A DNA stretch of 41,619 nucleotides from an uncultured Myxococcales bacterium. Its GTDB lineage: Bacteria; Myxococcota_A; UBA9042; DTJE01. The notes below the pieces were generated by a model, which was not told where the DNA came from, did no database searches, and was given only the letters and a program-made list of their open reading frames with translations. Of the stretch, positions 1-41,619 are shown in pieces. Position 1 is the stretch's first letter, and every line of letters begins with the position of its first letter. The DNA is taken from assembly GCA_903847405.1 (NCBI GenBank), contig CAINDP010000063.1, forward strand, positions 1 through 41,619. Reading direction: 5' to 3'. A program made the translations under genes and the position numbers.

Positions 1-421
1 ACTTGGTGGCGCCGGTCTTCACGTTCGGACCGTTCAGGCGGCGCACGTAGTTCTGGTCGAACACGGCCTTCATCGGCTTCAGCGCCTGCAGTTCCGTCTT
101 GACGGCCTCGATGTGCTCGTTGCTGAGCACCGCGGCATGCTTCGCCGCTTCGTAGGCGGTGTCCTCGAAGATGTCCCAACCGCCGAAGACCAGGTCGTCC
201 AGGCCGGCCAGCGGCACGAAGTCCTTGATGAACGGCGTGCGGTTGTCGGTCCGCTTGCCCAGCCGGATGGTCCCCATCTGCGTGACGGATCCGATGGGCT
301 TCGCGATGCCCTTCCGAATGAGGTGGACGCCCCCGATCAACGTGGTGCCGACGGCCCCCAGGCCAACGACCAGAACGCCCAACTTCCCCTCGGCCGGGGC
401 AATCTCGATTCGACGATCCAT
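1..421 (-). CDS. ino1: Inositol-3-phosphate synthase, N-terminal part (runs off the window)
   Basis: Reading the minus strand from ATG at 421 gives about 140 codons that stay open to the window edge, so only the N-terminal part is present. The product begins MDRRIEIAPAEGKLGVLVVG and continues with a Rossmann NAD-binding glycine motif (VGLGAVGTT, about residues 19-27), then the QMGTIRLGKR and NRTPF segments typical of bacterial myo-inositol-1-phosphate synthases. The family converts glucose 6-phosphate to 1L-myo-inositol 1-phosphate in an NAD-dependent, redox-neutral reaction in the cytosol. AGGAGG lies about 4 bases before the ATG, which fixes the start. It is divergent from a HAD / nucleotidyltransferase / ROK operon that could handle the same metabolites. 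The family call is from motif recognition; the catalytic C-terminal part cannot be seen. Confidence 0.88.
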   Translation of the reverse strand, partial: MDRRIEIAPAEGKLGVLVVGLGAVGTTLIGGVHLIRKGIAKPIGSVTQMGTIRLGKRTDNRTPFIKDFVPLAGLDDLVFGGWDIFEDTAYEAAKHAAVLSNEHIEAVKTELQALKPMKAVFDQNYVRRLNGPNVKTGATK

Positions 422-750
422 GGTTCCTCCTATCCCCTGAACGCGTCCGAACCCCGTCCGGACGGCAGGCCCAAGCCAATCAGCAAGAACCTTGCCAAGG
501 GTTGTAGACAACTGAAACCAGCCGCCGATGCCTACAGCGCCGTGGACGCGCCGCGATGAGGCCCCCCGAGGATCGCGCAGGCACCCGGCGCCGGAACGAA
601 CCCGATGGGGTCCCTGTGGCCACAAGGTGGATGAAGGACACTCCACACCCGGGTTCGCCCAGGGTCGCAAGGTCCAGCAACGACGCGACATGTTCAAACG
701 GCACGACTCCTGCTATTGGGTACTCCTCGGTATTTCCAGGAGCGTAGGGC
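422..750. promoter_or_regulatory. Divergent intergenic region with three short palindromes
   Basis: This 329-base gap separates ino1 (leftward) from the HAD operon (rightward). I see no convincing gene in it. Three perfect short inverted repeats lie within 60 bases upstream of ino1: CCGTCCGGACGG at 454-465, CCTTG-C-CAAGG at 490-500 and GTTGT-AG-ACAAC at 501-512. The last two abut. They may be regulator sites or chance palindromes in GC-rich DNA. No -35/-10 pair is clear for either gene. A ribosome binding site (AGGAG) precedes the HAD start at 751. Confidence 0.35.
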
Positions 751-1389
751 ATGGCTCGGGCCCGGGCAGTGATTTTCGATTTCGACGGAACGCTGGTCGA
801 CACGATGAGCGGGTTCGCCGACATCGCCGCCGACGTCATGCACCGCCGGCACGGCCTGGACAGGGCTTTCGCCCGCACCGAGTACCTGCGCACGTCCGGC
901 CTGCCCTTCCGGCAGCAGTTGGACCTGATCGCGCCCGACGACCCCCGGAACGACGACGCCGCCGACGAGTTCGAGGCGACCAAGCAGGAAGGCTTCTTCG
1001 CGGAGCACTTCGACGAGGACGTCAAGACGGCGCTGCAGGGCCTGCGCGACAAGGGCCTCCACGTGGTCGTTTCCTCGAACAATTTCCAGGAACTGGTGGA
1101 TCGCTTCATCGCCCGCGAGGACGACGTGCGGTTCGATCTGGTGCTGGGCGCCCGCCCGAATTTCTTCAAGGGCGCCGACCACTTCCGCCATGTCCGCGAC
1201 GTCCTCGGACTGCACGAGGACGAAATGATCTTCGTCGGCGACTCGCTGAAGGATGGGGAAAAGGCGCAGAGCAGCCGGATCCGGTTCGTCGGCCGCACCG
1301 GCACCTTCACGGCGGCCGACTTCCAGCGCCAGTTCCCGGGCATCCCGACCGTCGATCGCCTCACCTCATTGCTGGATATCGTCGAATGA
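751..1389 (+). CDS. HAD-superfamily phosphatase (phosphoglycolate phosphatase-like)
   Basis: A 212-residue HAD hydrolase. Motif I is DFDGTLVD (residues 9-16, nucleophile and acid Asp), motif II is the SSNN serine near residue 111, motif III is a lysine in FFKGAD near residue 140, and motif IV is GDSLKDGEK near residue 165. The cap is the small helical type between motifs I and II, as in phosphoglycolate phosphatase or beta-phosphoglucomutase relatives. It probably dephosphorylates a small phosphorylated metabolite in the cytosol. The substrate cannot be read from sequence. Its stop overlaps the next start (ATGA), so it is translationally coupled to a putative inositol-phosphate nucleotidyltransferase, which makes inositol phosphates plausible substrates. 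That is inference. Confidence 0.85.
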   Translation: MARARAVIFDFDGTLVDTMSGFADIAADVMHRRHGLDRAFARTEYLRTSGLPFRQQLDLIAPDDPRNDDAADEFEATKQEGFFAEHFDEDVKTALQGLRDKGLHVVVSSNNFQELVDRFIAREDDVRFDLVLGARPNFFKGADHFRHVRDVLGLHEDEMIFVGDSLKDGEKAQSSRIRFVGRTGTFTAADFQRQFPGIPTVDRLTSLLDIVE

Positions 1390-2150
1390 AGCCGAACACC
1401 GTCGTCCTGCTGGCGGCAGGGCTGGGCGCCCGCCTGCGCCCCCTGACCGCCTCCCTTCCCAAGGCCCTCGTCAGTTGCGCGGGCTGGCCGTTGCTGGCCT
1501 ACGACATCGCCTTCGCCCGGCGGGCCGTCGCCCCCGGAGGCCGCATCGTCGTGGTCGCGGGCTACCACGAGGACCTGGTGAAGGAGTTCCTGGAACTGGA
1601 AGGGCCGGACATCGAAATGGTCGTCAACCCCGACTACGAAAAGGCCAACATCCTCAGCGTGGCCGCGGGCGTCGGCGCGCTGCAGGCCGGGGACGACTTC
1701 CTGCTGATGAACGTGGACCACATCTACCCGCTGGCCTTCGCGGACCGGTTCACGGGGACGCCGGGCGACGTCGTCTGCGCCACCGACTTCGACCGGCCCC
1801 TGGGCGCGGACGACATGAAGGTCGCGTTGGATGAGGGGCGGCGTGTGGTCCGCATCAGCAAGAAGCTGACCGAGTGGGACTGCGGCTACATCGGCATGAC
1901 GCTGGTGCGGCCCGCGGGCGTTGCCGCCTGGCGCGAATGCTTCGAAACGGTCCTCGCGGCGCGGCCCGACAACGGCGTCGCCGAGGAGGTCGTCCAGGCC
2001 CTGGCCGACACGGGCCGGCCCGCCGCCATCTGCGACCTGTCGGGGCTGGGATGGCTGGAGGTGGACACCCTGGCCGAACTGGAAACCGCCGAGGAGCAGT
2101 TGATGGGGGACCAGGATTTCCTGCACCGGAACTGGGACACCGGAAAGTGA
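1386..2150 (+). CDS. Nucleotidyltransferase resembling inositol-1-phosphate cytidylyltransferase
   Basis: A 254-residue NTP-transferase. It opens with the nucleotide-binding loop LLAAGLGARLRPLT (residues 8-21) followed by PKALV. The centre has NPDYEKANILSVAAG and MNVDHIYP, where the Asp is the expected metal ligand. The C-terminal half contains ISKKLTEWDCGYIGM and LEVDTLAEL. This order (loop, GDH/VDH-Y, K-L-x-E-x-D-C, D-V-D-T) resembles the cytidylyltransferase domain of archaeal and thermophile IPCT/DIPPS proteins, which makes CDP-inositol from inositol 1-phosphate and CTP. No CDP-alcohol transferase domain is fused. It overlaps HAD by four bases and ROK by four bases, and ino1 lies just beyond HAD. 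A sugar-1-phosphate nucleotidyltransferase of other specificity is the main alternative. Confidence 0.72.
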   Translation: MKPNTVVLLAAGLGARLRPLTASLPKALVSCAGWPLLAYDIAFARRAVAPGGRIVVVAGYHEDLVKEFLELEGPDIEMVVNPDYEKANILSVAAGVGALQAGDDFLLMNVDHIYPLAFADRFTGTPGDVVCATDFDRPLGADDMKVALDEGRRVVRISKKLTEWDCGYIGMTLVRPAGVAAWRECFETVLAARPDNGVAEEVVQALADTGRPAAICDLSGLGWLEVDTLAELETAEEQLMGDQDFLHRNWDTGK

Positions 2151-3130
2151 AGGTTTCGCAGCCGCCCCAGGAATCCGCGACCATCGCCGCGATCGATCTG
2201 GGCGCGACCCGCATCAAGGCCGGGCTGGTCGTCGACGGCGTCATCCGGACCTCCACCACGACCGTCCTGGGCCCCGACGACAAGACGCAGGACGGGATCG
2301 TGCTGCGGCTGGACGCGGTGTTTCACGACCTGTGCGCCCGGGGGAACGTGGACCCGTCGGCCATCGCCGCCATCGGGATCGGCGCCGCGGGCGCAACCCG
2401 GCATGTTGAAGGCATCATCGCCCATTCCCCCAACTTCCCGGCATGGTCCGAATTCCCGCTGCGCCGCCTGCTGGTCGAACGCCTCGGCCTGCCCGTGCAC
2501 CTGGACAACGACGCGAACGCGCTGACGCTGGGCGAGGCCCGTTTCGGCGCGGGACGCGGCTATCGCGACTTCGTGTGCCTGACGCTGGGCAGCGGCGTCG
2601 GCGGGGGCCTGTTCCTGAACGGCCAGGTCTACCGCGGCGCCTTCGGGATGGCCGGCGAGTTGGGGCACATCACCGTGGTTCCCGAGGGCTTCCCGTGCAA
2701 CTGCGGCAACCGGGGCTGCCTGGAGCAGTACGCCTCGGCCACGGGCCTGCGGAACCGGGTGCGGCGCGACGACCTCTTCGGGGGCCTGACGGACACCGCC
2801 CTGGCCGATCCGGACCTGCCCCGGCGGCTCTTCGAGGCGGCCCGGGCCGGGGACGAACGGTGCCGTGGCTACTTCGACGACTTCGGCTACCACCTCGCCA
2901 TCGGGATCGGCACGATCCTGCAGGTCCTGAACGTGCGCCTGGTCATCCTGGCCGGCGGCCTGGCCCGGGCGCTGCCGGCCTTCGGTCCCCGGCTGATGGC
3001 CGAACTCCCGGGCCGCGGCTACCCGTGCGTCAACAGCGTCGCCGACGTCGTCCCCTGCGCCCTGTGGGAGGACGGCGGCGTGCTGGGCGCGGCGGCCCTG
3101 GTCGACGAGGCGCAGGCCGGAAAGAGTTGA
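2147..3130 (+). CDS. ROK-family sugar kinase (glucokinase-like)
   Basis: A 327-residue ROK kinase starting at GTG 2147, overlapping the preceding stop (GTGA). It has the phosphate-1 loop AIDLGATRIKAG (about residues 14-25), the catalytic Asp in HLDNDANAL, the second glycine-rich loop LGSGVGGG, and the ROK zinc signature H-x(10)-C-x-C-G-x(2)-G-C with CNCGNRGCLEQY. There is no N-terminal helix-turn-helix, so it is a kinase rather than a NagC/XylR-type regulator. ROK kinases phosphorylate glucose, fructose, N-acetylated hexosamines or allose. In this operon glucose to glucose 6-phosphate, the substrate of the neighbouring inositol-phosphate synthase, is an attractive but unproven role. Confidence 0.88.
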   Translation: MKVSQPPQESATIAAIDLGATRIKAGLVVDGVIRTSTTTVLGPDDKTQDGIVLRLDAVFHDLCARGNVDPSAIAAIGIGAAGATRHVEGIIAHSPNFPAWSEFPLRRLLVERLGLPVHLDNDANALTLGEARFGAGRGYRDFVCLTLGSGVGGGLFLNGQVYRGAFGMAGELGHITVVPEGFPCNCGNRGCLEQYASATGLRNRVRRDDLFGGLTDTALADPDLPRRLFEAARAGDERCRGYFDDFGYHLAIGIGTILQVLNVRLVILAGGLARALPAFGPRLMAELPGRGYPCVNSVADVVPCALWEDGGVLGAAALVDEAQAGKS

Positions 3131-3166
3131 ACTCCACCCCCGAATCCGGCATGTTCTGACGTCCAC

Positions 3167-3196
3167 TTGGCACTGGGGATCGGGACGGACTAGCAT
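3167..3196 (+). promoter_or_regulatory. Predicted vegetative promoter for the gene at 3252
   Basis: TTGGCA (3167-3172), an 18-base spacer, and TAGCAT (3191-3196). It sits about 55 bases upstream of the start codon, in the gap after the ROK gene. It matches the TTGACN / TAGNNT pattern seen elsewhere in the window. Confidence 0.5.
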
Positions 3197-3251
3197 TCCT
3201 GTTGGATCGTCCCGAGCATGCCCGGCCACAGAACCCGCCTCGGAGGGGCTG

Positions 3252-4580
3252 ATGCACGCCCTGAAAGGTTCCGCCGTCGACTCGCCATTCGACGCCCACG
3301 ATCTGCTGGAGATGCACGCCTGGCTGGCGGGCCTGGGGCCCGAGGCCTTCCTGCCGGCCGTGGACGGGGTCGAGCCCGTGCCGAACCGCCCGCGCGGTCC
3401 CCTCCTGGACTGGCTCCTGGACCCCGAAAACCGTGTCGCCGCATCCACGATCGTGGGGACCCAGTTGGCGACGTCCCTGGCGACCCGCGGCCGGGCGGTC
3501 CTGACCGGGCTGGGAGGAATCCTTCCCGGGCTCGTGGCCGTCGACGCGGTGGCCGGCTACCAGGTGCTGCGCCGCACGGCGGCGGCCGTCCCGCCCCCGG
3601 CGACGCGGGATCTTGCCGACACCCTGCTGACCCTGGCCCTGGCCGAAGCGAACGACGCCGCGCCCCAGGCCGGCGACGAAATCGAAACCCTGCGCAGCCA
3701 CGACCGCCTGGTCTGCCTGCTGGACGCCCTGGCGGCCCTGGACTTCCCGGCCGACGCCCGGACCCGCATGTTCCTGGCCCTGTCCCAGAACCTGGCGTCC
3801 TCCCTGGTTCACACGCTGGTCGTGCCGTCCGCCCTGTTCCCGTCGCTGGCTGCCGAGGGCGCCGAGGTCCTGGCCGAGGGGACCGACAACGCCCTGGGCG
3901 CCCTGCTGCACGGCGCCCTGATCCGTCCGCGGGGCCGGGCCGAGTTCTTCGAGGCCTGCCGGCAGGTCCTGGACGCCGGCCTGGAAACGGCACTCCCGGT
4001 GCTGGGCCGCGTGGCCCGGGTCCTGGAGGCCGCCGACCCGTCCACCCGCGCCCTGGAATCCCTGGTCCGCGCCGCCCTGCTGCCGGCGCTGGAGAAGGCC
4101 GCCCAGAAGGGTCCGGGCCCGGCGAAACGGGTTCCGGCGGACGCCGACGTGTCGACGCTGCGCCTGCTGTCCGTGGTCGCGCCGGGCCTGCCCGAGCCGC
4201 ACCGGACCGCCCTGTGCGACACCATCATCCGGCTGGCGGGCCAGCGCCTGCGGAGCGCCCAGGTGGGCACCCTGGACGCGGATGCCTTCGTCGAAGCCGT
4301 GGTCAGCGCCTCGGTGCTCCACGCCGATCCCGAACGCCCCTCCGCCGAGGTCCGGCGGATGCTCCTGGACACCGCAGGCTCCCTGCGCGTCCGGCTCTTC
4401 GCTGCCGAACGGCCGCCCGAGGCCCTGTTCGACGTGTCGATGGCCTTCGAGGCCGTCGCGGCGTCGCTGGGGAACGAGTTCCGGCGGCGGCAATCCCTGG
4501 CCTCGGCCCTGTCCTCCGTCCTGCCCATCGTCTGCGACCTGTCGACCCCCCGGGAGGCGACGACCTCCTGGGTCGATTGA
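3252..4580 (+). CDS. Hypothetical protein, mostly alpha-helical
   Basis: A 442-residue protein that I do not recognise. The start at 3252 is supported by GGAGG about 8 bases upstream (CTCGGAGGGGCTGATG). The sequence is rich in Ala, Leu, Arg, Asp and Glu, with long amphipathic helices and repeated segments of helix character across the whole length. There is no signal peptide, convincing membrane span, or catalytic motif. It contains only three cysteines. The helical-repeat look would fit a scaffold or HEAT/ARM-like fold, but I cannot assign one. It has its own promoter and is followed by a separately promoted phasin-like gene. Codon use matches its neighbours, so there is no sign of recent transfer. 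Confidence 0.75.
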   Translation: MHALKGSAVDSPFDAHDLLEMHAWLAGLGPEAFLPAVDGVEPVPNRPRGPLLDWLLDPENRVAASTIVGTQLATSLATRGRAVLTGLGGILPGLVAVDAVAGYQVLRRTAAAVPPPATRDLADTLLTLALAEANDAAPQAGDEIETLRSHDRLVCLLDALAALDFPADARTRMFLALSQNLASSLVHTLVVPSALFPSLAAEGAEVLAEGTDNALGALLHGALIRPRGRAEFFEACRQVLDAGLETALPVLGRVARVLEAADPSTRALESLVRAALLPALEKAAQKGPGPAKRVPADADVSTLRLLSVVAPGLPEPHRTALCDTIIRLAGQRLRSAQVGTLDADAFVEAVVSASVLHADPERPSAEVRRMLLDTAGSLRVRLFAAERPPEALFDVSMAFEAVAASLGNEFRRRQSLASALSSVLPIVCDLSTPREATTSWVD

Positions 4581-4634
4581 CGCAGCCACACCCGCACCAG
4601 CACTCACGCTGAATGCCTATTTAAGTCCGGCCAC

Positions 4635-4662
4635 TTGACATCGTGACGCAACGCGTTATCTT
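4635..4662 (+). promoter_or_regulatory. Predicted strong vegetative promoter for the gene at 4704
   Basis: TTGACA (4635-4640, perfect -35), a 16-base spacer, and TATCTT (4657-4662). The local sequence is more AT-rich than its surroundings. It lies about 42 bases before the start codon of the small helical protein. Confidence 0.6.
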
Positions 4663-4703
4663 TCATACGTCTGGCCCATCGAAGGTTTGTTGGAGGTACT
4701 TCC

Positions 4704-5189
4704 ATGAATACGACCCAGCTCGGTACCCAGGTCAAGGGGATCCTCGACGGTTCCGCCGCCCGTCTGAAGGACCTGCAGGACAAGGGAATGCACATCGCCG
4801 GCGACATGGCGGCGAAGGCCAAGGAGAAGGCGGCCTTCAGCCAGGACGCGCTGGTCATGGGCCAGGAAGTCATCCAGAAGGGCCAGAAGGCGCTGAAGAA
4901 GGGCCAGAAGGCGCTGCACGAACTGCTGGGCGAAATCCGGCCGCACGACCTGCTGGACCGCTACGGCAAGATGACGGTGCCCGAGCTGGTCGAAAAGCTG
5001 AAGGGCTCGGAACTGGCCCGGCACACCGAGGCCCTGCGGGCCGAGATCCTGGGCTTCCTGAAGGTGCCCCAGGCCGACCAGGTCGCCCGCCTGGAAGTCG
5101 CCGTCGAGAAGCTGACCAAGGAAATCGTGTCGTTGAAGGCCCTGCGCGCCGACGTGCGGAAGCTGTCGGCGCAGGTGAAGAAGGCTTGA
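4704..5189 (+). CDS. Phasin-like helical protein
   Basis: A 161-residue, almost entirely helical, Lys/Ala/Leu-rich protein. The start follows TTGGAGG. Residues 1-75 are polar with repeated GQ-x-K/x-KKGQKAL units, residues 76-100 contain a Pro break (RPHDLLDRYGKM), and residues 115-160 form a heptad-like coiled coil ending in a Lys-rich tail. Such architecture is common in phasins (polyhydroxyalkanoate granule coat proteins) and in bacterial apolipoprotein-like or nucleoid proteins. No PHA synthase is in the window, so the phasin idea is only resemblance. The near-consensus promoter and strong ribosome binding site suggest abundant expression. Confidence 0.7.
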   Translation: MNTTQLGTQVKGILDGSAARLKDLQDKGMHIAGDMAAKAKEKAAFSQDALVMGQEVIQKGQKALKKGQKALHELLGEIRPHDLLDRYGKMTVPELVEKLKGSELARHTEALRAEILGFLKVPQADQVARLEVAVEKLTKEIVSLKALRADVRKLSAQVKKA

Positions 5190-5269
5190 ACCGACGCGCA
5201 GCGCGGTTCAAGCCGGCTCGCATGATGCAGGCGGGCCTTGCCCGCTGCATACGCTCGCCCGCTTGCGGG
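5183..5269. terminator. Cluster of three hairpins between convergent genes
   Basis: The stop codon of the upstream gene lies in the first arm of a perfect 11-bp inverted repeat (GGCTTGAACCG at 5183-5193, CGGTTCAAGCC at 5204-5214). A second hairpin follows (ATGCA-g-GCGGG / CCCGC-TGCAT, 5225-5250) and then a third (CCCGC-tt-GCGGG, 5258-5269). None has a U-run. The genes on either side converge here, so a bidirectional, possibly Rho-assisted or mRNA-end-protecting structure is likely. Confidence 0.5.
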
Positions 5270-5286
5270 TGGGTGGGGAAGAGCCG

Positions 5287-5877
5287 CTAGAGCCCCAGCA
5301 GGTCCTTCCGCTTCTGGGCTGACGCCTCCAGCACCTCGCGGTGCAGGCTGCCCCCCACGCTGTCCATCGTGACCACCACCGGGAAGTCCTCGACCTCCAG
5401 GACCCAGAAGGCCTCGGGGACGCCGAACTCCTCCAGCATGCGCACCTCGCGAACCTTTTTCACGCGCTTCGCCAGCAGGGTGCCCGCGCCGCCGACGGCG
5501 TGGAAGTACACGGCGCCGCACTTCTTCAGCGCCGCGCTGGTCTTTTCGCCCATGCCGCCCTTGCCGATCACGCCGCCCAGGCGGTAGTTTTCCAGCACGT
5601 CGGCCTGGTAGGGTTCCTCGCGGCTGGACGTCGTGGGACCGGCCGACACGATGCGCCAGCCCTCCCCGTCCCGCACCATGATCGGCCCGCAGTGGTAGAT
5701 CAGCGCCCCTTCCAGGATGTCCCGCAGGGACTCGGGCCGCTGCTCGACCATGTACTTGTGGGCCATGTCCCGGGCCGTCACGACGGTCCCGGTGATCAGC
5801 ACTTCGTCGCCGATCCGCAGGGCGCGCAGGGCGTCCTCGGAGGCCGGCAGGCGCATCTTGATCGGTTCGCTGGCCAT
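5287..5877 (-). CDS. Class I fumarate hydratase, beta subunit (FumA C-terminal / TtdB type)
   Basis: A 196-residue protein matching the beta subunit of two-subunit, oxygen-sensitive [4Fe-4S] hydro-lyases. The family features are the GDEVLITG segment, ARDMAHKYM near residues 36-44, HCGPI, SAGPTTSSREEPYQ (substrate-binding TTS) near residues 77-90, the conserved GKGGMG loop, and AVYFHAVGGAGTLLA. It pairs with the alpha subunit encoded immediately upstream, whose stop lies 10 bases before this start, with GGAGG in the gap. The usual reaction is fumarate plus water to malate in the TCA cycle. L(+)-tartrate dehydratase and mesaconase-type enzymes share the fold, so the substrate is assigned by commonness only. 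Confidence 0.88.
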   Translation of the reverse strand: MASEPIKMRLPASEDALRALRIGDEVLITGTVVTARDMAHKYMVEQRPESLRDILEGALIYHCGPIMVRDGEGWRIVSAGPTTSSREEPYQADVLENYRLGGVIGKGGMGEKTSAALKKCGAVYFHAVGGAGTLLAKRVKKVREVRMLEEFGVPEAFWVLEVEDFPVVVTMDSVGGSLHREVLEASAQKRKDLLGL

Positions 5878-5887
5878 GATGTCCTCC

Positions 5888-6757
5888 CTACAGAACCTGG
5901 GCGATCCCGTCGCGCACCACCAGGCGGCGCCGGCGGTCGGCCCAGCAGCAGTACGCGATCGACACGAAGAACGACGCCGGGTGCCGGTGCATCCAGCCGA
6001 TCTTCACGCCCAGCAGGGTCGTCACCCCCCCGAAGCCCATGGGGCCGATGCCCAGGCGGTTGCACTTTTCCAGCAGGCGGGACTCCATGTCGGCCAGTTG
6101 CGGATCCGGATTCGCGTCGTCCAGGTGCCGCAGCAACTGCCGCTTGGCGCCCATGTAGCTTCCCGCCCGGTCGCCGCCGATGCACACGCCCAGGATTCCC
6201 GGCGCGCACCCCTGGCCCTGGGCCTTGTGCACCATGTCGATGACGCAACGCTCCACGCCGTCCAGGTCGCGACCGGCCTTGATCGAGGCGTCGGGCAGGC
6301 GGTACTGGGCGCCGCAGTTCTCGCTGCCGCCCCCCTTCAACAGCAGGTCGATCGTGACCGCGTCGTCGTGCGCCGGCTCGAACTCGATGTGCGGCAAGTC
6401 CACGCCCACGTTGTCACCGGTGTTCTTCCCGGTGATCGGATGCACCGAGTTGGGCCGCAGGATCCCTTCGATCGTCGCCTGCCGGATGGCCTCCACCAGG
6501 TCGGCGCGAACGGCTTCCGCGTCGTAGCCGCGGGGCAGGTGCACGAAGAAGGTGGTCAGTCCCGTGTCCTGGCAGATGGGCGTCGCGTCGGTCCGCGACA
6601 TCGTGACGTTCTGCAGGATGCTGTCCAGGACGTTGCGGGCGGTCGAACCCTCGGGCTCGGCGTCGCGGCCCCTGCGGACCACGGTCTCGACGTCCGGCGA
6701 CAGGTCCGACGACGCACGCCGGATCAGTTCCAGGCCCCATTCCACGAATCCCGGCAT
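5888..6757 (-). CDS. Class I fumarate hydratase, alpha subunit (FumA N-terminal / TtdA type)
   Basis: A 289-residue alpha subunit of the two-subunit class I fumarase. The candidate cluster cysteines sit in PICQDTG (near residue 60), GGGSENCG and GCAPGILGVCIGGDR. The RTDATPICQDTG and TGKNTGDNVG stretches are also typical. The ATG at 6757 is chosen because AGGGAG precedes it. A longer in-frame upstream extension has no ribosome binding site and low-complexity sequence. It is the first gene of a two-gene operon with the beta subunit and has its own predicted promoter. The enzyme should be oxygen-sensitive, which fits a cell that also carries a glycyl radical enzyme. Confidence 0.9.
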   Translation of the reverse strand: MPGFVEWGLELIRRASSDLSPDVETVVRRGRDAEPEGSTARNVLDSILQNVTMSRTDATPICQDTGLTTFFVHLPRGYDAEAVRADLVEAIRQATIEGILRPNSVHPITGKNTGDNVGVDLPHIEFEPAHDDAVTIDLLLKGGGSENCGAQYRLPDASIKAGRDLDGVERCVIDMVHKAQGQGCAPGILGVCIGGDRAGSYMGAKRQLLRHLDDANPDPQLADMESRLLEKCNRLGIGPMGFGGVTTLLGVKIGWMHRHPASFFVSIAYCCWADRRRRLVVRDGIAQVL

Positions 6758-6785
6758 GCTCGAGCTCCCTGTGCGTGACCGTGGG

Positions 6786-6814
6786 AGGTTGGCACGACCG
6801 CCCGCGCCGGTCAA
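6786..6814 (-). promoter_or_regulatory. Predicted promoter for the class I fumarase operon
   Basis: On the minus strand: TTGACC (6814-6809), a 17-base spacer, and CAACCT (6791-6786), about 30 bases before the alpha-subunit start. It has the same form as the TTGACC-17-TAACCT element in front of the gene at 26266. Confidence 0.4.
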
Positions 6815-6897
6815 TCGGCAGGAAAGGCAATCCGCCGCCTTGACGCCCCCCCGCCCGCGCCCCACGTTTCGTGACGCACCCCCATTCGGAGACGCCC

Positions 6898-8292
6898 GTG
6901 GCGACCCGGACCGAACACGATGCACTGGGAGCCGTCGAAGTGCCGAGCGATGTGTACTGGGGCGCCCAGACCCAGCGCGCCGTCGACAACTTCCCGATCA
7001 GCGGGATGCGCAGCCACACCGCGCTGGTCCACGCGATGGTGCGGGTCAAGCGCGCCGCGGCGACCGTGAACGCAGACCTGGGTGGAATCCCGAAGGACGC
7101 GGGCGTTGCGATCGTGGCGGCCTGCGACGAAATCCTGGCGGGACGGTTCGCCGACCAGTTCCCGGTGGACGTCTTCCAGATGGGGGCCGGCACCGCGCTG
7201 CACATGAACGTCAACGAGGTCCTGGCCAACCGCGCGAACCAGATCCTGGGCGGCGCACTGGGTACCTACGACCGCGTCCATCCGAACGATCACGTGAACC
7301 GCGGGCAGTCCACCAACGACGTGTTCCCGACGTCCATGCGCGTCGCGGCCGCGGTGCTGGCGACGGGGCTCGCGGATGAACTGGAGGCCCTGGCGGCCAC
7401 CCTCCAGGCGAAATCCCGGGAGTTCGCCGGCATCGTCAAGAGCGGCCGGACGCACCTGATGGACGCCGCCCCGGTGACCCTGGGCCAGGAGGTTGCGGCC
7501 TGGTCGCACACGGTGGCCGCGTTGCGGGACGAGGTGCTCCGGGGCCGCGACGCGGTCTGCGAACTGGGACTGGGCGGGTCGGCGGTGGGGACCGGCATCA
7601 ACACGATGAAGGGCTACCGTTCGGCCGTGGTGGCGGAACTGGCGCGCCTGACCGGGCTGCCGTTGCGCGGGAATCCCGATCTTCGGGAAGCGATGCAGAG
7701 CCAGCGGCCCGTCGGCGTCCTGTCGGCGGCCATGCGATCCACGGCGCTGGAACTGGTGCGCATCCTGAACGACGTGCGCCTGATGGGATCGGGGCCGTCC
7801 ACGGGCCTGGCCGAAATCGAGCTGCCCGAGGTGGCGCCCGGGTCGTCCATCATGCCCGGCAAGGTGAACCCGTCGATGCCCGAAATGGCGACCATGGCGA
7901 TGTTCTTCGCGGTGGGCCTGGACACCGCCAACGCGTTCGCGCTGCAGGCCGGCCAACTGGAACTGAACGTCATGATGCCCTTGATGGCGCTGGACCTGAC
8001 GCTGGGCCTGACCGTGATGACGAACGCGATCCGGCAGGTCCGCACCCGGACCTTCGAGGGGCTGACGGCGAAGGCCGACACCTGCCTCCGGTACTACCAG
8101 GAGTCCGGCGCCATGGCGACCGCGCTCACGCCCGTCATCGGGTACGCGAAGGCCGCCGAGGTGACCCACGAGGCCGTCCACTCGGGCGTTTCCATCCGCA
8201 CGCTGCTGCTGGAAAAGGGGCTGGTGCAGCCCGGGGAACTGGATCGCATCCTGGACCCGACGCGCCTGGTGGATCCGCACGGGGAAGGGTGA
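6898..8292 (+). CDS. Fumarase/aspartase-superfamily lyase (class II fumarase or aspartate ammonia-lyase)
   Basis: A 464-residue member of the superfamily. It has DVYWGAQTQRAVDNFPISG near the N-terminus, HPNDHVNRGQSTNDVFPT, GRTHLMDAAPVTLGQE, and the signature GSSIMPGKVNPSMPEM near residue 310. The GTG start at 6898 is chosen because GGAG precedes it by 6 bases. A GTG 27 bases earlier lacks a site. The two possible activities are hard to separate. YWGAQTQR and NDVFPT look like fumarase, whereas LMGSGPSTGLAEIELPE, the Pro-Glu after KVNP, and AGQLELNVM look like aspartase. I lean slightly to aspartate ammonia-lyase (aspartate to fumarate plus ammonia). It is divergent from a class I fumarase, which would use its product. 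Confidence 0.85.
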   Translation: MATRTEHDALGAVEVPSDVYWGAQTQRAVDNFPISGMRSHTALVHAMVRVKRAAATVNADLGGIPKDAGVAIVAACDEILAGRFADQFPVDVFQMGAGTALHMNVNEVLANRANQILGGALGTYDRVHPNDHVNRGQSTNDVFPTSMRVAAAVLATGLADELEALAATLQAKSREFAGIVKSGRTHLMDAAPVTLGQEVAAWSHTVAALRDEVLRGRDAVCELGLGGSAVGTGINTMKGYRSAVVAELARLTGLPLRGNPDLREAMQSQRPVGVLSAAMRSTALELVRILNDVRLMGSGPSTGLAEIELPEVAPGSSIMPGKVNPSMPEMATMAMFFAVGLDTANAFALQAGQLELNVMMPLMALDLTLGLTVMTNAIRQVRTRTFEGLTAKADTCLRYYQESGAMATALTPVIGYAKAAEVTHEAVHSGVSIRTLLLEKGLVQPGELDRILDPTRLVDPHGEG

Positions 8293-8298
8293 ACGCGA

Positions 8299-9507
8299 TC
8301 AGGGGGCGCCCACGACGACGAGGCGGTCGGGCTTCATGCAGTTGCGGCCGCGACGGCACATGCGGCTGCACTCGAACCCGCGGATGACGTAGTCCTCGCG
8401 GTACAGCAGCGAGGCCACGACCTCCATCAAGGCCAGGGCGTCCTTGTAGTAGATGGCGCGCCGCAACTGATCGTCCGGCAGTTCCAGGCTGGCGAAGGTC
8501 GTGCGGAAGTAGTTCAGTTCGCTTTCCGTCTGGCGGTTGTATTCCGCGTCCTCGTGGTGCAGGCGGTTGTCGTACTTCTTGACGATGCCGTGGTACAGGC
8601 ACCACACCGGCGCGCCGGGTTCCAGCGCCACGTCCTGCACGCGCCACAGGCCCTGGATTTCCAGGACGAACTTGCGCAACGCGATGGCCAGGTACGTCAC
8701 CAGCGGGAACAGCGCCTCCTCGATGTTGGACGAGTGGGCCATCCGCAGCATGGCCTGGAACGTGGCCTTCCCGTTCTTCTTGAACAGTTTTTCCAGCGTC
8801 GCGACCATCCGGGGATCGACCCGGCGGGCGCGGGTTTCCACCACCAACTGCTTCGCGTTGTTCAGGATGAACAGGTTCTTGAAGCACTGGTACAGTTTTT
8901 CCTCGTCGCGATAGTTTTCGATCGTCTGGATGTTGTGCATGCGGTCGGCCAGTTTCACCAGCGCCGATGCGACCCGGACATCCGGATCCGTGTGGGTGAA
9001 GACCCCCGAAATCGACTTGTAGTACAGGTCCGCCTTGTGGCGCGTGAGCGTCCAGGTGACCTCGACCACGCGTTCGGCGATGTGCCGCGGGAACATGGAC
9101 CGTTCGGCGATCCGGATCACGTCCTCGGCGAACCGCGCGCGGCAGGCGGCCTCGACCGCGGGGCCGGACTGACCGGTCTTTTCCTTTTCGCAATCCAGCA
9201 TGTCCTCGAGCAGGTCGTGCAGCAGGCCGGCCGCGATGACATGCGGCTGGGCTGCGGCCAGCTTGAGGATCAGCCCGACGTTCGTCGGATGCGTGAAGGC
9301 GGGTTCGCCGTTGTTCCGGGGCTTCTGGCCGCTGTAGAAGACCTCGGCCAACCGGTAGGCCAGCGCGATGAAACGCTCGTCTTCCCCGGAACATCCCTCG
9401 GTCAACTGGGCCAGCGCCACCGGGCAGCGCAGGGGCACCCAGATCGCGACCTCGTCGAAAACGGCTTTTGCGGGGTCCAGGATCGGGTCTTGGTTCGGGT
9501 CCTGCAT
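8299..9507 (-). CDS. SpoT-like HD-domain phosphohydrolase without synthetase domain
   Basis: A 402-residue protein with an HD hydrolase domain of the RelA/SpoT type. THPTNVGLIL supplies the first His, AAGLLHDLLED (about residues 91-101) the HD pair and downstream acidic residues, and VKLADRMHNIQTI (about residues 180-192) the final metal Asp. The RelA/SpoT synthetase, TGS and ACT domains are absent. About 200 further residues are helical and unrecognised, ending in a basic Cys cluster (CSRMCRRGRNC). By family it could hydrolyse (p)ppGpp or another nucleotide. The length is more than twice that of the small MESH1-type alarmone hydrolases. It converges on the preceding lyase with a 6-base gap. 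The ribosome binding site is weak. Confidence 0.78.
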   Translation of the reverse strand: MQDPNQDPILDPAKAVFDEVAIWVPLRCPVALAQLTEGCSGEDERFIALAYRLAEVFYSGQKPRNNGEPAFTHPTNVGLILKLAAAQPHVIAAGLLHDLLEDMLDCEKEKTGQSGPAVEAACRARFAEDVIRIAERSMFPRHIAERVVEVTWTLTRHKADLYYKSISGVFTHTDPDVRVASALVKLADRMHNIQTIENYRDEEKLYQCFKNLFILNNAKQLVVETRARRVDPRMVATLEKLFKKNGKATFQAMLRMAHSSNIEEALFPLVTYLAIALRKFVLEIQGLWRVQDVALEPGAPVWCLYHGIVKKYDNRLHHEDAEYNRQTESELNYFRTTFASLELPDDQLRRAIYYKDALALMEVVASLLYREDYVIRGFECSRMCRRGRNCMKPDRLVVVGAP

Positions 9508-9531
9508 GCTGCACCAACGCGACCGGGGGCA

Positions 9532-9560
9532 ATCATGGCAAAACCCGCGGCGGGATACAA
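9532..9560 (-). promoter_or_regulatory. Possible promoter for the HD hydrolase gene
   Basis: On the minus strand: TTGTAT (9560-9555), a 17-base spacer, and CATGAT (9537-9532), about 25 bases before the start. Both hexamers match consensus at four of six positions. It lies back to back with the larB promoter. Confidence 0.35.
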
Positions 9561-9581
9561 CTTAACGACACACCCCGTCGT

Positions 9582-9610
9582 TTGACACCCTGCGGGACGG
9601 CACCGACAAT
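9582..9610 (+). promoter_or_regulatory. Predicted vegetative promoter for larB-larC
   Basis: TTGACA (9582-9587, perfect -35), a 17-base spacer, and GACAAT (9605-9610). It lies 22 bases before the larB start codon. Confidence 0.6.
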
Positions 9611-9632
9611 ACCGACGCAGCGGGGGAATCCC

Positions 9633-10412
9633 ATGGACGAAGCGGCCCTCAGACAGTTGCTCGAATCGGTTCGGGACGGGCGGACCGGGACCGACGAGGC
9701 CCTGGCAGACCTTCGGGATTTCGGAATCCGCCGCGTGGGCGACGTGGCCTTCGACGCCCACCGCCCCCTGCGGCGAGGCATCGCGGAAGCGATCTTCGCC
9801 GAGCGAAAGTCCGACGGGCAGTTGTGCGACGCGGTCGCAGCGGCCATCCTGGCGGGCGGCGACGTCCTGGTGACGCGCCTGGCCCCGGAACGCCTGCACG
9901 TGCTGCGCGCGCACCATCCGGACGCCGCGATCGAGCACGCACCCCTGGCCCGCACGGCCCAGATCCGCCAGAACCCCTGGGTGGACAAGGGGCGCGGCGA
10001 GGTGCTGGTGATGTGCGCCGGCACCGCCGACGTGCCCGTGGCCGAGGAGGCCGCGGTGACCGCCGAGTTCCTGGGCAACCGGGTGATCCGCGGGTTCGAC
10101 GTGGGCGTGGCGGGGCTGCACCGGCTGCTGCCGCACCTGGACGCCCTGCGGCGGGCGACGGTGGCGATCGTCGTGGCCGGCATGGAAGGCGCGCTGCCCA
10201 GCGTCGTCGCGGGCCTGGCCCCGTGCCCGGTCATCGCCGTGCCGACCTCCGTGGGCTACGGCGCGTCGTTCGGGGGCATCGCCGCCCTGCTGGCCATGCT
10301 GAACTCGTGCGCGGGCGGCGTGACCGTCGTGAACATCGACAACGGGTACGGGGCGGGCGTGGCCGCGGCCCTGATGAATCGGAAGCGGGAAGACAACGCG
10401 GAGCATGGCTGA
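9633..10412 (+). CDS. larB: Pyridinium-3,5-biscarboxylic acid mononucleotide synthase LarB
   Basis: A 259-residue LarB. The first 110 residues are the family's N-terminal region, with GDVAFDAHRPLRRGIAEAIFA near residue 40. The C-terminal half is the PurE-like domain, with VMCAGTADVPVAEEAA near residue 128, VIVVAGMEGALPSVVAGL near residue 180 and IAVPTSVGYGASFGG near residue 200. LarB carboxylates and hydrolyses nicotinic acid adenine dinucleotide, the first step to the nickel-pincer nucleotide cofactor of lactate racemase and related enzymes. It overlaps larC by one base (TGATG). LarE, the sulfur-insertion enzyme, and LarA are not in this window. Confidence 0.92.
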   Translation: MDEAALRQLLESVRDGRTGTDEALADLRDFGIRRVGDVAFDAHRPLRRGIAEAIFAERKSDGQLCDAVAAAILAGGDVLVTRLAPERLHVLRAHHPDAAIEHAPLARTAQIRQNPWVDKGRGEVLVMCAGTADVPVAEEAAVTAEFLGNRVIRGFDVGVAGLHRLLPHLDALRRATVAIVVAGMEGALPSVVAGLAPCPVIAVPTSVGYGASFGGIAALLAMLNSCAGGVTVVNIDNGYGAGVAAALMNRKREDNAEHG

Positions 10413-11584
10413 TGGCACGGATCGCATACCTCGACTGCCCGGCGGGCGTGGCCGGTGACATGGTGCTGGCCGCGTTGATCGACGCCGGAGCGGACCTGGA
10501 CGCGATCCGCGCCGCCGTGAAGGCCGTCGCCGGTCATGACGTCACGATCCAGGCGGTCCCGGTCACGGACGGAGGCCTGGCGGGCCTGCGCCTGGACATC
10601 GACGCGCCGGACGAAGCCCACGATCGCCATGCCCACGAGATCCTCGACGCCATCGCGGCGGCGGGCCTGGCCGCGCCGGTGGCACTGCGCGCGACGCAGG
10701 TCTTCCAGTGCCTGGCGGTGGCCGAGGGGCGCGTCCACGGCGTCCCGGCCGACCACGTCCATTTCCACGAGGTCGGCGCCCTGGACTCGATCGCGGACAT
10801 CGTGGGCGTCGCCGCCGCCCTGCACTCCCTGGGCGTCGATCGCGTCGCCGCCTCGCCCCTGCCGATCACCCATGGCACCGTCATGACCCGCCACGGCCTG
10901 CTGCCGATCCCGGCCCCGGCGACCCTGGAGGTCCTGGCGGGGTACCCGGTGTACGGCGTGGACGTCGAGGGCGAATTCGTGACACCCACGGGCGCGGCGA
11001 TCTGCGCGGCCCTGGCGGGGACCGGGGGCTCGATGCCGGCCATGCGCCTGATCCGGACGGGCCTGGGCTTCGGCAGGAAGAAGTGGCCCGACGGGCGGCC
11101 CAACGGCGTGCGGGTCCTTCTGGGGACCCAGGACGCGGCGCCCTCCGAGCGCGAATGGGAAATCGCGGCGAACCTGGACGACACGACGCCCGAGGGCGTG
11201 TCGGTGCTGATCGAGGCGCTGTTTGCCGCCGGCGCGATGGACGCCTGGTCGGAAGCCATCGTGATGAAGAAGGGCCGCCCCGCCTGGGCGGTCCGGGCCC
11301 TGTGCGGCGAGGCCGTGCGCGAAAAGGTGATCGCCGCGTTCTTCGCCGAATCGCCCACGATCGGGCTGCGGATGGTGGCGCTGGAGCGGGTGAAACTGCC
11401 CTACGAAATCCGGACGATCACGACGTCCCTGGGGGCTGTCCGCATCAAGGTCGCCTTCCGGGACGGCGCCGTGTCCAACGTGTCGCTGGAATCCGACGAC
11501 GTCCGCCGCCTGGCCGCCGCCGCCGGGATTCCCGTGCGCAAGGCCCGCGAGATCCTCGCCCAGGAAGTGGCCGGACAGGCGTAG
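10412..11584 (+). CDS. larC: Nickel-pincer cofactor cyclometallase LarC
   Basis: A 390-residue LarC. It opens with IAYLDCPAGVAGDMVLAALID and has the His-rich stretch ADHVHFHEVGALDSIADIVG near residues 115-135, SPLPITHGTVMTRHGLLPIP, FVTPTGAAI, and ANLDDTTPEGVSVL in the C-terminal domain. LarC inserts nickel into the pyridinium bisthiocarboxylic mononucleotide using CTP. It is full length in one frame, unlike some genomes where larC is split by a programmed frameshift. It is coupled to larB and followed by a convergent GGDEF gene across a hexamer repeat. The client enzyme of the cofactor must be elsewhere. Confidence 0.92.
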   Translation: MARIAYLDCPAGVAGDMVLAALIDAGADLDAIRAAVKAVAGHDVTIQAVPVTDGGLAGLRLDIDAPDEAHDRHAHEILDAIAAAGLAAPVALRATQVFQCLAVAEGRVHGVPADHVHFHEVGALDSIADIVGVAAALHSLGVDRVAASPLPITHGTVMTRHGLLPIPAPATLEVLAGYPVYGVDVEGEFVTPTGAAICAALAGTGGSMPAMRLIRTGLGFGRKKWPDGRPNGVRVLLGTQDAAPSEREWEIAANLDDTTPEGVSVLIEALFAAGAMDAWSEAIVMKKGRPAWAVRALCGEAVREKVIAAFFAESPTIGLRMVALERVKLPYEIRTITTSLGAVRIKVAFRDGAVSNVSLESDDVRRLAAAAGIPVRKAREILAQEVAGQA

Positions 11585-11602
11585 CCTGTCCCCGTTAACG
11601 TC

Positions 11603-11653
11603 CCCGTACCCGTACCCGTCCCTCAACCGTACCCGTACCCGTACCCGTACCCG
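11603..11653. repeat. GTACCC hexamer tandem repeat
   Basis: Between the convergent larC and GGDEF genes, the hexamer CCCGTA (equivalently GTACCC) is repeated about eight times in 51 bases, interrupted once by GTCCCTCAACC near 11618-11628. It lies outside both reading frames. Similar GTACCC arrays are, from memory, common between genes in some myxobacterial genomes. Confidence 0.8.
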
Positions 11654-11668
11654 AGCCCCTTCCCCGAT

Positions 11669-13126
11669 CTACGACCGCATGACGACCCGGTTCCGCCCTG
11701 CCCTCTTCGCTTCGTACAGCGCCGCGTCGGCCGCCGCGATCAGGTCCTCGGACCTCCGGCACCCCGTTCGCAGGGCCGCGGCCCCCACCGACACGGTCAC
11801 CGTGACCGACCCGCCCGGCACCGGGACGCCGGAGGCCGCGCAGAACGCCCGGATGCGCTCGGCCACGATCTGCGCGCCCGCCACGGGGGTGTGGGGCAGC
11901 ACGACGGCGAACTCCTCCCCGCCATAGCGCCCCGCGGAATCCGACTCGCGCAGGTTCCGGCGCACCGTTTCGGCGATGAACTGCAGCACCCGGTCCCCGG
12001 CCTGGTGGCCGTGAGCATCGTTGACGCGCTTGAAGTGGTCCGCGTCCAGCATCAGCAGGCTCAGGTCGGTCCCGTGCCGCGACGCCGCCGCCACGGCTTC
12101 CGCCAGGCGCCCCATGAACGCCCGCCGGTTGTACAGGCCCGTCAGGCCGTCCACCATGGCGTCCCGCGTCACCCGGTCCCGCAGCCGGAACTGCCGCACC
12201 AGCAGCGTGCTGCAGTCGCACAGGGTCCGCACGCCGTGCACCAGGCCGGGCCGGTCGAAGTCCCCCTGGGTCAGCACCAGCGCCCCGATCGGATCCGGCA
12301 TCCCCATGGGGTGTACCAGCACGCCCTCCCCGGCGGACAGGCCCAGGTCGGACTTCCCCACGACCGCGTCCGTCGTGGCCAGGTACCGAAGGTTGGACGG
12401 CACCACGATGCCGCTGCGCAGGGCCAGCCCCACCAGCCCCTCGGCCGCGCCGACCGTCGTCCCCACCACGCCCCGGGCCGCCGGCCCGATCCCGGCCACC
12501 ACGACGCCGTCGTCGCCCGACGGCCCCAGCAGGATCACCAGCGCCGACCGCGCCCGGGACTGCCGGATGGCCGCGTCGGCCAGGATGCTCACGCAGTCCC
12601 GCTCGGACGTGGACTCCAGGATGGCCCGGGCGCCTTCCACCGTTTCGGTCAGGTCCTGGACCTGCAGCGCGGCATCCCGGATGCGATCGTGCAGGACGGC
12701 CAGCTCCTCGAAGCCCTGGGCCGCGTCCTGGAAGGCCCCGAACTCCTCGTCCGAAAACGCTTCGTCCGCGCGGTCCGCCCACAGGAACCCCGCGCCCACC
12801 GGGACGGCCATCGCCCCGGCGACCTCCACGGGCCGCGACTGGTACGGGACGCGCATCGCCATGGGACGATCGGGGTTCAACAGCATCGCCTTGCCGGACG
12901 TCGCCACACCGGCCGCCGCCCCCAGGTCCGTCAACGCCGTTCCCTCGCGGGAGGTCCGGTCACGCCCGGGCCCGCCGATCATTTGCAGCACCCAGCCTCC
13001 CCGGCCATCCTCCACCACCAGGGCGGCGGACGAAAGGTGCAGGCCCCGCCACAGGGACCTGAGGGTCCTGCGGCGCACCGCCTCGGGTTCGGGCAGTCCC
13101 CGGATGAGGTCGCTGTCGTCGTTCAT
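11669..13126 (-). CDS. Diguanylate cyclase with GAF-like sensory region
   Basis: A 485-residue protein. The C-terminal 160 residues are a GGDEF domain: DGLTGLYNRRAF near the domain start, DADHFKRVNDAHGHQAGD for metal and nucleotide binding, and GRYGGEEF with the active GGEEF at residues 402-406. RESD five residues before it is an intact RxxD inhibitory site. It should therefore make cyclic di-GMP from two GTP and be product-inhibited. Residues about 170-310 resemble a GAF domain and residues 20-140 a second degenerate one. No membrane span is seen, so it senses a cytosolic signal. The start at 13126 follows AGGAG. A longer upstream extension is low-complexity. It is divergent from gyrB. Confidence 0.88.
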   Translation of the reverse strand: MNDDSDLIRGLPEPEAVRRRTLRSLWRGLHLSSAALVVEDGRGGWVLQMIGGPGRDRTSREGTALTDLGAAAGVATSGKAMLLNPDRPMAMRVPYQSRPVEVAGAMAVPVGAGFLWADRADEAFSDEEFGAFQDAAQGFEELAVLHDRIRDAALQVQDLTETVEGARAILESTSERDCVSILADAAIRQSRARSALVILLGPSGDDGVVVAGIGPAARGVVGTTVGAAEGLVGLALRSGIVVPSNLRYLATTDAVVGKSDLGLSAGEGVLVHPMGMPDPIGALVLTQGDFDRPGLVHGVRTLCDCSTLLVRQFRLRDRVTRDAMVDGLTGLYNRRAFMGRLAEAVAAASRHGTDLSLLMLDADHFKRVNDAHGHQAGDRVLQFIAETVRRNLRESDSAGRYGGEEFAVVLPHTPVAGAQIVAERIRAFCAASGVPVPGGSVTVTVSVGAAALRTGCRRSEDLIAAADAALYEAKRAGRNRVVMRS

Positions 13127-13149
13127 CGATGCTCCTGGCGAGCGGCTCG

Positions 13150-13178
13150 ATTGTGTCCTCCGCCGGCGATGCTGGCAA
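13150..13178 (-). promoter_or_regulatory. Predicted promoter for the GGDEF gene
   Basis: On the minus strand: TTGCCA (13178-13173), a 17-base spacer, and CACAAT (13155-13150), 24 bases before the start. The -10 closely matches the larB element (GACAAT). Confidence 0.5.
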
Positions 13179-13219
13179 CAGGCGGAAATGGGGACAGACA
13201 CCGATTTTCCCGCCCCCTT

Positions 13220-13241
13220 CGCGCGCATGCGTGCGCGCACG
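13220..13241. other. 22-base alternating pyrimidine-purine tract (Z-DNA-prone) upstream of gyrB
   Basis: Every base from 13220 to 13241 alternates pyrimidine and purine, mostly CG with some CA/TG steps. The core is also an inverted repeat: GCGCGCA (13221-13227), four bases, TGCGCGC (13232-13238). It ends 7 bases before the gyrB -35 and sits between two divergent promoters. Such tracts can flip to Z-DNA or extrude a cruciform under negative supercoiling. The structural role is inference. Confidence 0.6.
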
Positions 13242-13248
13242 GAAACCC

Positions 13249-15794
<2,546 letters not shown>

Positions 15795-15817
15795 CACCGG
15801 TCCCGGGAGGCGTCAGC

Positions 15818-16558
15818 ATGGATCACCCGGACGCCGACCACCGCGAAACCCTGGAACGCCTGGAAGCCTACTTCCTGAACATCACGCGCAAGGGCCTGGC
15901 CCTGCGGTCGGGCGACATCGACGTCCTGAAGGACTGGCAGAAGCGCGGCGTGCCCGAGGACGTGGTGCGGCGGGGCGTGGCCGAGGGCGTCCGGCGCTTC
16001 CTGGCCACGGCCGAACCGGCGGCCCCGCTTCCGGCGGTCTTGCGCTACTATCGGACCTTCGTCGAGACCGAGTTCGCGACCTGGCGCCGGGCCGTGGAAC
16101 AGGGACGGATCGTGGCCGTCGCCGCGTCGCCCCTTCCCGGGACGGGCGCCGCGCCGGCGAACCTGTCCGGCGGCCTGGGCGCGGTGGCGAAGGCGTGGCT
16201 GGTGGACGAACGGGACCGGGCGACGGACGACGCCACGCGGGCCGTCTGGGCCGGGGCCATCGAACGGCTGTCGTCCGTGGCGGCGTCCCGGTCCATGGTC
16301 CAGGCGCTGGAAGACCTGGACGAAGAGGTGCTGGCGGGTCTGCTGGCCGCGGCGGCGCCCGAGGTGCGCGCCCGGGTGGACCAGCGCGTGCGCGACACGA
16401 TCGAGGACGCCCGACGACGCGGCGCGGGCGTGGATGCACGAACCGATCTGGAGGCCGCCGAGCGGCGCGCGGCGGCAACCGAGGAGTGCGGCTACCGGAA
16501 CCTGCTGGAAGCCGCACTGGAACAGGCTCGAAAGGGAACAGCGGGGAGGACGGCATGA
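15818..16558 (+). CDS. Unknown helical protein coupled to a DnaC-like ATPase
   Basis: A 246-residue protein starting at ATG 15818 behind GGGAGG, 23 bases after gyrB. The N-terminal 60 residues form a compact helical module: YFLNITRKGLALRSGDIDVL, then W-Q-K-x-G-V-P-x-x-V-V-x-x-G-V. That pattern of an aromatic-rich helix, a short turn with Asp, and a G-V/I-P-x-x-V segment is seen at the start of some phage and plasmid replication proteins. The remainder is Ala/Arg-rich helix. I cannot name a family. It overlaps the next gene (ATGA), which encodes a helicase-loader-like ATPase, so it is a candidate primosome adaptor or partner. That role is inference from coupling only. Confidence 0.75.
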   Translation: MDHPDADHRETLERLEAYFLNITRKGLALRSGDIDVLKDWQKRGVPEDVVRRGVAEGVRRFLATAEPAAPLPAVLRYYRTFVETEFATWRRAVEQGRIVAVAASPLPGTGAAPANLSGGLGAVAKAWLVDERDRATDDATRAVWAGAIERLSSVAASRSMVQALEDLDEEVLAGLLAAAAPEVRARVDQRVRDTIEDARRRGAGVDARTDLEAAERRAAATEECGYRNLLEAALEQARKGTAGRTA

Positions 16559-17331
16559 ACTGCCGCAAGTGCGGCGATCGCGGGTACCTCATCGAAATGG
16601 GCGACGAAACCGCCGTGGCCAAGGTCTGTCCCTGCCGCTCGCCCTGCCCGAAGTGCGCGGACACCGGCTGGTGGATGGAACTGGTGGACGGGCGGCCGAT
16701 CTCGAAGCCCTGCGACTGCCGGCACCTCCGGCGGCACGTTTCGCGCTACAACGACACGGGAATCCCGGCCCGCATGCACCGCTGCAAGCTGGAAAACTTC
16801 GAGGACAAGGGCGGCACCCAGGGCGAGGTGAAGGCGCATCTGAAACTGTTCCGGCAGGCCTTCCGCCCGGGCAACCGCGGCTTCCTGCTGTGGGGCCCTC
16901 CCGGCACCGGGAAAACGCATCTGGCCTGCGCACTGCTGACCTACTTCACGCTGGAACGGGGATACACGGCGCGGTTCCAGGACTTCTTCCACCTGCTGTC
17001 GGACCTGAAGGCCGCCTACGCGCTGAACCGCAGCGAGGACGCGATCCTGGGACCCCTGGTGGACGTGGACATCCTGGTCATCGACGAACTGGGCAAGGGC
17101 CGGGCCACGGAATGGGAGATTTCGGTCCTGGACCAGTTGGTCAGCCGCCGGTACAACGCCCAGAAGACGATCCTGGCCACCACGAATTTCGACGTGACCG
17201 ACGCCACCCCGGGTCCGGACACCCCGATCGCCCGGCTGGTCGACCGCGTGGACAGCCGCATCTATTCGCGCCTGCGGGAGATGTGCGATTTCCACCAGGT
17301 GGACGGGCCCGACTGGCGCAAGCGCGGCTGA
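16555..17331 (+). CDS. DnaC/IstB-like AAA+ ATPase with N-terminal zinc motifs
   Basis: A 258-residue ATPase starting at ATG 16555 behind GGGGAGGA. Residues 1-60 hold eight cysteines in CxxC pairs (CRKCGDRG, CPCRSPCPKC, CDC), which suggests one or two zinc knuckles. The AAA+ core has Walker A GPPGTGKTH near residue 119, Walker B ILVIDELGKG near residue 175, sensor I ATTNFD near residue 209, and the arginine-finger region SRIYSRLREMC. This is the DnaC/DnaI helicase-loader class. Its likely role is loading the replicative helicase or a related primosome step. Insertion-sequence IstB proteins share the fold, but no transposase is nearby and the gene sits behind gyrB. Confidence 0.85.
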   Translation: MNCRKCGDRGYLIEMGDETAVAKVCPCRSPCPKCADTGWWMELVDGRPISKPCDCRHLRRHVSRYNDTGIPARMHRCKLENFEDKGGTQGEVKAHLKLFRQAFRPGNRGFLLWGPPGTGKTHLACALLTYFTLERGYTARFQDFFHLLSDLKAAYALNRSEDAILGPLVDVDILVIDELGKGRATEWEISVLDQLVSRRYNAQKTILATTNFDVTDATPGPDTPIARLVDRVDSRIYSRLREMCDFHQVDGPDWRKRG

Positions 17332-17332
17332 C

Positions 17333-17935
17333 CTACAGGTCCCTGCGTCCCCGCAACGCCCGCATCAACGTGACCGCGTCCAGGTACTCGATGCTGCTGC
17401 CCATCGGCATGCCGGTGGCGGGACGGGTCACGCGGACCGCGCGGCCTTCCAGGACCTTGCGGATGTACAGCGCGGTGGTTTCGCCTTCCGCGTCGGCGCC
17501 GGTCGTCACGATGACTTCCCGGATCCCGCCGGCGTCCACACGGGCCACCAGTTCGGCCAGGCGCAGCCGATCGGGCGTGATGCCGCGCAGGGCGGACACG
17601 GAGCCGCCCAGGACGTGGTAGGCGCCCCGGTACTCGCCCACCTTTTCGAAGGCCAGCAGGTCGCCCACGCCCTCGACCACGCAGATGGTGGAGTGGTCCC
17701 GGCTGGTGTCGCTGCAGAAGCCGCACAGGTCGCCTTCCGCCAGGAAGCCGCAGCGCGTGCAGGGACGGACGCGGTCGGACACGGCGGCCAGGGCTTCCCG
17801 CAACGCCACGGCGGCGTCCGGGTCCCGGCCCAACAGGTGCAGCACGTAGCGCGTGGCCGTTTTTTCCCCGACGCCGGGCAGTTTCCGCAACTGGGCGATC
17901 AGCGTCTCGACGGCAGGGGGCAGGCCGGCGGGCAT
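17333..17935 (-). CDS. recR: Recombination protein RecR
   Basis: A 200-residue RecR, the usual family length. The N-terminal helix-hairpin-helix is at KLPGVGEKTATR (about residues 17-28). The C4 zinc finger is CTRCGFLAEGDLCGFC (about residues 58-73). The TOPRIM domain starts at ICVVEGVGDLLAFEK and includes TTGADAEGETTALYI. The C-terminal Walker-like part includes PATGMPMGSSIEYLD. RecR acts with RecO and RecF to load RecA on gapped DNA. It follows dnaX after 12 bases. The ybaB/ebfC gene that commonly sits between dnaX and recR is absent. It ends 1 base from the convergent DnaC-like gene. Confidence 0.95.
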   Translation of the reverse strand: MPAGLPPAVETLIAQLRKLPGVGEKTATRYVLHLLGRDPDAAVALREALAAVSDRVRPCTRCGFLAEGDLCGFCSDTSRDHSTICVVEGVGDLLAFEKVGEYRGAYHVLGGSVSALRGITPDRLRLAELVARVDAGGIREVIVTTGADAEGETTALYIRKVLEGRAVRVTRPATGMPMGSSIEYLDAVTLMRALRGRRDL

Positions 17936-17947
17936 GGGTTCACCTGG

Positions 17948-19537
<1,590 letters not shown>

Positions 19538-19564
19538 TTCGTCAGTCCGCCAGGGAGGGGGGTG

Positions 19565-19657
19565 AAATGCCGGGACAGGACACCCGCAACGACACTTACC
19601 GTTGCTTCCTTCCGGACCTGGCGGGGTTACGCACCGCGGCGCCGTCCCGTCCCGGCG
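19565..19657 (-). ncRNA. ffs: Bacterial small signal recognition particle RNA (4.5S)
   Basis: The minus strand carries the universal SRP RNA apical segment CCAGGTCCGGAAGGAAGCA (19625-19607), which forms the Ffh-binding domain IV loop. The flanks pair into a long rod. GCCGGGACGGGAC at 19656-19644 pairs over 13 bp, with one G-U, with the strand at 19581-19569. The RNA is about 93 bases, the short type without an Alu domain. It guides Ffh-bound ribosomes to FtsY at the membrane. A matching promoter ends exactly 7 bases before the 5' end. dnaX starts about 30 bases downstream on the same strand. Confidence 0.93.
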
Positions 19658-19663
19658 ACGAAG

Positions 19664-19692
19664 TTTGTACCATCATCCGTCGGGGGATGCAA
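19664..19692 (-). promoter_or_regulatory. Predicted promoter of the SRP RNA gene
   Basis: On the minus strand: TTGCAT (19692-19687), a 17-base spacer, and TACAAA (19669-19664). Initiation 7 bases on gives 19657, the position where the RNA's closing helix begins. That agreement supports both calls. Confidence 0.65.
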
Positions 19693-19761
19693 GCGTCGCG
19701 GGCCAACCCGATGCGTCCATTCGTTCGACCCTCCTTCCCACCATCCCTCGGAACGAAGGTC

Positions 19762-19790
19762 TTGACGCCGTCCCGTGGCCTTGCTATAAA
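19762..19790 (+). promoter_or_regulatory. Predicted tRNA-Ala promoter
   Basis: TTGACG (19762-19767), a 17-base spacer, and TATAAA (19785-19790), followed by the GC-rich discriminator CCCGCC that is typical of stringently controlled stable RNA genes. Confidence 0.7.
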
Positions 19791-19827
19791 CCCGCCTCGC
19801 CCGGTGAAGCCGGGTTCTTTGCAAGAC

Positions 19828-19903
<76 letters not shown>

Positions 19904-19907
19904 AGAA

Positions 19908-19930
19908 GGTCGCCCTCGGGCGGCCTTTTT
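19908..19930 (+). terminator. Rho-independent terminator of tRNA-Ala
   Basis: GGTCGCC and GGCGGCC pair across a 4-base loop (with one T-G pair), followed by a run of five T. It begins 5 bases after the tRNA CCA end. Confidence 0.85.
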
Positions 19931-19935
19931 CGTTT

Positions 19936-20171
19936 CTAGCCGTCTCCCTGGTCGCCCGGAATCGGCCCCGTCCTCCACGAATCAACCGCCTCGACCCACG
20001 CCATCACACGCTCGCTCGCATCGCGAAGCAGGATCTCGCGGGCCTCGCGGTCGGTCATCCGCCAATCAGAACCACCTGGTCACGGTACTCCCCGAGCAGG
20101 TGGAAGAGTTCGATCATGACGGACTTGGCCGCCTTGACGGCCTCGTCGGTGTAGTCGGGTCGCGTCACCAT
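19936..20171 (-). pseudogene. Truncated AbiEii-type nucleotidyltransferase toxin remnant
   Basis: From ATG 20171, overlapping the antitoxin stop as ATGGTGA, 38 codons read MVTRPDYTDEAVKAAKSVMI followed by ELFHLLGEYRDQVVLIGG and a TGA at 20057-20055. This is the characteristic N-terminus of AbiEii/AbiGii-like nucleotidyltransferases, where the glycine pair is normally followed by W-V-P and the polymerase-beta catalytic Asp motif. Here that part is missing. In another frame a further 40 codons are open to TAG at 19938, beginning MTDREAREILLRDASERV. These could be the displaced C-terminal end after an internal deletion. The toxin should be inactive. The tRNA-Ala terminator lies just beyond. Confidence 0.65.
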
Positions 20172-21238
20172 CGGGGCGATAGCACCTCATTCATCAGCGT
20201 CTCCGCGGCCTCGGCACCGCGACCAGGCTCGGTCCGGAGGTCAAGATAGCACTGGATGGCGCTGACGATTCGCAGACCGTCAACCTCGTCGGCGCCGTAT
20301 AGGACTCCATCGTCGGCCGGTTCCAGCAGCCTCACGTTCGCCCCGGTGGTGACCTCCTTCAGGCCGAGCCTCTGGGCCACCCGTTCCAGATCGCCGGACA
20401 CGTACGCGGTCGCGCGCTGGTAGCGGACCTGCGGGGCCAGGCGGGCCGCGGCCGAGAATGACGTCAGGGCGTACGCGGCGCCCTCGTCCCGGCAGGCGTC
20501 GGCCAGGCTTGACTCCACCTCGCCGACGCTGGCGAGCGAATAGAAGTCGCGCGTGACCGGCCGGGCGAACCGGACGTTCTGGACCCATTCCGCCAGCGCC
20601 GCGGAGGGTTCGGTCAACACAAGCCCGTCTGGTCCGGCGACAGCCCACTCGCGATCGAGGAGCAGCGATTTCACGTTCGCGACCTGGCCGAGGCTGACGC
20701 CCGCTTCGTCGGCGAGCGACTGGATTCGCCAAGGCTTCCTGGGTTGGACCAGCAGGACGCGCAGAACTCGTGCCGCCTTGGGCGAGTAGAGGCTCCTGAG
20801 GTCGCGCTTCCTTGCGTAGGCGTTCGGCGCCCCCTCGCGGCGAACAAAGACCTGATCCAGAAGGAGCCGGCAATTCCCAGAGAGGTCCGCGTAGCTGACG
20901 CCCTGTTCGGAACAGAGGTCGGCAGCACGTTCCGAAACGTAGGGCGCGACCAGAACGAATCGGGCCTCAGGGAGCCGTACCTGCTGCCGGTAGATCCGGT
21001 CCAGGGCCTCGCGGACCCCCTTGGGCTCGCCGCTCCCCAGGACCTCCACAGCAAGGGTCTGCGCGCCCGCGGGGAGTTCCAGGCGGAAGAGGAGACCAAG
21101 CCCCTCCCCTTCCGGCTCGCGGCGGACAGGGTCGAGGCGAGTTCCGGGAACATCGACAAGGGCGCGGCGCAGTGCCTCCAGTGCCTGTCCTGCGACGTCC
21201 ATGATGTCGCCATTTTTCACTAATATGCCAATTTTCAC
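20165..21238 (-). CDS. AbiEi-family type IV antitoxin-like regulator
   Basis: A 357-residue protein of the group annotated as AbiEi-type antitoxins. Recognisable parts are RFVLVAPYVSERAADLC and VSYADLSGNCRLLLDQVFVR (about residues 100-130), a winged-helix segment around RVLRVLLVQPRKPWRIQSLA / GVSLGQVANVKSLL (about residues 155-195), and a C-terminal domain ending DGLRIVSAIQCYLDLRTEPGRGAEAAE. AbiEi proteins repress their own operon and neutralise the AbiEii nucleotidyltransferase. The start is uncertain: GTG 21238, GTG 21220 or ATG 21202 (MDVAGQALEALRRAL). The 5' end is more AT-rich than its surroundings, which fits horizontal acquisition. Its toxin partner downstream is truncated, leaving a solitary antitoxin or regulator. 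Confidence 0.75.
   Translation of the reverse strand: MKIGILVKNGDIMDVAGQALEALRRALVDVPGTRLDPVRREPEGEGLGLLFRLELPAGAQTLAVEVLGSGEPKGVREALDRIYRQQVRLPEARFVLVAPYVSERAADLCSEQGVSYADLSGNCRLLLDQVFVRREGAPNAYARKRDLRSLYSPKAARVLRVLLVQPRKPWRIQSLADEAGVSLGQVANVKSLLLDREWAVAGPDGLVLTEPSAALAEWVQNVRFARPVTRDFYSLASVGEVESSLADACRDEGAAYALTSFSAAARLAPQVRYQRATAYVSGDLERVAQRLGLKEVTTGANVRLLEPADDGVLYGADEVDGLRIVSAIQCYLDLRTEPGRGAEAAETLMNEVLSPRW
21209..21238 (-). repeat. Direct repeats at the 5' end of the AbiEi-like gene
   Basis: On the minus strand, GTGAAAATTGGC (21238-21227) and GTGAAAAATGGC (21220-21209) are near-identical 12-mers 18 bases apart, just after the predicted transcription start. They could be operator half-sites for autoregulation, or simply two coding repeats with alternative GTG starts. 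Confidence 0.35.
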
Positions 21239-21253
21239 CAGTCGTTGAAAATG

Positions 21254-21282
21254 AGTCTAGAGGTGAATTTCCGATCCGTCAA
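21254..21282 (-). promoter_or_regulatory. Predicted promoter for the AbiEi-like gene
   Basis: On the minus strand: TTGACG (21282-21277), a 17-base spacer, and TAGACT (21259-21254). Transcription would start near 21247, leaving a very short leader to GTG 21238 or a longer one to the later starts. Confidence 0.6.
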
Positions 21283-21398
21283 GATGGGAGAACGACGACG
21301 CTGGTGCTGGTGATTGCTGCTGGAATCCACGGCGTCATCGTCCGCGACGAACACGCGAATGAACGTCCGCCCGCCGAGCCGCTGGAGGTCACGCCGGA

Positions 21399-23459
21399 TT
21401 ACTGCGACATGCACCAGGGGTCGTACGGCGACCAGATCCCCTCGTTGTCGCAGGTGCAGCCCAGGTGGTCGGGCGCGAGGGTCGACCCGGGATAGCACGC
21501 GTCGCAGTATGCCTGGGACGCATCGCCAGCCCTGGGATATTCCCAGTCCTGGCAACCGCAGGTCCCGGTGTCGGACCGGACGATCAGGTTGTTCTGGCAG
21601 GAGCACGCGAACCAATAGGGGTTCCAGGTCAGGCCGCCGGAGCACTGGCAGACCAGCCCGTCCGACGCCTCGCCGCCGGGGCAGTCCTGGCAGGAATGCG
21701 CGTCCGTGAGGAACTGGTGGTCCGCACATTCGCAATCGCGGTGGACGGGGTTCCAGATCATGTTGTTGGGGCAGGGGTTCCCGTTCACCTGGTCCACGGT
21801 CATGCAGGTGCCCGTGACCCGGTTGACGTACCAGTCCGAGTACAGGGTCCCGCCCGAGGCAGCCCACGCCCCGAAGCCGGGGTAGGCCGCGGCCAGGTCG
21901 ACCCGCTCGCACGGCCACACCCATTCCGCCGGCAGGTCCATCGCCCAGGGCAGGTTCCGCCTGGACTTGTACCAGCGGCCCCGGGCGGCGTCGGAGTCGT
22001 CGTCGCCGGTCTTGAACAGGGACAGGTCGGCCAGGGCCGTCGGCGGGTGATCGACCAGGTGGACCTCGAGACCCCGCTGGTCCCTCCGGAACAGGAACGG
22101 GTCGAACGGGGGCTGGCCCAGCGTCCAGGTGGGAACCGAGGTGGAAAGCGAGATCCGCAGTTCGTACACCGTGCCGGCGCGGCGCTCGCATTCCGGCTGC
22201 GTGTTGAAGAACGTGCACTCGCCGGTGGATGGCGCCCCGTCGTACGCGTCCGTGAACACCGGGAAGACCAGGCCGGGCTGGTTCGCCTCGGGGGTCACGG
22301 GCGTCGCCGCGGCCCCGCCGATCGACAGCGTCGCCGACGCCACCGCGGCAGGGGCGATCCCCGGGATCGAGAGGGCGAACCCGTTCCGCAAGCCGCCGCC
22401 GCGAGCGGCCAACGTGAAGCGGGCCACGAGATCCTTCAGGTTGCTCCCTGCGTCCGTCACCTCCTCGAAGCGGTAGCGCACCACGAGGTCGTTGAAGTCG
22501 TAGTCGGCGCGGGTCGGCCAGTTGTCCTCGAAAACCAGCGTGGCCTCGGTGTCCGCCGACGGGTAGAACACGGAATAGGCCCGCGCCCGGTCGTTCGGGA
22601 AATCGTCCTGCCGGTCCAGCACGCCGTCGCCGTCGGTGTCCACCGGGTCCTCGGTCCGGGCCATCCCGGTGGGGTCGATTGCGCCCGCCGTGTCGGTGGA
22701 GATGGCGAATACGACATCGTTGAAGTCGTCGTCGCTGCCGTCGCTGCGAAGCATGTCCTCGAACCCCAGGACGACCATCCCCGAGCCGGAATCCTCCAGC
22801 AGGACCGTGTGGGCCTTCTGCGCCAGGTCCGTTTCGGGGTTCAGCGCCTGGAGGGTATAGAACGCCCAGGAACCGGCGCCTCCGCCGTCATTGCGAAGCC
22901 GGGTGTCGACGCCGGTCGCCGAAGCGAACCCGTTCGAGATCATGACGAAACCGATGTTCGTCCCCGCCTCGAACCGGCCCAGGTTCACGGTGTCCCCCAG
23001 GTGAAGGCCGGTCGCCCCGGCCCACCACGCCAGGCTGGCGTTGGGGAAGATGATGATCTCGCGCACATCGGCCGGCTTCGTCGGTGACGCCCCGTCCGGG
23101 AACGTGAAGTACCCGACGGCGTTGCTGTAGCCGCCTCCCTGGTCCACGAACGTCACCGACACGTTGGCCGCCTTGGCCAGCCGGATGTTCGCCCTGGCGT
23201 CGGTGGCGATCAGGTCCGGGCTCGCCTGCGGAATGCTCAGCCCCGGGGGCAGCATGTATTCGATGCGCGACACCAGGTCCGCCGGCACGGTCTTCGCCGC
23301 GTCGAGTGCGTTGGGGACGCCGCTGGCGTTGTAGTTCGACGCATAGGGCATGCGGACGAACGTCCAGTTCACGCGCCCCGTCCCGTCGACCACGAAGGCC
23401 AGGTTCGCCAGGGCGACGAGCACCGCAAGGAGCACCGGCATCAGTTTCCCGCGTCGCAT
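21399..23459 (-). CDS. LruC-domain secreted protein with Cys-rich C-terminus
   Basis: A 686-residue exported protein. Residues 1-26 are a signal peptide (MRRGKLMPVLLAVLVALANL, then AFVVDG). A DUF4114-like region (about 120-260) includes VLGFEDMLRSDGSDDDFNDV. It is followed by a thrombospondin-3-like calcium loop DTDGDGVLDRQDDFPND and the LruC domain proper, with FEDNWPTRADYDFNDLVVRY near residue 330. The last 110 residues hold about 18 cysteines in EGF-like CxC and CxxC pairs, each unit containing a W-NP/SP motif, so a disulfide-bonded stalk is likely. ATG 23459 is chosen because GGAGG lies 7 bases upstream. A lipoprotein gene ends 2 bases before it. The function of LruC proteins is not firmly known; calcium-dependent surface adhesion is plausible. 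Confidence 0.85.
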   Translation of the reverse strand: MRRGKLMPVLLAVLVALANLAFVVDGTGRVNWTFVRMPYASNYNASGVPNALDAAKTVPADLVSRIEYMLPPGLSIPQASPDLIATDARANIRLAKAANVSVTFVDQGGGYSNAVGYFTFPDGASPTKPADVREIIIFPNASLAWWAGATGLHLGDTVNLGRFEAGTNIGFVMISNGFASATGVDTRLRNDGGGAGSWAFYTLQALNPETDLAQKAHTVLLEDSGSGMVVLGFEDMLRSDGSDDDFNDVVFAISTDTAGAIDPTGMARTEDPVDTDGDGVLDRQDDFPNDRARAYSVFYPSADTEATLVFEDNWPTRADYDFNDLVVRYRFEEVTDAGSNLKDLVARFTLAARGGGLRNGFALSIPGIAPAAVASATLSIGGAAATPVTPEANQPGLVFPVFTDAYDGAPSTGECTFFNTQPECERRAGTVYELRISLSTSVPTWTLGQPPFDPFLFRRDQRGLEVHLVDHPPTALADLSLFKTGDDDSDAARGRWYKSRRNLPWAMDLPAEWVWPCERVDLAAAYPGFGAWAASGGTLYSDWYVNRVTGTCMTVDQVNGNPCPNNMIWNPVHRDCECADHQFLTDAHSCQDCPGGEASDGLVCQCSGGLTWNPYWFACSCQNNLIVRSDTGTCGCQDWEYPRAGDASQAYCDACYPGSTLAPDHLGCTCDNEGIWSPYDPWCMSQ

Positions 23460-23461
23460 GG

Positions 23462-23938
23462 TCATTCCTCCCCCCCGAAGCGGACGGTGACCGTCCCGTC
23501 CTTCACAGGGACGCGGACCGGCGACCGCGTGCCCAGCGCGTTGGCCACCACGTTCACGGCCGACTGGCGGGTCGGCAGCGTGACCGTGCCCTTCCACTTG
23601 CCGCCGGCATCGGTCAGGCCCCGCCCCAGCAGGACCCATTTTCCCGGGGAGGCCGTCACTGCGTCGAACACCGACACGACCACGTTGGGCCTGGGCGCGC
23701 CGGCCGACAGGACGGTTACGTCGACGGCCACGGCGTTCGTGGCGCGGAACGAAAAGTCCGCGGGGACCGTCAGTTCCGCCGTCGTCAGGGGGGTTGCCTC
23801 AACGTCCCCCGAATCCGCCGCCGAATCGGCCGGGACATCCGCGACGTCCGTCCCGCCGCTGCACGCAGCCGCGCAGGTGATCGACAGAAGCACCAGCACA
23901 AGGGCGCCTGGACCTCGACACCTCATGAACGCGCACAT
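23462..23938 (-). CDS. Small lipoprotein in an operon with the LruC protein
   Basis: A 158-residue lipoprotein. A hydrophobic signal (LVLVLLSITCAAAC) leads to a lipidation cysteine after CAAA, then an Asp/Ala/Ser linker (GTDVADVPADSAADSGDVEA) and a beta-rich domain of about 110 residues. That domain has VAVDVTVLSAGAPRPNVVVS and DAGGKWKGTVTLPT, which looks like an Ig-like or carboxypeptidase-regulatory beta-sandwich. ATG 23938 has GGAG 7 bases upstream and is preferred to a TTG seven codons earlier. It should sit in the outer membrane or periplasm and may anchor or partner the LruC protein, since the two are separated by two bases. Confidence 0.75.
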   Translation of the reverse strand: MCAFMRCRGPGALVLVLLSITCAAACSGGTDVADVPADSAADSGDVEATPLTTAELTVPADFSFRATNAVAVDVTVLSAGAPRPNVVVSVFDAVTASPGKWVLLGRGLTDAGGKWKGTVTLPTRQSAVNVVANALGTRSPVRVPVKDGTVTVRFGGEE

Positions 23939-24050
23939 GACCACACTCCGTTTCCCCAATCGGGGGGGGCTTGGGGCAGGCTAGTCGATTCGAAGCAGGT
24001 CCGCATAGAAGACGGTCGATCTGGATGCGATCGCGCCCGGCAGGATCCGT

Positions 24051-24332
24051 TCAGTCGCCCGCGCCGCCACGCCGGATCTTCAACTGGGCCAGCAGGTCGG
24101 CCGCCGACGGCGCCGGCTTGTCCTCGGCCTCGATGGAACGCTCATGGGCCGCCTCGGCGTTCGCTTCGTACTCGCTGCGCCGCTTGCCCTCCTTCTCCTT
24201 GGACGCGGCACGTTCCCAGAGATGGGCGGCCTCGCGATAGGCCATCGCCTCGCTGGCCACGTCCCGGGCCTCGCCGGCCTTGGCCAGAGCGGCTTCCGCC
24301 TTTTCCACGTAAGGGTTGCGACCGAATCCCAT
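24051..24332 (-). CDS. Small helical hypothetical protein (93 aa)
   Basis: Start ATG 24332 with CGGAGG 6 bases upstream. The protein begins MGFGRNPYVEKAEAALAKAG, continues as charged alpha helix with W-E-R-A-A repeats (AAHLWERAASKEKEGKRRSE), and ends in a short basic tail (LLAQLKIRRGG). There is no signal peptide or membrane span. The E/A/K-rich heptads suggest a coiled coil or TPR-like hairpin. I have an impression of similar proteins in myxobacteria but cannot name a family. The 202 bases before its start, up to the end of the next gene, show nothing I can identify. Confidence 0.65.
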   Translation of the reverse strand: MGFGRNPYVEKAEAALAKAGEARDVASEAMAYREAAHLWERAASKEKEGKRRSEYEANAEAAHERSIEAEDKPAPSAADLLAQLKIRRGGAGD

Positions 24333-24534
24333 GCAGTGCCTCCGGGCAGGGGCTGCGGTCGTCCCCGCAGCCCTTGAAACGGTAACGGGAAAGAATTCAA
24401 CGCACCGCAGTTCCACGGTGAACATCCCCTGCACCAGGGGCCTGCCGGCTGTCTTCAAGGAAGCCAGTATCGGCCCGTGGGGAGCGCCGGTCAACGATCC
24501 GCGTTGCCTCACGCCAGGTGTATCCGGAGGGGCG

Positions 24535-25992
24535 TCAGAGGCTGCCCGCCCCGCTCGCGGCCGGGCCGTCCCCCGGGTTGCTGCAATAGCAGGCGGAGTA
24601 GTCCGCCACCGTCGTGTGGTCGAGGGCGCAGGCCCACGCCAGGAAAGGCACCAGGCCCCCCGAGGGGACGCCCGCCGGGTCCAGGGAGGGATAGAATTTC
24701 ACGTACGAGGACTGCGCGTCCGCCTGCCCCACGATCCTGGCCACGGCGCCCGCCACGCCCGTCGTGTCGAACGCGGACTGCTGGTAGGTGGCGTCGAAGG
24801 AGTATTCCTCCGCCCAGAGGGCCGACGTTGCGGTGGGCGACGAGGAGAGGTTGTTCAAGTACCAGGTGGTCGTGTCCGTGATGACGCCGACGGCCGGATC
24901 ATAGCGGAACTGAACGAATGCCGGATTGTTGTGAAGCGGGGTGATCGAGGGCGGGAGCTTGACCCCGAAGACCGGAGTGCCCGACGAGTCCCGCACCAGG
25001 CGAAGGTCGTCATAGTGCTCGTGGGCGAAGATCCCGAAGGCCAGGACGTCGCGATACTCGGTGAAGAGCGCAGCCAGTTGGCTGGAATAGGCGTCGGCCC
25101 AGAACGGCGTGATCGCCGCGGAGCACGAGGTGCCCTTCGCAAGGTTCTGGGACGTCGTATTCGCATCGATGCCCGGCGGGATGTGGCCCAGGAGCCAGAC
25201 CCGCAGTCCCTGGCTGCGTGCCTGGGCCAACTGGGTGGTCAGCCACTCGAGTTCGGCGGTTCCCAGAGTCCCGGCGCCCGGCGCGCACCCACTGGTGCAT
25301 TCGGCCGCCCAGGGCTGCGTATAGAGCCCGATCAGCCGGCCCCGGGGGTCGATGGGGAATGTGGTCGAATAGTACCCGCCGGTCGAGAACGTGGCCTGGA
25401 AATCCGGGGCCCCGCCGTGCCGGTCGACGGCATCGTTCCAGGCCGACGCGAACGACGACAGGAAGCCCGGCCCGGCGTAGGAGGCGGTGGTGCCACCGGC
25501 CGTGTCCCAGTCGCCAAGCGTCGGCACGATCTGGGCGTTCGGGAACGTCTGCGCCAGTTTCATGGCCAGGTACTGTTCCGTCTTGTCGACGAACGCCTCG
25601 TACGCGGGCTGCGAATGGTCCGTCGCCGCCGCGTCGAAGTACTTCTGGAAGAGGTGCATCAGCAGGTCGCCACTGACGAAGACGATGTCGGGGTTGGGAA
25701 CCCTCTGCTGCATCGCCGCCAGCGCGGACTGCAGCAGCGCGAAGTTCGTGTCGGCCTGGTACGTGGCGCACGCCGTCTGGCCGGACGTGGCAAAAATCGA
25801 ATCCCATTGGGATGCAGGGGCTTGCGCCAACCTGTCGACAATCGTCGTGTCCGCCAGTGGGTTGAAGTGGATATCACTCAGGAACAGGCCGGTCCGACTG
25901 GGCGGCGCGGCGGCCTCCCCCGAGTCGCACGCGACCATCAGGACCGGCGCCAGCATCACCACGGCGAAACACGCGACACGACGGGCTGGCAT
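24535..25992 (-). CDS. Acid sphingomyelinase-like metallophosphoesterase lipoprotein
   Basis: A 485-residue lipoprotein. The lipobox is MVAC near residue 20. The calcineurin-like phosphoesterase domain has motif I FLSDIHFNP (about 36-44), motif II VSGDLLMH, motif III GDWD where GNHD/E is usual, motif IV LGHIPPG and motif V AHEH where GHxH is usual. The spacing and long inserts match acid-sphingomyelinase-like and yeast polyphosphatase-like members, which cleave phosphodiesters of lipids or polyphosphate outside the cytosol. AGGAGG precedes ATG 25992. The changed motif III lacks the Asn ligand and the His acid, so activity may be altered or lost. It has its own promoter and is divergent from a glycoside hydrolase lipoprotein. 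Confidence 0.8.
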   Translation of the reverse strand: MPARRVACFAVVMLAPVLMVACDSGEAAAPPSRTGLFLSDIHFNPLADTTIVDRLAQAPASQWDSIFATSGQTACATYQADTNFALLQSALAAMQQRVPNPDIVFVSGDLLMHLFQKYFDAAATDHSQPAYEAFVDKTEQYLAMKLAQTFPNAQIVPTLGDWDTAGGTTASYAGPGFLSSFASAWNDAVDRHGGAPDFQATFSTGGYYSTTFPIDPRGRLIGLYTQPWAAECTSGCAPGAGTLGTAELEWLTTQLAQARSQGLRVWLLGHIPPGIDANTTSQNLAKGTSCSAAITPFWADAYSSQLAALFTEYRDVLAFGIFAHEHYDDLRLVRDSSGTPVFGVKLPPSITPLHNNPAFVQFRYDPAVGVITDTTTWYLNNLSSSPTATSALWAEEYSFDATYQQSAFDTTGVAGAVARIVGQADAQSSYVKFYPSLDPAGVPSGGLVPFLAWACALDHTTVADYSACYCSNPGDGPAASGAGSL

Positions 25993-26062
25993 CGTAACCT
26001 CCTGAACTTCCTTCAAGGCAGAGGGACGGGAATGCCCTTTTGCGCATCCTGTCGGTTCCTGC

Positions 26063-26092
26063 ATTCTTCGCCGCCGACCCGGCGCGAGTCAA
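26063..26092 (-). promoter_or_regulatory. Predicted promoter for the phosphoesterase lipoprotein
   Basis: On the minus strand: TTGACT (26092-26087), an 18-base spacer, and AAGAAT (26068-26063), about 70 bases before the start. Confidence 0.4.
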
Positions 26093-26191
26093 GCGACGAG
26101 CAAGCGGACAACCGGGGTGGTCGCCACTCTCGACTGCCCCAAGCGATTTCCACGTCGTTCGGGCATGTACGGGTTGCAACCGACGGCGGCG

Positions 26192-26220
26192 TTGACCCCG
26201 CCCCTTCCCCTCGGTAACCT
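26192..26220 (+). promoter_or_regulatory. Predicted promoter for the glycoside hydrolase lipoprotein
   Basis: TTGACC (26192-26197), a 17-base spacer, and TAACCT (26215-26220), 45 bases before ATG 26266. Confidence 0.45.
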
Positions 26221-26265
26221 TCGGCCGGGTTCTATGGCGCCTGCCCCTCCTCGGAGAACGGAACC

Positions 26266-27690
26266 ATGCGGATATCGATGTTGCTGGCGTGCAGCCTCCT
26301 CCTGGTCGCCTGTTCGGGAAGCCCGGCGCAGGAACCGGACCTTCCCGACACGAACACCACCGACGCGACCGACGCGATCGACGCGATGGACGCGATGGAC
26401 ACGATGGACACGACCGAGGCCACCGCCCCCGACGCCCCCCCCGACGCCCTCCCCGACGCGACGCCCGACGCCACGCCCGACGCGGGCATCGATGTGCCCC
26501 CCCCGACACCCCTGCCCCTCGACTACATGGGCATGTGCCCGATCGACTCGGACCCGGACGATGCCGAGTGGGACCGGGTGAAGGCCTGGGGCGTGAAACT
26601 CACCCGCCAGGGCTTCTTCTGGGAATGGATCACCAAGGACGACGGCGAACTGGATTTCACTTGGCCGGACCGATACTTCCAGGATGCGGACGAGCGCGGC
26701 ATCAAGGTCCTGGTGGACCTGTGCTACGACAACAAGCGGTTCCAGGGCGAGGGGGATGTGCGGCCCGTGATCTCGGCCGCGCACCTGGAGGCCTGGAGGA
26801 CCTACGTGGTGGCGATTGCCACCAAGTACAAGGACCGGGCCTGGGGGTTCGAGGTCTGGAACGAGCCGAACCTCGACACCTTCTGGAGGGGCTCGGTCGA
26901 GGAATTCGTCGCGGTGGCAAAGGTCGCGGTGCAGGCGGTCCACGAGGCAGCACCCGGGGTCCCGGTGTCGGTGGCGGGCCTGGCCAGCGCGGGGTTGGAC
27001 TACCTGGACGCCCTGCAGGCCGAGGGGATCGTGGGCGAAGCGGACGCTGTGTCCTTCCATCCCTACTGGATCGACGCGGAGGGTTCCGTGGACACGATCG
27101 GAATCGTCCAGTCCTGGCTGTACCAGAACCATCTGGACAAGCCGCTCTGGCTGACCGAGTACGGCTGGCCCACGGGCGGGACCTACCCGCACGCGACCAC
27201 CCTGGACGGGCAGGCCGAACGGCTGATCCGGTTCCAGGCCGGGGCGGCGCTGACCGGGGTGCGCGCCAGTTGGATGTTCGCGTCGTACGACTGGTACGAC
27301 CCCGCAGACGTGACGGATCCGTCGAACTCCGAGGGGTTCTTCGGCGTGGCCTATCGCACGGCCGGCGACAAGCCGGCGGCCCATGCGTTCCAGGTCCTGG
27401 CGGGGCTGCTGCCGGGCTCGACCCCGGATCCCGCCATCGGCAGCACGTTCGCGGCGGGAACCGGGCTGGACGTCACCGGCTTCCACCGCCCGGACGGGAC
27501 GCTCGCGATCATCGCGACGAACCGCACCGCGACCGCGATCGTAATCCCCCTGGCGGCCGGCGCGACGGTGGTCTGGCCGGAGCCCGTGGACGGGGCGCCC
27601 ATCGCAGCCGGCCCCATCACGGTCGTCGCGGACCGCAGCGTGATCCTGACCGGCCCCGCCTCGATGGCCGAGGCCGCGCCGGCGCGGTGA
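26266..27690 (+). CDS. Clan-A glycoside hydrolase lipoprotein
   Basis: A 474-residue lipoprotein. The signal LLACSLLLVAC gives a lipidated Cys near residue 16. Residues 20-80 are a low-complexity Asp/Ala/Thr/Met/Pro linker (DATDAIDAMDAMDTMDTT), built in DNA from GACGCGATG-like 9-base repeats at about 26370-26420. From residue 85 there is a (beta/alpha)8 barrel of the GH5/GH39/GH53 clan. The acid/base Glu is in EVWNEPN (residue 200) and the nucleophile Glu in LTEYGWPT (residue 298). A small beta domain ends the protein. It probably cleaves a beta-linked polysaccharide at the cell surface. The exact family and substrate are unclear. GGAG precedes the ATG. Confidence 0.85.
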   Translation: MRISMLLACSLLLVACSGSPAQEPDLPDTNTTDATDAIDAMDAMDTMDTTEATAPDAPPDALPDATPDATPDAGIDVPPPTPLPLDYMGMCPIDSDPDDAEWDRVKAWGVKLTRQGFFWEWITKDDGELDFTWPDRYFQDADERGIKVLVDLCYDNKRFQGEGDVRPVISAAHLEAWRTYVVAIATKYKDRAWGFEVWNEPNLDTFWRGSVEEFVAVAKVAVQAVHEAAPGVPVSVAGLASAGLDYLDALQAEGIVGEADAVSFHPYWIDAEGSVDTIGIVQSWLYQNHLDKPLWLTEYGWPTGGTYPHATTLDGQAERLIRFQAGAALTGVRASWMFASYDWYDPADVTDPSNSEGFFGVAYRTAGDKPAAHAFQVLAGLLPGSTPDPAIGSTFAAGTGLDVTGFHRPDGTLAIIATNRTATAIVIPLAAGATVVWPEPVDGAPIAAGPITVVADRSVILTGPASMAEAAPAR

Positions 27691-27754
27691 GCGGCCGGCG
27701 CCCTCCCCCGCCACCCTCCGCCCTCGCATCCCCCCCCATCCGCCCGTCATCCGC

Positions 27755-27783
27755 TTGACCAACCCGGGGGGGATCTGTAGCGT
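27755..27783 (+). promoter_or_regulatory. Predicted promoter for the Cys-repeat lipoprotein
   Basis: TTGACC (27755-27760), a 17-base spacer, and TAGCGT (27778-27783). Transcription would begin near 27790, which rules out the in-frame ATG there and supports GTG 27820 as the start. Confidence 0.55.
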
Positions 27784-27819
27784 GCCGCAATGGCCGCAAT
27801 TCGGCCGAGGAGACGAAAC

Positions 27820-28791
27820 GTGACGACGAGACTGGTGTTGAGCGTGTGCGTGGTCGGGATGTTCGCGATCGGGGTTGCCGGCTGCGGCGGGGATTCCGCG
27901 ACCCTGTTGGCGGACGTGCCGTCGGCCGACCTCGCGACCGATTCGCCGGACGTTCCGGCCGTCGACCACGGGACCGGGGACACGGAAGCCCGCGACGTCA
28001 CCGAGACGTTCGAGATTGCGCAGGAAGTGGTCGTTCCGGATGCCGTCGACGACGAGGCGACCGCCTCCGACCCGGGCGCCGAAACGGTGGTCGGTTGCGG
28101 CTCCTTCGTCTACAGCGCGGACGCGACCTGCCAGGCCTGTGCCGTGGCGAATTGCTGCGACGCGCTGCGCGCCTGCGACACGGGCACGGAGTGCGGCCAG
28201 GTCCTGACCTGCCTGGGCGCCTGCATGTCCGGTGACACCACGTGCCAGCAGGCCTGCGTCGCCGGCGCGTCCACCGCGGGCAAGGCCGACTTCCAGACGA
28301 TGGCGAACTGCGTCGAAGGCACCGACGGATCGTGCACCGCGGAGTGCGGGTCGGGCGGGGCCATCTGCGACAGTGGCCTGGCGACCAGTTCGAACCCGGC
28401 ATGCGGCGACTGTCTCGGCGCCAGTTGCTGCGATTCGTTCAAGGCCTGTGTCGGTGACGCGACCTGCATGGAGTGCATCACCGGCGGCTCGACGACGGGC
28501 TGCGACACCAGCCAGTTGCTGGCCGCCGCCTCCTCCTGCCAGAGCCAGAGTTGCGCCACCGAGTGCGCCACGCCCGGCACCATCTGCGACAGCGGCCTGG
28601 TGAATTCCGGGAACGCGGCGTGCGGCGATTGCGTCGGCACCAGTTGCTGCGCGGAGTTCACCGCCTGTGCGCAGGACAACGCCTGCCTGGCGTGCCTGAC
28701 CGGCCAGACGACGGCGGGCTGCGATGCGGACCTGCTGCTGAAGGCCACCGGCGACTGCCAGGCCAGTTTCTGCGCCACCCCCTGCCAGTGA
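27820..28791 (+). CDS. Cysteine-repeat lipoprotein
   Basis: A 323-residue lipoprotein starting at GTG 27820 with GAGGAG 7 bases upstream. The signal runs LVLSVCVVGMFAIGVAGC with lipobox VAGC. An Asp/Val/Thr-rich acidic linker fills residues 25-90. After that come three tandem units of roughly 65-90 residues containing C-x(2)-C-x(4)-CC-x(4-5)-C-x(5)-C patterns. The last two are the most alike (ACGDCLGASCC... and ACGDCVGTSCC...). Each unit closes with a CATEC/CATPC-like pair. The total is more than 30 cysteines, presumably all disulfide-bonded outside the cytosol. Such repeats occur in Myxococcota surface proteins. I know no function for them. Confidence 0.8.
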   Translation: MTTRLVLSVCVVGMFAIGVAGCGGDSATLLADVPSADLATDSPDVPAVDHGTGDTEARDVTETFEIAQEVVVPDAVDDEATASDPGAETVVGCGSFVYSADATCQACAVANCCDALRACDTGTECGQVLTCLGACMSGDTTCQQACVAGASTAGKADFQTMANCVEGTDGSCTAECGSGGAICDSGLATSSNPACGDCLGASCCDSFKACVGDATCMECITGGSTTGCDTSQLLAAASSCQSQSCATECATPGTICDSGLVNSGNAACGDCVGTSCCAEFTACAQDNACLACLTGQTTAGCDADLLLKATGDCQASFCATPCQ

Positions 28792-28859
28792 CGCAGGTTC
28801 CGACCGCCCCCGCTGCATGATCCCCGCCGGGATTCCCGGTCCCCTTCCTTTCACGATGG

Positions 28860-29000
28860 TTGCGGTGCACTGATCGGGAGGAGGTCCTCGGTTACGTCAT
28901 CGAGGGATGCGACGATCTGCAGCGGCGCTTCGACGTCCAACTCGCGGACCCAGCCTCGCTGGCGTGCGGGGTGGACGACGTGTGCAAGGGACGGCTGTAA
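28860..29000 (+). pseudogene. Possible small gene or gene remnant
   Basis: A 46-codon open stretch ending in TAA at 28998-29000 reads REEVLGYVIEGCDDLQRRFD and then VQLADPASLACGVDDVCKGRL with strongly GC-biased third positions, as real genes here have. The only start in the right place is TTG 28860, with no ribosome binding site, and no better start is visible. It may be the 3' end of a decayed gene. The rest of the gap 28792-29084 shows nothing else I can support. Confidence 0.3.
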
Positions 29001-29084
29001 GGACCGGAATAACCCCGCCACCATCGTCGTTGAACAGCCCGCGCCCCCCCATGGGACGCGGCAGCGACCGACTGGAGGCACGCG

Positions 29085-29321
29085 ATGGCCCATCGAAGTC
29101 CGATCACCCCCCCGGTTCTGCGACTGGACGACGAGTTCCACTGCCGATACCGCCACCGCGAGATCAGCCTGCAGCAATGCCTGGACGATTTCGTGGAGGC
29201 CAACGCCTTCGACTTCTCGCGCCGCGCCTGCTTCAAGTGCCCGTTGGGCCTTCGGCGCCGCTGCGACTTTGCGGACGGGATGGACGATGCGGAGTGGAAT
29301 CCCTCCAGCCCCACCCCTTGA
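29085..29321 (+). CDS. Small Cys-rich hypothetical protein (78 aa)
   Basis: ATG 29085 follows GGAGG by 6 bases, the best ribosome binding site in this stretch. The 78 residues include LRLDDEFHCRYRHREISLQQ and a basic segment FSRRACFKCPLGLRRRCDF. The five cysteines include one CxxC, so a small zinc- or iron-sulfur-binding fold is possible (C19...C32...C49-x2-C52...C60 by rough count). The C-terminus is acidic then proline-rich. No signal peptide is seen, so it should be cytosolic. The antisense strand is also open here, but its product is low-complexity and lacks a translation start signal. Confidence 0.6.
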   Translation: MAHRSPITPPVLRLDDEFHCRYRHREISLQQCLDDFVEANAFDFSRRACFKCPLGLRRRCDFADGMDDAEWNPSSPTP

Positions 29322-29399
29322 ACTCCTCCGCTTCCTCTGCCAGCCTTGATGCCTCCTGACCCTTCCGTCCTCCACCGGGTCGCAACGGAGCATGGTTCC

Positions 29400-29924
29400 A
29401 TGAAGCACCTTGTCGTCATCGCGGGAATCCTGGTTCTGGGAACCTCGGGGGAGGCGGTCGCCCGGACGCCGGAAGCGCCTGCCGACGCGTCGTTCACCGA
29501 CCTCGACGGGTCGGGCGCGCTGGACGCCGCGCAGGCCTCACGTGTGGAGGAAATCGTGGCGGCCCGCGCGAAACTGCTAGCCGCCCGCAACGCCGGGCTC
29601 GGCCTCACCGCGGCCGGAGCCATCCTGATGGTGGCAGGGGCAATCGCCGGGGGCGTGATGCTGGGCGCCTCCAGCGGCTGCGGGACGGTCGTCAACGACG
29701 AGTGCTCGAACCTCGGGGACCAGATGAGCGGGGTGGCCGTCCTGGCGTCGGTCGTACCGATCGGCGGCCTGCTGATCGCGGCCGGAGCGCCCGTCTGGGG
29801 CGTCTACCAGCGCCGCCTGGACCGGTTCGACGCCGTCACGTTCGGGGCGCGACTGGTCGGAGTCGGCCCCCTGATCGATCCCCGCACCGGCACAAAGGGC
29901 CTGGTGGCGACCTTCGCGTTCTGA
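29400..29924 (+). CDS. Hypothetical exported or membrane protein
   Basis: A 174-residue protein. ATG 29400 starts a signal peptide (MKHLVVIAGILVLGTSGEAV, then AR). Residues about 30-45 contain FTDLDGSGALDAA, an EF-hand-like Asp-rich loop. Two hydrophobic membrane segments follow: LGLTAAGAILMVAGAIAGGV (about 68-90) and VAVLASVVPIGGLLIAAGAP (about 112-133), separated by a short loop with two cysteines. The C-terminal 35 residues look beta-like. Only a distant GGAG precedes the start. I do not recognise the family. It is probably an inner-membrane protein with a periplasmic N-terminal part. Confidence 0.65.
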   Translation: MKHLVVIAGILVLGTSGEAVARTPEAPADASFTDLDGSGALDAAQASRVEEIVAARAKLLAARNAGLGLTAAGAILMVAGAIAGGVMLGASSGCGTVVNDECSNLGDQMSGVAVLASVVPIGGLLIAAGAPVWGVYQRRLDRFDAVTFGARLVGVGPLIDPRTGTKGLVATFAF

Positions 29925-30048
29925 TTCGTGTCAGGCCCGCGCAAGGAACGACCGATGCCCCGGCAGGGCGGTTGACGGCTTGCAAACCCCGGCAGGAGGG
30001 CGATGATCGTTTCGTCGATTCGTCGAGGAACCCAGCCGCGAGGTCCCC

Positions 30049-32568
30049 ATGAGCGCGACGCAACCGATCCTGCCCGAGATGCGGATCAAGCAGCCCCACG
30101 GACTGTCCCCGCGCATCCAGTGGCTGCGGGACTACTACTTCACCGGCGTGGCCCGGCCCTGGAACAACGAGTTCCAGTGCTTCACGACCGGCACGCCCTG
30201 GGACGTGGTCTACGACGAGATTTCGTACTACATCGTCCCGGAGTCGTACGCCTTCTTCCAGCCGTTCCGGTCGTCCGCGCTGCAGGCGGCCCGCCCGATC
30301 GCCGTCCCGAAGGACTTCTGGAGGCTCAGCCTCCCCGAGCGGCGGGCGTGGTTCATCCGCGAGGCCGTGGTCGAACACCTGCCGCAGGAGGTCCTGCCGG
30401 GCGACCTGATCGCCGGAGGCCGGTTCAACATCCTGGCGTCGCGGTGCTGGACGAAGGACGAGGCGAAGCGGCGCGATCGCGAACTGATGGGCCCTGACGG
30501 CGCCCGGGCGGCCGTCAAGGAGTTCCACGACCGGGGTTACGGCAACGCGGGGGCGACCAGCGGGCACCTGATCCCCGATTACGCCCGGGCCCTGCGCCAA
30601 GGGTTCCGCGGCATCCACGAGGACCTGGCGGCGCGCCTGGAGCGCCTGGACGACCGCGAGCGCCGGGGGCCCGCCGGGGCGCAGTTGCGGGCCATGATGA
30701 CGGCCGCCACGATGCCCCGGGATCTGGCGGCGAAGTACGCGTCGAAGTGCCGGGCGCTGGCCGAGGCCGAGGCGGACGCCACCCGCCGCGGGGAACTGCT
30801 GCAGATGGCGGCGAACCTGGACCGCGTGCCCTGGGAGCCCGCCCGCACGTTCTGGGAAGGCGTCCAGGCCGTGTGGCTGACCCACATGCTGGTCCTCAGC
30901 GACGAAAACTACCCGGGCGCCGGCGTGTCGTTCGGCCGCCTGGACCAGTTCCTGCTGCCCCTGTGGGTTGCGTCCCTGGCGGAAGGGATGGACCGCGAGT
31001 TCGGCAAGGAACTGCTGCGCTGCCTGTGGGTGCACTGCAACACCGTGTACGACGCGATGATCAAGGTGGGCGGCAACCAGGGCATCACCGCGGGCTTCGG
31101 GCAGTTGATCACGCTGTCCGGCATGGGGCCCGACGGCACCGACGCGACCAACGACCTGACGTGGGCGTTCCTGGACGTCATCGACGAAATGACGCCGATC
31201 CTGGAACCCAAGCCGAACGTCCGTCTGCACCGCGGCTCGCCCGACGCGCTGCTGGACCGTGTCGTGGACATGGTCGCGGGCAGCCAGGGCGCGCCGTTCC
31301 TGCTGAACTTCGACGAGCGGTCGATGGCCGGCATGATGCGCGAAGCCCAGCGGGCCGGCGTCCAGCACCTGATCAACGCGGAAAACGTCTGGGACTATGC
31401 GTCCGTCGGGTGCCTGGAAAACACCATGGTCGGCAACGACCGCTCGGGTACGGTGGACGTGAACCTGAACCTGCTGAAAGCGGTCGAACTGGCCCTGACG
31501 GGGGGATGGGACCTCGCGGAGGCCGTGGACCCGATCACGAACGTGGTCTACGCGAAACGGCGCGAGGGGCCCGACACGGGGGACGCGCGGACGTTCGCGA
31601 CCTTCGAGGACTTCTTCCGGGCGTGGGAGGCCCAGACCCGCTACGTCATTAAGCGGGCGGCGGACCTGTACGAGCGCAGCGAAAGCGTGCGGGCGCGGTT
31701 CAGCCCGACGCCCTACGTGTCGTGCCTGGTGCGGGGCTGCGCCGAGACGGGCCGGGACGTCACGCAGGGCGGGGCCGAACTGTCGTTCGTCACGGTCGAA
31801 GGCGTCACGTTCGCGACGGCGGTGGACTCGCTGCTGGCCGTGAAGGAGCTGGTCTTCGACGCCCGCAAGTGCACGATGGCCGAACTGCGCAAGGCCCTGG
31901 AGGACAACTGGGAAGGGCACGGGACGCTGCAGGCCTGGGCGCGCCACCGGTCGCCGAAGTACGGCCGGGACGACGACGTGGCGGACGCCCTGGCGCAACG
32001 GGTCATGGACGTGTGGGCCGACGAGGTCTGGACGCACCGGACGCGCAGCACGGGCCGGCAGTTCCGGCCCGGGATGCTGTCGTGGAACTACTGGGCCGGC
32101 GACGGGTTCGTGATGGCGGCCAGCCCCGACGGGCGGCCCAAGGGACGCTTCCTGTCCAACGCGATCTGCCCGACCGACGGCGCCGACACGAAGGGGCCGA
32201 CGGCGAACGCCAACTCGGTGGGCAAGGTCCTGGGAGGCAAGGCCCCGGACGGCGGGGGCGACTGGGGCGAATGGCGGAACTCGCTGCCCAACGGCGCCAG
32301 CCACACCATCACGTTCAACCCGTCCCTGCTGCGGGATCCCGAGCACAAGGCCAAGTTCAAGGCGTTCCTGCGCGGCTATGTCGAAAACGGCGGCACGGCG
32401 CTGCAGATCAACGTGCTGGACCCGGACGTCCTGCGGGAGGCCCAGAAGCATCCTGCGGACTACCGGCACCTGCTGGTCCGCGTGACCGGGTACAACGCCT
32501 ATTTCACGGCCGTGGGCCGGGAACTGCAGGACGAAATCATCGCGCGGGAGAGCCATCGTGGGGTCTAG
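30049..32568 (+). CDS. Glycyl radical enzyme of the pyruvate formate-lyase/eliminase superfamily
   Basis: An 839-residue glycyl radical enzyme. The thiyl-radical cysteine is Cys455 in SVGCLENT, with Glu457 in the C-x-E arrangement used by the eliminase branch as a general base. The glycyl radical site is Gly814 in RVTGYNAYFTAVGRELQDEI, at the usual distance from the C-terminus. The length matches dehydratase and C-N, C-S or C-C lyase members. The known branches I recall (choline, glycerol, propanediol, hydroxyproline, isethionate) usually have GCVE rather than GCLE, so I cannot assign a substrate. The radical is destroyed by oxygen. The next gene encodes its activase, starting inside this reading frame (GTG 32558). 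AGG lies 7-8 bases before ATG 30049. Confidence 0.9.
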   Translation: MSATQPILPEMRIKQPHGLSPRIQWLRDYYFTGVARPWNNEFQCFTTGTPWDVVYDEISYYIVPESYAFFQPFRSSALQAARPIAVPKDFWRLSLPERRAWFIREAVVEHLPQEVLPGDLIAGGRFNILASRCWTKDEAKRRDRELMGPDGARAAVKEFHDRGYGNAGATSGHLIPDYARALRQGFRGIHEDLAARLERLDDRERRGPAGAQLRAMMTAATMPRDLAAKYASKCRALAEAEADATRRGELLQMAANLDRVPWEPARTFWEGVQAVWLTHMLVLSDENYPGAGVSFGRLDQFLLPLWVASLAEGMDREFGKELLRCLWVHCNTVYDAMIKVGGNQGITAGFGQLITLSGMGPDGTDATNDLTWAFLDVIDEMTPILEPKPNVRLHRGSPDALLDRVVDMVAGSQGAPFLLNFDERSMAGMMREAQRAGVQHLINAENVWDYASVGCLENTMVGNDRSGTVDVNLNLLKAVELALTGGWDLAEAVDPITNVVYAKRREGPDTGDARTFATFEDFFRAWEAQTRYVIKRAADLYERSESVRARFSPTPYVSCLVRGCAETGRDVTQGGAELSFVTVEGVTFATAVDSLLAVKELVFDARKCTMAELRKALEDNWEGHGTLQAWARHRSPKYGRDDDVADALAQRVMDVWADEVWTHRTRSTGRQFRPGMLSWNYWAGDGFVMAASPDGRPKGRFLSNAICPTDGADTKGPTANANSVGKVLGGKAPDGGGDWGEWRNSLPNGASHTITFNPSLLRDPEHKAKFKAFLRGYVENGGTALQINVLDPDVLREAQKHPADYRHLLVRVTGYNAYFTAVGRELQDEIIARESHRGV

Positions 32569-33578
32569 CCCCGATCAGCAGGAAGGAGAGGCCTCCAGCC
32601 TCCCCGGGAATGTCCCGACCGGCCGCGTCCTGAACCTCCAGCGAATGTCCACCGAGGACGGCCCGGGGATCCGCACGACCGTGTTCCTGAAGGGTTGCCC
32701 CCCTGCGGTGCACCTGGTGCCACAACCCGGAAAGCCTGTCGCCGCGGCCCGAGGTCGTGGTGCACCCCGAGCGATGCATGTCCTGCGGAACCTGCCGGGA
32801 GGTCTGCCCCCACGGCTGCGACCCGGCGCAATGCGAGGCCTGCGGACGCTGCGCCCGGGAGTGCCCGACCGGCGCCCGGGAGGTGCTGGGGACCGACTGG
32901 GACGTTTCGGACCTGCTCCATGAGGTCGCCAAGGACCGGGCGTACTTCGACGCCTCCGGGGGAGGCGTGACGGTATCGGGGGGCGAGCCGACCCTCCAGG
33001 CGCCCTTCGCCGAGGCGTTCCTGACGCGCTGCCGGGACGCCGGGATCCACGGGGCCCTGGACACCTGCGGGGCCTGCGGGCTGGACGTGCTGCTGCGACT
33101 GGCCGGGACGTCGCAACTGGTCCTGTACGACGTGAAGGAAATCGACCCCGAGCGGCACCGGCGGTTCACGGGCCTGGACAACGCGCGGATCCTGGCAAAC
33201 CTGGACGGGCTGGCCCGGTGGGCGGACACCCGGGCCGACCCTCCGGCGCTGTGGGTGCGGACACCCCTGGTCCCCGGCGCCACGGCCACGGCCGAAAACG
33301 TGCGCGGGATCGGCCGGTTCCTGGCGGACCACCTGGGCGCGCGGCTGGTCCGGTGGGAACTGTGCGCGTTCAACAACCTGTGCCGCGAACAATACCGGCG
33401 CCTGGGACGGGAGTGGGACTTTGCCCACGAACCCCTGATGCGCCGCGGGGATCTGGACCGGTTGCTGGCCGCGGCCCGGGGGTCGGGCGTGGACCCGGAC
33501 GCGGTGCGGATCACCGGGGCGGCCCGGATGGACGATGGCGAGGAGGTGCACCATGGAACGCCTGGCACGACTGGATGA
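32558..33578 (+). pseudogene. Glycyl radical enzyme activating protein, disrupted by a +1 frameshift
   Basis: This radical-SAM activase would generate the glycyl radical on the upstream enzyme. It starts at GTG 32558, overlapping that gene, behind GGGAG. The N-terminal frame reads RMSTEDGPGIRTTVFLKGC and then hits a run of six C (32698-32703). With five C the frame would continue P-L-R-C-T-W-C-H-N-P-E-S, completing the CxxxCxxC cluster motif. With six it leaves the frame and stops near 32923. The rest is intact in the +1 frame: a ferredoxin insert (CMSCGTCREVC and CEACGRCARECPTGA), VTVSGGEPTLQ, and LVLYDVKEIDPERHRRFTG. The corrected length is about 339 residues. It may be a sequencing error in a homopolymer, a recent mutation, or polymerase/ribosome slippage. 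Confidence 0.88.
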
Positions 33579-34404
33579 CGCGGGCATTCGGGCCTTCGCC
33601 GCGGACTCGAAACTGGGCATCCTGGCGACGAAGGACCCGGGGGACCTGCCCCACCTCAGCCTGATCACGACGATCCAGGCGAAGGGTCCGGAACACCTGA
33701 CCTGGGGCCAGTTCTGCGAGGGGCGCAGCAAGGAAAACGTCCGGCGGGATCCGCGCGTCGGGTTCCTGGTGATGACAATGGACAAGGAGGACTGGCGCGG
33801 GAAGGCGCGCTGGACCCACGGGACCCGGGAAGGCGAGGACTTCGAGGCCTACAACCGCAAGCCGCTGTTCCGGTACAACTCGTACTTCGGCATCCACACG
33901 GTACACCACGCCGAGGTGGTCGAGGTCGGCCCCCGGGAGCGCCTGTCGGTGCCCCGGATCGCCGCCGGGACCCTCCTGGCCGCCGCAGCCCGACCGGCCG
34001 CGGCGATCGGCGCGGGCCCGCACGCGTTGATCCCCTGGGCCGAGGACCTGGTCAACCGCATGTCGTGCCTGAAGTTCGTGTCGTGGATCGGCGACGACGG
34101 CTACCCCGTGGTGGTTCCGGCGGTACCCGGAGCCGTGGCCGGCGGGCGGCGCATGGTCCTGGCCGCGACGGTCCACGGCCGCGAACTGGCGCGAATCCCC
34201 CGGGGGGCGCCCGTGGCGGTCCTGGCCCTGGACCTGAACATGGAAAGCGTCCTGGTACGCGGGCGATTCGACGGGTGGCGCGGCGCGCCTTCCCTGGGCG
34301 CGGCCCTGGGCACCTTCACGATCGACTGGGTCTACAACTCGATGCCGCCCCGGCAGGGGCCGATCTGGCCGCCCATCCCCCTGCACGCGGTCACCGAATT
34401 CTGA
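33553..34404 (+). CDS. Pyridoxamine-phosphate-oxidase-like FMN split-barrel protein
   Basis: A 283-residue protein starting at ATG 33553 (GAGGAGG upstream) and overlapping the activase end by 26 bases. Residues 1-110 look like one split beta-barrel: LGILATKDPGDLPHLSLITT, TWGQFCEGRSKENVRRDPRV and GFLVMT are typical of the PNPOx-like flavin-binding group. Residues 165-250 look like a second, shorter barrel (CLKFVSWIGDDGYPVVVPAV and MESVLVRGRF). The family includes flavin oxidases and reductases and heme or F420 binders, and the cofactor here is not certain. It is translationally coupled to the glycyl radical pair, so it may protect, repair or supply electrons to that system. That is inference. 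Confidence 0.75.
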   Translation: MERLARLDDAGIRAFAADSKLGILATKDPGDLPHLSLITTIQAKGPEHLTWGQFCEGRSKENVRRDPRVGFLVMTMDKEDWRGKARWTHGTREGEDFEAYNRKPLFRYNSYFGIHTVHHAEVVEVGPRERLSVPRIAAGTLLAAAARPAAAIGAGPHALIPWAEDLVNRMSCLKFVSWIGDDGYPVVVPAVPGAVAGGRRMVLAATVHGRELARIPRGAPVAVLALDLNMESVLVRGRFDGWRGAPSLGAALGTFTIDWVYNSMPPRQGPIWPPIPLHAVTEF

Positions 34405-34509
34405 GGACCGACCTCAATCGCACTCGCAGATCAAGCGCTTGACCTCGTTCCAGGCCCATCCGAACCCGTTTGTGTCACAGTATTCGCGACTCAGACTGGA
34501 GCATTGACC

Positions 34510-35211
34510 ATGTCCTTCCATCCGTTGCGGATCCCGGTCCTGCTGTCGATCGCGGCGCTGGCCACGGGCCTGGCGGCCCCTGTCCGTGCGGCGGAGCCGA
34601 CCCCGCCGAGTACCGCGCCCGCGTTCCAGCTGCCTCCGCTGCCCTATGCCCCGGACGCCCTGGAACCCTATGTTTCGGCAAAGACCCTGGGCTTCCACCA
34701 TGGGAAGCACCACCAGGCCTACGTGGACAACCTGAACAAACTGGTGGCGGGCACTCCCTGGGCGGGCAGGTCGCTGGAGCAGATCGTCGTGGACACGGCG
34801 GGCGTCGCCGACGCGACCGCCCTCTTCAACAACGCCGGCCAGGTCTGGAACCACACGTTCTTCTGGCAGGGCATGAAGGCACGGGGCGGGGGCAAGCCCA
34901 CGGGGCGCCTCCTGGAGCGGATCGAAAAATCCTTCGGCAGCTTCGACGCGTTCAAGGAGGCCTTCGTGGCCGCGGCCGTCGGGCAGTTCGGGAGCGGCTG
35001 GGCCTGGCTGGTGCTGGACGGCGACGCCTTGAAGATCGTCAAGACGGCGAACGCCGACACCCCCCTGGCCCACGGGCAGACCGCGCTGCTGACCTGCGAC
35101 GTCTGGGAGCACGCCTACTACCTGGACTACCAGAACCGGCGCAAGGACTTCGTGGCCGCCTTCCTGGATCACCTGGTCAACTGGGAGTTCGTGGCCTCGC
35201 GACTGAAGTGA
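34510..35211 (+). CDS. Exported Fe/Mn superoxide dismutase
   Basis: A 233-residue SOD with an N-terminal signal peptide of about 29 residues (ALATGLAAPVRAAEP, Ala-x-Ala cleavage). The mature part has the first metal His in TLGFHHGKHHQAYV, the second in VWNHTFFWQGM, and Asp and His in DVWEHAYYLDYQNRR. The GSGWAWLV motif and WNHTFFW favour the iron or cambialistic type. It dismutates superoxide in the periplasm, whereas most Fe/Mn SODs are cytosolic. ATG 34510 has GGAG about 10 bases upstream. It follows the glycyl radical locus by about 100 bases, a short region that is more AT-rich than its surroundings. Confidence 0.92.
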   Translation: MSFHPLRIPVLLSIAALATGLAAPVRAAEPTPPSTAPAFQLPPLPYAPDALEPYVSAKTLGFHHGKHHQAYVDNLNKLVAGTPWAGRSLEQIVVDTAGVADATALFNNAGQVWNHTFFWQGMKARGGGKPTGRLLERIEKSFGSFDAFKEAFVAAAVGQFGSGWAWLVLDGDALKIVKTANADTPLAHGQTALLTCDVWEHAYYLDYQNRRKDFVAAFLDHLVNWEFVASRLK

Positions 35212-35274
35212 CGAGGGGGTAGAATCGCCGGCCGGCGGCCGAGGTCGGCCCCCCGTTGACACAGGAGACGCCCC

Positions 35275-36912
35275 ATGACGACCCCCATCGCCCCCCTGAC
35301 GGAACGTCCCGCGTGGAAGGCCCTGGAAGCCCACGCCGCAACCGCCGGAAGCCTGCATCTGCGCACGTTGTTCGCGGACGACCCCGGGCGTGGCGAGCGG
35401 CTGACCCTGGAGGCCGCGGGCCTGGTCTTCGACTATTCGAAACAGCGCGTCACCGACGAAACCCTGGCGCTGCTGCTGCAACTGGCCGATGAATCGGGCC
35501 TGCGGCAAGGCATCGACGCCATGTTCCGGGGCGACCGGATCAACGTCACGGAACGGCGGTCGGTCCTGCACGTGGCCCTGCGCGCCCCCCGGGGCCATTC
35601 GATCGTCGTGGACGGCGAGGACGTGGTGGCCCAGGTCCACGGCGTGCTGGACAAGATGGCCGACTTCGCGGCCCGCGTGCGCGCCGGGGAATGGAAGGGC
35701 CACACCGGCCGCCCCATCCGCAACATCGTCAACATCGGGATCGGCGGGTCGGACCTGGGGCCGGTGATGGCCTACGAGGCGCTGCGGCACTACAGTCAGC
35801 GGGACCTGACGTTCCGTTTCGTGTCCAACGTGGACGGCACGGACTTCGCCGAGGCCACCCTGGACCTGGACGCCGCCGAAACCCTGTTCATCGTCGCGTC
35901 CAAGACCTTCACGACCCAGGAAACGATGACCAACGCCCGCACGGCCCGCGACTGGGCCCTGGCGACGCTGAAGGACCCCGAGGCGGTCGCACGGCACTTC
36001 GTCGCAGTGTCGACCAACGCGGCCGAGGTGTCGGCATTCGGGATCGACACCGCCAACATGTTCGGGTTCTGGGACTGGGTCGGCGGCCGCTATTCCATGG
36101 ACTCCGCCATCGGCCTTTCGACGATGATCGCCATCGGACCCGACCACTTCCGGGCCCTGCTGGACGGCTTCCACCAGATGGACGAACACTTCCGCACGGC
36201 GCCGTTCGCGCGGAACCTGCCGGTGCTGATGGCGCTGCTGGGCCTGTGGAACAACGACTTCCTGGGCGCGGGCTCGGTGGCCGTCCTGCCCTATGAGCAA
36301 TACCTGAAGCGATTCCCGGCCTACCTCCAGCAACTGACCATGGAAAGCAACGGCAAGCAGGTCACGCGGGACGGAACCCCGGTCGTTGTTCAGACGTCGC
36401 CCATCTACTGGGGGGAACCGGGCACCAACGGGCAGCACTCGTTCTACCAGTTGATCCACCAGGGCACCCGCCTGGTGCCCTGCGACTTCATCGCGTTCGT
36501 CCGGCCGATCCACCCCCTGGGGCGCCATCACGACCTGCTGTTGGCCAACGTGCTGGCCCAGGCCGAGGCGCTGGCCTTCGGCCGGACCCGGACCGAGGTC
36601 GAGGCCGAGGGGACCCCGGCGTGGCTGGTGCCGCACCGGACCTTCCCGGGCAACCGCCCGTCCAGCATGCTGCTGGCGGACCGGCTGACCCCGGCGGTAC
36701 TCGGGGGGCTCGTTGCGCTGTACGAACACAGCGTCTTCACCCAGGGCGTCCTGTGGGATATCGATTCCTTCGATCAATGGGGGGTCCAGTTGGGAAAGGT
36801 GCTGGCCGAGCGCATCCTTCCGGAACTGGAAGCGCGCGACGAGCCCCCGCTGGGGCACGACAGTTCGACCAACGCCCTGATCCGTCGATGCCGCACATTG
36901 GGGGGGAAATGA
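35275..36912 (+). CDS. pgi: Glucose-6-phosphate isomerase
   Basis: A 545-residue Pgi of the long bacterial and eukaryotic type. Signatures include [18 protein letters not shown] (residues about 153-170), the SIS phosphate loop SKTFTTQET near residue 207, the catalytic Glu region [26 protein letters not shown], the His in [15 protein letters not shown], and the C-terminal Lys in QWGVQLGK. It interconverts glucose 6-phosphate and fructose 6-phosphate in glycolysis and gluconeogenesis. AGGAG precedes ATG 35275. A TAGAAT -10-like hexamer at 35220-35225 lies upstream without a good -35. Glucose 6-phosphate is also the substrate of the inositol-phosphate synthase at the other end of the window. Confidence 0.95.
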
Positions 36913-36980
36913 ACTGTCATATTGTCCACTGCGAATGCGGCCTTTGACGGCCTCCCGAAAGGCGCGCGGCACCCCTCCCC

Positions 36981-37009
36981 TTGACTTTGAATGAATTCAC
37001 CGGCACATT
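36981..37009 (+). promoter_or_regulatory. Possible promoter for the KOW-repeat protein
   Basis: TTGACT (36981-36986), a 17-base spacer, and CACATT (37004-37009), about 50 bases before ATG 37061. The region is locally AT-rich. Confidence 0.4.
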
Positions 37010-37015
37010 CGGCTT

Positions 37016-37034
37016 GTTGCGCACCATGCGCAAC
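37016..37034. promoter_or_regulatory. Perfect inverted repeat in the leader of the KOW-repeat gene
   Basis: GTTGCGCA (37016-37023), three bases, TGCGCAAC (37027-37034). The 8-bp perfect dyad lies just downstream of the predicted -10, where it could be a repressor operator or a 5'-leader hairpin. Confidence 0.55.
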
Positions 37035-37060
37035 GCAGGCACACCACACCGAGGGACAAC

Positions 37061-38365
37061 ATGGCGAAGGATACCCGTCAGGTACTGGCAGACGAATTGC
37101 GCAGGATTCTTGAGGAATTCCGCCGCCTGGAAGACCAGGTGGAGCACATTGCGGCGGAACGGAAGCGCCTCGGGACGATTGCACAGCGGCTGCTGCAGAT
37201 CCTGCGGGCGCAGGCGCCCCGTGGCGTGGATCGCCTGATCGAGGACATGGGGCTGGCCGATACCATCGCCCTTCTTCCGGGCGTCCCGGGGCGCAAGCCC
37301 GCCGCGGGTGGGGCACGGAAGGCGAAGGGTGCGCCGCGCGTGGCGAAGGCGGCCGCCGTTGCCGAGGCCAAGGCTTTGGTCGCGGACAAGAAGGCCGTGG
37401 TCGCCCCGACGCCTCTTCCCAAGGGCTCGCCGGTGCGCATGCTTACCGGAAAGTACAAGGGCTGGGCGGGTACCATCCGCTGGATCACGGTGAAGGGCGC
37501 CACGGTGTCCTACACGGTGGATCTGAATGGTCGCAACGGCCAGAAGGGCCGGAACCAGGTCCGTCACGGCAGCGAAGGGTCCACCTGGGAACTGCTGCCT
37601 GCCGGAACCCCGGCCCCGGTCGCAGCCACCGAAACCAAGGTTCGGGCGCCGAAGCGCGGCGCCGCGGACAAGGCGAAGACGGTTGCCGCGCGTCCGGCGA
37701 AGACGGCCGCTGCGCCTGTATCGACCGAGGTCCTGCCCAAGGGGACGAACGTGCGCCTGCTGAAGGGCAAGTTCCAGGGCGGCACCGGCGTCATCGGCTG
37801 GACCAGCGTGAAGGGTTCGACGGTGACCTACACGATCTACCTGCCGGGAACCGGAAGGAAGCGGGACCGCACGCAGGTCAACCAGGGCAGCCTGGGCAGG
37901 TCCTGGGAACTGGTCAGCGGGCCCGCGCCCGTCGCCCCGAAGGCGGCGCCTGCCGGCAAGAAGGCCCCCCGGAAGGTTGCGGCGGCCCGGACGGTCACGA
38001 AGGCGGTCGCCGCTCCCGTCGCCCCGAAGCCGGCGCCCGACCGCGTGGACGCCCCGAAGACGGTTCGTCGCCGCCGATCGGTCGAGGCGACCGTCGTGAC
38101 GCCCGAGGCCCCGAAGGAAACCGCACCGGTCCCGGTCGCGCCCGCGTCGTCCCTCCCGGCCACCATCCTGCCCAAGGGCACCCCGGTCCGGATGATCACG
38201 GGAATCTACCTGGGGTACGTCGGGGTCATCGCGTCGGTCCAGCCGATTCCCGGCCCCAAGCCGGACGCCGTCTACACGCTGGTCCTGAAGGGCGCGGGCG
38301 GCAAGAAGGGGCGCACGTCGGTCAAGCACGGGTCCCTGGGAAGGACCTGGGCCAAGGTCAACTGA
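37061..38365 (+). CDS. Three-repeat KOW-like protein with basic Ala/Lys/Pro linkers
   Basis: A 434-residue protein of unusual design. Residues 1-60 are a charged coiled coil (LRRILEEFRRLEDQVEHIAA). Three related modules of about 60 residues follow at 119-178, 225-285 and 370-434. Each opens with LPKG and a V-R-hydrophobic turn, then G-x-x-G-x-x-G, an aromatic-rich strand, and ends in a V-x-x-G-S-x-G-x-x-W sequence. The opening K-G-x-x-V-R-x-x-x-G-x-x-x-G resembles a KOW motif. The linkers (60-118, 179-224, 286-369) are rich in Lys, Ala, Pro and Arg, like histone H1 tails. Nucleic-acid or ribosome binding is therefore likely. I know no family with this arrangement. It has its own upstream dyad and promoter-like element. 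Confidence 0.78.
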   Translation: MAKDTRQVLADELRRILEEFRRLEDQVEHIAAERKRLGTIAQRLLQILRAQAPRGVDRLIEDMGLADTIALLPGVPGRKPAAGGARKAKGAPRVAKAAAVAEAKALVADKKAVVAPTPLPKGSPVRMLTGKYKGWAGTIRWITVKGATVSYTVDLNGRNGQKGRNQVRHGSEGSTWELLPAGTPAPVAATETKVRAPKRGAADKAKTVAARPAKTAAAPVSTEVLPKGTNVRLLKGKFQGGTGVIGWTSVKGSTVTYTIYLPGTGRKRDRTQVNQGSLGRSWELVSGPAPVAPKAAPAGKKAPRKVAAARTVTKAVAAPVAPKPAPDRVDAPKTVRRRRSVEATVVTPEAPKETAPVPVAPASSLPATILPKGTPVRMITGIYLGYVGVIASVQPIPGPKPDAVYTLVLKGAGGKKGRTSVKHGSLGRTWAKVN

Positions 38366-38439
38366 CGCGGTTCCGTCCCGGCCAGCCCGCCCTCTGCACC
38401 CTTCCCGAATGACGCTTCAATCGCCGACAGGTTCCCGAA

Positions 38440-41184
38440 TCAGCGGACGTCCTTGCCGCCGGCAGGCACGCCCGGGCACGCCGAGCCCTCGGCCGGCCGG
38501 ATCCGGTCGGCCAGGCCCAGGCCCGTCAGGTATTCCAGCAGGCGCGCCTGATCGTCCGCGGACCAACCAGTGGCGGCGATGGCGTCCTTTTCGGCCTCCG
38601 TCAGGCGTTCGCTGGGCAGTTCGCCGGTGGGCACCAGCGGAAAGCGGTCCCGTCCCGAAAAGACCGACAGGCCCAGGAACGGGTTTTCGACGTCCAGGTC
38701 CAGGATGTCGAGGACCGAGGGCAGCATGTCCAACTGGGACACGAGCCCCTCCTTTTTGACGCCGCGCAGGCGCGTGTCCCCGGGGATGTGGATCATCCCG
38801 GCGAGGTAGTCGAACTGCGACAGCCGACGGCCCCCGTCCGCGCGCCGGAAGGCGCGGGTGACCAGGGCGTGGTCCGCGACGACGACCAGCAAGGTGTTCT
38901 GGAAGTACGGGGAGTTCTTGAAGTAGTCCCAGAAGACGCCGAAGGCCACGTCCGCCGAGTAGATCGAGTCGAGCAGCGAGTTCCCGCCGGCCGCGGGGTG
39001 GTGCCGCAGGGTCGCGTACGGGAAGTGTGTGTCGGTGGTCGCGATGGTCAGCAGGAACGGCTGCGGCAGTTCGCCCTTCTGCAGCATGCCGACCACGGCG
39101 CCGTACAGATCCTCGTCGAACACGCCCCAGGTCTTCACCAGCCCGTTCTTGGCATAGGCCAGGATTTCCGCATCCTCGGCCGTCAGGACCTTGTCGTAGT
39201 GGTGGCGCAGGAACACGCCTGCGGTCCCGGCGAAGGTCCCGTAGTCCGACTGGGCGAACACCGTCGTGTAGTTGCGCTGGACCTTCAGGATGTCGGACAG
39301 CAGCAGGAACCGGGACTTGACCACCTTCGCGATGTCGCCGGACGTGACCTCGCCGCCCCGGCCGAACATGAACGAGCCCAGGTCGGCGATTTCGCCCCGG
39401 AGAGTCGGGAACTCGGAACTCCACAACTTGCCCAGGCTGAAGCTTTCCTTTTCGAAGGCGTGGAAATTCTTCGTCAGGCCCGGCACGCCCTGGGCCTCGT
39501 CGTCCAGCAGGCCGGACGACAGCGATTCGACGATCAGGTAGATGACGTTGGTCCCCGGCGGCACGCGCGGCAGGTCCACGGCCCGGTCCGAGGGCGCCAG
39601 GTAGATGCTGGGCTTCACCAGCGGGTATTCCGGATCGCACGACTGCAGGCGGACGCCCATGGTCTGTTCCAGGCGGCCCAGGTAGTCCGCGTCGAGGGGC
39701 GCTGGAGGCGTCGGCGGGGCACGGAAGAGGCTGCGGACCAGCGGCTCGATCATCTTGAATTCGGGGACGCCCCCGAACGCCTCGAAGATGCTGCCGCTGA
39801 TGTCGCGGCTGGACGGCTGCCAGAAGGTCAGCGTCGCGCGGTGGACCAGCGTCACGCCGACGAAGGCGACCACGGCGTTCAGCAGCAGGACGGCCTTCAG
39901 CCACCGGACGCCGGGACGGGCGGACGGGCGATCGATGGATCGGGCGAACCGGTCCGCCAGCCACAGCAGGAGCCCCACGAGGACCAGTTCGGCGGCCAGC
40001 GTCCCGAACACCCACACGGCCCACTCGGAGGTCAGGAGCGTGGCGTTCTGGCGATAGAAGGCGTGGTACCAGAACTCCTCGTCGGCGTGGGCGGAGGTCT
40101 GGTAGAAGGTCCCCCAGTCCAGGCGGCGCAGGGACGCCGAGATCAGGATGGACACGGACACCACGATCCAGACCGCCCGAGGCGCACGCCCCAGGCGCCG
40201 GGCCCGGCATACGGCGAGGTGGATCGCCATCGCCACCAGCAGCGCCAGCGAGAAGTAGAGGGCGGTGAGCGGCAGCAGGACCTCGCTGAAATCGGCGGGG
40301 GCGAAGTTGAAGGTGCGGATGAGGCTTTCGTGCCACAGCAGCCAGATCGAGCACAGGGTGGCGGTCATGACGGCAGGCGAGAACAGGGCGATCACGCGCC
40401 CCCGGAATCCCCCCTCGCGCAGGGCGGGGGTCCATCCTTCCTTGAAGGCCGGTTTCACGAAACCCAGGACGGCCGCGGCGGGAATGGCCAGCAGCACGGC
40501 GTAGCGGCCGAATGCGACGGGCAGCAGCGGGACCAGGGCCAGCGCCCCCAGATCGAAGAGGACGACCCGCCGCCGCGCCCCGGGCAGGCGCACCCGACGT
40601 GCGTCCCGCCACGCGACGATCAGCCCCAGGACCAGCCCGATCAGCGTCAGCACCCACCCGTACCGCTCGAACACACCGGGCCACGACACGGTGATCGACT
40701 TGTTCGGGTCCCGGCTGGCGAATACCACCGGACCTTCGGGCCCGTCCTCGCGCAGTTCAATCCCTGCCTCGAAGCCGTCGTACTGCCACTTCGGCAGCAG
40801 GCTGACGAAGCGCCCGTGCCGGACCACGGGCCAGAACGGGACCAGCGTTTCCATCTGGAATTCGGCGCGGCTTCCGCCCTCCAGGGGCAGCGTTTCGACG
40901 CGGCTGACGATGTCCTGGCCGTCCCGGGTCACCGAAATCCGCAGGTGCATGGCCCGCGCCGTGTCCGACGGGGTCTTGCGCCGGACCGCCAGGTCGAACT
41001 GGTCGGCCCAGGGGTTCAAGGTTTCCAGGGACCCCGGCGGCAGGTAGACCAGGTAGTTCGGGTCCAGAGTGTCGCTGGCTTCCTCCCCCCCGACGACGGG
41101 GGTGGACGCCACGAGGGCGAATCCCGCCAGCGCGATCGTCAGGCAGACGCGGGCGAAGGAGGGGCGGTATGCGAGTTCTTTCAT
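38440..41184 (-). CDS. LTA-synthase-like membrane phosphoglycerol transferase / sulfatase-family protein
   Basis: A 914-residue membrane enzyme. Residues 1-33 are a signal peptide (LTIALAGFALVASTPVVGGE), and residues 35-170 form an extracytoplasmic beta-like domain. Eight or so membrane segments follow between about 175 and 460, for example WVLTLIGLVLGLIVAW. The last 400 residues are an alkaline-phosphatase-fold sulfatase domain with NVIYLIVESLSSG, FPTLRGE (probable nucleophile Thr), IATTDTHFPY and VVVADHAL. This resembles lipoteichoic-acid synthase and OpgB-type phosphoglycerol transferases, which move phosphoglycerol from lipids to glycans outside the cytosol. The N-terminal ectodomain before the membrane segments is unusual. 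A promoter lies upstream. The ribosome binding site is weak. Confidence 0.82.
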   Translation of the reverse strand: MKELAYRPSFARVCLTIALAGFALVASTPVVGGEEASDTLDPNYLVYLPPGSLETLNPWADQFDLAVRRKTPSDTARAMHLRISVTRDGQDIVSRVETLPLEGGSRAEFQMETLVPFWPVVRHGRFVSLLPKWQYDGFEAGIELREDGPEGPVVFASRDPNKSITVSWPGVFERYGWVLTLIGLVLGLIVAWRDARRVRLPGARRRVVLFDLGALALVPLLPVAFGRYAVLLAIPAAAVLGFVKPAFKEGWTPALREGGFRGRVIALFSPAVMTATLCSIWLLWHESLIRTFNFAPADFSEVLLPLTALYFSLALLVAMAIHLAVCRARRLGRAPRAVWIVVSVSILISASLRRLDWGTFYQTSAHADEEFWYHAFYRQNATLLTSEWAVWVFGTLAAELVLVGLLLWLADRFARSIDRPSARPGVRWLKAVLLLNAVVAFVGVTLVHRATLTFWQPSSRDISGSIFEAFGGVPEFKMIEPLVRSLFRAPPTPPAPLDADYLGRLEQTMGVRLQSCDPEYPLVKPSIYLAPSDRAVDLPRVPPGTNVIYLIVESLSSGLLDDEAQGVPGLTKNFHAFEKESFSLGKLWSSEFPTLRGEIADLGSFMFGRGGEVTSGDIAKVVKSRFLLLSDILKVQRNYTTVFAQSDYGTFAGTAGVFLRHHYDKVLTAEDAEILAYAKNGLVKTWGVFDEDLYGAVVGMLQKGELPQPFLLTIATTDTHFPYATLRHHPAAGGNSLLDSIYSADVAFGVFWDYFKNSPYFQNTLLVVVADHALVTRAFRRADGGRRLSQFDYLAGMIHIPGDTRLRGVKKEGLVSQLDMLPSVLDILDLDVENPFLGLSVFSGRDRFPLVPTGELPSERLTEAEKDAIAATGWSADDQARLLEYLTGLGLADRIRPAEGSACPGVPAGGKDVR

Positions 41185-41207
41185 GACGGTTTCCAGAAAC
41201 CCGGGTG

Positions 41208-41236
41208 AGTATGGCCGCAGGTCCGGTCGGGATCAA
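41208..41236 (-). promoter_or_regulatory. Predicted promoter for the LTA-synthase-like gene
   Basis: On the minus strand: TTGATC (41236-41231), a 17-base spacer, and CATACT (41213-41208), about 24 bases before the start codon at 41184. Confidence 0.5.
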
Positions 41237-41352
41237 GTCTCGACGCCGGACGCCCGGCAGACTATCCTCTTCCCCCGAGCGCGAAGCCGCCTCGGGTCGA
41301 ATGATTGTTGTCGCGCCTGGCGCCGGGAGTTGCTTGCAGTGGTCAGTCCGGA

Positions 41353-41619
41353 ATGAAGACGGGAATTCGAATGCTGCTGGCCCTGGGGCTGGCCACGATC
41401 GTCATCGCGGCGCCGGCCCGGGCGGGCCAGCCTGAGGCCCCTGCCCTGCCGCCCCCCCTGCCGGTCGTCACCGTGACCGCGTCCGTCCCGGCGTCCCGGT
41501 CGTCCACCGCGACCCAGGAACCCCTCTTCCCGAGCGCGCAGGCGCAGGCGATGGGTTTCCTCAGGAAACTCTCGACGGAGCCGAAGCCGACTCGGGACGA
41601 TCCAATGAACCTCCGCGCA
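41353..41619 (+). CDS. Exported protein, N-terminal part (runs off the window)
   Basis: From ATG 41353 the frame is open for 89 codons to the window edge. It begins MKTGIRMLLALGLATIVIAA and PARAG, a signal peptide with an Ala-x-Ala cleavage site near residue 25. A Pro/Ala/Val/Thr-rich stretch follows (APALPPPLPVVTVTASVPAS) and then a more ordinary sequence (AMGFLRKLSTEPKPTRDD). No family can be named from this part. It is divergent from the LTA-synthase-like gene. The ribosome binding site is weak, so the start could be the in-frame ATG six codons later. Confidence 0.55.
   Translation, partial: MKTGIRMLLALGLATIVIAAPARAGQPEAPALPPPLPVVTVTASVPASRSSTATQEPLFPSAQAQAMGFLRKLSTEPKPTRDDPMNLRA

Follow-up and report, generated by a model that had tools for sequence, protein, structure and literature searches.

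A Myxococcota protein with three KOW-type modules, predicted to fold as SH3-like barrels, behind an N-terminal helix

KOW barrels are small domains of transcription and ribosome proteins and frequently contact DNA or RNA. In the literature and family libraries searched, chains with several KOW domains are of the eukaryotic Spt5 type. In human Spt5, KOW4 binds nucleic acid with a preference for single-stranded RNA, and KOW6-7 bound no nucleic acid (PMC6076269), so that a KOW domain can be protein-binding only. The partners of the NusG KOW domain are proteins, and it binds Rho and the ribosome (PMC7819879). MotB of phage T4 combines a predicted KOW domain with an OB fold; its DNA binding is non-specific, and it changes the binding of H-NS (PMC7827196).

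The window, which is the whole stretch of 41,619 nucleotides that was analysed, belongs to a freshwater Myxococcota metagenome-assembled genome (G000; 5.65 Mb, 97% complete). As read from the window sequence, it holds an intact ORF on the + strand (37061-38365) with an ATG start, encoding a protein of 434 aa and pI 11. No family in Pfam, NCBIfam or PADLOC covers this protein at curated score, and the open-access literature searched on bacterial multi-KOW or SWIM/SNF2/DUF3670 proteins contained no paper with its plan; an earlier reading made from the letters alone (the sequence-only reading), which knew of no described protein of this kind, is borne out by the Pfam/NCBIfam and literature searches. 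The features of the locus are as follows.

37051..37055, + strand: probable ribosome-binding site GAGGG, 5 bases 5' of the ATG, read directly
37061..38365, + strand: gene of the 434-aa protein, a predicted coiled-coil triple-KOW protein (G001 orthologue, dN/dS)
37064..37213, + strand: predicted N-terminal long helix, aa 2-51 (AlphaFold pLDDT 90-95; heptad-like hydrophobic period)
37226..37270, + strand: two short predicted helices, aa 56-62 and 66-70 (AlphaFold)
37286..37414, + strand: linker 1, aa 76-118, disordered and Ala/Lys-rich (pLDDT about 42-48)
37415..37594, + strand: KOW module 1, aa 119-178 (alignment, HMM, AlphaFold; dN/dS 0.13)
37595..37729, + strand: linker 2, aa 179-223, disordered (AlphaFold, composition)
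37730..37912, + strand: KOW module 2, aa 224-284 (alignment, HMM, AlphaFold; dN/dS 0.09)
37913..38164, + strand: linker 3, aa 285-368, disordered, carrying a TVRRRR motif
38165..38353, + strand: KOW module 3, aa 369-431 (alignment, HMM, AlphaFold; groups with the modules of one-module paralogues)

A genome of the same genus (G001, the CAIOFV01 MAG) has an orthologue with 65-72% identity to the window protein, the sole match in a scan of genome contigs. Between G000 and G001, dN/dS is 0.33 over the whole gene, 0.27 in module 3 (modules 1 and 2 are lower, as listed), 0.34 in the N-terminal helix and 0.51 in the linkers, which are the fastest-evolving part. Therefore, purifying selection on 37061-38365 marks a real protein, of which the modules are the constrained part. 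The codon-position GC of the + strand in this interval is 0.68/0.56/0.86. A long antisense ORF (36917-38329) was rejected as the true gene since this GC pattern and the purifying selection belong to the + strand; it is most likely an artefact of high GC. A promoter and terminator scan around the gene gave only chance-level signals.

The sequence-only reading had proposed three modules of about 60 residues that start with LPKG, and both the length and the start were correct. The ending that it gave for them, V-x-x-G-S-x-G-x-x-W, is present exactly in all three window modules; among 35 modules from relatives, the strict form holds in 10 and a relaxed form in 30. Modules 1-3 share 21 invariant columns, have a mutual identity of 45-50% and are of common ancestry. 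The module HMM finds them with E-values of 1e-26 to 1e-29; because they are themselves members of this HMM, the independent support comes from their mutual identity and from the relatives. A profile search of the host genome at E 0.1 returned these three copies only, and the modules therefore form a subfamily distinct from the genome's ordinary KOW proteins, which the profile did not match. Two KOW-core glycines and the final Trp are invariant across the 35 modules, K or R occupies two positions in 97% and 86% of the rows, and the net charge is positive in every module (35/35, median +7).

When the module profile was compared with the PDB, SPT5 came out on top (6.9e-7 for the entire chain, with individual SPT5 domains weaker), followed by the NusG KOW domain (0.0026) and uL24 (0.007); eL27 was also among the neighbours in the PDB profile and Foldseek comparisons. 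All Pfam matches were weak: of 27 modules, 12 had KOW as their best match (E 0.0004 at best) and six matched SPT5 KOW5, and on the window protein itself Pfam KOW reached 16.1 bits against a curated cut-off of 22.3. The KOW core V-x-V-x-x-G-x-x-x-G-x-x-G is recognisable, its three glycines being 91-100% conserved. From 35 module sequences, AlphaFold predicted a five-stranded barrel (pLDDT 94.2, pTM 0.82) with strands at 12-15, 24-32, 40-47, 53-59 and 67-69, and Foldseek matched this model to NusG, eS4 and uL24 in the PDB with a probability of 0.97-1.00. The best Foldseek E-value (0.015, with TM-scores of 0.4-0.65) is modest because the domain is small. The agreement of profile and predicted structure supports the modules as KOW-type SH3-like barrels, as the sequence-only reading had suggested. 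The NusG model reached 17 bits, with a cut-off of 136, and the UpxY model 23 bits, with a cut-off of 100; the S4e model matched in its KOW part alone, with 11 of 214 bits. An NGN domain had no Pfam match even at E 10, the N-terminus being one long helix in the AlphaFold model.

In the full-length AlphaFold model, built with 15 sequences, the helix (2-51) and the two short helices precede three barrels, which are joined by linkers with a pLDDT of about 45. Along the helix, hydrophobicity has its strongest period at 104 degrees per residue, close to the 103 of a heptad coiled coil, and the coiled coil claimed earlier for the N-terminus is thus upheld as a prediction. The N-termini of the window protein and of its G001 and G007 counterparts match that of the one-module paralogues with HMM E-values of 2e-8 to 4e-11 (shuffled controls at 0.08 or worse), and the match is not significant for G005 and G011. 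By sequence comparison, the N-terminal helix is homologous between the window protein and the one-module paralogues.

Module matches were found in 11 of the 13 genomes of the host's Myxococcota family, in none of 39 other genomes of the class searched, and in two more among 379 drawn from the phylum; plasmid and phage collections gave no protein match. Judged from the phylum genomes sampled, the family appears restricted to Myxococcota, a statement only as good as that sampling. It comes in four architectures, besides two short G002 proteins. The helix with three modules occurs in G000, G001, G005, G007 (two) and G011, while the helix with one module, in proteins of about 170 aa, occurs in G001, G002, G004, G006, G007, G008, G009 and G012, some of which have two copies. 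A SWIM zinc-finger protein carries one or two modules at or near its C-terminus in G007, G009, G185 and G268, which belong to two Myxococcota families. In G002, an RNA-polymerase alpha-CTD-like domain (alpha-CTD E 1.7e-10) is fused to a module. This fusion (L023:646-1974) lies near a small XRE-like regulator gene at locus L076 (G002:C77, 23000-41000), possibly on a mobile element. Two short proteins of the same genome (L018 and L021, on G002:C5 and G002:C77) also end in a module, behind a different N-terminal helix (VDVPA...RIPGG), and one of them has AAKPV repeats. In a module tree of 64 columns, weakly resolved, the third modules of the triples and those of the one-module paralogues form one group (95/87), to which modules 1 and 2 and the SWIM modules do not belong. 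This is consistent with an ancient triple arrangement that would end in a module of the paralogue type.

The window gene is flanked by glucose-6-phosphate isomerase-like and sulfatase genes and lies outside the ribosomal-operon context expected of uL24 or eS4. The triple-module gene has common neighbours within the genus only. Since contexts differ between genera and the upstream isomerase-like gene is missing from that place in G001, no partner is assigned to the window gene. The convergent sulfatase-domain protein (38440-41184, - strand, 914 aa) has a predicted-membrane-like N-terminal part and resembles lipoteichoic-acid synthase by appearance only. Elsewhere in the window (30049-33578, + strand), a glycyl-radical enzyme-like gene precedes one that is activating-enzyme-like and has ferredoxin-type cysteines, a pair that also adjoins the locus in G001 (L061).

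Each of the four SWIM genes, at L080 (G009:C268), L079 (G007:C5), L082 (G268) and L083 (G185), directly follows an SNF2/DUF3670 helicase gene of the same strand, with a gap of a few bases. These helicase genes are of the SCO1167/SCO6262 type. In PADLOC, the SNF2 partner matches many SNF2 defence helicases, which is a generic signal, and the window protein has no defence family. The host genome has no SWIM match; therefore, the SWIM/SNF2 link rests on module homology and not on linkage of the window gene. The one-module paralogue has an NFACT/RqcH-like gene as a close convergent neighbour in all eight checkable loci (8/8). Because this neighbour is convergent, with a transporter sometimes in between, the arrangement is one of synteny and not an operon. 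Genes for an injection-system baseplate and a Cys/Met PLP enzyme are also found near the one-module loci (L066, L067, L068, L069, L070, L071, L072, L075), many of which are close to contractile-injection-system baseplate genes (TIGR02243, CIS13-like, and Tail_P2_I with PASTA).

The explanation favoured here, to which we give an even chance, is that the window protein is a stand-alone, multivalent KOW accessory factor with DNA or the transcription machinery as its target. By prediction, the N-terminal helix would most likely dimerise or oligomerise the protein; through three basic KOW barrels per chain on flexible Ala/Pro/Lys spacers, it could then touch nucleic acid and/or RNA polymerase at six or more weak contact points, and the assembled protein may bridge or coat its target by avidity. 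In this way we infer nucleic-acid binding, oligomerisation and a DNA or transcription target. The sequence-only reading had considered a nucleoid- or a ribosome-associated role. A DNA or transcription target is favoured because the module is recurrently fused to SWIM proteins, next to SNF2, and to an alpha-CTD domain. The net positive charge of all modules and their conserved K/R positions are counted for a nucleic-acid or DNA reading, although the charge alone would fit RNA or ribosome binding too. The helix shared by one- and three-module proteins is likewise counted in favour, with Spt5 KOW4 and MotB as precedents. Counted against a DNA or transcription role are the KOW domains that bind proteins only, the lack of conserved neighbours of the triple-module gene beyond the genus and the fact that the SWIM/SNF2 link is one of homology. 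A pull-down in Bacillus subtilis recovered the RapA homologue YwqA together with PcrA and RNA polymerase (PMC3797733); by analogy, this case shows only that RNA polymerase can have an SNF2 protein of this broad class in its vicinity. A bolder form of this explanation, which we consider distinctly improbable, is that one Myxococcota family spread a KOW subfamily over self-assembling coiled-coil proteins, a SWIM/SNF2 remodeller pair and an alpha-CTD-like protein as a lineage-specific chromatin or transcription module, in which the triple-KOW protein would be the scaffold of a new system that coats DNA or acts in elongation and uses several KOW domains in the manner of Spt5.

A different target is conceivable, since uL24, eS4 and eL27 are among the fold and sequence neighbours of the module, and the barrels might dock on rRNA as uL24, eS4 or OapB do, perhaps in ribosome rescue or assembly. 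The bacterial OapB, a KOW protein of 11 kDa, binds an RNA tightly (PMC9723947), and the NFACT/RqcH-like gene beside the one-module paralogue points weakly in the same direction. However, that neighbourhood is synteny, the window gene lies elsewhere, the other neighbours there (baseplate genes, PLP enzyme) share no common theme, and the fusion partners of the module are DNA or transcription domains; a ribosome- or RNA-associated factor is considered doubtful. It is less probable again, and in our view unlikely, that peptides or partner proteins are what the barrels bind and that the protein is an interaction hub rather than a nucleic-acid binder. The protein partners of NusG-KOW (NusE, Rho; PMC7819879) and the behaviour of Spt5 KOW6-7 (PMC6076269) offer precedents, and a peptide groove could be built from the invariant Trp and the conserved aromatic positions; yet the Trp may simply be part of the core, every module is highly net positive, and the triple-module gene has no conserved adjoining partner gene.

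The accessory-factor explanation treats the segments between the barrels as spacers, whereas the sequence-only reading saw in them a histone-like tail. A compactor of the nucleoid similar to histone H1, with Lys/Ala/Pro segments as the functional DNA-binding part, would agree with the pI of the window protein, with the Ala/Pro-rich and basic linkers of the window and G001 proteins (4-14% lysine) and with the AlgP-type H1-like proteins known in bacteria (PMC9239181). In the window the linkers have 8-11% K, 6-13% D+E and a net charge of +5 to +10, so that they are rich in Ala and Pro with a moderate share of lysine, and 'H1-like' is too strong a term for them. The same linkers are the fastest-evolving part, their length varies by tens of residues between relatives, lysine falls to 0-2% in G007, and the net charge of linker 3 is negative in G005 and G011 (-5 and -9). 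The one-module paralogues, in which the TVRRRR motif of linker 3 also precedes the barrel, have a far shorter basic stretch, and Pfam gave no histone-like match to the window protein even at E 10. A conserved tail of the H1/Hc1/AlgP type was thus rejected, the claim of an H1-like tail did not hold, and H1-like compaction appears very improbable. Since they vary in length, lose lysines and can be acidic, the linkers look like spacers, and from these comparisons they are best read as flexible ones with basic patches in some species.

If the family indeed repeats a KOW barrel behind a self-assembling helix and has the barrel in common with SWIM/SNF2 and alpha-CTD-like proteins, it would offer a simple case in which to test the multivalent action of KOW proteins on DNA, RNA or RNA polymerase, and proteins that at present lack any family assignment would gain a name and a likely role. 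Overall, SPT5/DSIF, the best profile match, is similar in having several KOW barrels per chain, but the window protein is bacterial, showed no NGN domain in any search, has an N-terminal coiled coil by prediction and carries three near-identical modules on disordered linkers. The C-terminal KOW domain of NusG/UpxY shares the KOW core and the five-stranded barrel, again with an NGN domain that the window protein lacks. OapB (YbzG) of Firmicutes is likewise a stand-alone bacterial KOW protein, although it is a single short domain without a coiled coil and its RNA target is known (PMC9723947). T4 MotB is comparable by description, in its predicted KOW domain, non-specific DNA binding and link to a nucleoid protein (PMC7827196), but it has one KOW with an OB fold and is phage-encoded. 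AlgP and other H1-like proteins also have Ala/Pro/Lys-rich segments (PMC9239181), which in the window protein are variable linkers between folded domains. In the pairs of SWIM and SNF2/DUF3670 genes, the SWIM protein carries the same module at four related loci, whereas the window gene encodes a separate protein without SWIM. What appears to be new is the architecture and the subfamily; the KOW domain itself is old and known.
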